Below are positions 1 to 64,000 of a stretch of 64,000 nt of DNA, one piece after another (within the stretch, counting starts at the first letter, position 1; every line of letters begins with the position of its first letter). The notes under the pieces were generated by a model, which saw only the letters and a list, made by a program, of their open reading frames with translations, did not search any database and was not told the DNA's origin. Where the stretch lies: positions 2,527,426-2,591,425 of the forward strand of contig NZ_RBIL01000001.1 of assembly GCF_003633755.1 (NCBI RefSeq). Direction: 5' to 3'. The DNA is from Solirubrobacter pauli. GTDB taxonomy: Bacteria > Actinomycetota > Thermoleophilia > Solirubrobacterales > Solirubrobacteraceae. The position numbers were made by a program, and so were the translations under genes.

Positions 1-16
1 CGGTCAATCTAGATCC

Positions 17-400
17 ATGCTCGACGACGACGTCCGCGCGCTGCTGCGCGCGCCCAACATCGCGCACCTGGCCACGCTGCTCAAGGACGGGGCGCCGCAC
101 TCGATCGCCCTGTGGATCGGCGTCGAGGGCGAGCAGATCGCGCTGTTCACGGCGCCGAACGCGCTGAAGGCGCGCAACATGGACCGGGATGCGCGGGTCG
201 CGATCTCGGTCCACCAGCACGATCGCCCGCTGACGAGCGCGACCATCCGTGGCCGCGTGGTGGACCGCCTCGACGGGGAGCGGGGCTGGGCGATCGTCGA
301 CCGGATCTCGCAGGACTACCAGGGCGAGCCGTACCCGCGCGACCCCGAGATGGTCGCCTACCTGATCGAACCCGAGCGCGTGAAGTACGAGGCGTACTAG
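17..400 (+). CDS. PPOX-class (pyridoxamine phosphate oxidase-like) split-barrel protein
   Basis: A 127-residue protein with the layout of small PPOX-class flavin- or F420-binding split-barrel proteins: an N-terminal helix (LDDDVRALLR), a first strand pair (HLATLLKDGAPHSIALWI), a Lys-Ala-Arg-Asn segment after the FTAPN turn, and a strand ending in SATIRGRVV. The family includes F420-dependent reductases and unspecific flavin-binding proteins, and the sequence alone does not settle which cofactor is used. The ATG lies 16 bases from the left edge, so the promoter is mostly outside the window and an earlier start cannot be excluded, although the protein begins where family members usually do. No operon partner is visible: the next gene is convergent. 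Confidence 0.75.
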   Translation: MLDDDVRALLRAPNIAHLATLLKDGAPHSIALWIGVEGEQIALFTAPNALKARNMDRDARVAISVHQHDRPLTSATIRGRVVDRLDGERGWAIVDRISQDYQGEPYPRDPEMVAYLIEPERVKYEAY

Positions 401-561
401 GGAGCTCGCCGCAGAACACCGGCACACCTCCTGCGGCACATCCGCGGCGCCTCGCGCCACCCGCGATGCTCAACAGGCTGGCGCCCGCCTCCGCTCGTGT
501 GCGGCCCGAGGCACTGGCGCCTGCACCACATGAGGTGCACCGCACGTTCTCCAGCGAACTC

Positions 562-1416
562 CTAGGACTCGCCGCGCAGCCGCCGGGCGAGCCGGTTCAT
601 CCCGAGCGCCTCGGCGGCCGCCGCGCCCGCTTCGCCGTCGGTCCCACGATCCGCGGGCCGCTCCAGCGGCACGGAGCGCAGCGTCGCGATGTCCCGGAAC
701 ATCCGCAGCTCGGCGGCCTGCTCGATCAGCGACTTGCGTACCGCCGGCTTCTCGCGGATCGCCCCGAGGATCGCGTGCTCGAGGTCGCCCTTGCGCTGGA
801 GGATGTCGGCGGCGGTCTTCGCGCCGATGCCCTTCGCGCCCGGCAGGCCGTCCGACGGGTCGCCGCGCAGCGCGATGAAGTCGGGCACCTGCGAGGGGTC
901 GATGCCGTAGATCTCGCGCACCTGCTCCGGGCCGACCTCGTCCGGCCCCTGCTGGCGCGCCTTCTGCAGCAGGATCGTGACGCTGTCGTTCGCGCACTGG
1001 AACATGTCGCGGTCCGCGGTGAGGATCAGCGACCGCCCGCCGTGCTCGGTCTCCAGCGCGGCGAACGAGCCCATCAGGTCGTCGGCCTCGAGGTCGTCGT
1101 GGCCGAGCACCGTCCAGCCCAGCGCCTCGTAGAGCGCGGGCGCGCGCTCCCACTGCCAGGCGAGGTCCTCGGGCATCTCGGGCCGCGCGGCGTGGTAGTC
1201 CGGGTACGCCTCGACCCGGTAGGACGCCGACTCCTGGCCGAAGCACATCACCACCGCGCGCGGCTGGTACTTCTCGATGCACCACAGGGTCATGTTCACC
1301 GACCCCACGAGCGCGTTGACGGGACGGCCTTCCGCCCCCTTGATCGAGTCGGGCAGGGCGAAGAAGCCGCGGTACAGGAGACCGGGGGTATCGCACAACA
1401 GGAGCGGGGCGGACAC
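562..1416 (-). CDS. 5'-3' exonuclease (PolA N-terminal domain-like)
   Basis: A stand-alone FEN/5'-nuclease domain of 284 residues, related to the N-terminal domain of DNA polymerase I. Metal-binding acidic positions are visible near the start (LLLCDTPGLLYRGFFAL), in the HDDLEADDLMGS stretch around residue 105 and in LTADRDMFQC around 135. A helix-three-turn-helix DNA-binding segment follows (DPSDGLPGAKGIGAKTAADI, about 185-205). The family trims flaps and RNA primers during replication and repair. The start is GTG at 1416, placed 23 bases from the divergent MaoC gene. The last 40 residues, rich in Arg, Ala and Glu, are poorly conserved in style. Confidence 0.88.
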   Translation of the reverse strand: MSAPLLLCDTPGLLYRGFFALPDSIKGAEGRPVNALVGSVNMTLWCIEKYQPRAVVMCFGQESASYRVEAYPDYHAARPEMPEDLAWQWERAPALYEALGWTVLGHDDLEADDLMGSFAALETEHGGRSLILTADRDMFQCANDSVTILLQKARQQGPDEVGPEQVREIYGIDPSQVPDFIALRGDPSDGLPGAKGIGAKTAADILQRKGDLEHAILGAIREKPAVRKSLIEQAAELRMFRDIATLRSVPLERPADRGTDGEAGAAAAEALGMNRLARRLRGES

Positions 1417-1425
1417 GGCGGGAAG

Positions 1426-1431
1426 TATGGT
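1426..1431 (+). promoter_or_regulatory. Putative -10 element of a leaderless MaoC transcript
   Basis: TATGGT ends eight bases before the ATG at 1440 and no Shine-Dalgarno sequence lies in between. That spacing puts the transcription start at or next to the ATG. No good -35 hexamer is seen, so this is a pattern-based inference. Confidence 0.4.
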
Positions 1432-1439
1432 GCCCGGCC

Positions 1440-1895
1440 ATGCGGACGATCACCGGACTCGACGAGCTCAAGGCCGCGGAGGGCGAGGTCCTCGGCACCT
1501 CCGACTGGCACGAGGTGACGCAGAAGGACGTGGACACGTTCGCCGACGTGACCGGCGACCACCAGTGGATCCACGTCGACCCGGATCGCGCGAAGGACAC
1601 GCCGTTCGGCGGCACGATCGCGCACGGCTACCTCACGCTCAGCCTCGGCCCCGCGCTCAACAACCAGGTCTTCGCGCTCGAGGGCTTCGCCTTCGCGCTC
1701 AACTACGGCCTCAACAAGGTGCGCTTCCCGGCGCCCGTGCCGGTGCCGTCGAAGGTCCGCGCCAGCCCGAAGCTCAAGGAGATCACCGACGTCCCCGGCG
1801 GTGCGCAGTGCGTCTTCGAGGTGACCTTCGAGCGCGAAGGCGGTGACAAGCCGGTCTGCGTCGCCGAGACCGTCGTCCGCGTCTACACCGGTTAG
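1440..1895 (+). CDS. MaoC-family (R)-specific enoyl-CoA hydratase/dehydratase
   Basis: A 151-residue hot-dog-fold protein of the single-domain MaoC family, which hydrates trans-2-enoyl-CoA or related thioesters. The catalytic Asp-His pair is present as D40 and H45 in GDHQWIHVD, followed by the substrate-loop glycines of PFGGTIAHGYLTLSL (residues 55-69). Length is normal for the family. The ATG at 1440 is preceded by a TATGGT hexamer eight bases upstream and no ribosome binding site, suggesting a leaderless message. It ends four bases into the convergent SpoIID gene (overlap 1892-1895). The physiological substrate cannot be read from the sequence. Confidence 0.9.
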   Translation: MRTITGLDELKAAEGEVLGTSDWHEVTQKDVDTFADVTGDHQWIHVDPDRAKDTPFGGTIAHGYLTLSLGPALNNQVFALEGFAFALNYGLNKVRFPAPVPVPSKVRASPKLKEITDVPGGAQCVFEVTFEREGGDKPVCVAETVVRVYTG

Positions 1896-3274
1896 CCGAT
1901 GCGCACGGCGGGGCCGTACGCCCCGCCGACGACCGCACGGTACGTGCCCGGCGTGGCCGTCGGCCAGCGGTAGGCGCCGCGCCGCGTCTTCGTCGTGCCG
2001 ACCTCGACCCAGCGGCCGTTCACGCGCGCCTGGATCGTCACGTTCCGCGATCCGGCGATCACGTCGCCGCGCAGCACGCCGATCGGCCGCAGCAGCGCGC
2101 TGAAGCCGGGCGGGGCGGTCGTGCCGCCGGAGCCGTCGCCCTCGGTCGGCTCGGCCTTCTCGCCGCTGATCGAGGCGAACGACGCCCACGTGTCGAACAG
2201 GCCGAGGCGGGCGCGCAGCGTCGCGCCGTCGGTGACCGACACGCCGCGCGAGCCGACCACCTCGGCGGAGACGATCCGCGGGGACTCGCCCCGCCGCGTC
2301 ACGCGGATGCCCTTGAAGGACCCCTTCACGAGCCCGCCGAGCTTCTTCGACGCGCTCGCCATGGTCAGCTTCGTCGTCCAGCGGTGGCGCGGGGAGACGT
2401 CGTCGAACTCGTCCTCGACGGACTTCAGCCACGGCCGCGGCTCACGGCCCAGCGACGTGTTCTCGACCGACTCCGTGCGCCCGCCCGACGTCGAGAAGAA
2501 GTAGGTGACGACCGGCTGGCCCTGGTAGGTGACGATCTGCCCGCGCGTGTCGGCGACCGCCGCGTTGGTCGACGGCTGCTCGATCCCGACGCCCTTGTAG
2601 ACCTGCGAGCGCGTGTCGGCGTAGTGGTCGAAGTCGGCGCTCTTGGCGGTGGTGATCGCGTACGTGCGGGCGGCGATCGCCTGCGCGCGCAGCGCCTCCG
2701 CCGGCCAGGACGCCGGCGACTCCGCGGGCACGACGCCCTGCAGGTAGTCGTCGAGGCCGACCACGTTGGTCACGGTGAGCCCGCTGAACGTGCCGGGCTT
2801 GAGCTCCATCACGCCGCGGAACGAGCCGACCCCGCCGAGCGTCGTGACGTCGCCCTCGCCGGCGACCTGCAGCGGCGCCTTGAAGACCGCCACGCGGCGG
2901 TTGCCCTGGAGCAGCTCGACCTCGGTCAACGCGCGGCGACGGGCCACGTACGTCTTCGTCGGGTCCAGCTTGCGCGAACCCGCCTGGCGCGCGCCGGAGA
3001 TCCGCGCGCTGCCGGTCTGGCCGATCAGCTGGACGCGCACCTTCTTGTTCGGATCGGTCGTTCCGAGGGAAGTGCCGGTGTAGTAGTGCCCGAGGATGCG
3101 CGCGGCGTCCCAGCCGTTCTGGGCGTAGCCGAGCGCGCCGTACTGGCTCATCCCGACGCCGTGGCCGAAGCCGGCGCCCTTGATCGTGAATGTCGTCTTC
3201 TTGGAGGACTGGGCGGACGCAGGAGCGGCGAGCGCGACCAGCAGTGCCAGCGTGGCGAGCAGGGTTCGAGTCAT
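1892..3274 (-). CDS. Secreted SpoIID/LytB-domain protein
   Basis: About 460 residues with a Sec signal peptide (MTRTLLATLALLVALAAPASA) at the preferred ATG at 3274; an in-frame ATG at 3292 would add six residues before it and is less convincing. The SpoIID/LytB signatures are clear: GHGVGMSQYGALGYAQ near residue 43, and YLQGVVPAESPASWPAEAL with QAIAARTYA around 185-215. In Bacillus, SpoIID is a lytic transglycosylase acting on peptidoglycan. In non-sporulating actinobacteria such proteins are assumed to act on the cell wall. The last 110 residues after the Gly/Thr-rich linker (GDGSGGTTAPPG) form a separate beta-rich tail that may anchor it to the envelope. Confidence 0.87.
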   Translation of the reverse strand: MTRTLLATLALLVALAAPASAQSSKKTTFTIKGAGFGHGVGMSQYGALGYAQNGWDAARILGHYYTGTSLGTTDPNKKVRVQLIGQTGSARISGARQAGSRKLDPTKTYVARRRALTEVELLQGNRRVAVFKAPLQVAGEGDVTTLGGVGSFRGVMELKPGTFSGLTVTNVVGLDDYLQGVVPAESPASWPAEALRAQAIAARTYAITTAKSADFDHYADTRSQVYKGVGIEQPSTNAAVADTRGQIVTYQGQPVVTYFFSTSGGRTESVENTSLGREPRPWLKSVEDEFDDVSPRHRWTTKLTMASASKKLGGLVKGSFKGIRVTRRGESPRIVSAEVVGSRGVSVTDGATLRARLGLFDTWASFASISGEKAEPTEGDGSGGTTAPPGFSALLRPIGVLRGDVIAGSRNVTIQARVNGRWVEVGTTKTRRGAYRWPTATPGTYRAVVGGAYGPAVRIG

Positions 3275-3318
3275 AGGATCGGGCGTGGCCATCTAAGTTA
3301 GCCCGACACGTCGCCGGG

Positions 3319-3325
3319 AAAGGAG
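3319..3325 (+). promoter_or_regulatory. Strong ribosome binding site for the GTG start at 3336
   Basis: AAAGGAG lies ten bases before the GTG start and decides it. A TAAGTT hexamer at 3294-3299 could serve as the -10 element, giving a leader of about 30 bases. Confidence 0.6.
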
Positions 3326-3335
3326 TTGCGCCAGA

Positions 3336-4982
3336 GTGAGCTCACGCAAGGCATCTGACCTCTTCGTGGAGTGCCTGGAGGCGGAGGGCGTCAAGTACGT
3401 CTTCGGCATCCCCGGTGAGGAGACGCTCGACCTGAACGAGTCCTTGCACGACTCCTCGGTCTCCTTCGTCCCTGTTCGACACGAGCAGGGCGGGGCCTAC
3501 ATGGCCGACATGTACGGCCGGCTCACGGGGCGCGCGGGCGTGTGCCTGGGAACGCTCGGACCGGGCGCGACCAACCTGGTGACGGCGATCGCCGACGCGT
3601 TCCTGGACCGCTCGCCGCTCGTCGCGCTGACGGGCCAGGCGGACCTCCAGCGCATGCACAAGGAGTCCCACCAGCACATCGACATCGTCTCGATGTTCAA
3701 GCCGGTGACCAAGTGGAACACGCGCCTGAACGCGGCGGCCGTGATTCCCGAGGTCGTACGCAAGGCGTTCAAGGTGGCGCAGGAGCCCAAGCCGGGCCCG
3801 ACGCACATCGAGCTGCCCGAGGACGTCATGGACGACCAGACCGACGCGCGGCCGCTGCGCGCCGGCGGTCGCGAGCGTCGGCTGGAGCCGAGCGCGGGCG
3901 ACACGCTCGCCGCCGCCGAGATCATCCGCAACGCCGCCAACCCGATCGTGCTCGCCGGCAACGGCGTGTCGCGGGTCGGCGCCGCGCCCGCCCTGCGGGA
4001 GTTCGCGCGCGCGACCGGGATCGGCGTGGCCGAGACGTTCATGGGCAAGGGCGCGCTGGACTACCAGGACTCCAGCGCGCGCGGGACGGTCGGTCTGCAG
4101 TCGCGCGACTACGCGCTGGCGGGCTTCGAGGACGCCGACGTCGTGATCACCGTCGGCTACGACCTCGTCGAGCACGCGCCGAGCAACTGGAACCCCAAGG
4201 GCGACAAGACGATCATCTGCATCGACAGCGTCCCGCCCGAGGTCGACGAGCACTTCGTGACCGAGATCGACCTCGTCGGCGACCTGTACCACATCCTCAG
4301 CCGGCTGACGGACGAGCTCCGGCACGAGGCGCGCACGATCAGCGCCTCGCGGCTCGACGACATCGTGCTCGGGCGCTTCGAGGCGGCCAAGGACGACGAC
4401 TCGTTCCCGATGCAGCCGCCGCGCGCGCTGTGGGAGATCCGCAAGGCGCTCGGCCGCCACGACATGCTGATCTCCGACGTCGGGCTGCACAAGCTGTGGA
4501 TCGCGCGCATGTTCCCGGCGCACGAGCCCAACACGGTGCTGATCGCGAACGGGCTCGCGGGCATGGGGATCGCGCTGCCGACGGCGATCGCCGCGAAGCT
4601 CGTCCACCCGGGCCGCAACGTGGTGACGGTCAACGGCGACGGCGGCTTCCTCATGAACGTGCAGGAGCTCGAGACGGCCGTGCGGCTCAAGACGCCGATC
4701 GTCAACGTGATTTGGGAGAACTCCCAGTTCGGCTCGATCGTTTGGAAGCAGGACAAGAAGTTCGGCCGGCACTTCGGGACAGACTTCACGAACCCAGACT
4801 TCGTCAAGCTGGCGGACGCCTTCGGCATGCCGGCCTGGCGCTGTGAGTCGGTCGAGGACTTCGGATCGCGCTTGCGGCACGCGCTCTCACTCGAGCTCCC
4901 GAGCCTTATTGTTGTGCCGATCGACTATTCGCTGGACGTGTCGATCTCAGAGGAACTCGGAACGGAGACGGTGGCGGCATGA
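3336..4982 (+). CDS. Acetolactate synthase-like ThDP enzyme, possibly 2-oxoglutarate decarboxylase
   Basis: A 548-residue thiamine-diphosphate enzyme with the acetolactate synthase domain order: N-terminal PYR domain (VFGIPGEETLDL; catalytic Glu in RHEQGGAYMADMYGRLTG), central domain (about 190-330) and C-terminal PP domain with the GDGGFLMNVQELE cofactor motif near residue 430. The family ranges from acetolactate synthase to other 2-oxoacid decarboxylases. The stop overlaps the start of a succinate-semialdehyde dehydrogenase by four bases. The same pairing in Synechococcus PCC 7002 is a 2-oxoglutarate decarboxylase once annotated as acetolactate synthase, which makes that function a serious alternative here. 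No regulatory subunit (IlvH/IlvN) is nearby. GTG start with RBS AAAGGAG. Confidence 0.85.
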   Translation: MSSRKASDLFVECLEAEGVKYVFGIPGEETLDLNESLHDSSVSFVPVRHEQGGAYMADMYGRLTGRAGVCLGTLGPGATNLVTAIADAFLDRSPLVALTGQADLQRMHKESHQHIDIVSMFKPVTKWNTRLNAAAVIPEVVRKAFKVAQEPKPGPTHIELPEDVMDDQTDARPLRAGGRERRLEPSAGDTLAAAEIIRNAANPIVLAGNGVSRVGAAPALREFARATGIGVAETFMGKGALDYQDSSARGTVGLQSRDYALAGFEDADVVITVGYDLVEHAPSNWNPKGDKTIICIDSVPPEVDEHFVTEIDLVGDLYHILSRLTDELRHEARTISASRLDDIVLGRFEAAKDDDSFPMQPPRALWEIRKALGRHDMLISDVGLHKLWIARMFPAHEPNTVLIANGLAGMGIALPTAIAAKLVHPGRNVVTVNGDGGFLMNVQELETAVRLKTPIVNVIWENSQFGSIVWKQDKKFGRHFGTDFTNPDFVKLADAFGMPAWRCESVEDFGSRLRHALSLELPSLIVVPIDYSLDVSISEELGTETVAA

Positions 4983-6442
4983 GCGCAACACAGGAGAAGA
5001 CCGCGGTCGACGCGGTGCCCACGCAGCTCTTCATCGGTGGCGAGTGGCGGGACGCCTCGGGCGGCGGCACGCTCGACATCGAAGACCCCTCGACCGGCGA
5101 GACGCTGACCGCGGTCGCCGACGCCACCCCTGAGGACGCGAAAGCGGCCTTGGACGCCGCGTGCGCCGTCCAGGACGAGTGGGGCCAGCACCCGCCGCGC
5201 GAGCGCGCCGAGATCCTGCGCCGCTCCTACGACGCGATGATGGCCAACGTCGAGGATCTCGCGCTGGTGATGACGCTCGAGATGGGCAAGCCGCTCGCCG
5301 AGGCCCGCGGTGAGATCGCCTACGCCGCCGACTACCTGCGCTGGTTCTCCGAGGAGGCCGTGCGGATCGACGGGCAGTTCCAGGTCACGCCCGACGGCAA
5401 GGGCCGGATGCTGACGATGAAGCAGCCGGTCGGCCCCTGCTACGCGATCACGCCGTGGAACTTCCCCGCGGCGATGGGCACGCGCAAGATCGGTCCGGCC
5501 ATCGCCGCCGGCTGCACGATGGTCATGAAGCCCGCGCAGCAGACGCCGCTGACGATGCTCACGCTGGCGAAGATCTTCCAGGAGGCCGGGCTTCCGGACG
5601 GCGTGCTGAACGTCATCACCAGCGGGTCCTCGAGCAAGGTGTCGGCGCCGATCATCAACGACCCGCGCCTGCGCAAGCTGACCTTCACCGGCTCGACCGA
5701 GGTCGGGCGCATCCTCGTCGAGCAGGCCGCCCAGGGCCTGCTGAAGACGTCGATGGAGCTGGGTGGCAACGCGCCGTTCCTGGTCTTCGCCGACGCGGAC
5801 GTCGACGCGGCCGTCGAGGGCGCGCTGGTGGCCAAGATGCGCAACATCGGCGAGGCCTGCACGGCCGCCAACCGCTTCCACGTCGCCAGCTCGATCGCGG
5901 AGGAGTTCGCCGAGAAGCTGGCGGCCAAGCTCGGCGAGTGGAAGGTCGGCCGCGGTACCGAGGAGGGCGTCAAGGTCGGCCCGCTGATCGACGCCACCCA
6001 GCGCGACAAGGTCGCCGAGCTGGTCGAGGACGCCACCGGCAAGGGGGCGGACGTCGTGCTCGCCGGCGGCAAGCGCGACGGCGCGGGCTACTTCTTCGAC
6101 CCGACGGTGCTCGCCGGGGTGCCCGAGAACGCCAGGCTCCTGAAGGAGGAGATCTTCGGGCCGGTGGCGCCCGTAATCGCCTTCGATGACGAGGACGCCG
6201 CCATCGCCGCCGCCAACGACACCGAGTACGGCCTCGTGTCCTACGTGTACACGAAGGACCTCAAGCGGGCGTTCCGGGTCTGCGAGCGCCTGGAGACCGG
6301 CATGATCGGCCTCAACCAGGGCCTCGTGGCCAACGTGCAGGCGCCGTTCGGCGGCGTCAAGGCCTCCGGCCTGGGCCGCGAGGGCGGCAGCGTCGGCATC
6401 GACGAGTTCCTGGAGATCAAGTACATCGCGATGGCGATGTAG
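4979..6442 (+). CDS. gabD: NAD(P)-dependent succinate-semialdehyde dehydrogenase
   Basis: A 487-residue aldehyde dehydrogenase of the GabD type. Visible motifs are the cofactor site FTGSTEVGRIL (about residue 238), the general-base Glu in MELGGNAPFLVF (about 260), and the active-site Cys in GEACTAANRF (about 294), where GEA rather than GQ precedes the cysteine as in many SSADHs. The family oxidises succinate semialdehyde to succinate. Its ATG overlaps the upstream ThDP enzyme by four bases, so the two are co-translated. Together they could convert 2-oxoglutarate to succinate without 2-oxoglutarate dehydrogenase. Aldehyde specificity is inferred from family resemblance and context, so another semialdehyde remains possible. 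Confidence 0.88.
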   Translation: MSATQEKTAVDAVPTQLFIGGEWRDASGGGTLDIEDPSTGETLTAVADATPEDAKAALDAACAVQDEWGQHPPRERAEILRRSYDAMMANVEDLALVMTLEMGKPLAEARGEIAYAADYLRWFSEEAVRIDGQFQVTPDGKGRMLTMKQPVGPCYAITPWNFPAAMGTRKIGPAIAAGCTMVMKPAQQTPLTMLTLAKIFQEAGLPDGVLNVITSGSSSKVSAPIINDPRLRKLTFTGSTEVGRILVEQAAQGLLKTSMELGGNAPFLVFADADVDAAVEGALVAKMRNIGEACTAANRFHVASSIAEEFAEKLAAKLGEWKVGRGTEEGVKVGPLIDATQRDKVAELVEDATGKGADVVLAGGKRDGAGYFFDPTVLAGVPENARLLKEEIFGPVAPVIAFDDEDAAIAAANDTEYGLVSYVYTKDLKRAFRVCERLETGMIGLNQGLVANVQAPFGGVKASGLGREGGSVGIDEFLEIKYIAMAM

Positions 6443-6489
6443 ATGAAGCAGGACATCCCCTCCACCCCACCCCGATCATCCGTCCTCAT

Positions 6490-7065
6490 TTGCGTGGACC
6501 TCTAGCGCAACTCCAGGCGTGGTACGAGCACGCCGTCGCCGCGGGCGTCGCAGAGCCCGAGGCGATGGCGCTGGCCACGGCCACGCCGGACGGTGCGCCG
6601 TCGGTGCGCTTCGTCCTGCTCAAGGGCATCGACGAGCGCGGCGTCGAGTTCTTCACCAACTACGAGTCCCGCAAGGCGCGCGAGCTGACCGCCAACCCGC
6701 GCGCCGCGCTGGCGGTCCTGTGGAAGCCCCTGCAGCGCCAGATCCGGCTCGAGGGCCCGGTCGAGCCGCTGAGCGCCGAGGAGTCCGACGCCTACTTCGC
6801 CACCCGCGCCCGCCAGTCGCAGCTCGGCGCCTGGGCCTCCCAGCAGTCCCAGGTCATCCCGGACCGCGACTGGCTCGAAGCGCGCCTGGCCGAGTTCGGC
6901 GAGCGATTCCCGGCGACCGTCCAGCGCCCGCCCCACTGGGGCGGCTTCCTGCTCCGGCCACAGGCCATCGAGTTCTGGGAGGGCCGCCCGAACCGGCTGC
7001 ACGACCGCGAGGCGTTCACGCGGGACGAGGACGGCGCCTGGCACTCGCGGCGCCTGTCCCCGTGA
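6490..7065 (+). CDS. pdxH: Pyridoxamine 5'-phosphate oxidase
   Basis: A 191-residue PdxH, which oxidises pyridoxine or pyridoxamine phosphate to pyridoxal phosphate using FMN. The family layout is intact: AMALATATPDGAPSVRFVLLKG, then GVEFFTNYESRKARELTANP, RQIRLEGPVEPL, SQLGAWASQQSQVI, and the C-terminal signature PPHWGGFLLRPQAIEFWEGR with RLHDR. The only in-frame start that keeps the full domain is TTG at 6490; no good RBS is visible, and the protein is about 25 residues shorter at the N-terminus than the E. coli enzyme, as in many actinobacteria. It converges on and overlaps the end of the EamA transporter by 50 bases. Confidence 0.92.
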   Translation: MRGPLAQLQAWYEHAVAAGVAEPEAMALATATPDGAPSVRFVLLKGIDERGVEFFTNYESRKARELTANPRAALAVLWKPLQRQIRLEGPVEPLSAEESDAYFATRARQSQLGAWASQQSQVIPDRDWLEARLAEFGERFPATVQRPPHWGGFLLRPQAIEFWEGRPNRLHDREAFTRDEDGAWHSRRLSP

Positions 7066-7918
7066 GCAGGCCCACGAGGATCAGCGCGCAGCCCGCGAGC
7101 TGAAGCGCCGACGGCTCCTGGGAGAGCAGCACGGCGCCGAGGGCGACCGAGCCGATCGGCTGGATGGTGAGGATCAGCGAGGTCATCGCGGCCGGGAGGC
7201 GCGGGAGCGACAGCGTGATCAGCATCCAGCCGAGGAACTGCGAGGTCAGCGCCAGCAGGACGAGCCAGCCGGCGCTGGGCCAGGCGGGGGTGAGGTCGTC
7301 CGTGCCGATCGCGAGGCCGAGCGCGAGCGAGCACAGGGTCGCCACGATCGACATGTCGAAGAGGGCGCCGCCCGGGCGGCGGAGGTCCATCGAGCCCTGG
7401 CGCTGGACGAGCAGGAAGGCCGCGTAGGCGATGCCGGTCGCCACGCCGAGGAGGGCGCCGCGGGCCGGGTTCGCGCCGTACGCGCCGTCCTCGAGCGCGC
7501 CGCTGACCAGCACGACGCCGGCGCAGACGGGCGGCAGGGCGAGGAGGATCGCCTTCGGGACCTTCTCGCCGAGGACGGCGAGGGCGACGAACGGGACGAT
7601 CACGACCTGGAGGTTGCCGAGGACGGTCGCCAGGCCGGCGCCGACGTCCTCGATGGCGTAGTGCCAGACGACGATGTCGACGGCGAAGAGCGCGCCCGCG
7701 GCGAAGGCCAGGCGACGCTCGCGGCGGCTGCGCGGGCCGTACTTGCGGTGCTCGAACCAGGCGATCACGCCCAGCGGCACCAGCGCGTAGGCGCACCGCC
7801 ACAGCGCGGCCGAGACCGGGGAGACGTCGGCCAGGTCGACGAGGATCGCGCTGAAGGCGATCACGACCGCGCCGAGCACGCCGGCGAGGACGGGCTGGTC
7901 GACTATCCGACGATGCAT
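7016..7918 (-). CDS. EamA/DMT-superfamily transporter
   Basis: A 300-residue integral membrane protein made of two EamA repeats of about five helices each, the hallmark of the drug/metabolite transporter family. Helix-forming stretches start at about residues 10, 36, 68, 93 and 120, and the second repeat starts near 150. The basic tail (ASARRRPRPA) is predicted to be cytoplasmic. The substrate is unknown. Its ATG at 7918 lies inside the end of the upstream GNAT gene (16-base overlap), making it the last gene of a fumC-GNAT-GNAT-transporter operon. Its 3' end overlaps the convergent pdxH by 50 bases. Confidence 0.87.
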   Translation of the reverse strand: MHRRIVDQPVLAGVLGAVVIAFSAILVDLADVSPVSAALWRCAYALVPLGVIAWFEHRKYGPRSRRERRLAFAAGALFAVDIVVWHYAIEDVGAGLATVLGNLQVVIVPFVALAVLGEKVPKAILLALPPVCAGVVLVSGALEDGAYGANPARGALLGVATGIAYAAFLLVQRQGSMDLRRPGGALFDMSIVATLCSLALGLAIGTDDLTPAWPSAGWLVLLALTSQFLGWMLITLSLPRLPAAMTSLILTIQPIGSVALGAVLLSQEPSALQLAGCALILVGLLTGTGAASARRRPRPA

Positions 7919-8625
7919 GCCGTTCCCTGGCGTTCGAAGCCCAAGCGGGCGTAGACCCGCGCGGCGTCCGTGCCGGCGGAGAGGAAGACGATGGGGGCGG
8001 CGGCGTCCTGCACGAGCGCGGCGGTCACGGCGCCCGCCAGGCCGCGACGGCGGGCCTCGGGGACGGTCGCGACGCCGACGATCTCGGTCACGTCACCGAC
8101 GGGCTGGTGCTGGCCGACGCACAGCACGCCCTCGGGCGACTCGGCGAGCGCGAAGCGGGTGACCCCCGCGCGCAGCCGCTCGCGCATGAACGCGACCCGG
8201 CCCTCGACGCCCTCGCCCGTGCCGCCGAAGCCGCGGTCCTGGGCCGCGACGGCGGGCGCCAGCGCCGGGTCGTCCGCGTCGATCATCCGCACGGTCACGC
8301 CCTCCGGCACGGTCGCGGGGACCGCGCCGCCCAGGACCATCAGCGGCGCCTCCATGACCTCCAGGCCGGCGGCCCGGGCCGCGGGCAGCAGCGAGGGCGT
8401 CGTCTCGTGGACCCACTCGAACGCCTCCGGCACGCCCAGCTCGCGCTGCCGCGCCCGCACCGCCTCGATCTCCGCGACGGTGAAGTCGTGCGTGACGCCC
8501 AGCCGCGGCCGCGCGTAGTAGGGCCACGCGCCGGTGCCGACGAACAGCGTGAACGGGCCGATCTCCTCGGTCCGCGCCGCGCTGCGCGGCACGGCGTCGT
8601 AGTAGGTCTCGATCGCGGGGTTCAC
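7903..8625 (-). CDS. GNAT-family N-acetyltransferase (second tandem copy)
   Basis: About 240 residues. The start is GTG at 8625, whose bases overlap the stop of the preceding paralogue (GTGA junction). The C-terminal GNAT core is clear: the acetyl-CoA-binding loop TVPEARRRGLAGAVTAALV near residue 185, followed by VFLSAGTDAARVYARLGFERQG. The N-terminal half (YYDAVPRSAARTEEIGPFTL, then WPYYARPRLG) is shared with the upstream copy, so the two arose by tandem duplication and then diverged. The acceptor substrate is unknown. Position in a fumarase operon does not by itself indicate one. The gene overlaps the downstream transporter by 16 bases. Confidence 0.8.
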   Translation of the reverse strand: MNPAIETYYDAVPRSAARTEEIGPFTLFVGTGAWPYYARPRLGVTHDFTVAEIEAVRARQRELGVPEAFEWVHETTPSLLPAARAAGLEVMEAPLMVLGGAVPATVPEGVTVRMIDADDPALAPAVAAQDRGFGGTGEGVEGRVAFMRERLRAGVTRFALAESPEGVLCVGQHQPVGDVTEIVGVATVPEARRRGLAGAVTAALVQDAAAPIVFLSAGTDAARVYARLGFERQGTACIVG

Positions 8626-9404
8626 TGGACGAAGCAGGCCGTTCCGGCGCGGCGGAAGCCGAGCCGCTCGTAGACGCGCGCCACCGCGTCGCTCGCGGCG
8701 CTCAGGAACACGGTCTCGATCCCGCGCTCGAGCGCGTGCTCGACGAGCATCGCCGTGACGGCGCTCCCAAGCCCCTGGCGGCGGACGGCGGGCAGGGTCG
8801 CGACCGCGACGATCTCCGCGACCGCGCCGACCGGCCGCAGCGTGCCCACGGCCACGGGGCCGTACTCGCTCGTCGCCACGGCCGTCACGCTCGTGCCGCG
8901 GCGGATGCGCGTGCGCAGGTACTCGAGCCGCGCGGCGTCCACCTCGTAGACGTCGCGCTCGGTGATCGCCTGCGGGCCCGGTGCGGTGCCGGGGGCCGCG
9001 AAGCCCACGTGCTCCACGCCGAGCGCCGCGGTCAGCGCCTCGTCGTCGGCGTCGAGCAGGCGCACCTCCATCCCGCCGGGCGGGTCGACGGGCCGCCACT
9101 GGGAGCGGTCGAGCACGAGCAGCGGCACCTCGGTCACGTCGGCGTCGATCGCACCGCGCAGCGTGGGCGCCGTCTCGTGCACCCACTCGAACATCTGCGG
9201 CACGTTCAGCTCCGCCTGCCGGGCGCGCACGGTCGCGACGTCCTCCGCCGTGAACGCGTGCCCCGCGCCGACGCGCGGCCGCGCGTAGTACGGCCACGGC
9301 GCCCGCGACACGAACAGCGTGAAGGGGCCGACCTCCTCGACGCGCGCCGCGCTGCGGGGCGCCGCGTCGAGGAAGGCGTCGATCGCCTGGAGTTGCTCAG
9401 TCAG
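8622..9404 (-). CDS. GNAT-family N-acetyltransferase (first tandem copy), probable CTG start
   Basis: The GNAT core is visible as ATLPAVRRQGLGSAVTAML and VFLSAASDAVARVYERLGFRR. The only standard in-frame start is GTG at 9311, but the reading frame stays open upstream and encodes AIDAFLDAAPRSAARVEEVGP, which matches the N-terminus of the tandem paralogue. Keeping that region needs a start near 9404, where CTG-ACT-GAG lies eight bases inside the fumC stop. No ATG, GTG or TTG exists in that stretch. The CTG call is therefore an inference from paralogue alignment and coupling to fumC. If GTG 9311 is used, the protein loses 31 residues of a conserved segment. Confidence 0.7.
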   Translation of the reverse strand: MTEQLQAIDAFLDAAPRSAARVEEVGPFTLFVSRAPWPYYARPRVGAGHAFTAEDVATVRARQAELNVPQMFEWVHETAPTLRGAIDADVTEVPLLVLDRSQWRPVDPPGGMEVRLLDADDEALTAALGVEHVGFAAPGTAPGPQAITERDVYEVDAARLEYLRTRIRRGTSVTAVATSEYGPVAVGTLRPVGAVAEIVAVATLPAVRRQGLGSAVTAMLVEHALERGIETVFLSAASDAVARVYERLGFRRAGTACFVQ

Positions 9405-10725
9405 CGGAGGACCCGGCGGCGATCTTGCGCAGGTCGAGCGCCTTGTCGAGCGTCTCGTCGTCGACGCCGTGCTTGCGGGCCACCTCGCGCAGCGTCCCCC
9501 CGTTCTCCGCGGCGTCCTTGACGATGTCGGCCGCCTTGTCGTAGCCGATGAACGGGTTCAGCGCGGTCGCGACGGCGAGCGTGTTCTCCGCCGAGCGCTC
9601 GAGGCCGGGCAGGTTCGGCTCGATCCCGTCGACGCACTTCTCCGCGAAGATCTTCGCCGTCGTGGAGAGCAGGTGGATCGACTGCAGCAGGTTGCGGGCG
9701 ATCAGCGGGATCCGCACGTTGAGCTCGAACTGGCCCTGGAGGCCGCCGACCGTGATCGCGGTGTCGTTGCCGATCACCTGCGCGCTGACCTGGAGCACGA
9801 CCTCCGGGATCACCGGGTTGACCTTGCCCGGCATGATCGAGGAGCCCTTCTGCAGCTCCGGCAGGTAGAGCTCGCCGATGCCGACGCGCGGGCCGGAGCC
9901 CATCAGCGCGAGGTCGCCGGCGATCTTCGTGAGCGAGACCGCCACCACCTTCAGCGCACCGCTGAGCTCGACGAGCGCGTCGCGGTTGCCCTGCGCCTCG
10001 AACGGGTCCTCGGGCGCGGAGATCGTCAGCCCGGTCTCGGCGCTGAGCTTCTCGCGGACCTTGGCCGCGAAGTCGCGGTGCGTGTTGAGGCCGGTGCCCG
10101 TGGCGGTGCCGCCGAGCGGGATCTGCGCCACCTGCGGCAGCGCGTTCTCGATCCGGCGCCGACCGAGGCGGATCTGCGCCGCGTAGCCCGAGAACTCCTG
10201 GCCGAGCGTGACCGGCACGGCGTCCATCAGGTGCGTGCGGCCCGACTTGACGAGGTCCTTGAAGGCCTCGGCCTTGGCCGCGAAGCTCGCCTCGAGCTGC
10301 TCGAGCGCGGGCAGCAGCGTGTTCGTCGTCTCGTCGAGCGCGGCGAGGTGCACGGCGCTCGGGAAGACGTCGTTGGAGCTCTGCCCCATGTTCACGTGGT
10401 CGTTGCGGTGCGCCCCGGAGAGCGTCGCGATGACCTCGTTGGCGTTCATGTTCGACGAGGTGCCGGACCCGGTCTGGAAGACGTCGATCGGGAACTGCGC
10501 GTCGTGCTTGCCCTGGGCGATCTCGTCGCCCGCGGCGGCGATCTTCTCGGCCAGCTCGCCGTCGAGCAGGCCGAGCTCCGCGTTCACGCGCGCGGCGTTG
10601 CCCTTGATGCGGCCGAGCCAGCGGACGACCGGCAGCGGGACGCGTTCCCCTGAAACCGGGAAGTTCGCCACGGCCTTGGTGGTCTCGCCGCCCCACAGCT
10701 CCGTCGACGTGTCCTGCGCGCTCAT
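9397..10725 (-). CDS. fumC: Class II fumarate hydratase
   Basis: A 442-residue class II fumarase of the aspartase/fumarase superfamily, converting fumarate and malate in the TCA cycle. Signature stretches are GSGTSSNMNANEVIA (about residue 90), GRTHLMDAVPVTLGQEF (about 178) with the substrate-site His, and the mobile catalytic loop GSSIMPGKVNPVIPEV (about 305). The short C-terminal domain and lack of Fe-S cysteines agree with FumC rather than FumA. It is slightly shorter than the E. coli enzyme (467). ATG start at 10725. It is first in an operon whose next gene begins before fumC ends. Confidence 0.95.
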   Translation of the reverse strand: MSAQDTSTELWGGETTKAVANFPVSGERVPLPVVRWLGRIKGNAARVNAELGLLDGELAEKIAAAGDEIAQGKHDAQFPIDVFQTGSGTSSNMNANEVIATLSGAHRNDHVNMGQSSNDVFPSAVHLAALDETTNTLLPALEQLEASFAAKAEAFKDLVKSGRTHLMDAVPVTLGQEFSGYAAQIRLGRRRIENALPQVAQIPLGGTATGTGLNTHRDFAAKVREKLSAETGLTISAPEDPFEAQGNRDALVELSGALKVVAVSLTKIAGDLALMGSGPRVGIGELYLPELQKGSSIMPGKVNPVIPEVVLQVSAQVIGNDTAITVGGLQGQFELNVRIPLIARNLLQSIHLLSTTAKIFAEKCVDGIEPNLPGLERSAENTLAVATALNPFIGYDKAADIVKDAAENGGTLREVARKHGVDDETLDKALDLRKIAAGSSAD

Positions 10726-10760
10726 AGGCTCCTCCGCGTCATCACGATCGGTCTGGGCCT

Positions 10761-10766
10761 TACGCT
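10761..10766 (+). promoter_or_regulatory. Putative -10 element of a leaderless transcript
   Basis: TACGCT ends eight bases before the ATG at 10775 with no Shine-Dalgarno sequence between, as at several other starts in the window. No -35 match is seen. Confidence 0.4.
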
Positions 10767-10774
10767 AGCGCCGT

Positions 10775-11005
10775 ATGTCCGTCCGCTCCTCACCAGTCGG
10801 CTCGCGCGGCCGGGTCACCTCGTCCGGGGCGATCCGTCCCGGACGGCTGGGCGAGGTCATGGTCTCGATCCGCGGCGGCGTGGAGTCCTTCTACGCGCGC
10901 GACGTCGACGGGGGGACTATCGAGCCGTACACCGAAATCGTCGTCGTGGACTATGAGCCGCCGCGCACCGTGCTCGTCACCCCCCTGCCTGAGGAGTCTT
11001 TGTGA
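10775..11005 (+). CDS. Small NfeD-like OB-fold protein preceding flotillin
   Basis: A 76-residue soluble protein with alternating beta strands (GRVTSSGAIRPGRLGEVMVSI, then IVVVDYEPPRTVLVTPL) resembling the C-terminal OB fold of NfeD proteins. NfeD genes commonly sit beside SPFH/flotillin genes, and this one is coupled to a flotillin by a GTGA overlap (11002-11005), which supports the call. Unlike usual NfeD proteins it has no transmembrane segment, so it would be a free cytoplasmic partner, perhaps recruited by flotillin. The fold assignment is inferred from strand pattern and neighbour and needs a profile search. Confidence 0.6.
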   Translation: MSVRSSPVGSRGRVTSSGAIRPGRLGEVMVSIRGGVESFYARDVDGGTIEPYTEIVVVDYEPPRTVLVTPLPEESL

Positions 11006-12405
11006 ACACCACGCTGATCGTGGTCATCGCCGCTGTCGTCCTCGTCCCCCTGATCCTCGCGATCCTGTTCAAGGTCCTGTGGAAGGTGCCGGCGGCCGAC
11101 GAGGCGCTGATCGTCACCGGCTTCGGCGTCAAGGGCAAGGCGGTCGGCGACCGCATCTTCAAGATCGTCACCGGTGGAGGCGCGTTCGTCGTGCCCGTGA
11201 TGCAGAAGGCGCAGTACCTCGGCATGTCGGCCGACAAGGCGCTGCTCGAGGTCGAGGGCGTCGACTCGCAGAAGATCCCGGTCGGGGTCCGCGGCGTGGC
11301 GATCTTCAAGGTCGGCGACGACGAGCGCTCGATCACCAACGCCGGCACGCGGTTCCTGGAGGCCCAGCAGGGCCAGATGCACGACCTCGTCCGCGAGGTC
11401 TTCCACGGCCACCTGCGCTCGATCATCGGCTCGATGTCGGTCGAGGACCTGATCGCCAACCGCAACGAGCTCGCCCAGGCGACGCGCGACGCGAGCTCGG
11501 ACGAGATGCAGAAGCTCGGCCTCGTGATCGACTCGCTGCAGATCCAGGAGGTCATCGACCCCACCGGCTACATCCGCGCGCTCGGCGAGCCGCGCGCCGC
11601 CGAGGTGCAGATGCGCGCCCGGATCGCCGCGGCCGCCGCCGACCGCGAGGCGACCGAGCGCGAGCAGGAGGCCGAGGCGCTCAAGGCCGCCGCCCGGCGC
11701 GACTCGGAGATCAAGCGCGCCGCCTACCAGGCGGAGATCGACAAGCAGGCCGCGATGTCCGCTCAGGCCGGGCCGCTGGCGGACGCCGAGGCGCGCAAGC
11801 AGGTCGTCGTCCAGGAGACCGCGGTCGCCGAGCTCGAGGCCGAGCGCGAGGAGAAGCGCCTGGACACGCAGGTCCGCAAGCCCGCGGACGCCGCCGCCTA
11901 CGAGAAGCAGGTCCAGGCCGAGGCCGAGCGCGTCGCGCGCATCTCGATCGCGGAGGCGCAGGCGCGCGAGGTCGAGCTGGCCGCCGCCGCCAAGGCCAAG
12001 CAGATCGAGCAGATCGGCGCCTCCGAAGCGCGGATCACCTCTCAGCGCGGCATCGCCGAGGGCGAGGCCACCAAGGCCAAGGGCGAGGCTGAAGGCGCGT
12101 CGATCCGCGCCAAGGGCCTGGCCGAGGCCGAGGCGATCGCCAAGCGCGCCGAGGCGCTCGAGAAGGAAGCCGACGCCGTCATCGGCCAGCAGCTCGCCGA
12201 GCAGCTCCCGGAGATCGTCCGCGCCGCCGCCGAGTCCTTCAAGCACGTCGACAACCTGACCGTCCTCAACGGCGCTCAGGGCATCAGCGAGATCATCGCC
12301 CAGGTGATCGGGCAGGCCGGCCCGGCGCTGGACATGGCCCAGACCGCGCTGTCGCGCCGCAACGGCGCGCAGGCGAAGGAGGAGCCGGCGAAGCCCTCGG
12401 CCTAG
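11002..12405 (+). CDS. floT: Flotillin-family SPFH protein
   Basis: A 467-residue flotillin. One N-terminal transmembrane helix (residues 4-26, TLIVVIAAVVLVPLILAILF) is followed by the SPFH/band-7 domain (about 27-190, including VPVMQKAQYLGM and LGLVIDSLQIQEVID). A long Ala/Glu/Lys-rich coiled coil (about 200-400) contains the EA-rich repeats typical of flotillins, such as AEGEATKAKGEAEGAS. A hydrophobic oligomerisation tail ends the protein. Flotillins scaffold membrane microdomains in bacteria. The GTG start overlaps the NfeD-like gene, and the two probably act together. The end overlaps the convergent HxlR regulator by four bases. Confidence 0.93.
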   Translation: MNTTLIVVIAAVVLVPLILAILFKVLWKVPAADEALIVTGFGVKGKAVGDRIFKIVTGGGAFVVPVMQKAQYLGMSADKALLEVEGVDSQKIPVGVRGVAIFKVGDDERSITNAGTRFLEAQQGQMHDLVREVFHGHLRSIIGSMSVEDLIANRNELAQATRDASSDEMQKLGLVIDSLQIQEVIDPTGYIRALGEPRAAEVQMRARIAAAAADREATEREQEAEALKAAARRDSEIKRAAYQAEIDKQAAMSAQAGPLADAEARKQVVVQETAVAELEAEREEKRLDTQVRKPADAAAYEKQVQAEAERVARISIAEAQAREVELAAAAKAKQIEQIGASEARITSQRGIAEGEATKAKGEAEGASIRAKGLAEAEAIAKRAEALEKEADAVIGQQLAEQLPEIVRAAAESFKHVDNLTVLNGAQGISEIIAQVIGQAGPALDMAQTALSRRNGAQAKEEPAKPSA

Positions 12406-12851
12406 GCCGTCGCGACGTCCACGTTGCGCTCGGGCGTGACCTCGTGCGGATCGAGCTCCTCGTGGCAGTGCGCGCACACGAGGAGCGGATCGGCCTCGTG
12501 CCCGCAGGAGTTGTGCCGCAGCACGACCGGCGGCTCCTCGGAGAGGTGCCGGTCGCCCCAGCGCATCACGGTCACGATGGCGGGATAGAGGTCACGGCCG
12601 GCCGCGGTGAGCTTGTACTCGTAGCGGGGCGGGTCCTCGCGGTAGAGGACGCGTTCGAGGATGCCGTTGGCGACGAGCGTCTGCAGGCGCGTCGACAGGA
12701 TGTTGCGGGCGATCCCGAGGTTGCGCTGCATGTCGCTGAAGCGACGGACGCCGTAGAAGGACTCACGCAGGATCAGGAACGTCCAGCGTTCGCCGAGGAC
12801 GTCCATCGCGCGGCCGATCGAGCAGCTGATAGGGCGATCCAGCTCGTACAT
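12402..12851 (-). CDS. HxlR-family winged-helix regulator with C-terminal CxxC
   Basis: A 149-residue regulator. The HxlR signature is CSIGRAMDVLGERWTFLILR followed by a winged helix (VRRFSDMQRNLGIARNILSTRLQTL, with wing EYKLTAAGRDLYPAI). The conserved Cys near the N-terminus, used as a redox sensor in some HxlR proteins, is present at about residue 10. The C-terminal tail carries a possible metal-binding cluster (NSCGH, then VCAHC). The start is taken at ATG 12851, because the open frame upstream is low-complexity and shows no family features. It diverges from the TIM-barrel gene at 12961, so the shared 109-base gap is a plausible operator region. Confidence 0.85.
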   Translation of the reverse strand: MYELDRPISCSIGRAMDVLGERWTFLILRESFYGVRRFSDMQRNLGIARNILSTRLQTLVANGILERVLYREDPPRYEYKLTAAGRDLYPAIVTVMRWGDRHLSEEPPVVLRHNSCGHEADPLLVCAHCHEELDPHEVTPERNVDVATA

Positions 12852-12947
12852 CGTCGAGGAAACGGTAGCGGTCTGCCGTCCTGTCGCGGAATGCAGGGGA
12901 TTCCCGCAAACTGCTGGGACGATGCCGGAGCCGTCCGGAGTCACCCG

Positions 12948-12953
12948 TAGGGT
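12948..12953 (+). promoter_or_regulatory. Putative -10 element before the TIM-barrel gene
   Basis: TAGGGT ends seven bases before the ATG at 12961, again without a Shine-Dalgarno sequence. The pattern suggests leaderless transcription and supports 12961 over the earlier in-frame ATG at 12922. Confidence 0.4.
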
Positions 12954-12960
12954 GTCGGTC

Positions 12961-13653
12961 ATGTCGCTCCTGGTCGCGCCGCACGCCATGCCGTCTTCCC
13001 GCGGGCTCGTCGCGAACCACCTGCGCGCCGGGCTGTCCACGGGCGCGCTGGCCGACCTGCGGGACGACTGGGAGGCGCTCGTCGACGCGGCGCGGGACTT
13101 CTCGGGCGCGGCGGTGGAGCTCGCGGCGCTCAGCGGGCACGAGCTGCCCGGCCTGGCGGCGTTCCTGGATGAGGATCCGTGGCTGCCGTTCCGCTTCGTC
13201 AGCGTGCACGCGCCGACGAAGCACGTCGACACCGGTGACCGCGCGCTCGCACGGGAGCTGGCCGCGCTGCCGCCGGTGGTGGACGCGATCGTCCTGCACC
13301 CGGACACGCTGCGCGAGCCGGAGGCCTTCCGGGCACTCGGGCGCCGCGCGGTGGTCGAGAACATGGACGCGCGCAAGGACGCGGGCACGACGGTCGCCGA
13401 GCTCGAGGCGCTGTTCGAGCTGCTGCCGGAAGCGGGCTTCTGCCTGGACGTCGCGCACGTCTGGTCGCTGGATCCGACGATGGCGCTCGGCCACGAGCTG
13501 CTGGACGCGTTCCGCCTGCGCCTCACGCACGTGCACGTGAGCTCGCTCACCCCCGCCTGCGAGCACGTGCCGCTACTCGGCGCGCACGAGGCGCTGTTCG
13601 CCGAGGTGCTCGAGCGCTGCGTCGACGTGCCGTGGATTCTCGAGGCGGCGTGA
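12961..13653 (+). CDS. Xylose-isomerase-like TIM-barrel protein
   Basis: A 230-residue protein with the strand-end motifs of the sugar-phosphate isomerase/AP-endonuclease-2 TIM-barrel superfamily: FVSVHAP (about residue 78), IVLHPD (about 105), the metal-ligand Glu in VVENMD (about 130), FCLDVAHVW (about 160) and LTHVHVSS (about 185). These place Glu, Asp and His ligands where the family binds one or two divalent metals. The substrate is unknown. Length is somewhat short for the family (usually 260-290). Start chosen at ATG 12961 because 12922 would add an unconserved tail. One base separates it from the following nucleotidyltransferase-like gene, so they are probably co-transcribed. Confidence 0.72.
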   Translation: MSLLVAPHAMPSSRGLVANHLRAGLSTGALADLRDDWEALVDAARDFSGAAVELAALSGHELPGLAAFLDEDPWLPFRFVSVHAPTKHVDTGDRALARELAALPPVVDAIVLHPDTLREPEAFRALGRRAVVENMDARKDAGTTVAELEALFELLPEAGFCLDVAHVWSLDPTMALGHELLDAFRLRLTHVHVSSLTPACEHVPLLGAHEALFAEVLERCVDVPWILEAA

Positions 13654-13654
13654 G

Positions 13655-14650
13655 TTGCTGCAGGACCTCGCCGCGGGCGAGGCCCTCGCGGAGCTCCAGC
13701 GCCGCACCGGCGCGCAGTTCCCGAACCTGACGGCCGCGCGCGAGCGGACGGCCGCCGCGCTGGAGGAGCGCGGTCGCGCGGTCGCGCGGATCGGCCTCCC
13801 GGACCCGAGCGCGCTGTGCCTGATGGGGTCCTGGGGCCGCCATGAGGTGGTCGGCGGTAGCGACGACGACTGGCTGCTGCTGGTCGAGGACGAAGCCGTG
13901 GACGTCGCGGTGCTGGCCGAGGTGTCGCGGGCGCTGTCGGCCCAGCCCGGCGTGGAGGGCGTGTTCGGCAAGGCGGCGAGCGCGCGGCACCTGATCGACC
14001 GGATCGGGCTGGACCGCGACGACAACAAGAACCTCACACGCCGGATCCTGCTGCTGCTCGAGTCCCAGCCGCTCAACGGCCAGGCGTTCTACGACCGCGT
14101 GCGGGGCGAGCTGATCGGCGGCTACGTCAACGAGTGGGTGGGCGACCGCACGGTCCCGCGCTTCTTCCTCAACGACGTCGTCCGCTACTGGCGCACGATC
14201 TGCGTCGACTTCGCGGGCAAGGAGCGCGAGCGCGGTGGCAGCGGCTGGGGGCTGCGCAACGCCAAGCTGCGCAACTCCCGCAAGATCCTGTTCGCCTCGG
14301 GCCTGCTGCCGCTGCTGCTGTGCGAGCGCTTCGGCCGTGCGGACATGGCGCGCTTCCTCGCCGAGCAGTTCAGCGTGCCGGCGACCTCGCGGATCGCCTA
14401 TGCGTTCCTCGTCGCGGGCGCGGCCGACTCGGGCGCCCGCGCCCTCGGCGCCTACGACCAGTTCCTCGGCATCCTCGGCGACGAGTCCTGCCGCGACCAC
14501 CTCGCGGGCCTGCGCCGCGAGGACGCGAAGCGCTCGGCCGTGTTCATGGACGCGCGCCGCTCCGGCGAGACGCTGCAGGACGCGCTGCTGGCGCTCCTGT
14601 TCGAGACGCCCCAGTTCACGCAGGTCGCGCGCGCTTACAGCGTCTTCTGA
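13655..14650 (+). CDS. Nucleotidyltransferase-fold protein of unknown role
   Basis: A 331-residue protein with a pol-beta-type nucleotidyltransferase signature, LMGSWGRHEVVGGSDDDWLLLV (residues about 55-76), giving the Gly-Ser and acidic metal-binding positions expected of an active enzyme. The helical remainder includes DDNKNLTRRILLLLESQPL (about 130-148) and RNAKLRNSRKILFASGLLPL (about 205-225), both resembling the substrate-binding helices of GlnD/DUF294-like enzymes. No regulatory ACT or HD domain follows. The start is TTG at 13655, one base after the stop of the TIM-barrel gene; no ATG or GTG would preserve the domain. I do not recognise the specific family or its substrate. Confidence 0.6.
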   Translation: MLQDLAAGEALAELQRRTGAQFPNLTAARERTAAALEERGRAVARIGLPDPSALCLMGSWGRHEVVGGSDDDWLLLVEDEAVDVAVLAEVSRALSAQPGVEGVFGKAASARHLIDRIGLDRDDNKNLTRRILLLLESQPLNGQAFYDRVRGELIGGYVNEWVGDRTVPRFFLNDVVRYWRTICVDFAGKERERGGSGWGLRNAKLRNSRKILFASGLLPLLLCERFGRADMARFLAEQFSVPATSRIAYAFLVAGAADSGARALGAYDQFLGILGDESCRDHLAGLRREDAKRSAVFMDARRSGETLQDALLALLFETPQFTQVARAYSVF

Positions 14651-14661
14651 GCCGCGCCGGT

Positions 14662-14667
14662 TACTCT
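14662..14667 (+). promoter_or_regulatory. Putative -10 element of the coxL operon
   Basis: TACTCT ends eight bases before the GTG start of coxL at 14676, with no Shine-Dalgarno sequence. It may start a leaderless message for the molybdenum hydroxylase genes, separate from the two genes upstream. Confidence 0.4.
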
Positions 14668-14675
14668 CGCCGGTC

Positions 14676-16619
14676 GTGGGAGTCGCCAGCACCCTCGGCC
14701 AGCCGGTCCGCCGTCGCGAGGACGCGCGCCTGCTCGCGGGCCGGGGCCGCTTCCTCGACGACCTCCCGATGCCCGACGCGCTGCACATGGCGTTCGTGCG
14801 CTCCCCGCATCCCTTCGCCCGCTTCCAACCTAAACGTCCTGGACGTTTAACTTTCACCGCCGAGTCGTTGGCCGGGCGGGCGTCGCCGGCGCAGATCGTG
14901 CCGCCGCCCGGGCTGGACGCCGCGCCGGTCCCGCATCCGCTGCTGGCCGCCGGGGAGGTGCGGTACGTCGGGCAGCCGGTGGCGGCGGTGCTGGCGGAGA
15001 GCCGAGCGCTCGCCGAGGACGCGGTCGACGCGGTGGAGGTGGCGTACGAGCCGCTGCCCGCGGTCGACGATCCGCGCGCCGGCGAGACGCTGGTGCGCTG
15101 GGAGAAGTCCGCGGGGGACGTGGCCGGCGCGTTCGCGCGGGCGGCGCACGTGGTGCGGACCGAGCACGTGCTTCCGCGGCTCGTCGCCGCGCCGCCGGAG
15201 CCGCGCGGGGCACTCGCGACGGTCGAGGGCGGGCAGCTGACGGTCTGGCTGTCGTCGGAGTCGGCGCACCGGGCGCGCGCGCAGCTCGCCCAGATCCTGC
15301 GCCGGGCGGAGGATTCGATCCGCGTCGTCGTGCCGGACGTGGGCGGCGGATTCAGCTCCAAGGGGACGCTGCCGGTCGAGGCGGCGGTGGCGGCGTTCGC
15401 GGCGGTGGAGCTGGGGCGGCCGGTGCGCTGGACGGAGGACCGGCGCGAGAACGCGCTGTCGGCGCCCCAGGGCCGCGGCGTACGCGCGGCGGTCGAGCTG
15501 GCGCTGGACGCCGACGGGCGGATCCTCGCGCTGCGCGGCCGCGTGCTCGCCGACCTGGGCGCGTACCTGCTGCCCAGCACCGCGATCCCGCCGCACACGG
15601 TCGCGATGTCGCTCACGGGCGCCTACGCCGTGGACGCGGTCGAGGTGATCGTCACCGGCGCGCGCACCCACCGCGTGCCGACCGCGCCCTTCCGCGGCGC
15701 CGGCCGCGCGGAGGCGAGCTTCCTGATCGAGACGGCGGTCGACGCGGCGGCGCGGCAGCTGCGGATGGACCGGATCGAGCTGCGGCGGCGGAACTTGGTG
15801 CGGACGTTCCCGCACACCACGGCGCTGGGGTGGACGTACGACTCGGGCGACTACGAGGCGTGCCTGGACCGGGCGCTCGCGCTGGTGGGGGCGGCGGACG
15901 GCGAGCTGGTCGGCGTCGGCGTGGCGCTGTGGGTCGCCCGCTCCGGCGGCCTGTACGAGACCGCCTCGGTGCAGCGCGCGGGGGACGACGTGGTCGTGAC
16001 CGTCGGCTCGACGCCGTCCGGGCAGGGCCACGAGACCGTGTTCGCGCAGCTCGCCGCGGCCACGCTGGGCGTGGACCCCGAGCGCGTCACCGTGCGGACC
16101 GGCGACACGGCGTGGCTCGCCGACGGCGTCGGCTCGTTCACGGCCCGCTCGACGGCGATGGGCGGATCGGCGGTCGTCGCGGCCGCCCAGGACCTGCTGG
16201 CGGGCGGCGACGGGCACGCGCGGTTCGCCTCGGACCAGACGTTCACGTCGGGCGCGTACGCCGCGGTCGTCGAGGTCGTGCGCGCGACGGGCGAGGTCCG
16301 CGTGCGGAAGCTCGTCGCCGTCGACGACGCGGGCCGGATCGTCAACCCGCTGCTGGCGCGCGGGCAGGTCGTCGGCGGCCTCGTGCAGGCTCTCGGCGCG
16401 ACGGTGCTGGACGCGCTGCCGACCGCCGCCGAGGTCCCGGAGCTCGTGACCGCGTCCGTCGAGTCGCCGTCGCCGCTGAACCCGCTCGGCGCGAAGGGCA
16501 TCAGCGAGAGCGGCGCGATCGGCGCCCCGGCCGCGATCGCCAACGCCGTCGCCGACGCGATCGGCCGCCACCTCGACCCGCCGTACACGCCTGCGGCCGT
16601 CTGGCAGGCGCTGCGATGA
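14676..16619 (+). CDS. Molybdopterin-binding large subunit, form II CoxL / xanthine dehydrogenase type
   Basis: A 647-residue molybdenum-cofactor subunit of the xanthine dehydrogenase family. Seen: QPVRRREDARLLAGRGRFLDDLPM at the start, PDVGGGFSSKG (about 220), the form II active-site loop as PFRGAGRAEA (about 335; form I would read AYRCSFR), GQGHET (about 450) and the catalytic Glu in GAKGISESGAIGAP (about 610, with Ser where Gly is usual). Form II enzymes hydroxylate purines, aldehydes or aromatics, and the substrate is not deducible. It is about 120 residues shorter than typical. Residues 50-60 are replaced by a palindrome-encoded stretch with rare codons. It overlaps the next gene by four bases. 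Confidence 0.88.
   Translation: MGVASTLGQPVRRREDARLLAGRGRFLDDLPMPDALHMAFVRSPHPFARFQPKRPGRLTFTAESLAGRASPAQIVPPPGLDAAPVPHPLLAAGEVRYVGQPVAAVLAESRALAEDAVDAVEVAYEPLPAVDDPRAGETLVRWEKSAGDVAGAFARAAHVVRTEHVLPRLVAAPPEPRGALATVEGGQLTVWLSSESAHRARAQLAQILRRAEDSIRVVVPDVGGGFSSKGTLPVEAAVAAFAAVELGRPVRWTEDRRENALSAPQGRGVRAAVELALDADGRILALRGRVLADLGAYLLPSTAIPPHTVAMSLTGAYAVDAVEVIVTGARTHRVPTAPFRGAGRAEASFLIETAVDAAARQLRMDRIELRRRNLVRTFPHTTALGWTYDSGDYEACLDRALALVGAADGELVGVGVALWVARSGGLYETASVQRAGDDVVVTVGSTPSGQGHETVFAQLAAATLGVDPERVTVRTGDTAWLADGVGSFTARSTAMGGSAVVAAAQDLLAGGDGHARFASDQTFTSGAYAAVVEVVRATGEVRVRKLVAVDDAGRIVNPLLARGQVVGGLVQALGATVLDALPTAAEVPELVTASVESPSPLNPLGAKGISESGAIGAPAAIANAVADAIGRHLDPPYTPAAVWQALR
14831..14849. repeat. 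Short AT-rich perfect palindrome inside coxL
   Basis: Arms TAAACGTCC and GGACGTTTA flank a single T. The element is translated in frame and brings AAA, CGT and TTA codons, which are rare in this GC-rich sequence. It sits where coxL homologues have a longer conserved strand-turn segment. It looks like a small inserted palindromic unit; no second copy was seen in the window. Confidence 0.6.
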
Positions 16620-16900
16620 CCTGGGAGGAGCTGCTCGCGAACCCGGTCCAGCGCGACGCGCACGGCGTGCTGATCGTGCTCGAAGAGGTCGACGAGGACG
16701 CGCGCGTGGCCTGGTACCGCCGCGGCGGCGAGACGTTCGAGCTGCGCGCGGCCGAGACCGCGCTCGCGTTGCAGGTGCTCGACGGCGAGGTCGTCGACGC
16801 GGAGCCGCCGGGTGCGCCGGCGCCCGTCCGCGCCCGCCTGGTCGCCGCGGGCGTGGCCGCGGCGGGGCTCGCGCTGCTCGCGGCCCGGAGGCGCCGGTGA
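16616..16900 (+). CDS. Small protein with a C-terminal membrane segment, within the molybdenum hydroxylase operon
   Basis: A 94-residue protein that I do not recognise. Its ATG overlaps the coxL stop by four bases, which decides the start. The N-terminal part is acidic and probably strand-rich (GVLIVLEEVDEDARVAWYRRGGETFELRA, about 19-47). It ends in an Ala/Leu/Val-rich helix (about residues 72-89) followed by a short Arg cluster, consistent with a single tail anchor. A gene of this kind between coxL and coxM is not part of the usual three-subunit set; it could tether the hydroxylase to the membrane. That role is inference from position and topology only. Confidence 0.6.
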   Translation: MTWEELLANPVQRDAHGVLIVLEEVDEDARVAWYRRGGETFELRAAETALALQVLDGEVVDAEPPGAPAPVRARLVAAGVAAAGLALLAARRRR

Positions 16901-16998
16901 CGCGCCTTCACCCGGCGCCGTTCTGCGCCGCCCCCGGTGAGGCCGCGGCGGGGCCCCTTCGCCCGGCGTGCCTCTGCGCCGCCTGGAGACGCCGGTGA
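16888..16998. repeat. Imperfect GC-rich direct repeats before coxM
   Basis: Two 28-base units (16905-16932 and 16956-16983) match at 23 positions, both built around CCCGGCG and CTGCGCCGCC. They are bracketed by near-identical 14-mers beginning GGAG and ending CGCCGGTGA at 16888 and 16985. The block spans the only real gap in the operon, so it probably arose by local duplication. Any regulatory role is unknown. Confidence 0.5.
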
Positions 16999-17738
16999 AG
17001 CCGGCGGCCTTCGATCACGTGCGCGTGGCCTCGTGGGACGAGGCGATCGCCGCGCTCGCCGACGACGCGCTCGTGCTCGCGGGCGGGCAGAGCCTCATGC
17101 CGCTGCTGAACGCGCGCGCGGTGCGCCCGGCGCGGCTGGTCGACATCACCGGCATCCCGGGCGTGATCCGCAAGCGCGGCGGGGTGCTCCGCATCGACGC
17201 GACCGTTCGCCAGGCCGCGCTCGAGCGCTCGCGGATCGTCGCGGCGGGCTGGCCGCTGCTCGCCCAGGCGGTGCGGCACGTGGGGCATCCCGCGACCCGT
17301 TCGCGCGGCACGGTCGGCGGCTCGGCCGCCCACGGCGACCCGCGTGCGGAGCTGATCTGCGCGCTGGCCGCGCTCGACGCGCGCTTCGAGCTCGCCTCCG
17401 GGCGCACCGCGCGCGGCCCGCTCACGCTCGCCCCGGGGGACCTGCTCGTGGCGATCGAGGTCCCGCCGCTCCCCGAGGGCGCGCGCACGGCGTTCCTCGA
17501 GCACGCCCGCACGTCCGGCGACTTCGCCGAGGCCGGCGTCGCCGTCGTCCTCGCGCCCGGCCACGCGGCGATCGCGGTCCTCGGCGCCGGTCGCGCCACC
17601 GCGGCCGAGTCGGCGCTGCGCGACGGAGCCGCCGCCGAGGCCGTGGCCGAGCTCGCCGCCGGCCTGATCGAGGGCGACCACCGCCGCGCGCTGGTCGCCG
17701 AGCTCACGCGCCGCGCGCTCGCCGAGGTAAAGCGATGA
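16995..17738 (+). CDS. FAD-binding medium subunit, CoxM / xanthine dehydrogenase type
   Basis: A 247-residue subunit carrying FAD between the 2Fe-2S and molybdenum subunits. The family pattern is present: KPAAFDHVRVASWDEAIAAL at the start, the first FAD-binding loop VLAGGQSLMPLLNAR (about 29-43), DITGIPGV, and the second loop as ATRSRGTVGGSAAHGDPRAEL (about 97-117). The start is placed at GTG 16995 because family members begin with this KPAAF-like strand and GGAG lies seven bases upstream; an in-frame GTG at 16968 would add nine residues. It is somewhat shorter than typical (about 280). It overlaps coxS by four bases. Confidence 0.88.
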   Translation: MKPAAFDHVRVASWDEAIAALADDALVLAGGQSLMPLLNARAVRPARLVDITGIPGVIRKRGGVLRIDATVRQAALERSRIVAAGWPLLAQAVRHVGHPATRSRGTVGGSAAHGDPRAELICALAALDARFELASGRTARGPLTLAPGDLLVAIEVPPLPEGARTAFLEHARTSGDFAEAGVAVVLAPGHAAIAVLGAGRATAAESALRDGAAAEAVAELAAGLIEGDHRRALVAELTRRALAEVKR

Positions 17739-18274
17739 GCGCGTTCGGCGACACCCCGTCCGACCTCGACCGCCCGGGCTTCGGCACGCCCGGCGCCGTT
17801 TCGGCCGGGATCGAAGCCTCCGCCGACCACACTGCGCCCGTGCAGATCTCCCTCCGCGTGAACGGCACCGAGCGCGAGGCCGCGGCGGAGCCGCGCACGC
17901 TCCTCTCGGACTTCCTCCGCCATACCCTCGGCCTCACGGGAACGAAGGTCGGCTGCGAGAGCGGCGACTGCGGCTCGTGCACCGTCCACATCGACGGTGA
18001 GCCCGCGCTCGCGTGCCTCACCCTCGCCGTCCAGGCCGACGGCGCGCACGTCACGACGATCGAAGGCCTCCCGCACGGCCCGCTCCAGGAGGCGTTCCAC
18101 GAGCACCACGCGCTGCAGTGCGGGTTCTGCACGGCCGGCATGCTGATGACGCTCGACGCCTTCTTGAAGACCAACCCCGACCCCTCCGAGCCCGAGATCA
18201 AGGCGGCGCTGAGCGGCAACCTGTGCCGCTGCACGGGCTACGCGCCGATCGTCGAGGCCGTCCGCAACCGATGA
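17735..18274 (+). CDS. 2Fe-2S small subunit, CoxS / xanthine dehydrogenase type
   Basis: A 179-residue iron-sulfur subunit with all eight cluster cysteines: C74, C79, C82 and C94 for the plant-ferredoxin-type cluster, and C129, C132, C164 and C166 (CRCTGY) for the helical cluster. Electrons pass from the molybdenum site through these clusters to FAD. The ATG at 17735 overlaps coxM by four bases. It gives a non-conserved N-terminal extension of about 35 residues before the usual QISLRVNG strand. An in-frame GTG at 17840 would give the standard length, but it lacks the coupling. The stop overlaps the MATE gene start. Confidence 0.9.
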   Translation: MSAFGDTPSDLDRPGFGTPGAVSAGIEASADHTAPVQISLRVNGTEREAAAEPRTLLSDFLRHTLGLTGTKVGCESGDCGSCTVHIDGEPALACLTLAVQADGAHVTTIEGLPHGPLQEAFHEHHALQCGFCTAGMLMTLDAFLKTNPDPSEPEIKAALSGNLCRCTGYAPIVEAVRNR

Positions 18275-19569
18275 AGCTGCGCTCGAAGTACGACCGCGAG
18301 ATCCTCCTGCTCGCGTTGCCCGCGCTGGGCGCGCTCGCGGCCGAGCCGTTGTACGTGCTCGTGGACACGGCGATCGTCGGCCACCTCGGGACGACGCAGC
18401 TCGCCTCCCTCGCGATCGCGGCGACCGTCCTGAGCACCGCGTTCACGATCTTCAACTTCCTGACCTACGGCACCACCGCCCAGGTCGCGCGTCTGCACGG
18501 CGCCGGCCGCGACGAGGACGCCGCCCGGCTGGGGTCGCAGGCGCTGTGGCTCGCCCTCGGGATCGGCCTGGTCCTGCTCGCGCTCCTGCAGCTCGGCGCG
18601 CCCGCGATCGTCACGCTCATGGGCGGCGAGGGCGAGGTGAAGGACGGCGCCGTCCTGTACCTGCGGATCAGCGCGCTCGGCGCGCCGCTGTTCATGCTGG
18701 CCTCCGCGGCGCAGGGCTTCTTGCGGGGCACCGGCGACCTGAAGACGCCGCTGCTGATCCTGCTCGCGGCGCACACCGTCAACGCCGTGCTGGAGGTCGT
18801 GTTCGTCTATGGCTTCGGCTGGGGCCTCGCGGGCTCGGCCTGGGGCACGGTGATCGCGCAGCTCGGCATGGCCGGCGCGTTCTTCATGGTCCAATACCGC
18901 GCCGGCCTGGAGCGCCCGCACCCCGAGAAGATGCGGCCGCTGATGCGGATCGGCAGCGAGATCGCCGTCCGCACGACCGCGCTCACCGGGTCCTTCCTCG
19001 TCGGCAGCGCCGTCCTCGCGCGGATCGGGGCGACGTCGCTCGGCGCACACCAGATCGCGTTCCAGCTGTGGGTGTTCCTGGCGCTCGTCCTCGACGCGAT
19101 CGCGATCGCCGGCCAGGTGATGGTCGGCCGGATGCTCGGTGCGAGCGACGCGGCGGGCGCCCGCGCCGCCGCCACGCGCATGATCGGCTGGTCGGTGATC
19201 GTCGGCGCGGCCTTCGGCCTGATCCTGCTCGCGCTCGGCGACCTCGTGCCCGACCTGTTCACCAGCGACCCCGAGGTGATCGACAAGGCCCGCGAGATCT
19301 GGTGGATCTTCGCGCTCACGATGCCGTTCAACGGCGCGGTGTTCGCGCTCGACGGCATCCTCATCGGGGCCGGCGACACGCGCTTCCTGATGTGGGGGAT
19401 GCTGGCCGCCGCGGCCGTCTACCTCCCGATCGTGGTGCTCACCTACCGCAACGGCTGGGGCATCGAAGGCATCTGGTGGGGCCTGGCCGCATTGATCGCC
19501 GTTCGGCTAGTTACGTGCGGCGGAAGGTTCCTCGGGTCACAATGGGCGTTGACAGGCGCGCGCGCTTGA
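18271..19569 (+). CDS. MATE-family multidrug/metabolite efflux transporter
   Basis: A 432-residue protein with twelve predicted membrane helices in two MATE halves. Seen: LALPALGALAAEPLYVLVDTAIVGHLG at the start, QGFLRGTGDLKTPL (about residue 150), and in the second half GAHQIAFQLW (about 263) with DGILIGAGDTRF (about 365). MATE proteins export cationic drugs or metabolites using Na+ or H+ gradients. Its ATG overlaps the coxS stop by four bases, so it is co-translated with the molybdenum hydroxylase. Such linkage suggests that it exports the substrate or product of that enzyme, but this is inference. Confidence 0.9.
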   Translation: MKLRSKYDREILLLALPALGALAAEPLYVLVDTAIVGHLGTTQLASLAIAATVLSTAFTIFNFLTYGTTAQVARLHGAGRDEDAARLGSQALWLALGIGLVLLALLQLGAPAIVTLMGGEGEVKDGAVLYLRISALGAPLFMLASAAQGFLRGTGDLKTPLLILLAAHTVNAVLEVVFVYGFGWGLAGSAWGTVIAQLGMAGAFFMVQYRAGLERPHPEKMRPLMRIGSEIAVRTTALTGSFLVGSAVLARIGATSLGAHQIAFQLWVFLALVLDAIAIAGQVMVGRMLGASDAAGARAAATRMIGWSVIVGAAFGLILLALGDLVPDLFTSDPEVIDKAREIWWIFALTMPFNGAVFALDGILIGAGDTRFLMWGMLAAAAVYLPIVVLTYRNGWGIEGIWWGLAALIAVRLVTCGGRFLGSQWALTGARA

Positions 19570-19576
19570 CTACCCT
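19549..19576 (+). promoter_or_regulatory. Sigma-70-type promoter before the small membrane protein
   Basis: A consensus -35 TTGACA (19549-19554) is followed after 16 bases by TACCCT (19571-19576). The ATG is ten bases further on, so the transcript would have a leader of only a few bases or none. The -35 lies inside the 3' end of the MATE gene. Confidence 0.6.
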
Positions 19577-19586
19577 GTCGTCGCCC

Positions 19587-19970
19587 ATGACGCGTCGGAT
19601 CGCCACCCTCACCACACTGCTCGTCCTCGCCTTCGCCGCCCCGGCGGCAGCGCAGGGAGGCGCGTTCGGTCCGCTGCCCTCGGCACCGGTCCCGACGGAG
19701 ACGCCGCAGCAGAACACCAACGCCACGGACAACGGTGAGACGGGGCAGACGACGCTGTTCATCATCCTCGGCGCCCTGCTCGTCGGCTTCGCGGTGATGG
19801 GCGTGTTGATCACGCGCGACGCCCGCAACAAGGCGCCCGAGATCGTCACGGCCGGCCCCGTGGTCCCCGAGGGCACCGGCGCTCGCAAGCCGCACACCCA
19901 GGCGGCCAAGAAGAAGATGCGGCAGAAGACGCGCGCGCAGAAGCAGGCGCGCAAAGCGCACAGGCGCTAG
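19587..19970 (+). CDS. Small membrane protein with signal peptide and basic tail
   Basis: A 127-residue protein of unknown function. It has a signal peptide (RIATLTTLLVLAFAAPAAAQ), a Pro/Thr/Asn-rich outside segment (about 23-55), one transmembrane helix (TLFIILGALLVGFAVMGVLI, about 56-75) and a strongly basic cytoplasmic tail rich in Lys, Gln and Arg (about 98-127). The topology would be type I with outside N-terminus. The basic tail might bind nucleic acid, polyphosphate or acidic lipids; the convergent gene is a polyphosphate kinase 2, and the two stop codons overlap by four bases. I see no recognised domain. ATG at 19587 follows a good promoter. Confidence 0.7.
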   Translation: MTRRIATLTTLLVLAFAAPAAAQGGAFGPLPSAPVPTETPQQNTNATDNGETGQTTLFIILGALLVGFAVMGVLITRDARNKAPEIVTAGPVVPEGTGARKPHTQAAKKKMRQKTRAQKQARKAHRR

Positions 19971-20692
19971 AGCCGCTTCTCCACCGCCGCGATCACGCGG
20001 CGCAGCACCTCCGCCCGGGCGTAGCGCTTCGACTCGCCCGGGATCAGCTCCCAGGGCGCGTAGTCGGTCGACGTCCGCCGGACCATCTCGTCGATCGCCG
20101 CCTCGTACTGCGGTCGCTTCTCGCGGTTGCGCCAGTCCTCGTCGGTCAGCTTCCAGGACTTCAACGGGTCCTTCTCGCGCGCCTTGAAGCGCTTGAGCTG
20201 CTCCTCGGGCGAGACGTGCAACCAGAACTTGACGAGGATCATCCCGTCGTCGCAGAGCGCGCGCTCGAAGTCGTTGATCTCGCGGTAGGCGCGCTTCCAC
20301 TCGGCCTTGGTCGCGAAGCCCTCGACGCGCTCGACGAGCACCCGCCCGTACCAGGAGCGGTCCAGCACGGCCATCCCGCCGTCCCCGGGGAGCGCGGGCA
20401 CGAACCGCGAGAGGTAGTGGTGGCGGAGCTCGTCGGGCGTCGGCGCGGCGTACTGCTTGACGCGCACGTGCCGCGGGTCCAGCCCGTCCACGAGCCGTTT
20501 GATCGCGCCGCCCTTGCCGGACGCGTCCCAGCCCTCGAAGAGCACGCACAGCGGCGGCCCGATCCGGTCGCTCGTCTGCCCGCCGAGCTCCAGGCGCAGC
20601 TCGAGCATGCGCTTCTGCAGCGCCTCGAGCACCTCCGGCTCGTCCTCCTTGGAGATCTTCAGCGTCAGGTCCAGCTCGTCGAGCACGCTCAT
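19967..20692 (-). CDS. ppk2: Polyphosphate kinase 2 family protein
   Basis: A 241-residue single-domain PPK2. The Walker A loop is GWDASGKGG (residues 54-62), followed by the family motifs DPRHVRVKQYAAPTPDE, FVPALPGDGGMAVLDRSWYGRVLVERVEG (Walker B region, about 96-124) and the lid helix with KRFKAREKDPLKSWKLTDEDW (about 167-187). PPK2 enzymes transfer phosphate between polyphosphate and nucleotides. Class (NDP, NMP or dual) cannot be fixed here, although the single compact domain argues against the duplicated class II type. It overlaps by four bases the end of its upstream neighbour, a membrane-anchored protein of unknown function. Confidence 0.9.
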   Translation of the reverse strand: MSVLDELDLTLKISKEDEPEVLEALQKRMLELRLELGGQTSDRIGPPLCVLFEGWDASGKGGAIKRLVDGLDPRHVRVKQYAAPTPDELRHHYLSRFVPALPGDGGMAVLDRSWYGRVLVERVEGFATKAEWKRAYREINDFERALCDDGMILVKFWLHVSPEEQLKRFKAREKDPLKSWKLTDEDWRNREKRPQYEAAIDEMVRRTSTDYAPWELIPGESKRYARAEVLRRVIAAVEKRL

Positions 20693-21135
20693 CCCGGCCG
20701 GATCACCCGCCCCGCGTCCACGGTGAGCACGTTCGGCAGCTCGTCGAACGGTCGCTCGAAGCCCTCGAAGCGGCCCGTCCCGCGGTAGTCGGTGAAGCGC
20801 ACGACCTCGTCATGACGGAGGAAGATCAGCAGATCGCCGCCGTCGACGGTGTCGATCCCCGTCCACTCGCGCCCCAGCCGCTCGGTGATCGCATCGCGCG
20901 GCGTCCCCGGTTGGACGAGCAGCACCTCGTCGTACGGGAAGGTGGCGATGTCGCGCAGGTCCAGGCGCCCGCTCTCCTGCGCCGCCTGGTTGACCGCGAG
21001 CGTGAAGTCCTCGGCCAGCAGGTTGTCGGACTGGAAGTTGTCCTCGTCCCGCGTGAAGTAGACCGCACCGGCCAGCAGCAGCAGGAAGAAGACCAGGCCG
21101 CCGGAGACCAACGCGAGTACCCGTCCCATGCTCAA
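20689..21135 (-). CDS. Membrane-anchored protein of unknown function
   Basis: A 148-residue protein with one N-terminal transmembrane helix (about residues 5-27, VLALVSGGLVFFLLLLAGAVYF) and an extracytoplasmic globular part with no domain that I recognise. The outer part mixes helices and strands (LLAEDFTLAVNQAAQES, YDEVLLVQPGTPRDAITERLG, LLIFLRHDEVVRFTDYRG). Two starts are possible, ATG 21135 and ATG 21129, two residues apart. The stop overlaps the ppk2 start by four bases, so it is co-translated with polyphosphate kinase 2. It diverges from ileS across a 39-base gap. Confidence 0.65.
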   Translation of the reverse strand: MSMGRVLALVSGGLVFFLLLLAGAVYFTRDEDNFQSDNLLAEDFTLAVNQAAQESGRLDLRDIATFPYDEVLLVQPGTPRDAITERLGREWTGIDTVDGGDLLIFLRHDEVVRFTDYRGTGRFEGFERPFDELPNVLTVDAGRVIRPG

Positions 21136-21158
21136 GGGTTTGAACCTACCGCGCGGCC

Positions 21159-21164
21159 TAGACT
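21159..21164 (+). promoter_or_regulatory. Putative -10 element for ileS
   Basis: TAGACT ends ten bases before the GTG start of ileS at 21175. Only 39 bases separate ileS from the divergent gene, which leaves no room for a T-box leader, so ileS is probably not controlled by tRNA-Ile sensing here. Confidence 0.4.
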
Positions 21165-21174
21165 TCCACTCCTA

Positions 21175-24264
<3,090 letters not shown>

Positions 24265-24276
24265 ACGGGCACAAAA

Positions 24277-24305
24277 AAGCCCCGGCGTGGTGAACGCCGG
24301 GGCTT
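24277..24305 (-). terminator. Intrinsic terminator of trxA
   Basis: A perfect 12-base-pair stem (24277-24288 with 24294-24305) closes a five-base loop. On the minus strand it is followed by a run of six T residues (A-run at 24273-24278 on the plus strand), so it ends the trxA transcript. It also lies 12 bases after the ileS stop and may act weakly in that direction. Confidence 0.88.
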
Positions 24306-24319
24306 GGAGTGGGTGACGC

Positions 24320-24643
24320 TTACGCCAGCGCGGGCTCGATGTCGGCCTCGATGCCCTTCTTGGGCTTGGCGCCCTGGATCCGCGTGACCTCCTGGCCGTT
24401 CTTGAACAGGATCATCGTCGGGATCGCGAGCACCTGGTACTGGATCGCGGTCTGCTGGTTCTCGTCGGTGTTGAGCTTGACGATCCGCAGGTCGTCGCGC
24501 TCGGACGCGATCTGCTCCAGCGCGGGGGCGACCATGCGGCACGGACCGCACCACGGCGCCCAGAAGTCCACCAGCACGGGCTGATCGTTCTCGAGCACCT
24601 CAGCCTGGAAGTTGGTGTCGGTGACGTTCGTGATGTCTGCCAT
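24320..24643 (-). CDS. trxA: Thioredoxin
   Basis: A 107-residue thioredoxin with the redox-active WCGPC motif (C32 and C35), the buried Asp at D26 and the cis-Pro in VLAIPTMILF (about residue 76). It reduces disulfides in cytoplasmic proteins such as ribonucleotide reductase. The C-terminal KPKKGIEADIEPAL helix is typical. GGAGG nine bases before the ATG at 24643 fixes the start. A TATACT hexamer in the tail of the upstream SpoIIM-like gene probably drives it alone, and a strong terminator follows. Confidence 0.97.
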   Translation of the reverse strand: MADITNVTDTNFQAEVLENDQPVLVDFWAPWCGPCRMVAPALEQIASERDDLRIVKLNTDENQQTAIQYQVLAIPTMILFKNGQEVTRIQGAKPKKGIEADIEPALA

Positions 24644-24670
24644 GCGGAAGGGTCCTCCAGAAGTCTTGTT

Positions 24671-24690
24671 CGCTATAAAAAGTATAGCGG
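24671..24690. promoter_or_regulatory. AT-rich dyad with the trxA -10 element
   Basis: CGCTATA and TATAGCG form a seven-base-pair dyad over the stop of the SpoIIM-like gene. Read on the minus strand it contains TATACT (24686-24681), about 38 bases before the trxA ATG, a fitting -10 position. It could double as a weak terminator for the upstream gene. Confidence 0.45.
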
Positions 24691-25353
24691 TGTCACCCAG
24701 GTCTCGATGGCCGCCGCGAGGAGCACCAGCGGGCCTGCGATCGCCGTTGTCGCGATTGTTGCCGCCAGCAGCTCGTCCCAAGCGCCACGGCGGCTGGCGA
24801 TCGACCACGCCGCGAGCGGGAGGAAGACCGCGAACAACTCTGGCAGGGCGTGCGGAAGCAGTCGCAGCAGCAGCGTATGGGGCTCGATGCCGAGCGTCCA
24901 GGCCAGGTCGGCGGCGCCGTGGCCGAGCGCGTTGGCCTGCGCCATCAGCGAGAAGAGCGTCGCGGCGGTGACGAAGATGATCGCGAGCGGCGCGGCGTAG
25001 CGCTGGGCGCGCGTCGCCTGCTCGCCCGGGCGCACCCAGCCGGCCAGGAAGCCCGCGACGCAGGCGAGCGCGTGCAGCGCCAGCACGGTGAAGTTGCGGC
25101 GCGCGACGAAGCCGAAGTCCGCGAGGGTCGCGGGCCGGGTGAGGCCGGGGTAGCTGTGGCGGGTCGCGTCCGGGAGCGCGTTGGCCGCGACGAACCACGT
25201 CGCGGCCAGCAGCAGCCCGGTCACCAGCAGCGACCCGAGCGACCACGCGGCCAGGAGCCGCCACGGGGCGGCGTTCCAGCGGCGCAGCGTCGCGCGGGTG
25301 TGCGGCCAACCCTGGACGAGGGCGAGCTGATCAGCCTTCATTGGGTAGTGCAT
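24673..25353 (-). CDS. SpoIIM-family (DUF95) membrane protein
   Basis: About 226 residues with five or six predicted helices and the SpoIIM/DUF95 hallmark LLPHALPELFAVFLPLAAWSIA (about 155-176), which in Bacillus SpoIIM belongs to the septal DMP peptidoglycan complex. In non-sporulating bacteria these proteins are of unknown function. Two starts are plausible, ATG 25353 and ATG 25341; neither has a convincing RBS and both lie inside the end of the preceding glycosyltransferase, implying coupling. A SpoIID-domain protein also occurs in this window (1.9-3.3 kb), but the two genes are far apart. Confidence 0.72.
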   Translation of the reverse strand: MHYPMKADQLALVQGWPHTRATLRRWNAAPWRLLAAWSLGSLLVTGLLLAATWFVAANALPDATRHSYPGLTRPATLADFGFVARRNFTVLALHALACVAGFLAGWVRPGEQATRAQRYAAPLAIIFVTAATLFSLMAQANALGHGAADLAWTLGIEPHTLLLRLLPHALPELFAVFLPLAAWSIASRRGAWDELLAATIATTAIAGPLVLLAAAIETWVTPLYFL

Positions 25354-26098
25354 CGGCGCCGCGGCGGGCGGCCTCAAGCGGACGCCACCGCCGAGGTCCG
25401 AACCGCAACGCCGGAACGCGCCACGCCGCCTCGAGGGCGATGTGCGCGGACATCTTCGACTCGCCGAGCCGCCGCTCGCGGAAGCGGATCGGCACCTCGA
25501 CGACCGTGAGGCCGAGCGAGAGCACGCGGTAGGTGAGCTCGACCTGGAACCCGTAGCCCTGCGCCTCGGCGCTGGCGGCGTCGATCGCCCGCAGCGTGTC
25601 GGCCCGGAAGCACTTGAAGCCGCCGGTGAGGTCGCGCACCCTCACGCCGAGCACGCGGCGCGCGTAGCCGCAGCCGACCCGCGAGATGATCCGGCGCTCC
25701 AGGCCCCAGTTCTCGATCCCGCCGCCGGTGGTGTAGCGCGAGCCGAGCACGAGGGCGGCGCCGTCCGCGGCCGGCGCGATCAGGCGCGGCAGGTCGGCCG
25801 GGTCGTGCGACAGGTCGGCGTCCATCTCGATCACGTAGCCCGCGCCCTGCTCGAGCGCGTGCGCGAAGCCGGCGGTGTACGCCCGGCCCAGGCCGCCCTT
25901 GCCGGGCCGGTGCAGCACGTGCAGGAGCGCATCCGCGGTCGCCATCCGGTCGGCGAGCTGCCCGGTGCCGTCGGGCGAGTTGTCGTCCACGACGAGGATG
26001 TGCGCCTCGGGCACGGCGGCACGGATGCCGCCCACAACGGCCTCCAGGTTGGCGGCCTCGTTGTAGGTCGGCAGGATCACCCAGACGGAGCCGTCCAT
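25331..26098 (-). CDS. Polyprenol-phosphate mannosyltransferase-like GT2 glycosyltransferase
   Basis: A 255-residue GT2 enzyme of the dolichol/polyprenol-phosphate mannose synthase type. Seen: VILPTYNEAANLEAVV at the start, VVDDNSPDGTG (about 36-46), the DxD in VIEMDADLSHDPADL (about 90), SRYTTGGGIENWGLERR (about 120) and TGGFKCFR (about 155). It has no C-terminal membrane helices, as in actinobacterial Ppm1 catalytic units. The family makes polyprenyl-phosphate sugars used by membrane mannosyltransferases; a GT39-type membrane enzyme lies at 41.7-43.3 kb. ATG at 26098 is 27 bases from the divergent polX. It overlaps the SpoIIM-like gene at its end. Confidence 0.85.
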   Translation of the reverse strand: MDGSVWVILPTYNEAANLEAVVGGIRAAVPEAHILVVDDNSPDGTGQLADRMATADALLHVLHRPGKGGLGRAYTAGFAHALEQGAGYVIEMDADLSHDPADLPRLIAPAADGAALVLGSRYTTGGGIENWGLERRIISRVGCGYARRVLGVRVRDLTGGFKCFRADTLRAIDAASAEAQGYGFQVELTYRVLSLGLTVVEVPIRFRERRLGESKMSAHIALEAAWRVPALRFGPRRWRPLEAARRGADALPNEG

Positions 26099-26109
26099 AG
26101 AAGGCGGCG

Positions 26110-26115
26110 TAGGTT
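26110..26115 (+). promoter_or_regulatory. Putative -10 element for polX
   Basis: TAGGTT ends ten bases before the ATG at 26126 in the 27-base gap between divergent genes. No Shine-Dalgarno sequence is present. Confidence 0.35.
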
Positions 26116-26125
26116 AACGGGGCCG

Positions 26126-27862
26126 ATGCACACCAACGCCGACATCGCCGCTCGCCTGGACGAGCTGGGGGACCTGTACGAGCTCGACGGAGCCGTCTCC
26201 TACCGCGTCATCGCCTATCGCACGGCGGCCAAGGCCGTGCGCGACTCGTCCGTCTCGATCATGGGCCTCACGCGTGAGGGCAAGGTCACGAGCGTGCCGG
26301 GGATCGGCAAGACGCTCGAGGAGAAGCTGCGCGCGCTGGACGAGACCGGGGACATCCCGTCCGCGGTCAAGCTGCGGGCCAAGTTCCCGGCCGGGCTGGT
26401 CGAGATGACCAAGCTGCCGGGATTCGGCGCCAAGCGGGCGCGCCAGCTCTACGACGCGCTGGGCGTCGACTCGCTGGAGGCGCTGCGCGCCGCCGCCGAG
26501 CAGGAGAAGGTGCGCGCGGTCAAGGGCTTCGGGCCCAAGGGCGAGGAGAACCTGCTCAAGGCGCTCGCCGCGCACGAGGCGGCCGGCGGCGCGCCCGCGG
26601 AGCGCGTCGTGCTCTCGCGCGCGCTCCCGATCGCGGAGCAGATCGCCGGCGCGCTGCGCGACCACCCCGCGTCCGACCAGGTCGAGGTGGCGGGCTCGGC
26701 CCGCCGTTGGGGCGACTCGGTGAAGGACATCGACATCATCGCCACCGCGTCCGACGCGAAGGCGCTCGTGGACACGCTGGCCTCGCTCGAGCTGGTCGAG
26801 TCCGTCCAGCAGAGCGGCCCGGCCGGCGCGCGCGTGGTCACGCACTCGGGCATGAAGGTCGACCTGAAGGTGGTCGAGCCCGACCAGTTCGGCAACGTCC
26901 TGCAGCACTTCACGGGCTCCAAGGCCCACAACGTCCAGCTGCGCGAGGCGATGGTGCGGCGCGGCCTGCACATCTCCGAGTACGGCGTGCTCGACGACGA
27001 GTCCGGCGAGACGACCCGCTGCGCGACCGAGGAGGAGGTCTACGAGCGGCTCGGGCTGCCGTGGATCCCGCCCGAGCTGCGCGAGGGCCGGGGCGAGCTG
27101 GAGGCGGCGCTCAAGGGCGAGCTGCCCGAGCTGGTCACGCTCGCCGACATGCGCGGCGACCTGCACTGCCACACGACCCTGTCGGACGGGCGCAACACGC
27201 TCGAGGAGATGGTCGCGGCGGCGCAGGCGCGCGGCTACGAGTACCTGGCGATCACCGACCACTCGGCCTCGCACGGTTTCGGCAACCACGTCACGCCGGA
27301 GCAGCTGGAGGCGCGGATCGACGAGATCGCGGCCCTGAACGAGCGGCTCGACGGCATCACCGTCCTTGCGGGCACGGAGTCGAACATCCTCCCGGACGGC
27401 TCGCTCGACTACCCGGACGAGCTGCTGCAGCGCCTGGACTGGGTGATCGGCTCGGTCCACACGTCGTTCGGCATGGACGAGGCCGCGATGACCGAGCGCA
27501 TGATCACCGCGATCAACCACCCGTGGCTGGACGCGATCGGCCATCCGACCGGGCGCAAGATCGAGCAGCGGCCGGCGTACGCGATCGACATGAGCCGCGT
27601 GATCGAGGCCGCCGCCGCCAACGGCACGATGATCGAGATCAACGCGGCCCCGGACCGGCGGGACATGAACGAGGTCTACGCCCGCGCGGCGGCGGCCGCG
27701 GGCGTGCTGATCCTGATCGACTCGGACGCGCACGGCGCCGACACGCTGGCCAACCTCAGGTACGGCGTGGCGACCGCCCGTCGCGGCTGGCTGACACCCG
27801 CGCAGGTGGCCAACACGCGGTCGTGGGCGGAGTTCGCGCCGCTGCGCAAGCGCGCTCGCTGA
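26126..27862 (+). CDS. polX: DNA polymerase/3'-5' exonuclease PolX
   Basis: A 578-residue family X polymerase with the bacterial domain order. The helix-hairpin-helix 8-kDa region (about 1-160) contains VPGIGKTLEEKLR and LPGFGAKRARQLY. The pol-beta nucleotidyltransferase core has GSARRWGDSVKDIDII (about 190-205), and the thumb has HNVQLREAM. A C-terminal PHP domain starts at DLHCHTTLSDG (about 345-355) with further metal-ligand histidines in ITDHSASHG and IDSDAHG. PolX works in base excision repair, and the PHP domain gives 3'-5' exonuclease and AP-endonuclease activity. Both sets of catalytic acids look intact. The length matches B. subtilis PolX (570). Its end lies one base from the convergent KAS II gene. 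Confidence 0.95.
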   Translation: MHTNADIAARLDELGDLYELDGAVSYRVIAYRTAAKAVRDSSVSIMGLTREGKVTSVPGIGKTLEEKLRALDETGDIPSAVKLRAKFPAGLVEMTKLPGFGAKRARQLYDALGVDSLEALRAAAEQEKVRAVKGFGPKGEENLLKALAAHEAAGGAPAERVVLSRALPIAEQIAGALRDHPASDQVEVAGSARRWGDSVKDIDIIATASDAKALVDTLASLELVESVQQSGPAGARVVTHSGMKVDLKVVEPDQFGNVLQHFTGSKAHNVQLREAMVRRGLHISEYGVLDDESGETTRCATEEEVYERLGLPWIPPELREGRGELEAALKGELPELVTLADMRGDLHCHTTLSDGRNTLEEMVAAAQARGYEYLAITDHSASHGFGNHVTPEQLEARIDEIAALNERLDGITVLAGTESNILPDGSLDYPDELLQRLDWVIGSVHTSFGMDEAAMTERMITAINHPWLDAIGHPTGRKIEQRPAYAIDMSRVIEAAAANGTMIEINAAPDRRDMNEVYARAAAAAGVLILIDSDAHGADTLANLRYGVATARRGWLTPAQVANTRSWAEFAPLRKRAR

Positions 27863-27863
27863 G

Positions 27864-29057
27864 CTACGTCGTCAGGCAGAGGACCGCGTTGTGCCCGCCG
27901 AACCCGAACGAGTTCGACAGCGCGACGCGGTCGCCGTCCGGTAGCGCCCGAGGCGCACCCGCGATGACGTCCAGCCCGGCGCACGCGGCGTCCGGCTCCT
28001 CGTAGCCGAGGTTCGCGGGCGCGGATCCCGCGTGGAGCGCGAGCACGGTCGCGACCGCCTCGACGGCGCCGGCCGCGCCGAGCAGGTGCCCGATCGCCGA
28101 CTTGGTCGAGGAGACCGGGACGCGCGCCGCGTGCTCGCCGAGCGCCGAGCGCAGGGCCTCCGCCTCCGCGCGGTCGTTCAGTGGGGTGGACGTGCCGTGG
28201 GCGTTGACGTAGTCGACGTCCGCCGCGGTCAGGCCGGCGTCCGCGAGCGCCATCGTCATCGCCGCCGCGGCGTACGTGCCGGTGGGATCGGGCGCGGTCA
28301 GGTGGTGGGCGTCGACGGTCGATGCGTACCCGCGGACCGTCCCGAGCACCGGCGCGCCGCGCCGCTCGGCCGCGTCCCGGCGCTCGAGCAGGAGCACGCC
28401 CGCGCCCTCGCCGAGGACGAAGCCGTCGCGGCGGGCGTCGAACGGACGCGAGACGCCGGCGCTCGACAGCGTGCCCATGCCGGCGAACGAGGCGGTGGCG
28501 TAGGGCGTGATCGCGGCCTCGGAGCCGCCCGCGAGTGCCGCGTCGATCTCGCCGCGCTGCAGCATCCGCAGCGCCGTGCCGATCGCGTTCGCGCCCGCCG
28601 CGCACGCCGACACCGTGCCCAGCGCCGGGCCATGCAACCCGTGCTGCATCGCGACGGTCGCGGCGGCGGCGTTGGGCATCATCAGCGGGATGCCGAGCGG
28701 CGAGAGCCGGCCCGGCCCCTGGTCGCGCAGCACGTCGAACTGGGCCTCGAGCGTGCCGAGGCCGCCGATGCCCGTGCCGATGATCGTCGCGACCCGCAGC
28801 GGGTCGTAGCCCGCCTCAGGCCACGCGCCCTCGTCGAGGGCCTCGCGCGCAGCCACGGCGGCCATCTGCGTATAGCGGTCGCTGCGCCGTGCCTGCTTGA
28901 CCGTCAGGTGCTCGCCCGGGTCGAACGCCAGGGCGCGCGCGAACCCGTCCTCGATGCCGTGCTCGCCGGCGAGCCAGCGCTCGTGCAGCCGGTGCGCGCC
29001 GACGCCAAGCGCCGAGACCGCGCCGACGCCGGTCACCACCACGTCGTCGGCGTTCAT
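27864..29057 (-). CDS. fabF: 3-oxoacyl-ACP synthase II (KAS II)
   Basis: A 397-residue condensing enzyme with the full Cys-His-His set: C152 in TVSACAAGANA, H287 in VNAHGTSTPLND, and K319/H324 in TKSAIGHLLGAAG. It elongates acyl-ACP with malonyl-ACP. No acyl carrier protein, ketoreductase or chain-length factor lies nearby, so it could be the housekeeping FabF or an orphan copy with a special role. The ATG at 29057 overlaps the stop of the upstream GNAT gene. At slightly under 400 residues it is a little shorter than usual (about 412). Confidence 0.92.
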   Translation of the reverse strand: MNADDVVVTGVGAVSALGVGAHRLHERWLAGEHGIEDGFARALAFDPGEHLTVKQARRSDRYTQMAAVAAREALDEGAWPEAGYDPLRVATIIGTGIGGLGTLEAQFDVLRDQGPGRLSPLGIPLMMPNAAAATVAMQHGLHGPALGTVSACAAGANAIGTALRMLQRGEIDAALAGGSEAAITPYATASFAGMGTLSSAGVSRPFDARRDGFVLGEGAGVLLLERRDAAERRGAPVLGTVRGYASTVDAHHLTAPDPTGTYAAAAMTMALADAGLTAADVDYVNAHGTSTPLNDRAEAEALRSALGEHAARVPVSSTKSAIGHLLGAAGAVEAVATVLALHAGSAPANLGYEEPDAACAGLDVIAGAPRALPDGDRVALSNSFGFGGHNAVLCLTT

Positions 29058-29710
29058 GCGCGCCGCTCCACGGCGACGACCGACGTCGTGCGGCTGCGGG
29101 TGAAGCCCATCGACTCGTACAGCCCGATCGCTCCCGCGTTCGTGCTCATGACGTGCAGGAAGACGCGTTCGCCGCGCGCCTGGACGCCGGCGGCCACCGC
29201 GGTGATCAGGCGCCCGGCGAGGCCACGGCCGCGATGGCTCGGAGCGGTGCACACCGCGCTCACCTCGGTCCAACCGGGGACGCGCATGCGCTCGCCGGCC
29301 ATGGCGACCAGCTCGCCGCCGTCATGGACGCCGACGTAGCGGCCGAGGCGGATCGTGTCGCGACTGAACGGGCCCGGGCGCGTGGCGGCGACGAGCGCGA
29401 GCATGGCGTCGACGTCCGCGGGGCGCAGCTCGTCGACCGGCTCGGCCGGTCCGAGCGGCTGCTCCAGCACCATCTGCGTCACGTCCAGCGTGCGGGCGAC
29501 CGACCATCCGGACGGGATCGCGCCCGGGTCGATCAGGGCGACGGGCGGGTCGGCGAGGCGCGCCAGCGCCGTCCAGTCGGCCTCGTCCGGACCGGGCGGG
29601 AGCGCACCGAACGGCGCGACCGCGGCCGGGTAGCGGACGGCGCGGCCGGCCTGCAGCGCGAGCGCGGCCTGTGGACCGGTCAGCGCGTGGTAGACGGGGT
29701 TGTCGAGCAA
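29054..29710 (-). CDS. GNAT-family N-acetyltransferase (FR47-like)
   Basis: A 218-residue acetyltransferase whose C-terminal half has the GNAT acetyl-CoA loop CTAPSHRGRGLAGRLITAV (about 150-168) and the closing strand VFLHVMSTNAGAIGLYESMGF. The N-terminal half (about 1-95) is a degenerate second GNAT-like region with no clear cofactor loop, as in FR47-type proteins. Substrate unknown. The start is TTG at 29710, with a GAGGG-like site about eight bases upstream. It is co-translated with the KAS II gene. The divergent HxlR gene shares its upstream region, where paired operator-like repeats lie. Confidence 0.78.
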   Translation of the reverse strand: MLDNPVYHALTGPQAALALQAGRAVRYPAAVAPFGALPPGPDEADWTALARLADPPVALIDPGAIPSGWSVARTLDVTQMVLEQPLGPAEPVDELRPADVDAMLALVAATRPGPFSRDTIRLGRYVGVHDGGELVAMAGERMRVPGWTEVSAVCTAPSHRGRGLAGRLITAVAAGVQARGERVFLHVMSTNAGAIGLYESMGFTRSRTTSVVAVERRA

Positions 29711-29731
29711 GGCAGCACCCTCTGACGTCGT

Positions 29732-29773
29732 AGTTCAGAAAGCGAACTTAGCATGCAGTTCAGAAAACGAACT
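29732..29773. promoter_or_regulatory. Two operator-like repeats between GNAT and HxlR genes
   Basis: Two 17-base copies at 29732-29748 and 29757-29773 differ at one position. Each is a dyad of AGTTC and GAACT around seven bases. They are spaced 25 bases start to start and occupy the only gap between the divergent genes. This fits autoregulation by the adjacent HxlR protein and control of the GNAT-fabF pair. Confidence 0.7.
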
Positions 29774-29776
29774 ACC

Positions 29777-30295
29777 ATGCCGCGCATGGCTTACGCGGAC
29801 GGGAACTGCTCGCTGGCGCGCGCGCTGGAGGTCGTCGGGGAGCGTTGGACGCTGCTGATCGTCCGCGACGCGTTCTTCGGCGTGCGGCGCTTCGGCGACT
29901 TCGCGACGCAGCTCAACGTGCCACGGGCCGTGCTCACGAATCGCTTGAAGCGGCTGGTCGATGAAGGGGTGCTGTCGCGTGAGCGGGTCGTCGGCGGCGC
30001 CGTCGAGTATCAGCTCACCGAGGACGGCCTCGCCCTGCTGCCGGTGATCCGCGCGCTGATGGCGTGGGGCGACGCGCACTCCTCACCGGCGGGTCCGCGC
30101 CGCGTCATGCGCCACGACGCCGACGACGGGCTGCTCGACGACCAGGGGCGCTGCTCGGCCTGCGGTGGACGGGTCTCCGTGCCGGAGATCCGGATCGAGC
30201 CCGGGCCCGGGTTCGACCCCTCGCGGACCCCGGCGGACCCGGTGTCCGAGGTGATCAACGGCCCGCGGCGGCTGCTGGAGCCGATTCGCCCATGA
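29777..30295 (+). CDS. HxlR-family winged-helix regulator
   Basis: About 172 residues from the preferred ATG at 29777; an in-frame ATG at 29753 would place the start between the operator repeats and translate through one of them, so it is unlikely. The HxlR signature is NCSLARALEVVGERWTLLIVR with the winged helix FGDFATQLNVPRAVLTNRLKRL. The conserved N-terminal Cys is present. A C-terminal CxxC (GRCSACGG) resembles the tail of the other HxlR protein at 12.4-12.9 kb. It probably represses itself and the divergent GNAT-fabF unit through the repeats just upstream. It overlaps the convergent glycosyltransferase by 41 bases. Confidence 0.87.
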   Translation: MPRMAYADGNCSLARALEVVGERWTLLIVRDAFFGVRRFGDFATQLNVPRAVLTNRLKRLVDEGVLSRERVVGGAVEYQLTEDGLALLPVIRALMAWGDAHSSPAGPRRVMRHDADDGLLDDQGRCSACGGRVSVPEIRIEPGPGFDPSRTPADPVSEVINGPRRLLEPIRP

Positions 30296-31280
30296 GGCGG
30301 GGCAGCAGCTCCTCCGCGACGACCCGGTCGACGCCCGCCGGGGTGAACGGCGCGAGCGCGTCCGCCGCGCGGTCGGCGTAGTCGCGCACGGGATCGTCGA
30401 GCGCGGCGCGCACGTCCAGCCCGTCGTCCACCAGCCGCGCATCGAGCGCGCGGGCGAGCGGCAGCGCCGCGTACGGTCCGGCGGCCGCGTTGGTGACCAG
30501 CACACAGCCGTCCGCGAGCGCCTCGAGCTGGGCGATGCCGTAGTCCTCGCGCCGCGGGGCGGTGACGAAGACGCGCGCGCGCCGCAGCAACGCCCGGTAC
30601 TCGGCGCGCGGGACGAGGCCGGTGAACCGCACGGCGCCCACGCCGCTTGCGCCCGCGCGGTCCAGCCACTCGCGGCCCGCGGCTTCGTCGAGGCCCGCGA
30701 CCACCAGCGCCTCGCCCGCGCGCGCGTCTCGCGCCCACGCGGCCAGGACCCGGTCCAGGCCCTTCTTCTCGGGGTTCGCGCCGTAGGTGATCGCCGCGAT
30801 GTCCTTGCGCTCCGGCGGACCGCTCGGTGCGACCGGGACGGGGACGATCACGGCGCCCGCGCGGGGCGTCGGGGCTTCGTCCAACCCGCCCTCGCTCCAC
30901 GGCACGAGCAAGGGCGTGGCCTGGAAGCGGCGCGCCTCGACCGGGCGCTGCCACAGGCCGTGGCGGCCCGGGCGGTTGCCGGCGGCGGGTGCGTCGAAGC
31001 GGATCGCTCCCGGAACCGGGCCGAGCAGTGCCGCCGTCGTGGACGAGTACACCACCGCGCGGGGGTTGTGCTCACGGACGGCGAGGACGGCGGCGCGGCG
31101 CGCGTTCAGCGCCCAGGCCAGCTCAAGCGCGGCGTAGGTGCGCAGCTCAGGCGGGCGCCGCGTGCGGGCGAGCTCGACCCGCGCGCCGGCCCGGCGCAGC
31201 GAGGCGGCGAGCTCCTCGTCGGCCTCGCGCAGGCCGGCGGTGCCGCCGAGGGACACGATCAAGACATCGGCTCGGGCCAT
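30255..31280 (-). CDS. GT4-like glycosyltransferase
   Basis: A 341-residue protein with a Rossmann-type N-terminal half (ADVLIVSLGGTAGLREADEE, with the glycine loop of GT-B enzymes) and a C-terminal donor-binding half that includes AITYGANPEKKGLDRVLAAW (about 165), VRFTGLVPRAEYRALLRRARVFV (about 215) and the acidic EX7E region REDYGIAQLEALADGCVLV (about 245-263). The family transfers sugars from nucleotide donors to lipids or other sugars. The acceptor is unknown and no polysaccharide cluster surrounds it. ATG at 31280 is 22 bases from the divergent ACT-RidA gene. Confidence 0.8.
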   Translation of the reverse strand: MARADVLIVSLGGTAGLREADEELAASLRRAGARVELARTRRPPELRTYAALELAWALNARRAAVLAVREHNPRAVVYSSTTAALLGPVPGAIRFDAPAAGNRPGRHGLWQRPVEARRFQATPLLVPWSEGGLDEAPTPRAGAVIVPVPVAPSGPPERKDIAAITYGANPEKKGLDRVLAAWARDARAGEALVVAGLDEAAGREWLDRAGASGVGAVRFTGLVPRAEYRALLRRARVFVTAPRREDYGIAQLEALADGCVLVTNAAAGPYAALPLARALDARLVDDGLDVRAALDDPVRDYADRAADALAPFTPAGVDRVVAEELLPRLMGESAPAAAAGR

Positions 31281-31302
31281 CGGCCTGGCATTCTGGCCGA
31301 CG

Positions 31303-32037
31303 ATGAACGTGCTCGAAGGGACCTACTCCATCTGCCGCCTCCCGCCGTCGGATCGCGTGCCCTCGTGGGCGCTCGAGCTGCACGAGGGGCTCGTGTCGAT
31401 CACGCGCACGCCGGACGAGCTGTCGATCGTGTGCCCGGAGGAGGCCGTGCCGCCGGACACGACGGTCGAGGACGGCTGGAAGGCGCTCCAGGTGCCGGGA
31501 CCGATCCCGTTCACCGAGACGGGCGTGCTGGCGCGGATCGCGACCCCGCTGGCCGCCGCCGGCATCTCGATCTTCGCCGTCTCCACCTACGACACCGACT
31601 ACGTGCTGGTCAGGGAGCCGGACCTCGAGGCCGCGCTGGCGGCCCTGCAGGCGACCGGGCGGCGGCTGATCTCCTCGGGGTCGCCGTACGAGCCGGTGAT
31701 CGGCTTCTCGCGGGCCGTGCGCGACGGCGACCGCGTGCTCGTCTCCGGCACCGGCCCGGTCATGCCCGACGGCGGCTGCCCCGACTCCACGTACGACCAG
31801 GCCAAGCGCGCCTGGGAGATCGTCGCGAAGGCGCTCAACGAGGCGGGCGCGACCGTCGACGACGTCGTCCGCACGCGCACGTTCCTCACGCCCGAGGCGG
31901 ACCCCGACGGCGCGATGCGCGCCCACGGCGAGGTGTTCGCCGACGCCCGTCCGGCGTCGACGATGCTGGTCATCCACTCGCTCCTCGACCCGCGCTGGAC
32001 CGTGGAAGTGGAGGCTGAGGCTCAGACGCGCAGGTAA
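31303..32037 (+). CDS. Fusion of an ACT-like domain and a RidA/YjgF domain
   Basis: A 244-residue two-domain protein. Residues about 1-115 resemble the paired small ACT domains of CASTOR/ACT_7 proteins (LEGTYSICRLP, then FTETGVLARIATPLAAAGISIFAVSTYDTDYVLV). Residues about 120-240 are a RidA (YjgF/YER057c) domain with its conserved strand pattern SRAVRDGDRVLVSGTG, the VVRTRTFLT segment and a terminal RPASTMLVI stretch. RidA proteins hydrolyse reactive enamine/imine intermediates from PLP enzymes, and ACT domains bind amino acids. The usual catalytic Arg of RidA appears present in VVRTRTF. ATG at 31303 is eight bases after a CATTCT hexamer. Confidence 0.75.
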   Translation: MNVLEGTYSICRLPPSDRVPSWALELHEGLVSITRTPDELSIVCPEEAVPPDTTVEDGWKALQVPGPIPFTETGVLARIATPLAAAGISIFAVSTYDTDYVLVREPDLEAALAALQATGRRLISSGSPYEPVIGFSRAVRDGDRVLVSGTGPVMPDGGCPDSTYDQAKRAWEIVAKALNEAGATVDDVVRTRTFLTPEADPDGAMRAHGEVFADARPASTMLVIHSLLDPRWTVEVEAEAQTRR

Positions 32038-32534
32038 TCGCCGCCGAAGCCGGGCGTGCGGATCAGCTTCATCGCCCCGAACGGGGACGTCCGGTCGACG
32101 TAGAACCGGGCGCCGTCGCGCTCCTCGATCGCGGCCACGGCGCCCTCTTGGCGGCGCCACGCGAGCGCCCAGATGATCGCGAACCCGGCCGCGATCCCGC
32201 CCACCTGCGGCAGGAACACCGACAGCACCCCGGCGCCGACCGTCGCCACCAGCAACGGCCACAGGCGGTTGAACATCACCCGCGCCGGGTGCAGCTCGGG
32301 CAGCATGTGCTCCGTGCGCGCCATCGCCAGCAGCCGCGCGATCTGCGCCGTGGCGTCCTCGCGTGCGCCCATCGCCGTTCCGATGATCGCGGCGAGCACC
32401 CACCAGACCGCGCACACGATCGCGGGCGTCTGGTCGAGCTGGTTGCCGATCCCGATCACGGTCAGCGCGGCGAGCAGCGTCGCCGACGCCGCGCTCAGCA
32501 GCACCGTGGCTTTCAGGAAGTCGCCGAAGCGCAC
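32022..32534 (-). CDS. Four-helix membrane protein of unknown function
   Basis: A 170-residue protein with about four hydrophobic helices (residues 8-28, 37-57, 92-110 and 113-126), a charged cytoplasmic loop between helices two and three (REDATAQIARLLAMARTEHMLPEL), and a soluble C-terminal tail rich in aromatic and basic residues. I do not recognise a family. It is translated immediately after otsB, with its start codon at 32534 abutting the otsB stop at 32535, so the pair is probably one transcript. It converges with the ACT-RidA gene, overlapping by 16 bases. Confidence 0.65.
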   Translation of the reverse strand: MRFGDFLKATVLLSAASATLLAALTVIGIGNQLDQTPAIVCAVWWVLAAIIGTAMGAREDATAQIARLLAMARTEHMLPELHPARVMFNRLWPLLVATVGAGVLSVFLPQVGGIAAGFAIIWALAWRRQEGAVAAIEERDGARFYVDRTSPFGAMKLIRTPGFGGDYLRV

Positions 32535-33335
32535 TTAGATCAGCAATGCGCGGAGCAGGTCGCGGACGCCGTCCGTGCCTTCGACCAGCGTGTCGGCCTC
32601 TTCCTCGAGCGCCGGCGGCGTCTCGTCCGACCGCACGCCGACGCGCAGCGCGTAGCCCAGCCGGCCGCGCTCCTGCAGCTCGGTGAGGCCGCGGAACGCG
32701 TCGAGGTCCGTCACGTCGTCGCCGACGTAGACCGCCGCGGCGAGCTCGGTCGAGTGCAGCAGGCCGACGATCCCCGCGCCCTTGTCGATCCGCACCGGCG
32801 GCCGGATCTCGAGCACCTTGCGTCCCCAGTGCGTGACGAACCCGGCGGCCTCGGCCCGCTCGGCGACCTCTTCGATCGCCGCGCGCGAGTCGTCCTCGTC
32901 GGGCGTCCCGCGCCAGTGCAGCGCGGCGATGGCCTCCTTGTCCTCCAGCCGCACCCGCAGCCGGCGCAGCTTCTCGCCGTAGGCGTCGTGCGCGAAGGCC
33001 TGGACCCGGCGCGTCCACGCTTGCAGCTCGCGGTCGAGCTCGGGCGCGATCGTGCCCGGACGGAGCACCTCCGACCCGTGTGAGCCGAGGTACGCGATCG
33101 AGCCGAGCGCGACGATCCGTCGCGCGTCCGAGGCTCGCCGTCCGGAGACGCACGCCACCACGCCGTAGCGCCGCGCGACCTCGATCAGCGGCCGTCGTGT
33201 CGTCTCGGGCATGTGCGCGTCGTCGGGCTGCAACACGATCGGTGCGAGCACGCCGTCGACGTCCAGGAGCACGGCGGAGCGCTCCGGCGCGTCGCGCAGG
33301 GGTTGCAGCAGGTCTTCGAGCGTGGCTGAAGGCAC
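32535..33335 (-). CDS. otsB: Trehalose-6-phosphate phosphatase
   Basis: A 266-residue HAD-superfamily phosphatase of the OtsB type. The nucleophile motif is LLDVDGVLAPI (D25 and D27; the usual third-position Thr is Val here), with CVSGRRASDARRIV (about 63-76), GSHGSEVLRPG, the C1-cap region, and the acidic metal motif YVGDDVTDLDAFRGL (about 205). It dephosphorylates trehalose 6-phosphate to trehalose, an osmoprotectant. No otsA synthase is in the window, so the substrate must come from elsewhere. The downstream mechanosensitive channel mscL (33.35-33.74 kb, same strand) is compatible with an osmotic-stress theme, but the genes are 14 bases apart with mscL first. Confidence 0.87.
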   Translation of the reverse strand: MPSATLEDLLQPLRDAPERSAVLLDVDGVLAPIVLQPDDAHMPETTRRPLIEVARRYGVVACVSGRRASDARRIVALGSIAYLGSHGSEVLRPGTIAPELDRELQAWTRRVQAFAHDAYGEKLRRLRVRLEDKEAIAALHWRGTPDEDDSRAAIEEVAERAEAAGFVTHWGRKVLEIRPPVRIDKGAGIVGLLHSTELAAAVYVGDDVTDLDAFRGLTELQERGRLGYALRVGVRSDETPPALEEEADTLVEGTDGVRDLLRALLI

Positions 33336-33349
33336 GTGTCCAGTATTGC

Positions 33350-33739
33350 CTACCCGCGCCGCTCCGCCAGCAGGTCACGGATCTCCGTGAGCAGGCGGAC
33401 ATCCTCGGCGGGCGCCTCCGGCTCGGGCGTGACGTCTTCGGTCTTACGCCGCGCCAGGAACGCGTTCATCGGCTTGACGATCAGGAAGAAGATCACCGCG
33501 GCGACGATCAGGAACGAGATGACCGCGTTGATCCACGCGCCGTAGGTGAACGTCGAGCCGTTGATCTTGAACGTCAACGCGCTGAAGTCCGGCTGGCCGC
33601 CGATCGCCGCGATCAGCGGCGTGATGAAGCTCTTGACCGTCGCGTTCACGACGGCGGTGAACGCCGCGCCGATGACGACGGCGATGGCGAGGTCGATCAC
33701 GTTGCCCCGCAGGATGAACTCGCGGAATTCTTTGAGCAT
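33350..33739 (-). CDS. mscL: Large-conductance mechanosensitive channel
   Basis: A 129-residue MscL. It begins with the conserved N-terminal helix LKEFREFILRGNVIDLAIAVVIGAAF, continues with the first pore helix, the periplasmic loop (GGQPDFSALTFKINGSTFTYGAW) and the second helix (AVISFLIVAAVIFFLIVKPMN), and ends in a charged cytoplasmic bundle helix. The channel opens under hypo-osmotic shock to release solutes. ATG at 33739 lies 18 bases from the divergent ppa gene. It is followed after 14 bases by otsB on the same strand, so an osmotic-stress transcript mscL-otsB-membrane protein is plausible. Confidence 0.96.
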   Translation of the reverse strand: MLKEFREFILRGNVIDLAIAVVIGAAFTAVVNATVKSFITPLIAAIGGQPDFSALTFKINGSTFTYGAWINAVISFLIVAAVIFFLIVKPMNAFLARRKTEDVTPEPEAPAEDVRLLTEIRDLLAERRG

Positions 33740-33744
33740 GCGGG

Positions 33745-33750
33745 TAGTGT
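33745..33750 (+). promoter_or_regulatory. Putative -10 element for ppa
   Basis: TAGTGT ends seven bases before the GTG start at 33758. The whole gap to the divergent mscL is only 18 bases, so a conventional leader with an RBS cannot fit and leaderless expression is likely. Confidence 0.45.
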
Positions 33751-33757
33751 CCCGCTC

Positions 33758-34249
33758 GTGGCGGCGGCGCTGTGCTTCATCGAGATCCCGAAAGGCTCGC
33801 GCAACAAGTACGAGTACGACGAGGCGCTCGGCGGCATCAAGCTGGACCGCTTCCTCTTCTCGTCGGTCGTGTATCCGGCGGATTACGGCTTCTTCCCGGA
33901 CACGGTGGGCGAGGACGGCGACGCCCTCGACGCGCTCGTGCTGGTGAACAAGCCGACGTTCCCGGGCTGCCGGATCGAGGTCCGGCCCGTCGCGGTGCTG
34001 CGGATCAAGGCCGACCACGGGCAGGACGACAAGGTCGTCTGCGTCCCCTACGAGGATCCGCACTGGAGCGACCTGGAGTCGCTCGACGACATCCCGGACC
34101 AGCTCCGGAGCGAGATCGAGCACTTCTTCTCGATCTACAAGCAGCCCGAGGGCCGCGAGGTCGAGCTCGAGGGCTTCGAGGGCGCCGAGGTGGCGCAACG
34201 GCTGCTCGACGAGGCGCGCGAGCGCTTCAGTAGCCGCTCTCGCGGCTGA
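33758..34249 (+). CDS. ppa: Inorganic pyrophosphatase (class A)
   Basis: A 163-residue class A pyrophosphatase hydrolysing PPi to phosphate with Mg2+. Seen: FIEIPKGSRNKYEYDEALGG (about 8-27), RFLFSSVVYPADYGFFPDT, and the metal-binding signature GEDGDALDALVL (D53, D55 and D58; the Pro of the usual DGDPLD is Ala here), then KVVCVPYEDPHW. The start is GTG at 33758, since the gap to the divergent mscL leaves no other option; the frame is open upstream only through mscL antisense sequence. The 3' end overlaps the convergent dehydrogenase by 23 bases. Confidence 0.94.
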   Translation: MAAALCFIEIPKGSRNKYEYDEALGGIKLDRFLFSSVVYPADYGFFPDTVGEDGDALDALVLVNKPTFPGCRIEVRPVAVLRIKADHGQDDKVVCVPYEDPHWSDLESLDDIPDQLRSEIEHFFSIYKQPEGREVELEGFEGAEVAQRLLDEARERFSSRSRG

Positions 34250-35120
34250 CCGGCGCGAGCAGTGCGTTGCCCGCCGCGAACCGCCGCACGTTCTCGCGCA
34301 CGCGCTTGGCGAGGTCGCGGTCCATCGTCGCCTGCGGGTTGGCCACGTGCGGCGTGATCAGCGCGCGCGGCTCGTCCCAGAGCGGGTGGTCGTCCGGCAG
34401 CGGCTCGGGCTCCGTGACGTCGAGCGCGGCGCCGCCGATTCGCTCCGCCCGCAGGGCCTCGACCAGCGCGTCCGGGTCGATCAGGGAGCCCCGCGCGATG
34501 TTCACGATCCACGTGTGCGGCTTCATCCGCGCGAGCGCGTCCGCACCGACGAGGTGGCGGGTGCCGTCGGTGGCGGGCGCGGCGATCACGAAGTGGTCGG
34601 CCGCCTCCCAGACCTCGTCCAGGCGGTCGACGGGGATCGTGCCGTCCCGCCCGGAGCGCGTGACGGCGAGGACCTTGACGTCGTGGGGCTCGAGCAGGCG
34701 GATCAGCTCGCGCCCGATGCCGCCGGCGCCGACGATCGCGACCGTGGAGCCGTCCAGCACGGGATCGTCGTGGCGGTCCCACGTCTTCGCCCGCGCGTAG
34801 CCGGCGATCCCGCGCACGCCGGCGAGCAGCAACGCGAGCGCGTGCTCGGCGACCTGCGTCGCGTACGCGCCGACCGCGCTCGTGAACTGCACGCCGTCCG
34901 GCGTGGCGCGGATCCGCTCCACCCACGGCTCGATCCCGGCCGACTGGAGCTGGACCCAGCGCACCCGCTCGGGCAGCTCGTCCGGGAAGTCCGCCTCGGA
35001 GCCGGCCCAGACGATCGCCTCGGCCTCCGCGAGCGCGACGACGCGCCCGCCGCCGTCCTCGACGGCCTCGACGAGGTGGGCGAGCGGCTCGGGGCCGATG
35101 TGGATCGCGGGGGCGGGCAT
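34227..35120 (-). CDS. D-isomer-specific 2-hydroxyacid dehydrogenase
   Basis: A 297-residue NAD(P)-dependent dehydrogenase. The NAD-binding loop is VAIVGAGGIGRELIRLL (about 130-146). The catalytic Arg and Glu appear in NIARGSLIDPDALVEAL (about 215) and ALDVTEPEPLPDDHPLW (about 237-253), and the His in ITPHVANP (about 262). N-terminal segments match substrate-domain strands of the GyaR/PdxB group (WVQLQSAGIEPWV). The family reduces 2-keto acids to D-2-hydroxy acids; the substrate is unknown. The ATG at 35120 starts the conserved protein; the open frame upstream is antisense to the ABC-F gene. It diverges from abc-f across 63 bases. Confidence 0.87.
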   Translation of the reverse strand: MPAPAIHIGPEPLAHLVEAVEDGGGRVVALAEAEAIVWAGSEADFPDELPERVRWVQLQSAGIEPWVERIRATPDGVQFTSAVGAYATQVAEHALALLLAGVRGIAGYARAKTWDRHDDPVLDGSTVAIVGAGGIGRELIRLLEPHDVKVLAVTRSGRDGTIPVDRLDEVWEAADHFVIAAPATDGTRHLVGADALARMKPHTWIVNIARGSLIDPDALVEALRAERIGGAALDVTEPEPLPDDHPLWDEPRALITPHVANPQATMDRDLAKRVRENVRRFAAGNALLAPVSRESGY

Positions 35121-35183
35121 CTCGTCTGCGTAAGTAGGGCTGGCTCGATTGCTGCGTACCCGCGCGGTCCCGAACCTAAAGGC

Positions 35184-36824
35184 ATGTCGTCCGCAGTTCC
35201 GCAGTTGGCCGCCCGCGGCCTGACCAAGTCGTTCGGTGGTCGCTCGATCCTGCGCGGCACCGACCTCGACGTCGAGGCCGGCTCGCGCATCGGCATCCTC
35301 GGGCCCAACGGCGGCGGCAAGTCGACGCTCCTGCGCATCCTCGCCGGGCTCGACGAGGCCGACGGCGGCGCCGTCACGCGCCGCCGCGGGCTCGTGTGGG
35401 CGCATCTGCCGCAGATCGTCGACGGCGACGAGCGCACACCGCTCGCCACCGTGCGGGCCGCGCGACCGGAGCTGGCGGAGCTCGAGGCGGAGCTGCACGC
35501 GGCGGAGCGGCGCCTGTCCGACCCGCACCTGGCGTCGGACCTGGACGCGATGACGCGCGCCCTCGCCCACCACGAGCGCGTGCTCGCGCGCTGGAGCGAG
35601 GCGGGCGGCGACCGCGCCGAGGGCGAGGCGCTCGGCCACCTGCGCGCGCTCGGCATCGACGGCGCGCTGCTGGAGATGCCGACGAGCGAGCTGTCGGGCG
35701 GCCAGCGCAAGCTCGTCGCGCTCGCGGCGTGCCTGGCACGCCGCCCCGACGTCCTGCTCCTCGACGAGCCCGAGGCGCACCTGGACATGGCCCGCCGCGA
35801 GCGCTTCGGCGCGCTGCTCGACGACTTCGACGGCGCGGTCGTGATGATCTCCCACGACCGTCACCTGCTCGACGCCGCCGTGGCCGAGATCGCCGAGCTC
35901 GACAACGGCGTGATCCGCATCTGGCCCGGCAACTACTCGGCCTACGTGGTCGCGCGCGAGCTCGAGCTCGAACGCCAGCGGCAGGTCTACGTGACGCAGC
36001 AGAAGGAGATCGCGCGCCTGGAAGAGGCCGTGCGGCGCTTCCGCCACTGGGCGCACATCCGCGTGAACGAGCGGATGGCCAAGCAGGCGCGCGTCAAGCA
36101 GATGCAGATCGACCGCATGGAGAAGGTCGACCGCCCGGTGTTCGAGCGGCGCAAGATGGCGCTGGCGCTGCGCTCGGGCACGCGTGGCGGCCAGCGGGTG
36201 CTCGCGCTCGAAGGCGTGGACGCCGGCTACGGCGAGGACCCGGTGCTCCTGGACGTCGACCTCGTGGTCGGGCGCGGCGAGCGCGTCGGCGTCGTCGGCC
36301 CGAACGGCGGCGGCAAGACCACGCTCCTGCGCGTCCTCACCGAGGAGCTCGAGTCGTGGACCGGCACCCGCTGGGCGGGCGACGGCATCACGCTCGGCTA
36401 CCTGTCGCAGGCCGCGGGCTCCCTCTCCGACGAGGCGACCGTGCTCGACGCGCTGCGCGGCGGCCGCTCCCTGGCCGAGGACGCGGCCGTGCGGCTGCTG
36501 ATGGCGTTCCTGTTCGACTACGAGCAGACGCGCCGGCCGGTCGGGTCGCTCAGCGGCGGCGAGCGGACCCGGCTCGCGTTCCTGTGCCTGATGCAGGACG
36601 CCCCGAACTGCCTGATCCTCGACGAGCCGACCAACCACCTGGACATCGACTCGATCGAGGCGCTCGAGGGCGCGCTGGAGCGCTACGACGGCACGGTCAT
36701 CGCGGTCTCCCACGACCGCTACTTCCTCGACCGGATCGCGGACCGGATCGTGCACGTCGCCGACGGCGCCGTGCGGGCCTACGAGGGCGGCTGGTCCGTC
36801 AACGCGGAGGTGGTGCAGCGGTGA
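35184..36824 (+). CDS. ABC-F family ATPase
   Basis: A 546-residue protein with two ABC ATPase domains and no membrane segment, the ABC-F layout. Walker A loops are GPNGGGKST (residues 40-48) and GPNGGGKTT (about 372-380). Signature motifs are LSGGQRKLVALAA and LSGGERTRLAFLC, and the Walker B regions read LLLDEPEAHLDM and LILDEPTNHLDI. The charged linker helix pair between the domains (EKEIARLEEAVRRFRHWAHI region, about 270-320) inserts near the ribosomal P-site in this family. Members act in translation or in antibiotic resistance. Which applies is not visible. The stop overlaps the next gene by four bases. Confidence 0.92.
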   Translation: MSSAVPQLAARGLTKSFGGRSILRGTDLDVEAGSRIGILGPNGGGKSTLLRILAGLDEADGGAVTRRRGLVWAHLPQIVDGDERTPLATVRAARPELAELEAELHAAERRLSDPHLASDLDAMTRALAHHERVLARWSEAGGDRAEGEALGHLRALGIDGALLEMPTSELSGGQRKLVALAACLARRPDVLLLDEPEAHLDMARRERFGALLDDFDGAVVMISHDRHLLDAAVAEIAELDNGVIRIWPGNYSAYVVARELELERQRQVYVTQQKEIARLEEAVRRFRHWAHIRVNERMAKQARVKQMQIDRMEKVDRPVFERRKMALALRSGTRGGQRVLALEGVDAGYGEDPVLLDVDLVVGRGERVGVVGPNGGGKTTLLRVLTEELESWTGTRWAGDGITLGYLSQAAGSLSDEATVLDALRGGRSLAEDAAVRLLMAFLFDYEQTRRPVGSLSGGERTRLAFLCLMQDAPNCLILDEPTNHLDIDSIEALEGALERYDGTVIAVSHDRYFLDRIADRIVHVADGAVRAYEGGWSVNAEVVQR

Positions 36825-37138
36825 TCGCGCGCACGTGGCGCGGCGCCGTGCGGACGGCGGACGCCGAGGCCTACGCGGCCTACATCGACGAGACCGGCAT
36901 GCGGGCGTACGCCGAGACGCCCGGGAACCAGGGCGCCTACATGCTCACGCGCGAGATCGCCGGCGGCCTCACCGAGTTCACGACGTTGTCCTTCTGGGAC
37001 TCGCTCGACGCGGTCCGCGCGTTCGCGGGCGAGGACTACGAGACGGCGGTCTTCTACCCGGAGGACGATCGCTACCTGGTTGAGCGCGACGCAACGTGCA
37101 CGCACTACGAAGTGGCTAGCATGGCCCGCCGTGTCTGA
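36821..37138 (+). CDS. Antibiotic biosynthesis monooxygenase (ABM)-like protein
   Basis: A 105-residue dimeric alpha/beta-barrel-type protein. The pattern IARTWRGAV, then EAYAAYIDETGMRAYAETPGNQGAYML, then EFTTLSFWDSLDAVRAFAGEDY and VFYPEDDRYLVERDA matches small ABM/heme-oxygenase-like proteins, including the Trp in SFWDS. Family roles vary from quinone formation to haem degradation, and no catalytic assignment is possible. GTG start overlapping the ABC-F stop by four bases (GTGA), so it is co-translated. The next gene starts eight bases before its stop. Confidence 0.75.
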   Translation: MIARTWRGAVRTADAEAYAAYIDETGMRAYAETPGNQGAYMLTREIAGGLTEFTTLSFWDSLDAVRAFAGEDYETAVFYPEDDRYLVERDATCTHYEVASMARRV

Positions 37139-37859
37139 CGCCAGCAACGGCGCGGGGCGGCCGCTCGTCAGCGTCGTCGTCCCGGTCTACAACGAGGAGA
37201 AGACCGTCGGCGAGGTCGTCGAGCAGCTGCTCGCGCTCGACCTGCGGCTCGAGATCCTCCTCGTCGACGACGGGTCGACGGACGGCTCCGCCGCCGAGCT
37301 CGCGCGCCTCGCGGCGACCTACTCGCAGGTCTCTGTCCACAGCCAGCCGCGCAACCTGGGCAAGGGCGCCGCGGTCCGCCGCGGCATCGACGAGTCCACC
37401 GGCGACATCCTGCTCATCCAGGACGCCGACCTCGAGTACTCGCCCACCGACATCCCGGCGCTGATCGACCCGCTGCTCAACGGCGTCGCCGACGCCGTCT
37501 TCGGCACCCGCCTGCGCGGCGGCGCCCACCCGCAGCGCGCCCACCTCTTCTGGCACTACGCCGGCAACCGCTTCCTCACGCTGCTGTCGAACGTCCTCTA
37601 CAACACGACCATCTCCGACATGGAGGTCGGCTACAAGGCGTTCCGCGGCGACCTCGTGCGCGGCCTGACGCTCGTGTCGAACGACTTCCGCATCGAGCCC
37701 GAGCTGACGGCCAAGATCCTCCGCTACGGGCCCGAGGTGCGCCTCTACGAGGTGCCGATCTCCTACTACGGCCGCTCGTACGCCGAGGGCAAGAAGATCA
37801 CGTGGAAGGACGGCTTCGGCGCCGTCGCCGCGCTGGTGCGGTTCCGCTTCACGACGTAG
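37131..37859 (+). CDS. GT2-family glycosyltransferase (DPM1/DPG synthase-like)
   Basis: A 242-residue GT2 enzyme: VSVVVPVYNEEKTVGEVVEQL at the start, LLVDDGSTDGSAAEL (about 38-52), NLGKGAAVRRGI, the DxD motif in LIQDADLEYSPTDIPAL (about 98-114), and DMEVGYKAFRGD (about 165). It is the soluble polyprenyl-phosphate glycosyltransferase type without membrane helices, probably making a polyprenyl-phosphate sugar. The start is GTG at 37131, with TAGCAT eight bases before it, suggesting its own leaderless promoter despite the overlap with the ABM gene. It converges on the TetR gene with an 11-base overlap. Confidence 0.85.
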   Translation: MSDASNGAGRPLVSVVVPVYNEEKTVGEVVEQLLALDLRLEILLVDDGSTDGSAAELARLAATYSQVSVHSQPRNLGKGAAVRRGIDESTGDILLIQDADLEYSPTDIPALIDPLLNGVADAVFGTRLRGGAHPQRAHLFWHYAGNRFLTLLSNVLYNTTISDMEVGYKAFRGDLVRGLTLVSNDFRIEPELTAKILRYGPEVRLYEVPISYYGRSYAEGKKITWKDGFGAVAALVRFRFTT

Positions 37860-38469
37860 CGAGGCGGACCAGGCGCTCCAAAAGGCGCGCTTCGAGCTCC
37901 TGATCCGGCGCGGCGCGCTCGAGCCACGGCTCGAACGCGCCTGAGGCGAAGCCCGCGAGCGCACTGGACATCAGCGCGACGCGCAGGGTCAGGTCGTCTT
38001 CACCCACGTGCGGCAGGGCGCGGTCCAGGCCCGCGATGAGGCGGTCGGCGGGCCGCGACGCGAGCGCTCGCACCTGGACGTCGACCTGCGCGAAGGGCGC
38101 GGCCAGGGTCTGGCCGACGATCCGGCCGAGCCGGCGCTCCTCGGGCGTGCGGCCGATGGCGACGCGGACCAGGGGCAGCGCCCACGCCTTGACGAGCGCG
38201 CGCGGGGTGGCGTCCGCGTCGAGCGCGTCGAGGGCGCTGAGCTGCGCGTCGACGACGGGTCTCGTCGCCTCGGTCACGACCGCGGCGACGAGCGCTTCGC
38301 GGGAGCCGAAGTGGTACTGGACGGCCGCCACGTTGGCCTCCGCCGCGGCGCTGACGGCGCGCAGGGTGAGGGCAGGCTCGCCGCGGCCGGCCAGGATCTC
38401 CGACGCGGCCGCCAGGAGCCGTCGGCGGGTCTCCGCACCTGCGGCTCGGCGTCCGTCGACTTCGCTCAC
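37849..38469 (-). CDS. TetR-family repressor
   Basis: A 206-residue TetR protein. The N-terminal helix-turn-helix reads TRRRLLAAASEILAGRGEPA, then LTLRAVSAAAEANVAAVQYHFGSREALVAAVV (about 30-61). The ligand-binding domain (about 65-206) is variable, as usual. The start is GTG at 38469. It diverges from an SDR gene, and two matching 16-base dyads lie in the gap, so it almost certainly represses itself and the SDR. The inducing ligand is unknown, probably the SDR substrate or a related compound. Confidence 0.9.
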   Translation of the reverse strand: MSEVDGRRAAGAETRRRLLAAASEILAGRGEPALTLRAVSAAAEANVAAVQYHFGSREALVAAVVTEATRPVVDAQLSALDALDADATPRALVKAWALPLVRVAIGRTPEERRLGRIVGQTLAAPFAQVDVQVRALASRPADRLIAGLDRALPHVGEDDLTLRVALMSSALAGFASGAFEPWLERAAPDQELEARLLERLVRLATS

Positions 38470-38478
38470 CGGACCTAT

Positions 38479-38494
38479 TCAAGCATGCGTTTGA
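38479..38494. promoter_or_regulatory. TetR operator 1
   Basis: Half-sites TCAAGC and GTTTGA around four bases. It overlaps the -35 hexamer TTGAAA of the SDR promoter. It matches operator 2, whose centre is 41 bases (about four helical turns) away. Confidence 0.75.
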
Positions 38495-38518
38495 AAACCG
38501 TCTTGAACTCGCTAAGTT
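38491..38518 (+). promoter_or_regulatory. SDR promoter
   Basis: TTGAAA (38491-38496) and TAAGTT (38513-38518) with a 16-base spacer. The leader would be about 35 bases. The two TetR dyads overlap or flank both ends, fitting repression. Confidence 0.55.
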
Positions 38519-38519
38519 G

Positions 38520-38535
38520 TCAAACAAGCGTTTGA
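38520..38535. promoter_or_regulatory. TetR operator 2
   Basis: A perfect dyad of TCAAAC and GTTTGA around four bases, just downstream of the -10 element of the SDR promoter and covering the likely transcription start. Confidence 0.78.
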
Positions 38536-38559
38536 ATGACTTTCGAGAAGGAGTCCCCG

Positions 38560-39354
38560 GTGGATCTTCAACTGCAGGGCAAGACCGCACTCGTCACCGG
38601 CTCGTCGGCCGGCATCGGCTTCGCGACCGCGGTGGGGCTGGCCCGTGAGGGCGCTCACGTGGTGCTGAACGGCCGCGAGGCAGCAAGGCTCGCCGCCGCG
38701 CGCGGTCGGCTCCTGGACGTCGCGCCGGCCGCGCACGTCGAGGCCGTCACCGCTGACGTCGCCACCGCGGAGGGCGCGGAAGCGCTGATCGCCGCCGTGC
38801 CGTCGGTCGACATCCTCGTCAACAACGCCGCCACCTTCGGCCCGCAGCCGTTCGAGGACATCCCCGACGCCGAGTGGCAGCGGTTCTTCGACACGAACGT
38901 GATGAGCGGCGTCCGCCTCGCCCGCCACTACCTCCAGGGCATGCTCGACCGCAACGAGGGCCGGATCCTCTTCATCGGCACCGACGCCGCCGTCCAGCCT
39001 CAGGTCGACCAACTGCACTACAGCGTCACCAAGACCGCGGTCCTCGGCCTCGCCCGCGGCCTGGCCGAGCTGACTAAAGGCACGCGCGTGACCGTCAACA
39101 CCGTGCTTCCCGGGCCGACGTCCACCGAAGGGGTGACCGGCGTGATGGACGGCATCGCGCAGCACACGGGGCTCAGCCACGACCAGATCGTCACGCGGCT
39201 GTTCGAGACGAACACCAGCTCGTCCCTGCTGCAGCGGCTCGCGGCGCCCGAAGAGGTCGCGAACCTGCTGGTCTACCTGGCGAGCCCGCTGGCCGCCCTC
39301 ACGAACGGCGACGCCGTCCGCGCGGAGGGCGGCATCGTACGGTCGGCGTTCTGA
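38560..39354 (+). CDS. Short-chain dehydrogenase/reductase (SDR)
   Basis: A 264-residue classical SDR. The cofactor loop is TGSSAGIG (residues 13-20), with NNAA at 88-91 and the catalytic YxxxK as Y154 and K158 in LHYSVTKTA. The usual catalytic Ser, 13 residues before the Tyr, is replaced by Thr (T141 in FIGTDAA). Arg in LNGRE after the second strand suggests NADP preference. The start is GTG at 38560 with AAGGAG seven bases upstream, preferred over the ATG at 38536, which would precede the RBS. Expression is controlled by the divergent TetR through two operators. Substrate unknown. Confidence 0.88.
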   Translation: MDLQLQGKTALVTGSSAGIGFATAVGLAREGAHVVLNGREAARLAAARGRLLDVAPAAHVEAVTADVATAEGAEALIAAVPSVDILVNNAATFGPQPFEDIPDAEWQRFFDTNVMSGVRLARHYLQGMLDRNEGRILFIGTDAAVQPQVDQLHYSVTKTAVLGLARGLAELTKGTRVTVNTVLPGPTSTEGVTGVMDGIAQHTGLSHDQIVTRLFETNTSSSLLQRLAAPEEVANLLVYLASPLAALTNGDAVRAEGGIVRSAF

Positions 39355-41643
39355 TCAGCGGCGGATGTCCTCGCACCCGCCGACGATGACGTCGATCGGG
39401 TCCACGGCGACGACGTCCTGACCGTCGCCGCAGTCGATGCGGTCGGCGGCGCCGTCCACGGCGTCGATGCGGTCGTTGCCCGGGCCGCCTTGGACGACGT
39501 CCTCGTCCTGGGTGCCGGAGATGGTGTCGTCGCCGGGGCCGCCGTCGACGTAGTCGCGGCCGAAGCCGCCTTCGATCTGGTCGTTGCCGTCGCCGCCGAA
39601 GACCTGGTCGTTGCCGTAGCGGCCGTAGACCTGGTCGTTGCCGGCGCCGCCCTGGACGACGTCGTCCTGATGCTCGCCGTCGACGTAGTCGTCGCCGCCG
39701 AGGCCGTTGAGGGTGTCGTTGCCGACGGAGCCGAAGAGGGAGTCGGGGCCCTCGGTGCCGACGAGGTTGTCGTTGCCGAAGCCGCCGCGGATCACGGACG
39801 GCGGGGGCTCGTCGGTGGAGGCCTCGGGCGGGATCGCGACGACGGTCTCGCAGGAGTCGAGCTGGTCGCGGGTGGGGGCGGTGTCCTCCACGTAGACCGT
39901 GTCCTTGCCACGGCCGCAGAAGACGAAGTCGGCGGAGTCGTCGGCGACGCGGATGGTGTCGTTGCCGTCGCCGCCGAAGATCTCGTCGGCGCCGGTGCCG
40001 CCGGTGATCGTGTCGGCGCCGTCGTAGCCGGAGATCCGGTCGTCCTCGCCGCCGCCGTCGAGCGTGTCGTCGCCCGCCTGGCCGAAGATGTTGTCGCGGC
40101 CCGCGTTCCCCTGGATGTTGTCGTTGCCGGCGCGGCCGAGGAGCTGGTCGCCCGCTCGGCCGCCGACGAGCGTGTCGTCGCCGTCGCCGCCGTCGAGCTT
40201 GTCGGCGCCGTTCTGGCCGTACAGCTGGTCGTCGCCCGGGCCGCCGTCGATCAGGCGGTCGTTGCCGCGGCCGCCGTCGAGCAGGTCGTTGCCCGGCCCG
40301 CCCTCGAGCAGGATGTCGTTGCCGAGGCCCTTCTCGCCGATGATGTCGTCGCCCTCGCCGCCGCGCAGCGTGTCGTCGGCGTCGCCGCCGTCCATCTTGT
40401 CGTTGCCCGGGCCGCCGTCGATCACGTCGTTGGAGAGCCCGCCGTGCGCGGTGTCGTCGCCGTTGCCGAGCGTGATCTGGTCGTTGCCGGTGTCGCCGTA
40501 GGCGGTGTCGTTGCCGTCGCCGCCGTCCAGCGTGTCGTTGCCGGACGCGCCGACGAGCGTGTCGTTGCCGGCGTTGCCCTCGAGCAGGTCGTCGCCGCGC
40601 TGGCCGCGCAGCATGTCGTCGCCGTCGAGGCCGCGCAGGAGATCCGCGCCGCGCGTGCCGTTGAGCACGTCGTTGAAGGCGGTCCCGACCAGCAGCGCCA
40701 GGCCCGGCTGGACGACGAGCGCTCCCGGAGCGCCGCGCAGGCGCACGGTCTTCAGCCGCACGCCCGTGAACGCCGACAGCACCGAGACGGTCTTGGCGCG
40801 CGAGTCCGAGACGTACAGCCGCGCGCCGTCGGACGCGTAAGCGGCCCGGCCGGGCCCGCCGCCCGTCGCGGGACGGGCGATCACGCGGCGCTTGGTCAGG
40901 TCGACGAGCGCCGCCTTGCGGTGGATGCCGGAAAGCTTCGCACCCGGTGCGACGATCGCGCGCGTGCCGTCGGTCGAGACGCCGACACCGCCGCCGCCGT
41001 CGGTGCGGAGCGCGACGGAGCCGGTCGTGCCGCCCGTCACGGGGTTGATCCGCACGAGCCGCGCGGCGGGCTGCTTCTTCTTGCGCTTGGGCTCCGTCGC
41101 CGACACCCAGGCCTGCCCCTGCGCGATCGCGACGCCCGCGGCGCCGCGCACCGTCAGCCGCCGCACGAGCCGGCCCGTGTCGAGGTCGAGGACGGCGACC
41201 TTGCCGCCCGACTGGACCACGACCGCGCGGTTCGCCGTCACCGCCAGGTCGATCGGCGTGCCGGACAACCGGCGCAGCCCGACCCGCGAAGCGCTCGCGA
41301 GGTCGATGACCTCGATCCCGCTGCGGCGCGCGGCGTACGCGCGGGTGCCGTCGGGGGACACGGCGAGCGCCGCGGGGACGCCCTGGAGCTGCGCCACCCC
41401 GTTGACCGCGCGCGTGTTGAGGTCGTAGATCGTGACCGTGCGGTCAGAGGCGATCAGCGCGCGTGAGCCGTCCGGCGTCGCCGCGACCGCCTTCGCCGGC
41501 CCGGGCACGCGCACGGGCGCGGGTGTGTTCGTGCGCGTGTCGATCAGCTGCACCTGGTCGGTGCCGGTGGCGACGATGACGACGCGGGCCGACGCGGCCG
41601 GCGCGGCGATGAGAAGCAGCAACGAAGCAATGAGGATCCGCAC
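39355..41643 (-). CDS. Secreted beta-propeller protein with RTX-type calcium-binding repeats
   Basis: A 762-residue exported protein. A Sec signal peptide (LIASLLLLIAAPAASA) leads into a YVTN-like beta-propeller (about 20-320) of repeats with DxxT/V and ATPDG-type turns. From about residue 325 there are roughly thirty GGxGxDxL-style nonapeptides (for example GNAGNDTLVGASGNDTLDG), broken near 600-640 by a Pro/Glu-rich linker with a Cys pair. The protein ends in a Cys-containing IDCGDGQDVV motif. The nonapeptides form calcium-binding parallel beta-rolls. RTX proteins usually leave by type I secretion, but this one has a Sec signal and no visible type I partner. It is probably a surface or matrix protein. 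Confidence 0.88.
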   Translation of the reverse strand: MRILIASLLLLIAAPAASARVVIVATGTDQVQLIDTRTNTPAPVRVPGPAKAVAATPDGSRALIASDRTVTIYDLNTRAVNGVAQLQGVPAALAVSPDGTRAYAARRSGIEVIDLASASRVGLRRLSGTPIDLAVTANRAVVVQSGGKVAVLDLDTGRLVRRLTVRGAAGVAIAQGQAWVSATEPKRKKKQPAARLVRINPVTGGTTGSVALRTDGGGGVGVSTDGTRAIVAPGAKLSGIHRKAALVDLTKRRVIARPATGGGPGRAAYASDGARLYVSDSRAKTVSVLSAFTGVRLKTVRLRGAPGALVVQPGLALLVGTAFNDVLNGTRGADLLRGLDGDDMLRGQRGDDLLEGNAGNDTLVGASGNDTLDGGDGNDTAYGDTGNDQITLGNGDDTAHGGLSNDVIDGGPGNDKMDGGDADDTLRGGEGDDIIGEKGLGNDILLEGGPGNDLLDGGRGNDRLIDGGPGDDQLYGQNGADKLDGGDGDDTLVGGRAGDQLLGRAGNDNIQGNAGRDNIFGQAGDDTLDGGGEDDRISGYDGADTITGGTGADEIFGGDGNDTIRVADDSADFVFCGRGKDTVYVEDTAPTRDQLDSCETVVAIPPEASTDEPPPSVIRGGFGNDNLVGTEGPDSLFGSVGNDTLNGLGGDDYVDGEHQDDVVQGGAGNDQVYGRYGNDQVFGGDGNDQIEGGFGRDYVDGGPGDDTISGTQDEDVVQGGPGNDRIDAVDGAADRIDCGDGQDVVAVDPIDVIVGGCEDIRR

Positions 41644-41664
41644 GAGACCCCTTAACGCACGGAA

Positions 41665-43308
41665 TCACGAGCAGTTGCGCAGCCGGTACACGATCATCTC
41701 CGGGCCCGGGCGCTTGAACTCGGACTCGATGTAGTTGAACGACTTGTCGACCTGGTAGCGCGGCAGGGTGCCGTCGGTCGGGTCGGTCTTGAACACGACG
41801 TCGGCCTGCCGCTTCAGCGCCCGGTAGTACTTGACCGCCGCGGGCGCCCGGTACGGCTCGGCGGCCGTCCGCCCGTACTGGGTCGAGCCGGTGACGACCC
41901 AGCAGACGCCCTCGCGGCGGTAGATGTCGATCAGCTTGGGCGTGAGCGTGCGCTCGTAGTTCTGGAAGTTCGCCGGCCGGCGTGAGCCGCTGTGCTCGTC
42001 CGCGAGCTCGGCGATGATCGCGTCGTTGCGGTTGAAGCGGGTCCACTGCTGGATCGGATGCGCCTTCGCACCGCCGCCCGGCGTGGAGCCGTACCACTCG
42101 CTGGGCGCGATCGGCTCGAACGCGACCTTCGTGCCCTGCGGGACGTTGGCGACGAGCCAGTCGCGCGTCTGCGTGCGGGTGTCCTCGCGCCCCATGACGA
42201 TCGCGTTGCGGACCGTCGGCACCGCGGTGGCGACGAGGAACCCGACGGCGGCCACCGCGGCCGCCTTGTTGGACCGGAGCTGCGTCAGCGCGTAGGCCGC
42301 CAGCACCGCGAGCGCGGGGTACAGCGGCAGCATCCAGCGCGCGTAGAAGCGGCTCTGGCTCCCCATGTAGAGCCAGTACAGGACGATCAGCCCGCCGAGG
42401 ACGGCGGCCTCCTTGTATCGGCGCCGGATCAGCAGCATCACGCCGCCCGCGACCGCGAACACGCTCGGGAACCAGCCGAGCGCCCACGTCGAGGACGTCA
42501 GGTAGTACCACCAGCCGTTGCGCTCGGGCTGGCCGAGCAGCGGCGGCCCGTCGGCGAACTTGCGCTGGCGGTCCAGGTCGTTGATGAACGTGCCCCAGTC
42601 CGCGAACAGGTACGGGTTCGTGACGATCACGGCCGCGATCGCGATCAGCCCGGCGAGGACCAGGCCCTTGAGCGCGGCCTTGATCGACAGCGGCGACAGG
42701 AACGCGGCGGCGACGAGCGCGATCACGACCGCGCCGTCCGAGTACTTGAAGCTCGCGGCGAGGCCGACGGCCGCGCCGCCAGCGAGCAGCGCCTTGGTGG
42801 ACCCGGTGCGCAGCACGACCGCGCTCGCCCACAGCGCGAGCGCGCACGGCAGCATCCCCGGCCCGTCGTTGAGCGCCAGCCGCGAGTAGAACACCGGCAG
42901 GAACGCGACCGCGAGGATCGCCGCCGCGATCAGGCCCGCGGCGCGCCCGAACCACGCCTTGCCCGCGAAGTACGTCGCGGCGACCGTCCCGACCCCGAAG
43001 AACACGCTGATCCACCGGCCGGCGAGGAACACGGCGCCCGCGTCGTCGGCGAACCACTGCTCCACCCCTCCGAGGTGGATGACGCTCAGCCACGCCGCGA
43101 GGATGTACGTCAGGAAGGGCGGGTTGATGAAGTACCCGGGGTTCAGGTCCCCGGACGTCATCGCCACGGCGTGCGGCACGAAGTGCGCCCGCTCGTCCAG
43201 GTTGTACGAGTAGGGCAGGCCGTGCCCGAGGCTCCACACGCGCAACCCGAACGCGACGAGCAGGATCAGCGCGAGGATCGCGGCGGGTGCGCGTTCGCGC
43301 GACAACAC
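41665..43308 (-). CDS. GT39-like membrane glycosyltransferase
   Basis: A 547-residue integral membrane protein with about eleven helices and the acidic loop after helix one (LPYSYNLDERAHFVPHA, D38 and E39) that marks the GT-C superfamily of protein O-mannosyltransferases and ArnT-like enzymes. The C-terminal part (about 400-547) is a soluble outside domain with TQYGRTAAEPYRAP. These enzymes use polyprenyl-phosphate sugars; two soluble polyprenyl-phosphate-type GT2 genes occur in the window at 25.3-26.1 and 37.1-37.9 kb. GTG start at 43308. It follows the DUF2071-like gene by 25 bases on the same strand. Acceptor unknown. Confidence 0.83.
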   Translation of the reverse strand: MLSRERAPAAILALILLVAFGLRVWSLGHGLPYSYNLDERAHFVPHAVAMTSGDLNPGYFINPPFLTYILAAWLSVIHLGGVEQWFADDAGAVFLAGRWISVFFGVGTVAATYFAGKAWFGRAAGLIAAAILAVAFLPVFYSRLALNDGPGMLPCALALWASAVVLRTGSTKALLAGGAAVGLAASFKYSDGAVVIALVAAAFLSPLSIKAALKGLVLAGLIAIAAVIVTNPYLFADWGTFINDLDRQRKFADGPPLLGQPERNGWWYYLTSSTWALGWFPSVFAVAGGVMLLIRRRYKEAAVLGGLIVLYWLYMGSQSRFYARWMLPLYPALAVLAAYALTQLRSNKAAAVAAVGFLVATAVPTVRNAIVMGREDTRTQTRDWLVANVPQGTKVAFEPIAPSEWYGSTPGGGAKAHPIQQWTRFNRNDAIIAELADEHSGSRRPANFQNYERTLTPKLIDIYRREGVCWVVTGSTQYGRTAAEPYRAPAAVKYYRALKRQADVVFKTDPTDGTLPRYQVDKSFNYIESEFKRPGPEMIVYRLRNCS

Positions 43309-43333
43309 GCGCGAGCAGTCTACGAGGGGCGCG

Positions 43334-43780
43334 TCAGGCGGCGATGTCCATCGACATCGGCACGTCCGGCACCATCAACGCGCAGTCGGCCACGCCTCCC
43401 AGCCGCGCGAAGAACGACGACCGCACCCAGTCGATGCGGACCGGCACCGCGGCGATCATCCCCGCGAAGCGCGCGGCGGAGTAGGGGTCGCCGAACAGCG
43501 TGCTGCGCCACGACACGGCCGGGCGGACGGAGACGTCGACCGTCTCCTCGCCCGCGAACGACGCGTAGATCTGGCGTGGGAGCTCCTCGGCGAGGAGCGG
43601 GCCGGACTCGCTGTTGAGCAGGTACGCGCCGGACTCGACCGCGAGGCGGTACTCGGCCTTGTCGGCGTCCAGGAGCAGGCCGGCGACGGCGTGCCCGTTG
43701 AGCAGGCGCGGCCGGAACTGGGCAGGGAGGAGCGCCGCCGCGACCGTGGGGTCGAGGCGGTAGTTGACGATCAGCTTCAT
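43334..43780 (-). CDS. DUF2071-like protein
   Basis: A 148-residue protein similar in outline to DUF2071/acetoacetate-decarboxylase-fold proteins: YRLDPTVAAALLPAQFRPRLLNGHAVAGLLLDAD at the start, an interior strand region (EETVDVSVRPAVSWRSTLF), and a strand-rich C-terminus. Length is short for DUF2071 (about 230). Function unknown. The ATG at 43780 overlaps the stop of the upstream membrane-protein gene by four bases, which fixes the start. Family assignment is tentative. Confidence 0.55.
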   Translation of the reverse strand: MKLIVNYRLDPTVAAALLPAQFRPRLLNGHAVAGLLLDADKAEYRLAVESGAYLLNSESGPLLAEELPRQIYASFAGEETVDVSVRPAVSWRSTLFGDPYSAARFAGMIAAVPVRIDWVRSSFFARLGGVADCALMVPDVPMSMDIAA

Positions 43781-44328
43781 GGCGTGGGCTTGTGGTCCCG
43801 AGGAGAGGGGTTGAGCAGGGTGCGGGCACCGACGACGGGCCCGAGCACGGCGAGGACCCAGAGCCAGGAGACGCCCCACGGGTCCGCGACGCTCGTGCCG
43901 GCGCCGATAACGATCGCCAGCGAGATGAGCGGGTAGGCCAGCAGCGGATAGGACTTCTTGGCGATGCCGGCGCGCCGGGCGCCGAAGACGACGCCGAGGT
44001 AGGCGGCGCCGGCGACGATGAGGCCGCCGTTCTCGTTGACCACCCACCGCTCGGCGATGATCAGCGCCCAGGCGACCGCGAGCAGGCCCCAGACGCCCAT
44101 GCGGGCCTTGTCGCCGCGCACGACCGTGTAGACCAGCGCGAGCACGGTCGCGACGATCAGCAGGAAGAAGACGGTGCCGCTGAGCGCGACCGCCAACAGC
44201 CAGGCGATCGCGGCGACGCCGCCCGCGAGAACACCTCCTCGCAGAGCGGCGTTGACGGTCTTCGCCGCGCGTTCCTTGCGGCTCGGCTTGGGGCCGACGT
44301 CGAGGTCGAGGAGCGCGGCGGAGCTCAT
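43777..44328 (-). CDS. Six-helix membrane protein of unknown function
   Basis: A 183-residue protein with about six hydrophobic helices (from residues 32, 52, 78, 103, 128 and 150) after a basic N-terminal segment (KPSRKERAAKTVNAALRGG). No domain is recognised. Helices are rich in Trp, and the loops between them are short and charged. ATG at 44328. The stop overlaps the DUF2071-like gene, so the two are co-translated. The gap of 53 bases to the NCS2 permease gene, also on the minus strand and upstream in transcription, suggests either read-through from or separation after that operon. Confidence 0.65.
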   Translation of the reverse strand: MSSAALLDLDVGPKPSRKERAAKTVNAALRGGVLAGGVAAIAWLLAVALSGTVFFLLIVATVLALVYTVVRGDKARMGVWGLLAVAWALIIAERWVVNENGGLIVAGAAYLGVVFGARRAGIAKKSYPLLAYPLISLAIVIGAGTSVADPWGVSWLWVLAVLGPVVGARTLLNPSPRDHKPTP

Positions 44329-44381
44329 GTCTCCAAGGTACTGCTCCTCGACCGGATGTCGATTGGGGCTGTCCCCAGTCT

Positions 44382-45974
44382 TCAGGCGTGGACAGCCACC
44401 CTCTCGTCCTCCCGGACGAACCGGCTGCGCTCCGCGGCGACCTCGAGGTCCATCGGGTCGCTCAGGTCCGGCTCACGCGGCGGGAGCTTGAGCAGCGAGT
44501 AGGCGAGGCAGACGACGCCGGCGAGTCCGTAGCCCAGCGCGATCCGCGGGTTCGAGAACACGTGCACCTCCTCGCTGTGGATCAGGCCGACCAGCGTCAG
44601 GACCCCGCCGACCCCGCACGCGGCGGCCGCGTGGACGAAGCGCCGGTCGATCACGAACACCGCGATCGTGCCGAGGATCATGCCGACGAGGACCGAGCCC
44701 GCGCCGATCGTCGCCAGCCCGCCGTAGAGCACGCCGCCGTTGGCGAGCGCGTCGACGCCGACCTCCTGCACGCTCGTCCCCGCCGCCAGCAGCGCGTCGT
44801 GCACCATGCCCGAGCCCCACTGCGCGAGCGACGGGATCGCCGCGAGCACCACCGCCGCGTAGTGGGCCTTCGGCACCGCGACGAACGCCTGCGACCCGAT
44901 CACGAGGCCGATGAACAGCAGGATCGGCACGATCGCGGGGATCGGCAGCAGCGCGGCGAGCAGCGGGAACAGCCCGAACGCGCACAGGGCGAAGATCAGC
45001 ACGCCGGACGCCAGCGAGTAGGAGATGCGCCCGCCGGCGGCCTTCCACCCGGGGTGGCCGATGTAGACGGCGGGCGGGAAGGGCGAGCCGAGCGCGGCAC
45101 CGACGACGGCGCCCGTGCCGTCGGCGAGGAGCACGTGGCGCAGGTTGTAGTTGTCGCCCGCCGCGGCGGCCGACTCGACGTTGCTCATCGCCTCGGTGAA
45201 GTTGTAGATGCCCAGCGGGATCGCGGTCGCGAGCAGCGGCGAGATGCCCTCCAGCCCGTCGAGCAGCAGGTCGACGTTCAACGATGGGATGCCGATCGCG
45301 ATCGCCTCGGCGGCGTCGGTCACCGCAGCCGGCTCCATGTAGCCGCCGATCCAGCCGATCGCGCAGCCGACGAGCAGCGCCGCGAGGCCGATCGGGAAGT
45401 TGCCCGGCAGCCGCACGCCCGCGATGAAGCCGGCGATGATGATCATGAACACGGGCAGGGCGATCCACAGCGCGCCCCACATCTGCGCTCCCGGACGCAT
45501 CGAGATGAACGCGAGCGAGATGCCGGCCAGCGTCCCGAGCATGGCCGCGCGCGGCGTCAGGTGGCGGATCGTCGGCCCGACGAACGCGCCGATCAGGATG
45601 ATGCAGCCGATGATGAACGCCCACGCCAGGCCGGCCGTCCAGGCCGCGACGGCGTCCTTGGTCGCCAGGTAGGTCGGCAGCATGATCACCAGCGTCACGA
45701 TGAACATGTGCGGGACGCTCGGCCCGTAGGGGAGCGCCGTGACGTCCGCGCGCTGCTCCTTCATCGCCAGCCGACGGGCGAGGTAGAAGTAGAAGATGTT
45801 GCCGACCAGCAGCTCGATGCCGAGGGCCGGGAGGATGATGCCGTAGACGTCGTCGGGCGCGATGTTGACCACGCCGATGCACAGCCCGGCGAGCACCAGC
45901 ACGTTGACGAGCATGTTGATGCCGAGCCCGAAGAAGGCGTTCAGGTCGCCGCGGGTCCAGAAGGGGAGGGTCAT
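44382..45974 (-). CDS. NCS2-family permease (xanthine/uracil/vitamin C type)
   Basis: A 530-residue transporter with about fourteen helices and the NCS2/SLC23 core layout. Its TM1 and TM3 regions read NAFFGLGINMLVNVLVL and TALPYGPSVPHMF; the TM8/TM10 region includes GIYNFTEAMSNVESAAAAGDNY (about residue 265) with the Glu and Asn that usually bind substrate. NCS2 proteins import nucleobases, urate, allantoin-like compounds or ascorbate by proton symport. The ATG at 45974 overlaps the stop of the hydrolase gene by four bases. It is the last gene of an AllG-like/GntR/amidase/hydrolase/permease operon and probably imports the substrate. Confidence 0.87.
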   Translation of the reverse strand: MTLPFWTRGDLNAFFGLGINMLVNVLVLAGLCIGVVNIAPDDVYGIILPALGIELLVGNIFYFYLARRLAMKEQRADVTALPYGPSVPHMFIVTLVIMLPTYLATKDAVAAWTAGLAWAFIIGCIILIGAFVGPTIRHLTPRAAMLGTLAGISLAFISMRPGAQMWGALWIALPVFMIIIAGFIAGVRLPGNFPIGLAALLVGCAIGWIGGYMEPAAVTDAAEAIAIGIPSLNVDLLLDGLEGISPLLATAIPLGIYNFTEAMSNVESAAAAGDNYNLRHVLLADGTGAVVGAALGSPFPPAVYIGHPGWKAAGGRISYSLASGVLIFALCAFGLFPLLAALLPIPAIVPILLFIGLVIGSQAFVAVPKAHYAAVVLAAIPSLAQWGSGMVHDALLAAGTSVQEVGVDALANGGVLYGGLATIGAGSVLVGMILGTIAVFVIDRRFVHAAAACGVGGVLTLVGLIHSEEVHVFSNPRIALGYGLAGVVCLAYSLLKLPPREPDLSDPMDLEVAAERSRFVREDERVAVHA

Positions 45975-46642
45975 GCGCGAGCTCCGAGCGGGAGGGAGGA
46001 CAGAAGGTCCGATGACGAGCCCACCCAGCCGAAGATCCCGCCCTGGGCGGAGATCATCCGCAGCGCGACCTCGTGGAACTCGGGGACGTACGAGCCGCAG
46101 CAGTCCGACAGCACCAGGCACTCGAAGCCGCGGTCGTTGGCCTCGCGCACGGTCGTGTGCACGCAGACCTCGGTGGTGACGCCGGTCACGACCAGCGACG
46201 TGATCCCCGCGTTGCGCAGGATCAGCTCGAGGTCGGTGGCGTAGAAGGAGCCTTTGCCGGGCTTGTCGAGCACGATCTCGCCGGGTGCCGGCGCGAGCTC
46301 GTCGACGATGTCGTGGCCGTACTCGCCGCGGATCAGGATCCGGCCCTTGGGTGAGTCGGTGCCGATGAACTCGCCGCGCGCGAACTTCGCCGGCGGGCAG
46401 TCGGCCATGTCGGGCCGGTGGCCCTCCCGCGTGTGGATGACGAGCATCCCGGCTTCGCGGGCCGCGCTGAGCACGCGTTGCAGCGGCTCGATCGCGGCGC
46501 TCAGCAGCGACACGTCGTTGCCGAGCGCCGACCCGAAGCCGCCCGGCTCGAGGAAGTCGCGTTGCATGTCGATCACGACGAGCGCCGTCGTCGATACGTC
46601 CAACGCGAACGGGCCCGGCTCCGCGGGCACGAGAGCGGTCAT
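45971..46642 (-). CDS. Isochorismatase-like cysteine hydrolase (RutB/biuret hydrolase type)
   Basis: A 223-residue isochorismatase-superfamily amidohydrolase with the catalytic triad D25 (VVIDMQRDFLEPGG), a Lys in DKPGKGSF (about 127-130) and C160 (TGVTTEVCVHTTVREANDRG), plus the cis-peptide before the Cys. Family members with this triad include ureidoacrylate (RutB), N-carbamoylsarcosine and biuret hydrolases, all cutting N-carbamoyl or amide bonds. The start is ATG 46642, overlapping the amidase stop by four bases. The product of the preceding amidase or the DUF1116 enzyme is a likely substrate. Exact specificity is not readable. Confidence 0.87.
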   Translation of the reverse strand: MTALVPAEPGPFALDVSTTALVVIDMQRDFLEPGGFGSALGNDVSLLSAAIEPLQRVLSAAREAGMLVIHTREGHRPDMADCPPAKFARGEFIGTDSPKGRILIRGEYGHDIVDELAPAPGEIVLDKPGKGSFYATDLELILRNAGITSLVVTGVTTEVCVHTTVREANDRGFECLVLSDCCGSYVPEFHEVALRMISAQGGIFGWVGSSSDLLSSLPLGARA

Positions 46643-48072
46643 GCGCCACCTGCTTTCTCCGTGAGGGCCGCCGCCAGCGCGATCAGCAGTGCCTCCCCGC
46701 CGGGGCCCGCCACCAGCTGCAGGCCGACTGGCAACCCATCGGTGGGGCACGGGAGGGAGATCGCCGGGAACCCGACGAAGCTCCAGAGGATCGCGTTGCG
46801 CGACAGGATCGTGAGGTACTCGTCGGCCCGCTCCACCGGCGGCGCCAGGACGGGCGCCGTCGGCATCGCGAGCACGTGGTGCTCGCGGAACACCGCGAGC
46901 ATCTCCTCCCTCAGCGCGGAGCGGTAGCGCTGCGCGTCGATGTAGTCCGTGGCGGGAACGCCGTCCGCGGCGTCCAGCTGGTCACGGACCTCCGCCCAGT
47001 ACAGCGAGCGGTCCAGCCCGGCGGCGCGGTGGAACGTGGCCGCCTCGCAGCGCGAGACGAGCAGGCCCATCGCGTTGGCGCCGCCGAAGTCGGCGGCGGT
47101 GGGACGATCGGTCTCGCGCACAGCCGCCACGAGCCCGTCCAGCTTGTCGACCTGGCGGGCCACGGCCGCCTCGACGACCGCCTCGGCGCCTTCCCAGGCG
47201 GCGGTCGCCAGGCCGACGCGCAGGTGGCTCACCCGCGCGCCCACCGCCGGGGCGATCGCGGGCGCGTCGGGGCGCAGCGCGTCGAGCGCGAGCGCCGCGT
47301 CCTCCACGCCCGCCGCCATCACCGCGACGTGGTCCATCGTCCACGACAGCGGCACGACGCCGCGGGTCGGCACGGTCTCGTAGGTGGGCTTGAGGCCGAC
47401 CACGCCGCACAGCGCGGCGGGGACGCGGATCGACGCGCGGGTGTCGGTTCCCAGCGAGGCGAACCCCATCCCGGTGGCGACCGCGATCGCCGACCCGCCG
47501 CTCGACCCGCCCGGGATCCGCGTCGGGTCGTGCGGGTTGCGCGCCTGCGGCGAGGTGACGCCGAGCGCGAACTCGTGCGTGCTCGTCTTGCCGAGGATCA
47601 CCGCGCCGGCCGCGCGCCACAGGTCGACCGCCGCGGCGTCGGCCTCGGGCCGCTGGTGGAACGCGTCCGAGCCGCAGCGCGTCGGCATGCCGCCGACGTG
47701 GATGACGTCCTTGACGGACACCGGCACGCCGTGCAGCGGTCCACGCCGGCGGCCGGCGCGCAGCTCGGCGTCGCGCGCCCGCGCCTCGGCCAGCGCGGCC
47801 TGCGCGTCGACGTGCACGAACGCCGTCCAGTCGTCCTTGGCGATCCGCTGGAGCGCGAGCTCGGTCAGCGCGACGGAGGTCGTGACGCCGGCGTCGAGCG
47901 CCCGCGCCGCGCCGGCGATCGCGCCCGTGGAGGGCAGCGCGCCGAGCGCCGGCACGGGTGCGGGCGGCGGGCCGAAGACCTCGTAGGCCGGGCGCGCCTC
48001 GGGCGGGTCGATGACCTGCGCCGCCAGCCGTTCCCGGGCCGCGGTGAAGGCGTTGATGGCGACAGAGCTCAT
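46639..48072 (-). CDS. Amidase-signature family hydrolase
   Basis: A 477-residue amidase with the Ser-cisSer-Lys triad: K121 (PVSVKDVIHVGG), S190 (PGGSSGGSA) and the nucleophile S214 in GTDTRASIRVPAA, where the usual Gly-Gly before the Ser is Arg-Ala. The family ranges from GatA to allophanate hydrolase (AtzF) and AtzE-like biuret enzymes. It has no C-terminal allophanate domain. ATG at 48072 overlaps the gntR stop, and its own stop overlaps the cysteine hydrolase gene. A role in releasing ammonia from an amide intermediate fits the operon. The unusual residues at the nucleophile loop may reflect an unusual substrate. Confidence 0.88.
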   Translation of the reverse strand: MSSVAINAFTAARERLAAQVIDPPEARPAYEVFGPPPAPVPALGALPSTGAIAGAARALDAGVTTSVALTELALQRIAKDDWTAFVHVDAQAALAEARARDAELRAGRRRGPLHGVPVSVKDVIHVGGMPTRCGSDAFHQRPEADAAAVDLWRAAGAVILGKTSTHEFALGVTSPQARNPHDPTRIPGGSSGGSAIAVATGMGFASLGTDTRASIRVPAALCGVVGLKPTYETVPTRGVVPLSWTMDHVAVMAAGVEDAALALDALRPDAPAIAPAVGARVSHLRVGLATAAWEGAEAVVEAAVARQVDKLDGLVAAVRETDRPTAADFGGANAMGLLVSRCEAATFHRAAGLDRSLYWAEVRDQLDAADGVPATDYIDAQRYRSALREEMLAVFREHHVLAMPTAPVLAPPVERADEYLTILSRNAILWSFVGFPAISLPCPTDGLPVGLQLVAGPGGEALLIALAAALTEKAGGA

Positions 48073-48716
48073 GGGCGCTCCTCCTCGAACATCCGGGTCA
48101 ACAGCTCGCCTACGCGTCGCTCCACCACTTCTGCCGAACGTTCGATGTGCACGCGCATCAGAGCCGCGCCCGCGTCGGTCTTCCCCGACCGCAGCGCGTC
48201 GAGGATCTCCAGGTGCTCCTCGATCGTCGTCACGATCCGGTCGACGGTCGTGAAGTCGTGGATGCGGATCACGCGGATGCGCTCGTTGATGTCGTGCAGG
48301 TAGCGCTCGGTGGCGCTGTTGCCGGACGCGTGCGCGATCGCCTCGTGGAAGCTCTCGTCGGCGTAGACGAAGTCCGGCGACTCGTCGCGCTCGGCGCGCA
48401 GCTCCAGCCACTCCTCGTGCAGCGGGTCCAGCTGCTCGGGGTCGGCCGTGCGCACCGCGAGGTCCTCGAGCACCGTGCGGACCGCGTACAGCTCGCGCAT
48501 CGCGGTCACGCGCGGCGCGTTCGGCCGCACGCCGCCGGAGCGGTCGCGGACGACGTGCCCGTCGCCCTCCAGGCGCCGCAGCGCCTCGCGCACGGGGGTG
48601 CGGCTCGTGCTGAAGCGCTCCGCGAGCTGCTCCTCGACGAGCCGCTGCCCGTACGGGAACGCGCCCGCGAGCAGCGCGGCCCGGAGGCCGTGGTGGACTT
48701 CGTCAGCGCGCGTCAA
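48069..48716 (-). CDS. GntR/FadR-family regulator
   Basis: A 215-residue regulator with an N-terminal GntR winged helix (EVHHGLRAALLAGAFPYGQRLVEEQLAERFSTSRTPVREALRRLEGDG, about 5-53) and a C-terminal all-helical FadR/FCD domain with metal-ligand residues (Asp and His in YADESFHEAIAHASGN, then EEHLEILDALRSG). FCD regulators sense small carboxylates. The start is TTG at 48716, inside the end of the DUF1116 gene (14-base overlap), because no ATG or GTG preserves the helix-turn-helix. Encoded within the operon, it presumably autoregulates it in response to the pathway substrate. Confidence 0.88.
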   Translation of the reverse strand: MTRADEVHHGLRAALLAGAFPYGQRLVEEQLAERFSTSRTPVREALRRLEGDGHVVRDRSGGVRPNAPRVTAMRELYAVRTVLEDLAVRTADPEQLDPLHEEWLELRAERDESPDFVYADESFHEAIAHASGNSATERYLHDINERIRVIRIHDFTTVDRIVTTIEEHLEILDALRSGKTDAGAALMRVHIERSAEVVERRVGELLTRMFEEERP

Positions 48717-49902
48717 GAGCGGCCACCGCGAGGTCGAAGGCCTGCAGCGGCGGGTGCGTGACGCCGCCGCCGATCTGCCCGATGCCCGGCTGCTTGTGGG
48801 CGATGCCCGTGTGCACGGGCGGGGAGAGCCGCGTCGCGGCGACCTTCCGCGCGTCGATGCCGAGGATCGCCGCGCGGCCGTCCGGGAAGCGGATGTCCGG
48901 GGACTCACCGGCCGCGATCGCCCGCAGCTCGGCGTCGATGGCGTCGATCGCGTGGACGTCCAGACCCACGGACGGCGCCGAGAGCGGCGAGGCCGCCACG
49001 GCCAGCGCGCCCAACCCGTAGGTCTCGACGATCGCCGAGTCGCCGAGGTCCGGGTTCATGTCGGCAGGCGTGTAGCCGGGAAAGAGCTTCGCCGGGGCGG
49101 GCAGCGCGGCCGGGCCGACGAACCACCGGTCGCCGAGCCCGGAGACCCGGATGCCGACCTCGACGCCGTTGCGGGCGATCGCGGTGAGGACCGGTGAGCC
49201 CGGCACGTCCGCGGCGCAGTCGAGCGCGAGCTTCGCGAAGACCATCGCCAGGTTGAGGAAGAACTGGCCGTTGCCGGCGATGAACGCCCGCACCTCGGGA
49301 TGCTCGATGCCGAGCGCGTCGAGGGTGAGCGCCGTGCCCTGCTCCGTGCGGTGGTGCGCCTCGTCGCCGAGCGCGATCGACTGCACGTGCAGCTCGAAGA
49401 GGTCCAGCGGGCTGTGAGCGAGCGCGGCCCGCACCTCGGGCGCGAGGACGTCGCGCATCCACTTCAGGCGCTCCATCACCTCGGGCCCGTCGGCGCCGTA
49501 GCGCAGCACCGCGCCCGATCCCTCGTTGAGCGGGCACCACGCGACCTTCCCCGTCGCCTCGTCGCGCGCCACCCACACCGGCATGCCCGGGTTCACGACC
49601 CCCGCCATCGGCCCGACGCCGCCCGCGTCGTGATTGGTCGTCAGCGGGATCTGGCCGTCCTCGACGAGCGCCAGGGCGGCGGCGGGCGTCTCGGCCACGC
49701 CTTCCAGCCACAGCGCGCTGCCGAGCGCGGCGCGCATCGGGGCGCACATGCGCTCGGGCTCGATCGGCGGGCCGGCGTGGGTCACGCCGCCCGCGGCGTG
49801 GTGGGCGGAGACCTCGGAGGCCGGCACGACGTCGACCACCATCGGCCGCGCAGCGGCCAATCGAGCCACCGCATCCGACTCTGTATGCAGCGCTGCGTTC
49901 AT
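48703..49902 (-). CDS. DUF1116 protein, AllG (YlbE)-like
   Basis: A 399-residue DUF1116 protein closely matching E. coli YlbE/AllG in pattern: ERMCAPMRAALGSALWLEG, GGVGPMAGVVNPGMPVWVA, CPLNEGSGAVLRYG, ERLKWMRDVLAPE, GNGQFFLNLAMVFAKLA, VSGLGDRWFVGP, NPDLGDSAIVETYGLG and HTGIAHKQPGIGQIGGG. In E. coli AllG works with AllF (FdrA) and AllH (YlbF) as oxamate carbamoyltransferase in allantoin catabolism. Neither partner is present here; instead the operon carries an amidase, a cysteine hydrolase and a permease. This could mean a distinct reaction. ATG at 49902 is the first gene of the operon. Confidence 0.88.
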   Translation of the reverse strand: MNAALHTESDAVARLAAARPMVVDVVPASEVSAHHAAGGVTHAGPPIEPERMCAPMRAALGSALWLEGVAETPAAALALVEDGQIPLTTNHDAGGVGPMAGVVNPGMPVWVARDEATGKVAWCPLNEGSGAVLRYGADGPEVMERLKWMRDVLAPEVRAALAHSPLDLFELHVQSIALGDEAHHRTEQGTALTLDALGIEHPEVRAFIAGNGQFFLNLAMVFAKLALDCAADVPGSPVLTAIARNGVEVGIRVSGLGDRWFVGPAALPAPAKLFPGYTPADMNPDLGDSAIVETYGLGALAVAASPLSAPSVGLDVHAIDAIDAELRAIAAGESPDIRFPDGRAAILGIDARKVAATRLSPPVHTGIAHKQPGIGQIGGGVTHPPLQAFDLAVAALDAR

Positions 49903-49935
49903 GGGCCGCGAAGCTACGGGGACCGCGGACCCACG

Positions 49936-49986
49936 AAAACGGACCGCCGGTCACAAGCGCTCGTCGGAGCGCTGGACCGGCGGTCC
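49936..49986 (-). terminator. Nested hairpin terminator after the alpha/beta hydrolase gene
   Basis: A perfect 12-base-pair outer stem (49941-49952 with 49975-49986) encloses a second 6-base-pair stem of AGCGCT at 49956-49961 and 49968-49973. On the minus strand the hairpin is followed by GTTTTC, so it ends the alpha/beta hydrolase transcript eight bases after its stop and isolates the DUF1116 operon. Confidence 0.8.
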
Positions 49987-49993
49987 GGAAGCG

Positions 49994-51614
<1,621 letters not shown>

Positions 51615-51615
51615 G

Positions 51616-52113
51616 TCAGATCCTCTCCGGGACGGCGTAGGTGGTGACGGGTGGCGGGTCGAGGTGCTGGGCGAGCTTGGCCCGGGCGCGCGAGAAGCGG
51701 ACGGCGAAGGTGGCCCGGCTGCAGCCGGCGGCGCGGGCGGCGTCCTCCGTGGACAGGCCTTCCCAGGCGACAAGGCAGATCGCCTCGCGCTCGCGGTCGC
51801 TCAGCGCGGCGAAGGCGGTGGCGAGGCCGCGGTCGCTGGTGAAGCGCTCCGCGGGGTCGCCCGTGGCGGGGTCGGGCGCCAGCGCGCCCTTGCGCGCCGC
51901 CTTGCGGCGGTGGTTGGCGAGCACCTTGCCGGCCACGGCGTACAGCCACGGCAGCGGGTGCTCGAGCCGTCGCGGCAGCTTGCGCCAGGCGACGGTGAAG
52001 GTCTCGGCCGCGAGATCCTCGACCTCATCCCGCGGCGCCCGGCGCGCGAAGTACGCGCAGACGGCGGCGTGATGAGCTGCGTAGATCGCGCGGAACGCGT
52101 GCGGATCGCTCAC
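51616..52113 (-). CDS. ECF-family RNA polymerase sigma factor
   Basis: A 165-residue ECF sigma. Region 2 reads FRAIYAAHHAAVCAYFARRAPRDEVEDLAAETFTVAWRKLP (about 5-46) and LPWLYAVAGKVLANHRR. Region 4 includes ALSDREREAICLVAWEGLSTEDAARAAGCSRATFAVRFSRARAKL (about 110-155). The start is GTG at 52113 with a GAGGGGG-like site close upstream; a GTG-free extension to 52140 adds an unconserved tail. The next gene on the same strand encodes a membrane protein that probably controls it. The signal is unknown. Confidence 0.9.
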   Translation of the reverse strand: MSDPHAFRAIYAAHHAAVCAYFARRAPRDEVEDLAAETFTVAWRKLPRRLEHPLPWLYAVAGKVLANHRRKAARKGALAPDPATGDPAERFTSDRGLATAFAALSDREREAICLVAWEGLSTEDAARAAGCSRATFAVRFSRARAKLAQHLDPPPVTTYAVPERI

Positions 52114-52154
52114 ACCCCCTCTCTGTCGCGACGAGGCCACGCCTTACATCGTGA

Positions 52155-53417
52155 TCAGCGATCCCGTCGCATCGACCGCATCTGCCGGCCCAGCGAGGCG
52201 AGGTCCGCATCGGCGATCCGGTAGCGCCGCCGCACGTCGAACAGCTGCTGCGCCTCGTCGGCGAGCTCGCGGACCGGACGGCGGATCTCGATGCCCTCGT
52301 CGGGGGCGTCGACGGCCAAGACCGGCGGCGCGAAGCCGTGCTCGGCCAGCCAGCGCGGCAGGTAGGCCCCCGCGACCTTGCCCTGCGGCCACCACAGCGG
52401 CGCGCCCTCGCCGTCCCCGTCGCCGCGCAGGCGACGCGTCCGGCGGGTGCCCAGCAGCAGCCGGCCCTCGAGCACCGGCTCGCCGGGGTCCGGCGGGTCC
52501 TCCACGCCCGCGAGGCGCGCGATCCCGGCGATCGCCACGCGCGCCTGATGCGTCGCGAGCGCGCCGAACTTCAGCGGCGAGTCGATCCCGTCGCCGGCCG
52601 CCCACGTGCGCGAGGCGCCCTGGACACGGCCGTCCTCGCCGGTCAGCACGAAGCCCTCGTCGTCCGCGGCGAGGCCCTCGATGGCAGGACCGACCAGGCG
52701 CGGGACCGCAACCACGCGCTGCACGTCGAGCCGATCACCGCTCGGGTCGAGCGACAGGCCGCCGCCCGCGGCGCGGGTGGCGACCGCGCCGGTCACGAGC
52801 CGCACGCCCGCACGCTCGAGCTCCTCGGCGGCCGCGGCGCTCGCGTCCGGACCGAACACCGACAGCGCGCTGCGCTCCGGCGTGACGACCGTGATCTGCA
52901 CGTCGTCATGGCCCAGCTCTCGCGCTTCCCCCGCGGTCATGATCGCCAGCTCGTAAGCGGGCAGCGGCCACACCGCGCCGGGCGGGACGACGATCGCGAG
53001 CCGCTTCGAGTAGCCCTCCTCGATGTCGCGCAGGAGGCCGCCGAACGGCTCCGCGTCACCGCCGGGCCACCAGGTCGTGGCGCCCTCCACGCCCTGCACG
53101 GCCCGGGCGCCGGCGGCGACCAGCAGCGCGTCGAAGGACCGGGTGCCGCCGCTCGCCAGGCGCACCTGGCCGGCGGCGTCGTCGACGCCGACCACGGCGT
53201 CGATCACCACCTCGGCGCCCGCGTCCGCCGCGATGTCGCTCAGCGGGACGCGGCGCGCCTGGCCGACCGCGAACGGCTCGGCCACGGCCATCGGCCGGTA
53301 CGTGAAGTCGGGGTCAGGAGCGACGACGGTCAGCTGCACGCGCTCGCCGGCCACCTCCCGGAGGCCCAGCAGCGCCTCGAGTCCGGCGACCCCGCCGCCG
53401 GCGATCAGGACGTCCAT
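52155..53417 (-). CDS. FAD-dependent NAD(P)-disulfide-type oxidoreductase, sulfide:quinone reductase-like
   Basis: A 420-residue two-Rossmann flavoprotein. The FAD loop is DVLIAGGGVAGLEALLGL (residues 2-19), followed by SFDALLVAAGARA (about 95) and the FAD-binding WAAGDGIDSPLKFGALATHQAR (about 290-311). The pattern FTYRPMAVAEPFAVGQARRVPL matches sulfide:quinone reductase and NDH-2 proteins. No redox cysteine pair of true SQR is seen, so NADH dehydrogenase-like or unassigned function is possible. The ATG at 53417 is preferred over 53429. It is a single gene facing the divergent sigma operon. Confidence 0.8.
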   Translation of the reverse strand: MDVLIAGGGVAGLEALLGLREVAGERVQLTVVAPDPDFTYRPMAVAEPFAVGQARRVPLSDIAADAGAEVVIDAVVGVDDAAGQVRLASGGTRSFDALLVAAGARAVQGVEGATTWWPGGDAEPFGGLLRDIEEGYSKRLAIVVPPGAVWPLPAYELAIMTAGEARELGHDDVQITVVTPERSALSVFGPDASAAAAEELERAGVRLVTGAVATRAAGGGLSLDPSGDRLDVQRVVAVPRLVGPAIEGLAADDEGFVLTGEDGRVQGASRTWAAGDGIDSPLKFGALATHQARVAIAGIARLAGVEDPPDPGEPVLEGRLLLGTRRTRRLRGDGDGEGAPLWWPQGKVAGAYLPRWLAEHGFAPPVLAVDAPDEGIEIRRPVRELADEAQQLFDVRRRYRIADADLASLGRQMRSMRRDR

Positions 53418-53445
53418 GTCCCGCACCATACGGCCTCCCGGCCGG

Positions 53446-54699
53446 TCAGGCGGTCTGCGGCGACCGCCCGCGCTCGCGGACCCACAGCCCGACGCGCCCG
53501 CGGAACAGCTCCAGGAACTCCTCGTGCTCGTGCGCCGGGTAGGTGTCACGCACCGTGCCCGCCAGCAGGGCGTCGAAGTCCGCCGACGACACCCACTCGA
53601 GCAGCAGCTCGTCGACGTGCTTGAGCGACGTCGCGCAGAACGCCTTGTACTCCTCGACCTGGAAGTACTCGTCCGCCAGCCGGCGGTACTCGGCGAGCTT
53701 GGCCCGGTAGTCGAGGTCCTCGCGGTCGCCGACCTCGAAGTAGCGGCGCGTGTCCATGTCCACCACGCGCGAGTCGCGGCCGGTGACCGTGCAGAAGATC
53801 GTCCACTTCAGCAACGCGGAGATCGCCCACGGGAAGTAGTAGTGCAGCGACGTCAGCGCCACGTCCGGCGACGCGTTCGCGTAGTCGATCGGGTGCGCCT
53901 CGGCACCGCGCACGAGCGTCTCGCAGGAGTTGAACTCCCAGCGGAAGAACGCGTTGATCAGCCGCGAGATCGTGATGATCTCCTCGCCCGTCTCGGGCGC
54001 GAGGAAGTCGTGCGAGATCGCGTAGCGGTTGTGCATCGGCTGGTCGGGCTGGAAGTCCATGACCATCGTCTCGGCGCCGATGCTCAGCGACCGCGCGAAC
54101 TTGTCGAAGCCCTCGATCGACTCCTGCAGGTGCATCAGCCGCTCGCCGGACTCGTTGTACGCCTGCATCAGCTGGTCGTGGTCCTTGATCCGCGTCACGC
54201 CGACCCACTGACCGCCGTCGTAGGGCTTCATGAACAGCGGGTAGCCGATGTTGGCCGCGATCGCGCCGAGGTCGAACGGCCGGTTGTACTTGGCCGCCGT
54301 GTACTCGAAGCGCGTGTTCTCGGGCGGGTTCTTGTGCGGGACGAGCACGGTCTGCGGCACCTTGATCCCGAGCCGGATCATCGCCGCGTAGGCCGCGTGC
54401 TTCTCCATCGCCTGGAACGTGAACGGCGAGTTCAGCAGGTACACGTCGTCCATCAGCGCGACCTTCTTCAGCCACTCACGCGGGACGAAGTACCACCAGG
54501 CGAGCCGGTCGACCACGAGGTCGTAGCGGGGCTTGTCGCGCAGGTCGAAGGGCTCGATCGTGATCCGTTCGGAGCTGACGTGGTGCGTGGACCCGCCGTA
54601 CTTGACCGGGCCGACCCGCCCGAGCAACGTCTCGAAGGCCCGCGGCCAGTCCTCCTCCGTGCCGAGCAGGAGACCGATCAGGTGGGAAGCGTCGGACAT
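53446..54699 (-). CDS. ATP-grasp domain protein of unknown function
   Basis: A 417-residue protein with an ATP-grasp core: the ATP-binding region LFMKPYDGGQWVGVTRI (about 155-171), a central helix-strand region with AETMVMDFQPDQPMHNRY (about 210-228), and the metal-ligand segment DANASP to TGRDSRVVDMDTRRYF (about 275-315). ATP-grasp enzymes join a carboxylate to an amine or thiol through an acyl-phosphate. The partner substrate is unknown. Its ATG overlaps the stop of the preceding esterase gene by one base, so it is the third gene of an esterase-esterase-ATP-grasp operon. Such a set suggests synthesis and release of an amide or ester product. Confidence 0.75.
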   Translation of the reverse strand: MSDASHLIGLLLGTEEDWPRAFETLLGRVGPVKYGGSTHHVSSERITIEPFDLRDKPRYDLVVDRLAWWYFVPREWLKKVALMDDVYLLNSPFTFQAMEKHAAYAAMIRLGIKVPQTVLVPHKNPPENTRFEYTAAKYNRPFDLGAIAANIGYPLFMKPYDGGQWVGVTRIKDHDQLMQAYNESGERLMHLQESIEGFDKFARSLSIGAETMVMDFQPDQPMHNRYAISHDFLAPETGEEIITISRLINAFFRWEFNSCETLVRGAEAHPIDYANASPDVALTSLHYYFPWAISALLKWTIFCTVTGRDSRVVDMDTRRYFEVGDREDLDYRAKLAEYRRLADEYFQVEEYKAFCATSLKHVDELLLEWVSSADFDALLAGTVRDTYPAHEHEEFLELFRGRVGLWVRERGRSPQTA

Positions 54700-55436
54700 C
54701 AGCAGAACCTCGGGAGATGGTGGGCGAGCTGCGCGCGCCACGAGTGCCAGTCGTGGGGGACGTCGTACCCCCACAGGTCGAGCTCGTGGCGGATTCCCTT
54801 CTCGGCCAGCAGCCCGGCGAGCTGCCGGGTGGACGCGAGCGCCCCCGTCGTGTCCTCCCACTGCCCCTGGCCACACACCAGCAGGAGGCTCAGCCGCGAC
54901 CGCAGCCACTCGAGGTGGTCGCCGCCGAAGTGCCCGACGTAGTCCATCGGGTTGTTGAAGTACGTCTGCTCGCCGCGGTCGCCCCAGGCGTTCCACGTCG
55001 AGGGGTCGTAGTTGCCCGACAGGCACAGCGCGAGCGGGAACAGATCCGCCCGCTTGAGCGCGAAGTTCAGCGCGTGGTAGGCGCCGAGGCTCGCGCCGGT
55101 GGTGATGATCTCACCGCCGGTGTCGTGGGAGATGAACGGCACGACCTGGTCGAGGATCCACGACTCGTAGCGGCCGTGCTCACGCGCCCGGTCCTCGAGC
55201 GAGAGCTGCCGGTTCGACCACGAGGACGCGTCGAACGAGTCCACGCAGTAGAGCTTCACGCGGCCCGCGTCGATCAGGTCGGCGACGGCGCCGACCATGC
55301 CGTTGTCGCGCCAGTCGTAGGCCTTGCCCGCCTCGGACGGGAACGCGAGCACCGCCCGGCCGTAGTGCCCGAAGACCGCGACCGTCCCGGCCGCGCCGAT
55401 GGCGGACGAGTACAGCTCATGGTGGGCGTGGTTCAT
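54699..55436 (-). CDS. Serine hydrolase/esterase (second of pair)
   Basis: A 245-residue alpha/beta-hydrolase-fold esterase of the enterochelin/FrmB-like group. The nucleophile elbow is TGASLGAYHALNF (about 116-128), with the late His in DVPHDWHSWR (about 230) and VFGHYGRAVLAFPSEAG near the N-terminus. No signal peptide, so it is cytoplasmic. The start ATG 55436 overlaps the upstream esterase stop by four bases, and its own stop joins the ATP-grasp gene by one base. Its substrate is presumably linked to those of the neighbours. The open frame running far upstream (to 57377) is a shadow of the genes there. Confidence 0.82.
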   Translation of the reverse strand: MNHAHHELYSSAIGAAGTVAVFGHYGRAVLAFPSEAGKAYDWRDNGMVGAVADLIDAGRVKLYCVDSFDASSWSNRQLSLEDRAREHGRYESWILDQVVPFISHDTGGEIITTGASLGAYHALNFALKRADLFPLALCLSGNYDPSTWNAWGDRGEQTYFNNPMDYVGHFGGDHLEWLRSRLSLLLVCGQGQWEDTTGALASTRQLAGLLAEKGIRHELDLWGYDVPHDWHSWRAQLAHHLPRFC

Positions 55437-56458
55437 CGCGTCCAGGCGCGTTTGAGCAGCTGGGTCAGATGCGGGTCGAAAGCATCCCGCCAACCGACGT
55501 AGTTGTGCATGTCGAGCACCTCCTCCAAGCTCACCTCGTACCCCTGAGCCGCCAGAGCACGCGCCATCTCCCGGTTGTTCTCCGCGTTCTCCTCGGCCCT
55601 GCCGACGGTGAGGGTCACCGGAACGGGCATCGCGTACTCGCCGTCGCGCAGCGTGTCGCGCACGAAGCGCGTGATCCGCGTGTAGCGGGAGAAGCCGCTC
55701 TCGTGGCGGTCGTAGCGCGGGATGAAGTACGAGCCCGACTGCAGGAAGGCGCCGCTCAGCAGCCGCGGGTAACGCCGCTGGGCGTGCAGCATCGCCAGCG
55801 CGCCGAGGCTCGCGCCCATCCCGACCGGCTGGCCGATCACGCCGAACCCGGCGCGCAGCTGCGGCAGCACGTCCGAGTCGAGCACGCGGCTGTACGCGGC
55901 GCTGGCCGAGTACCAGTTGTTCCGGTCCCCGGGCTGCAGGAGCGCGACCCGGAACGGCGGCACGTCGCCGCGCGCGATCACCGCGCCGGCGTAGCGCGTG
56001 AGCTGGGCGAGCGCGTCGTACTCGGGGCCGTCGTTGGCGAGCAGGAGCCGCGCGGGCGTGCCCGGCGGGAAGCTCTCCGGCGACCACACTCGCACGGCGA
56101 CGGTGCCGCCCAGCCCGCGTCCGCGGATCTCGGCCTCGTCGTAGCGGCCGGGGACGGCCTGCGCGTGGAGCCACTCCGGCGCCGCGTAGCCGTCGAGCTC
56201 GAGCACGGACTTGTCCCCGAACGCGCCGGGCGCCGTCTTGTCGTTGCCCGGGTCGAGGATGTGCTCGGTGCCGCCGTCCGGATGGTCGACCTCGAGCTTG
56301 TACTCGAGCCGCAGCACGTCGGGCAGCTCGACCTCGAGCACCCAGCCGGTGCCGTTGCGGGCGAACGAGCGCTGCTCGTGCGAGAGGTGGAGGTCGCTGG
56401 CGAGGCGGACGGCCGTGTAGCGGCTGTCCGGGTCGTCGAGTCGCAGCACGACGGGCAT
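55433..56458 (-). CDS. Enterochelin-esterase-like hydrolase (first of pair)
   Basis: A 341-residue two-domain protein. Residues about 1-110 form an E-set/CBM48-like beta sandwich as in Fes-type esterases, followed by an esterase domain with nucleophile elbow GMGASLGALAML (about 218), LLQPGDRNNWY (about 172) and late His in DMHNYVGWRD (about 318). Fes-like enzymes hydrolyse ester bonds of siderophores such as enterobactin, but members also act on other esters. No siderophore genes or transporters are nearby. ATG at 56458 is the first gene of the operon with the second esterase and ATP-grasp. It diverges from a Crp-like regulator. Confidence 0.83.
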   Translation of the reverse strand: MPVVLRLDDPDSRYTAVRLASDLHLSHEQRSFARNGTGWVLEVELPDVLRLEYKLEVDHPDGGTEHILDPGNDKTAPGAFGDKSVLELDGYAAPEWLHAQAVPGRYDEAEIRGRGLGGTVAVRVWSPESFPPGTPARLLLANDGPEYDALAQLTRYAGAVIARGDVPPFRVALLQPGDRNNWYSASAAYSRVLDSDVLPQLRAGFGVIGQPVGMGASLGALAMLHAQRRYPRLLSGAFLQSGSYFIPRYDRHESGFSRYTRITRFVRDTLRDGEYAMPVPVTLTVGRAEENAENNREMARALAAQGYEVSLEEVLDMHNYVGWRDAFDPHLTQLLKRAWTR

Positions 56459-56672
56459 CGCGGGCGAACCCTAGCGCTGGGGTGCCGACCCGTCCCCCGT
56501 CCGGGGGTGGCGCCCGTCGGCAACTCGCCGCTCCGGGCCGAACTTGAGGGTGAGCACCTCCGACACCGCTCCTCACCCAACCACGCGACGTGCACGACCT
56601 CCGTCCTGCTGCCGGGCTCCCCCTTGGTCCGGCCGCAGTGTGCGCGTCGCGTGGTCGGGTAACAACACCCGC
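56459..56672. promoter_or_regulatory. Divergent control region with nested inverted repeats
   Basis: This 214-base gap between the esterase operon and the crp-like gene holds an outer inverted repeat TGCCGAC/GTCGGCA (56483-56489 and 56516-56522) and an inner CCCCCG/CGGGGG dyad (56494-56499 and 56502-56507). They lie 25-64 bases upstream of the esterase start, a fitting place for an operator bound by the Crp-like protein. Confidence 0.5.
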
Positions 56673-57401
56673 GTGAGCGGATCGACCATCTCCATCGTCG
56701 ACGCCGACCCGGACCTGGCCGAGCAGCTCGACGACGGCCAGCTCGAGCGGGCGCGCCACGAGGCGCTGACCCGCGTCCAGCGGCTCAGCCCCGGCGAGTG
56801 GGACGTCGCCAACGCGCTCGAGCCCGACGTCCACCACCGCGGCTTCCTGATCGTCGAGGGCCTGCTGTCGCGTGAGGTTGACGTGCTCGGACGGCACTGC
56901 ATCGAGCTGATCGGACCGTGCGACGTGATGCGGCCGTGGAGCTGGGACGACGCCGGCTCGCACGTGCGTGCGGAGGTCGGCTGGGAGGTGCTCGAGCCGA
57001 CGAAGCTGGCCGTGCTCGACCACGCGCTCGTCACGCGCATCAACCCGTGGCCGCAGCTCGGCGTGGAGCTCTTCAACCGCGGGACGCGGCGCGCGCATCA
57101 CCTGGCGGTCGCGCTCGCGATCGCCCATCACAACCGCGTCGAGGACCGGCTGCTGCTGACGCTCTGGCACCTCGCCGAGCGCTGGGGCAAGGTCACGCCT
57201 GACGGCATCCTGCTGCCGCTGCCGCTCTCCCACGAGCGGCTGGCGAGCATCGTCGGCGCCCACCGCCCGTCGGTGACGACGGCGATGGGCGCGCTGGCCA
57301 AGGCCGGGAAGGTCAGCCGCCGCGACGACGGCGGCTGGCTCCTGCACGGCGATCCGCCCGAGAAGCTCCGCCACCACAAGCTGGCGGCGGCGTTGACCTA
57401 G
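56673..57401 (+). CDS. Crp/Fnr-family transcriptional regulator
   Basis: A 242-residue Crp-type protein. An N-terminal beta-roll domain (about 45-120, LEPDVHHRGFLIVEGLLSREV, then VLGRHCIELIGPCDVMRPW) resembles a cyclic-nucleotide-binding fold without the RxS phosphate-binding motif, so it may not bind cAMP. The C-terminal helix-turn-helix (about 185-220, LPLSHERLASIVGAHRPSVTTAMGALAKAGKV) is a standard Crp recognition helix. Start GTG 56673. It diverges from the esterase-esterase-ATP-grasp operon and is the natural candidate to control it. It converges with the secreted protein by four bases. Confidence 0.85.
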   Translation: MSGSTISIVDADPDLAEQLDDGQLERARHEALTRVQRLSPGEWDVANALEPDVHHRGFLIVEGLLSREVDVLGRHCIELIGPCDVMRPWSWDDAGSHVRAEVGWEVLEPTKLAVLDHALVTRINPWPQLGVELFNRGTRRAHHLAVALAIAHHNRVEDRLLLTLWHLAERWGKVTPDGILLPLPLSHERLASIVGAHRPSVTTAMGALAKAGKVSRRDDGGWLLHGDPPEKLRHHKLAAALT

Positions 57402-58027
57402 AGCTGGAGGCTCTTCGGCACGTCGTCAGCCAGGTAGAAGAGCCGCTCGCTGAAGCTGTGCGAGTTCTTGGAGACGGCCAAGCTCGTCACGACGACCCCG
57501 TTGGCCTCGAGCGCGCGGTCGCCCTTGCCGTCGACGATCCGCGACTGCTTGAAGCACGTGTAGGCGATCCCGCCATTGCGGAAGAACACCGCGTCGTCGA
57601 CGCCGGTGAAGTCGCCCGCGGAGACCTCGTCGCACGGGTCGGTGTCGTGCACGGCCTTGTGCTTCTGCGCGTCGTACGAGGCGGCGGTGCGGGACTCGCT
57701 GGCGCCGCCCTCGAAGTCGCGGATCGCGCCGATGTACCGGCCGTCGACGATCTCGAAGTGGTCGCGCTCGATCGAGTCCAGCCCGAAGTCGCGCGACTGG
57801 AAGAGCGTGAAGCGCCGGCCGGTGGTGGTCCAGCAGCCGTAGATGCGGTCGCGGCGCGATTCGGAGTTCTGCGGCTTCTCCTTCACGGAGACGACGCGGA
57901 CCTTGCCCGAGGCGGCGAGGAGCGTCGCGCCGCCGCGCTGGCAGCTCGGGGCGGCGGCGTGGGCGGAGGGAGCGACGACCGCCAGCGCGGTCAGGGCGGA
58001 GAGCACGGGGAGGATGGGGCGGATCAT
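57398..58027 (-). CDS. Secreted protein of unknown function
   Basis: A 209-residue exported protein with a signal peptide (PILPVLSALTALAVVAPSAHAA). The mature part contains four cysteines spaced as two likely disulfides (C29, C66, and a pair near CDEVSAG and YTCFKQ around 132 and 158). It looks beta-rich, with FTLFQSRDFGLDSIERDHFEIVDG and ASYDAQKHKAVHDTDPCDEV segments. No domain is recognised. ATG at 58027. It is a single gene overlapping the convergent Crp-like gene by four bases. Confidence 0.7.
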   Translation of the reverse strand: MIRPILPVLSALTALAVVAPSAHAAAPSCQRGGATLLAASGKVRVVSVKEKPQNSESRRDRIYGCWTTTGRRFTLFQSRDFGLDSIERDHFEIVDGRYIGAIRDFEGGASESRTAASYDAQKHKAVHDTDPCDEVSAGDFTGVDDAVFFRNGGIAYTCFKQSRIVDGKGDRALEANGVVVTSLAVSKNSHSFSERLFYLADDVPKSLQL

Positions 58028-58063
58028 GCGAACGATCCTCGCTGGTCGGCTTGTGCCTTCGCC

Positions 58064-58687
58064 TCACCCTGAGGTGGTGTCGGCCTCCACCTTGGCGATC
58101 AGCGCGGCGAGGCCGAGCTCGAAGCCGAGGTCGTCGACGTCGACACCGTCCGCTGCCCGCAGTGCGGCCGCCAGGTGCGGGTAGGTGTCCTCGTACTCCG
58201 CCGCCGGGCGGTCGAAGCCGCCGTTGAACGTCTCGATCGCCGAGCCGAGCACGAGGTAGTCGATCGCCGCCATCACGGTGGCCGCGAAGCGCGGGTCCCA
58301 GCCGAAGCCCTCGAAGGCGGCGAACGCGCGCTCGTAGGCGCTGAGCGCGGTCGCGCTGCGCACGGGCCGGCTCGCGATGATGGCGACGAGCTCGGGCCGG
58401 ACCATGAACGCGCGGCGGTACGTGCGGGCGAACGCGGCGAGCCCCTCGCGCCAGTCCGCGTGCGCCGTCAGCGCGGACGGGTCGACGGCCTCGTCGATCA
58501 GGCCGGTCATCTCGTCCAGCAGGTCGTCGCGGCCCGCGATGTGGTTGTAGAGCGACGGTCCCTCGACGCCGAGCCGCTTGGCCAACTTGCGCGTGGTGAG
58601 CGCCTCGACGCCCTCCTCGTCGACCAACCGCAGCGCCTCCTCGGCGATGCCGCGGCGGCTGAGGATCGGCTTGGTGGGGCGAGCCAC
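58064..58687 (-). CDS. TetR-family repressor
   Basis: A 207-residue TetR protein with helix-turn-helix RRGIAEEALRLVDEEGVEALTTRKLAKRLGVEGPSLYNHIAGRDDLLDEM (about 10-59) and a variable ligand domain of the TetR_C_33 style. The start is GTG at 58687; TAGTTT (58700-58695 on the minus strand) ends seven bases before it, suggesting a leaderless message. Two matched dyads fill the gap to the divergent permease gene, so it very probably represses the permease-amidohydrolase operon and itself. Ligand unknown. Confidence 0.88.
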   Translation of the reverse strand: MARPTKPILSRRGIAEEALRLVDEEGVEALTTRKLAKRLGVEGPSLYNHIAGRDDLLDEMTGLIDEAVDPSALTAHADWREGLAAFARTYRRAFMVRPELVAIIASRPVRSATALSAYERAFAAFEGFGWDPRFAATVMAAIDYLVLGSAIETFNGGFDRPAAEYEDTYPHLAAALRAADGVDVDDLGFELGLAALIAKVEADTTSG

Positions 58688-58688
58688 C

Positions 58689-58718
58689 TTGACAAAACTA
58701 GCACCGTTAGTCCAGACT
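58689..58718 (+). promoter_or_regulatory. Promoter of the permease operon
   Basis: A consensus TTGACA (58689-58694) and CAGACT (58713-58718) with an 18-base spacer. Both TetR dyads lie in the spacer or over the -10 element, so bound TetR would block polymerase. AAGGAG at 58738-58743 is the RBS for the ATG at 58749. Confidence 0.6.
58697..58711. promoter_or_regulatory. TetR operator A
   Basis: Fifteen-base dyad with half-sites ACTAGC and GTTAGT around three bases. It is a near match to operator B, 19 bases away centre to centre, and lies in the promoter spacer. Confidence 0.75.
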
Positions 58719-58730
58719 AGCGCCGCTAGT
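58716..58730. promoter_or_regulatory. TetR operator B
   Basis: A perfect 15-base dyad with half-sites ACTAGC and GCTAGT around three bases, overlapping the -10 element and transcription start of the permease promoter. Confidence 0.8.
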
Positions 58731-58748
58731 TTTCTCAAAGGAGCGACG

Positions 58749-60194
58749 ATGGCAGCGATGACAGCCGTGACCGAGCCGTTCGCAGGGCCCGTGGAAGGAG
58801 ATGCGCAGCGCCTGGGCGAGCTCGGCTACGAGCAGGAGCTCAAGCGGGGGATGGGCGTCTTCGACAGCGTCGCGATGGGGTTCGCGACGATCTCGCCGGT
58901 CGTCGGCCTCTACGCGGTCGTGCTCGTGGGGATGGCGGTCGCCGGTGGAGCGTGGGTGTGGGTGCTGCCGGTCGCGCTCGCCGGCCAGTGCCTGCTGATG
59001 AGCGTCTACGCCGAGCTCGCCGGCCGGTATCCCCTCGCCAACGGCGCCTACCAGTGGAGTCGCCGGCTGGTCGGCCCGCGCTACGGGTGGTTCAACGGCT
59101 GGGTGGCGCTGTGCGCGTACGCGGTCGCGAACACGACGATCGCCTACCTCGGCGCGCCGTGGGCGCTCACGCTGCTGGGCATCACGGCCACGCCGGGCGC
59201 GATCGTGCTCACGGGCGCGGTGCTCGTCCTCGTCTGCTCGATCATCAACGCGTTCGGCGTCGACGCGCTCAAGGGCGCGCTGCGGCTCGGCGTCGGCGCG
59301 GAGGCGATCGCGTCCGTCGGCATCGGGCTCGCGCTGCTGCTCGTCTTCCGCGAGCAGGGCTTCGGCGTGTTGACCGACACGTTCGGAGCCGAGGCGCTGA
59401 GCGGCGGGTCGACGTTCGGCGCGCTGCTCGCCGCCCTCGCCGTCGGCGGCTGGGCGTTCATCGGGTTCGACGCGACGGTCGCCGCGGCCGAGGAGACCAA
59501 GGGCGCGGCCAAGCACGTGCCGCGCGCGGTCTGGCTCGCGCTGCTGACCGTCGGCGCGCTCGTGATCCTCAACGCCTTCGCCACGACGCTCGCGCACCCC
59601 AACCCCGCGGACGTGGCGGCGGGCAAGGACCTCGACCCCGTCTCGACCGCGGTCGTCGCCTCCTTCGGCGGGTGGTCGAGCAAGCCGTTCGCGTTCGTCG
59701 TGCTCGTCGCCTTCATCGCCTGCGGGATGGCCGCGCAGGGCGGCACGTCGCGCGGCATCTACTCGATGGCGCGCGACGGCGTGCTGCCCGGCTCGACGTT
59801 CCTGCGCCGGGTCGACAAGCGCCAGGCGCCGATCGGCGGCATCGTCGCCACCACGCTCGTCGCGTGGGCCGGCCTGCTGCTCGGCCTCGAGGCGACCGCG
59901 ATCGGCTCGCTGATCACATTCGGCACCGCCGCGATCTTCGTGGCCTTCCTGCTGATCGCGATCGCCGCGCTCTACGCGCGCACGCAAGGGATGCTGTCGC
60001 CGCGCGGCATGGTGCTCAACGTGCTCGCCGTGCTCTGGCTGGCCTTCGAGACCGTGAACATCGCCTGGCCGCGAGCGTCGCTCGCCCCGCTGGACGCGCC
60101 CTGGTACCAGGTGTGGGCCGCGCCGATGGTCGTGGCGGGTATCACCGTGGTCGGAGTGCTGTACCTCGCTGTGGCCAAACCGCATGCCCGCTGA
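58749..60194 (+). CDS. APC-family amino acid permease
   Basis: A 481-residue transporter of the amino acid-polyamine-organocation superfamily with about twelve helices. Seen: SVAMGFATISPVVGLYAVVLVG (TM1, about 32), SVYAELAGRYPLANGAYQWSRRLVGPRYGWFNGW (about 83-116) and GWAFIGFDATVAAAEETKGAAKHVPRA (about 232-258), the standard APC loop signatures. It resembles GABA/choline-type permeases (BAT1-like). ATG at 58749 has AAGGAG seven bases upstream. The downstream amidohydrolase starts 11 bases before its stop. Import of an amino acid or amide substrate processed by that enzyme is likely. Confidence 0.9.
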   Translation: MAAMTAVTEPFAGPVEGDAQRLGELGYEQELKRGMGVFDSVAMGFATISPVVGLYAVVLVGMAVAGGAWVWVLPVALAGQCLLMSVYAELAGRYPLANGAYQWSRRLVGPRYGWFNGWVALCAYAVANTTIAYLGAPWALTLLGITATPGAIVLTGAVLVLVCSIINAFGVDALKGALRLGVGAEAIASVGIGLALLLVFREQGFGVLTDTFGAEALSGGSTFGALLAALAVGGWAFIGFDATVAAAEETKGAAKHVPRAVWLALLTVGALVILNAFATTLAHPNPADVAAGKDLDPVSTAVVASFGGWSSKPFAFVVLVAFIACGMAAQGGTSRGIYSMARDGVLPGSTFLRRVDKRQAPIGGIVATTLVAWAGLLLGLEATAIGSLITFGTAAIFVAFLLIAIAALYARTQGMLSPRGMVLNVLAVLWLAFETVNIAWPRASLAPLDAPWYQVWAAPMVVAGITVVGVLYLAVAKPHAR

Positions 60195-61725
60195 CCTGGC
60201 GATCGTCAACGCCCGGATCCGGACGCTGGACTCCGCCCGGCCGTTCGCGAGCGCGCTCGCGGTGCGCGGCGGGACGATCATCGCGGTCGGCGAGGACGTC
60301 GGCGACGACTGCGACGCCACCACCGAGGTCATCGACGCGGGCGGCGCCGCGCTCCTCCCCGGGCTCGTGGACTCGCACATCCACCCGTTCTGGGGCGCCG
60401 AGGCCACGCGCGGGGTCGACCTGCGCGGGTGCGCGTCGGCGTCGGAGGCGCTGGAGCGGCTCGCCGCCGCCGAGCCGCAGCGCGGCTGGCTGTTCGCCTG
60501 GGGGCTGGACTACGACGTCGCGCCGACAGCGGCGGCGATCGGCGAGGCGTGCGGCGGCGCGGCCGTGTACGTCCAGCTCGCGGACCTGCACACCGCGCTG
60601 GCCTCACCGCGGGCGCTGGAGCTCGCGCACGTGACCGGGGACCACGAGTACGTCGTGGTCGACGAGCACGGCGCACCGACCGGCGAGCTCCGCGAGACCG
60701 CGGGCGACCTCGTCCTGCGCGCCGCGCCCAAGCTGCGCTGGCCGCAGCTGCACGCCCGCCACGCGGAGATCCTGCGCGAGCTCAACGCGCTCGGGCTCAC
60801 GGGCGGGCACGTGATGAACGGCGACCTCGCGACGCTCGAGATGCTGCGCGAGCTCGAGGGCGCCGGCGAGCTGACGATGCGCCTGCGCGTGCCGTTCTGG
60901 ATCACGCCGGAGACCACCGACGAGCAGATCGAGCACCTCCTCACGCTGCGCGACGTGCGTGGCCGGCTGTGGCGCGGGGGCGTGGCCAAGTTCTTCGCCG
61001 ACGGCGTGATCGACGGCGGCACGGCCTGGCTCGAGGCGCCGGACACACGCGGCGAGAGCGTCGCCCCGTTCTGGCCCGACCCGGAGCGGATGGCGGCCGT
61101 GATGGCGCGCTTCGCCGAGGCGGGCTTCCAGCTCGCGACGCACACGATCGGCGACGCGGCGGCCCGCTTCACGCTCGGCGCCTACATCCGCGCGGGCGCC
61201 GCGCCGGGCGTCCGGCACCGGCTCGAGCACCTGGAGGCGATCCCCGACGACCTCGTGCAGTCGATCCCGCGCGCGAACGTGGTCGCCTCGATGCAGCCGA
61301 TCCACGTGAGCGCCGTGCGCGCCGACGGCACGGGCACGTGGAACGAGCGGCTCGGCCCCGAGCGCGCCGCGCGGGCGTTCCGGATGCGCGACCTGCTGGA
61401 CGCGGGCGCGGTGCTCGCCCTCGGCTCGGACTGGCCGGTGGCCGACGCCGACCCGCGTCGTGGGCTGGCGGCCGCGCAGCTGCGTGACGTGGTCCCTTCG
61501 CAGCGGATCACCGCCGAGGAGGCGCTCGCCGGGTACACGACCGTGCCCGCGCTCGTGGCCGGCGACGAGTGGACGGGCTGCATCCGCGAAGGGATGCGCG
61601 CCGACCTCACCGGGATGGAGCTGGACCCGATCGACACGCCCGCCGCGGAGCTGCCGGACAACCCGGTGTGGCTCACGGTGGTCGCGGGGCGCGTGGTGCT
61701 CCAGCGCTCCGACGTCCGTTTGTGA
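60184..61725 (+). CDS. YtcJ-like amidohydrolase
   Basis: A 513-residue amidohydrolase-superfamily protein of the YtcJ (Amidohydro_3) group. The metal-binding HxH appears in LVDSHIHPFWGAE (about 62-74), with later ligands in VAKFFADGVIDGG (about 270), ATHTIGDAAARF (about 319), RHRLEHLEAIPDD (about 340) and LGSDWPVADADP (about 415-426). N- and C-terminal segments form the beta-sandwich that frames the barrel. Substrates of YtcJ proteins are poorly known; some act on N-acyl or formyl amides. It is co-translated with the APC permease and controlled by the TetR. Confidence 0.88.
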   Translation: MPADLAIVNARIRTLDSARPFASALAVRGGTIIAVGEDVGDDCDATTEVIDAGGAALLPGLVDSHIHPFWGAEATRGVDLRGCASASEALERLAAAEPQRGWLFAWGLDYDVAPTAAAIGEACGGAAVYVQLADLHTALASPRALELAHVTGDHEYVVVDEHGAPTGELRETAGDLVLRAAPKLRWPQLHARHAEILRELNALGLTGGHVMNGDLATLEMLRELEGAGELTMRLRVPFWITPETTDEQIEHLLTLRDVRGRLWRGGVAKFFADGVIDGGTAWLEAPDTRGESVAPFWPDPERMAAVMARFAEAGFQLATHTIGDAAARFTLGAYIRAGAAPGVRHRLEHLEAIPDDLVQSIPRANVVASMQPIHVSAVRADGTGTWNERLGPERAARAFRMRDLLDAGAVLALGSDWPVADADPRRGLAAAQLRDVVPSQRITAEEALAGYTTVPALVAGDEWTGCIREGMRADLTGMELDPIDTPAAELPDNPVWLTVVAGRVVLQRSDVRL

Positions 61726-61821
61726 GGAGCGCCTGGCATTCCGACAACGGTTGGATGAGCGCGCACCGCCGCTCCCGTACGGTCGCTGCGAGAGGGTGCA
61801 CCGGCTTCTAGGAGGGACGGG

Positions 61822-64000
61822 ATGGATCGAGTCAAGCGCGCGGTCGTAGGGGCGGCCGCCGCGGTCATGCTGGGCGTGACTTCAGCCGCGTCCGCGCAGA
61901 CGGGGCCGGTGTTCGTCAACGGCCAGGCGCAGGTCGTGCCGGCCTTCAACGTCTCGAGCGAGTGGATCCGCCAGCGGCTCTGGGTCGAGACCGAGTTCGA
62001 CAGCGACGGCGACGGCAAGCGCGACCGCATGCACGTCGACGTCACACGCCCGGCCCAGACGGGCAGCGAAGGGCTGAAGGTGCCCGTGGTCTACGAGACC
62101 AGCCCGTACTACGCGGGCACCTCCGGCCCGACGGCGAACCTGTGGGACGTCAACGTGGAGCTCGGTGCGCCGCCGAAGCCGCGCACCTCCCAGCCGGCGA
62201 TCCCGTTCAACCCGAACCGCACCTCGATCTCGACGAGCGAGGTCAGCACCTGGGTGCCGCGCGGCTTCGCGGTCGTGCACTCCGAGTCCCCGGGCACCGG
62301 GCTCTCGCAGGGCTGCCCCACCGTCGGCGGCACGAACGAGAACGACGCGCCGAAGGCCGTCGTCGACTGGCTCAACGGCCGCGCCAAGGGCTACACGACG
62401 ATCGACGGCACCACCGAGGTCAAGGCCGACTGGTCGACGGGCAAGGTCGGCATGACCGGCACGTCCTACAACGGCACGCTGCCGATCTCCGCCGCCACGA
62501 CCGGCGTCGACGGCCTCGAGGCGATCATCCCGATCGCGCCCAACACGTCCTACTACCACTACTACCGCTCCAACGGCCTCGTCCGGAACCCGGGCGGCTG
62601 GGTCGGCGAGGACATCGACTTCCTCTTCGACTACATCAACAGCGGCGACACGGCGCGGCGCCAGTTCTGTATCGACACCGTCCGCGAGGGCCTGATGAAG
62701 CTGCGCCAGGATCGCGTCACCGGCGACTACAACGACTTCTGGGCCGGCCGTGACCAGCTCAACCAGCTCTCGAAGGTCAAGGCCGCGACGCTGATGGCGC
62801 ACGCCTTCAACGACTGGAACGTGGTGCCCGAGCACAGCGTGCGGATCGCCTCCGCGCTCAAGGGCAAGGTCCCGCTGCAGCAGTTCTACCACCAGGGTGG
62901 GCACGGTGGAGCGCCGCCGCTCGGCCTGCGCAACCGCTGGTTCACGCGCTTCCTCTACGGCCAGCAGAACGGGGTCGAGAACGACCCGAAGGCGTGGGTG
63001 ACGCGTGAGGCGGCGGCCTGTCCGGCGCGGACGGCGACCGTCGTCGGCGAGCAGGCCGGCACCGCCACGCTGACCGTCGGCAGCACGAGCCAGCTCCAGG
63101 TCGGCATGACGCTCACGATCCCGCAGGCGGGCACGACGACCGTGACGCGCGCGATCCTCGCCATCCCCAACGCGACCACGGTCGTGCTCGACTCCGCCGT
63201 CCCCGGGACGGTTCCGGCCGGTGCCGTCGTGAGCATCGTCTGCTCGACCGCGAACCCGACGCCGTACGGCGACTACCCGAACCCGGCCGCCAGGGCGGTC
63301 GAGCTGCGCCCGCAGGCCGGCGGGAACACGACGGGCGCGCTGAGCACGGTCGCGGCGGCGGGCGCCGCGCGCGAGACGGTCGTCGACGACGTGTCCTGCC
63401 AGCCGGGCAGCTTCGTCAACGGCGGTCCCCAGCGGCTCCTGTACGCGACCAACGTGCTCACGGCGCCGCTGCACCTCTCGGGCACGCCGAGGATCAAGGT
63501 CCGGATGGCGGCGAGCAAGGCGGCCGCGAACCTGTCCGTGTGGCTGGTGGCGCTGCCGTTCACGCCGTCGGTGACCTGCACCTCGACGACGATCAACACC
63601 TCGCACGTGATCACGCGCGGCTGGGCCGACCCGCAGAACCGCGGCGCGGTGTCCGGCGGTGCCCCGCTCGTGCCCGGCGAGCTCGTCGACGTCGCGTTCG
63701 ACCTGCAGCCGACGGACAAGGTCGTGCTGGCCGGCCAGCAGCTCGCGCTGATGGTGTTCTCCAGCGACCGCCTGTTCACGCTGCGGCCGCAGCCGGGCAC
63801 CGCGGTCACCGTCGACCTGGCCGGCACGTCGTTGTCGCTGCCGGTCGTCGGCGGCTCGAAGACGTTCCTCAACGCCACCGGCGGAGACGAGGGCACGGTC
63901 GGCGGGACGGTGCCGGCGACGCTGTCGCTCACGCTCGGCGCGCCCGCCTCGTTCGGCACGTTCACGCCCGGCCGCGGGCAGGACTACACGGCCTCGACCG
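61822..64000 (+). CDS. Secreted Xaa-Pro dipeptidyl-peptidase/CocE-NonD hydrolase (partial)
   Basis: The reading frame starts at ATG 61822, preceded by GGAGG six bases upstream, and stays open to the right edge (726 codons so far). It begins with a signal peptide (RAVVGAAAAVMLGVTSAASAQ). The CocE/X-Pro peptidase core follows: WVETEFDSDGDGKRDRMHVDV near 50, the nucleophile loop VGMTGTSYNGTLP (about residue 215), AHAFNDWNV (about 335) and HQGGHGG (about 360). A strand-rich insert (about 400-475) precedes the C-terminal jelly-roll (about 510 on). The family removes X-Pro dipeptides or hydrolyses esters. The end of the gene is outside the window. Confidence 0.88.
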   Translation, partial: MDRVKRAVVGAAAAVMLGVTSAASAQTGPVFVNGQAQVVPAFNVSSEWIRQRLWVETEFDSDGDGKRDRMHVDVTRPAQTGSEGLKVPVVYETSPYYAGTSGPTANLWDVNVELGAPPKPRTSQPAIPFNPNRTSISTSEVSTWVPRGFAVVHSESPGTGLSQGCPTVGGTNENDAPKAVVDWLNGRAKGYTTIDGTTEVKADWSTGKVGMTGTSYNGTLPISAATTGVDGLEAIIPIAPNTSYYHYYRSNGLVRNPGGWVGEDIDFLFDYINSGDTARRQFCIDTVREGLMKLRQDRVTGDYNDFWAGRDQLNQLSKVKAATLMAHAFNDWNVVPEHSVRIASALKGKVPLQQFYHQGGHGGAPPLGLRNRWFTRFLYGQQNGVENDPKAWVTREAAACPARTATVVGEQAGTATLTVGSTSQLQVGMTLTIPQAGTTTVTRAILAIPNATTVVLDSAVPGTVPAGAVVSIVCSTANPTPYGDYPNPAARAVELRPQAGGNTTGALSTVAAAGAARETVVDDVSCQPGSFVNGGPQRLLYATNVLTAPLHLSGTPRIKVRMAASKAAANLSVWLVALPFTPSVTCTSTTINTSHVITRGWADPQNRGAVSGGAPLVPGELVDVAFDLQPTDKVVLAGQQLALMVFSSDRLFTLRPQPGTAVTVDLAGTSLSLPVVGGSKTFLNATGGDEGTVGGTVPATLSLTLGAPASFGTFTPGRGQDYTAST

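What the first reader, a model, noticed from the sequence alone, without database searches (positions are those of the whole stretch)
53446..56672. Esterase-esterase-ATP-grasp operon facing a Crp-like regulator
Two serine-hydrolase-fold proteins with intact GASLG elbows, one with a Fes-like N-terminal sandwich, are translationally coupled to an ATP-grasp enzyme. No siderophore, peptide synthetase or transporter genes are near. An ATP-grasp ligase plus two hydrolases points to making and breaking an amide or ester of an unknown small molecule. The divergent Crp-like protein lacks the RxS cAMP motif, and the shared gap has nested inverted repeats, so a dedicated local signal is possible.
Basis: partly seen in the sequence, partly recalled or inferred. 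Interest (0 to 1): 0.65.

Follow-up and report, generated by a model that had tools for sequence, protein, structure and literature searches.

The report
Conserved esterase–ATP-grasp ligase operon
Two intact hydrolases and a RimK-like ligase form an operon shared by many actinobacteria and often sited beside further amide-forming ligases, so it very probably makes and breaks an amide or ester of a small molecule that nobody has identified.

Summary
The operon is real. EST1 (55433-56458), EST2 (54699-55436) and an ATP-grasp protein (ATPG, 53446-54699) lie on the minus strand with 4-nt and 1-nt overlaps, divergent from a Crp-like gene. The window is Solirubrobacter. Both refutation tests were run and failed. 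The families do co-occur: in 296 phylum genomes ATPG is in 24, EST2 in 22 and both in 20. The presumed ATP and metal ligands (K100, K158, E260, D272, N275) are invariant in 45 homologues. ATPG passes no Pfam or NCBIfam cut-off; its model is RimK-like (Z 21.5) plus a C-terminal helical domain. EST2 has a CE1-esterase fold. Both hydrolases keep Ser/Glu/His triads.

The survey adds more. A GCS2-type carboxylate-amine ligase adjoins ATPG in 16 of the 80 nearest loci, and this genome has a copy 0.97 Mb away. Some lineages add three further ATP-grasp ligases, an S51-like peptidase and paralogous esterases; in the 296 genomes that ligase trio occurs only where ATPG does. The best reading is a cytosolic amide-ligation/hydrolysis module for an unknown peptide-like metabolite. 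The Crp-like gene is confined to a Solirubrobacter subclade, so a dedicated local regulator is not a general feature. Product and substrates remain unknown.

The parts
55433..56458 (-). EST1: alpha/beta-hydrolase (PF00756), first gene of the operon; proposed triad S217, E289, H318
54699..55436 (-). EST2: CE1-fold alpha/beta-hydrolase, 4-nt overlap with EST1; proposed triad S116, E194, H228
53446..54699 (-). ATPG: RimK-like ATP-grasp ligase with an extra C-terminal helical domain (about residues 318-411), 1-nt overlap with EST2
56673..57401 (+). Divergent Crp-like regulator (HTH_Crp_2; no cNMP domain detected); a lineage-specific neighbour, probably not an essential part
56575..56595 (.). Distal arm of the 21-nt inverted repeat in the Crp leader
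56640..56660 (.). Proximal arm of the inverted repeat, ending 12 nt before the Crp start codon

Best explanation
ATPG is a cytosolic carboxylate-amine ligase that works like RimK, LysX and ArgX: it activates a carboxylate as an acyl phosphate with ATP and Mg and joins it to an amine, probably an amino acid or an amino-acid-derived small molecule. EST1 and EST2 are serine hydrolases (or acyltransferases) of CE1 type that cleave or transfer an ester or amide of the same compound. In this genome a GCS2-type carboxylate-amine ligase encoded 0.97 Mb away probably supplies or extends the substrate, as its homologues seem to do from the neighbouring position in other actinobacteria. The product is a short peptide-like metabolite of unknown identity. 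Shown: operon, conservation, intact candidate catalytic residues, folds by model, co-occurrence and clustering with other ligases. Inferred: direction of chemistry, shared substrate, GCS2 acting in the same pathway, nature of the product.
For: ATPG and EST2 co-occur in 20 of 296 genomes (24 and 22 in all; Fisher p 4e-25, relatedness not corrected). Gene order is EST1-EST2-ATPG in most actinobacterial loci and EST1-ATPG-EST2 in another order. The ATPG model matches RimK best (5zct, Z 21.5, rmsd 2.7 over 264 residues), then ArgX/LysX. K100, K158, E260, D272 and N275 are invariant in 45 sequences. EST2 matches CE1 feruloyl esterases and S-formylglutathione hydrolases (Z 23-24); triads are 100% conserved. 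A GCS2 ligase adjoins ATPG in 16 of 80 loci on either strand and in several tree clades; a YbdK-type GCS2 adjoins it in Chloroflexota/Dormibacterota and beside distant ATPG homologues together with a circularly permuted ATP-grasp. A trio of ATP-grasp ligases plus an S51-like protein occurs only in ATPG genomes (5 of 5). Own GCS2 copy: 65% identity to the adjacent R. rhodnii gene.
Against: No substrate or product is shown. Some loci hold ATPG with EST1 only (Actinoplanes group) or alone, so the pair of esterases is not indispensable. GCS2 is absent from one family (f8) that keeps the full EST1-EST2-ATPG operon, so it is not obligatory. ATP-grasp folds also occur in kinases (ITPK1 and PPIP5K2 score Z 18-19), so the fold alone does not prove ligase chemistry. 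Metal-ligand spacing D272-x-x-N275 differs from the E-x-N I recall for RimK.
Confidence: 0.62

Rival explanations
1. The module belongs to alpha-glucan metabolism: it adds an amino acid or peptide to glycogen, trehalose or a sugar intermediate, and the CE1 hydrolases remove it.
For: In G177 and G563 the genes are coupled to glgA, with glgC alongside and, in G177, glgB and a GH57 gene. In one micrococcal family ATPG lies convergent to pgm-glgB-maltokinase-treS-glgE. CE1 folds with CBM48 domains are among EST2's structural matches.
Against: Two small clades only; sister lineages keep the operon without glycogen genes, and none adjoins it in the window.
Confidence: 0.12
2. ATPG is a small-molecule kinase with an ATP-grasp fold and the hydrolases act on an unrelated ester.
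For: ITPK1 and PPIP5K2 kinases are within about 3 Z units of the best match.
Against: The best matches are amino-acid ligases (RimK, LysX, ArgX), and genomic partners are carboxylate-amine ligases.
Confidence: 0.1
3. ATPG is a graspetide-type or RimK-type ligase that modifies a ribosomally made peptide or protein, and the hydrolases are maturases or trimming enzymes.
For: RimK, the best structural match, adds glutamates to a protein; alpha/beta-hydrolases occur beside some graspetide ligases (PMC8939145).
Against: The gene overlaps leave no room for a precursor gene inside the operon, and no recurring short gene family was seen among ORFs of 90 aa or more; shorter ORFs were not surveyed.
Confidence: 0.1

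Closest known systems
RimK / LysX / ArgX carboxylate-amine ligases (ATP-grasp)
   Same: Best structural matches over residues 6-308 (Z 19.7-21.5); invariant lysines and acidic/Asn residues at the positions expected for ATP and metal binding
   Different: 14-17% identity; far below the NCBIfam RimK cut-off (19.6 against 143.4 bits); extra C-terminal helical domain; operon with hydrolases
Enterochelin esterase Fes and CE1 feruloyl/S-formylglutathione esterases (PF00756)
   Same: Same fold and family, GxSxG elbow and conserved triad
   Different: EST1 far below the Fes equivalog cut-off (41.5 against 222 bits); no obvious signal sequence by inspection; no siderophore genes nearby
Amidoligase gene neighbourhoods surveyed by Iyer, Aravind and colleagues in 2009 (from memory; doi 10.1039/b917682a not held)
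   Same: Clusters of ATP-grasp and GCS2 ligases with hydrolases or peptidases, predicted to make peptide-like metabolites
   Different: Whether this EST1-EST2-ATPG family or the trio cluster is described there could not be checked
C7orf58-type ATP-grasp fused to a PC-esterase (PMC2824669)
   Same: Also pairs an amino-acid ligase of ATP-grasp fold with an esterase
   Different: Metazoan, secreted, different esterase fold and TTL-like ligase

Membership tests
ATP-grasp superfamily | ATP-grasp fold | tested here: met
   AlphaFold2 model pLDDT 89.7, Z up to 21.5 to RimK
ATP-grasp superfamily | Conserved ATP-binding lysines and metal-binding acidic/Asn residues | tested here: met
   K100, K158, E260, D272, N275 invariant in 45 sequences; residue roles assigned by analogy, not by superposed coordinates
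ATP-grasp families in Pfam (Dala_Dala_lig_C, ATP-grasp_4) | Score above the curated cut-off | tested here: not met
   18.1 against 24 and 12.5 against 27 bits
RimK family TIGR00768 | Score above the curated cut-off | tested here: not met
   19.6 against 143.4 bits
PF00756 / CE1 esterases (EST1, EST2) | Score above cut-off and intact catalytic triad | tested here: met
   38.0 and 40.4 against 22 bits; S217/E289/H318 and S116/E194/H228 100% conserved; EST2 fold
Enterochelin esterase Fes | Score above the PRK10439 equivalog cut-off | tested here: not met
   41.5 against 222 bits for EST1
Crp/Fnr regulators | Crp-type helix-turn-helix | tested here: met
   PF13545 37.6 against 27 bits
cAMP-binding Crp proteins | Recognisable cNMP-binding domain | tested here: not met
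   No PF00027 hit at E up to 1; ligand binding itself not testable here
Graspetide biosynthesis | Precursor peptide encoded with the ligase | tested here: inconclusive
   No precursor between the overlapping genes; short ORFs in flanks not surveyed systematically
Known amidoligase neighbourhoods (Iyer et al. 2009) | Same gene family and arrangement as published | not testable with these tools
   Paper not held; other searches found no description

The most novel reading that the evidence does not exclude
A widespread, undescribed actinobacterial pathway builds a non-ribosomal oligo-amide metabolite with up to five ligases (ATPG, GCS2 and the ATP-grasp trio) and recycles it with CE1 hydrolases and an S51-like peptidase; Solirubrobacter keeps a minimal version, and some lineages couple it to glycogen synthesis.
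Probability: 0.35. Interest if true: 0.7.

Novelty: new variant of a known kind. Interest (0 to 1): 0.48.

Why it matters
A conserved ligase-hydrolase module with several further amide ligases nearby implies a common metabolite that may be missing from current pathway maps, and the eight-gene version gives a concrete cluster to express.

Tried and rejected
Siderophore esterase role: EST1 is far below the Fes equivalog cut-off, and the survey brought up no siderophore genes. Defence role: no PADLOC hit for ATPG, EST1, EST2, GCS2 or one of the extra ATP-grasps. Plasmid spread: no plasmid match. Dedicated Crp regulation as a general feature: rejected by the survey. The glycogen link was tested in the orders of G177 and G085 and found only in small clades, so it was demoted to a rival. 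The ATP-grasp trio was sought in the own genome and not found (one weak hit of E 2e-5). The downstream FAD-dependent oxidoreductase (from about 53429 to 52155) is co-directional but not a conserved neighbour: 5 kb away in L149, no match in the other congeneric loci fetched. Literature searches found no description of the operon.

Full report
What is there. On the minus strand EST1 (55433-56458), EST2 (54699-55436) and ATPG (53446-54699) overlap by 4 and 1 nt. ATPG is single-copy in this 7.1-Mb genome. The nearest named relative is Solirubrobacter taibaiensis (90% identity), and all seven genomes of the genus searched have ATPG, whereas only the own genus has it among 151 genomes of the order. 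In the ATPG tree the genus, with one Solirubrobacterales MAG, sits among sequences of other actinobacterial families. Horizontal gain is likely but not tested formally.

Enzymes. EST1 and EST2 pass the PF00756 cut-off. Columns S217, E289 and H318 of EST1 (50 sequences) and S116, E194 and H228 of EST2 (46 sequences) are 100% conserved, which fits catalytic triads. The EST2 model (pLDDT 95.3) matches CE1 feruloyl esterases, S-formylglutathione hydrolases and antigen 85 (Z 20-24). ATPG reaches no curated cut-off in Pfam or NCBIfam. Its model (pLDDT 89.7) matches RimK first (Z 21.5, 2.7 A over 264 residues), then ArgX/LysX, with inositol-phosphate kinases about 3 Z units lower. Residues 318-411 form extra helices. 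In 45 homologues K100, K158, E260, D272 and N275 are invariant. Their roles as ATP and metal ligands are assigned by analogy.

Co-occurrence. In 296 genomes of the phylum ATPG is found in 24, EST2 in 22 and both in 20. Fisher's test gives p 4e-25; it ignores relatedness. Among the 80 loci nearest to the query, 37 keep EST1, EST2 and ATPG together, 20 keep EST1 and ATPG (mostly the Actinoplanes group), and 9 show ATPG alone, some cut by contig ends. These 80 are the closest relatives only, so the sample is biased towards the window's own type. In the order of G177 a ligase at 43% identity lies in the order EST1-ATPG-EST2 in nearly all loci fetched. Linkage kept through a change of order is good evidence of a shared function.

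Further ligases. A GCS2-family protein (PF04107) lies beside the operon in 16 of the 80 loci, on either strand and in several separate clades of the tree. In the phylum sample 12 of 24 ATPG genomes have it against 35 of 272 others (p 4e-5, same caveat). The own genome has it at C1:3557403-3558869, about 0.97 Mb from the operon. It is missing from family f8, which keeps the operon, so it is not obligatory. A second, YbdK-type GCS2 follows ATPG in Chloroflexota and Dormibacterota loci. In G042 and G256 a distant homologue of ATPG (27-29%) lies with EST2, a circularly permuted ATP-grasp protein and a YbdK-type GCS2. An extended cluster with three more ATP-grasp proteins, an S51-like protein and paralogous esterases is found in Pseudonocardia, Geodermatophilus, Dormibacterota and others. 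The trio occurs in 5 of 296 genomes, all of which have ATPG.

Glycogen. In G177 and G563 the operon runs into glgA, with glgC alongside, and in one micrococcal family ATPG is convergent with the pgm-glgB-maltokinase-treS-glgE genes. Names of pgm, treS, glgE and maltokinase rest on my reading of the sequences; glgA, glgB, glgC and GH57 of G177 were confirmed with Pfam. Sister lineages lack these neighbours, so the link is a lead.

Regulator. The Crp-like gene (92-95% identity) lies beside the operon in four congeneric loci (L027 and L151 look like one species) and not in L152 or L153. The inverted repeat is significant in the window (0 of 1000 shuffles), in L149 (0) and in L150 (1), weaker in L027 (16 of 1000). 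Its arms keep pairing through two A-T to G-C exchanges while the spacer shrinks from 44 nt to about 8. It ends 12 nt before the Crp start, so it more likely concerns the Crp gene itself (operator or leader hairpin) than the operon.

Verdict. Its product is unknown. Novelty is rated as a new variant of a known kind, because amidoligase clusters are a known kind and the main survey of them could not be read here.

Noticed in passing
window 52155-53429 (minus): FAD-dependent oxidoreductase (sulfide:quinone reductase/NDH-2-like by eye) starts 16-28 nt after the ATPG stop on the same strand; not a conserved neighbour.
   Followed up: partly
L066:121-1670: Radical-SAM (Rv2578c-like by eye) protein beside the operon appears to carry an intein-like insertion ('CLGADTPI...VVSHNC').
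   Followed up: no
L022/L025 (G200:C146), L007 (G183:C204): ATPG split by a frameshift in G200 and carrying one in-frame TAG in G183; assembly error or decay not decided.
   Followed up: no
L156:1-13748: ATP-grasp trio, S51-like gene, esterases and ATPG interleaved with glgC, glgA, glgB and a GH57/DUF3536 gene.
   Followed up: partly
L154:9785-13247 and L155:6501-10594: Distant ATPG homologue next to a circularly permuted ATP-grasp (CP_ATPgrasp_2, below cut-off) and a YbdK-type GCS2.
   Followed up: partly
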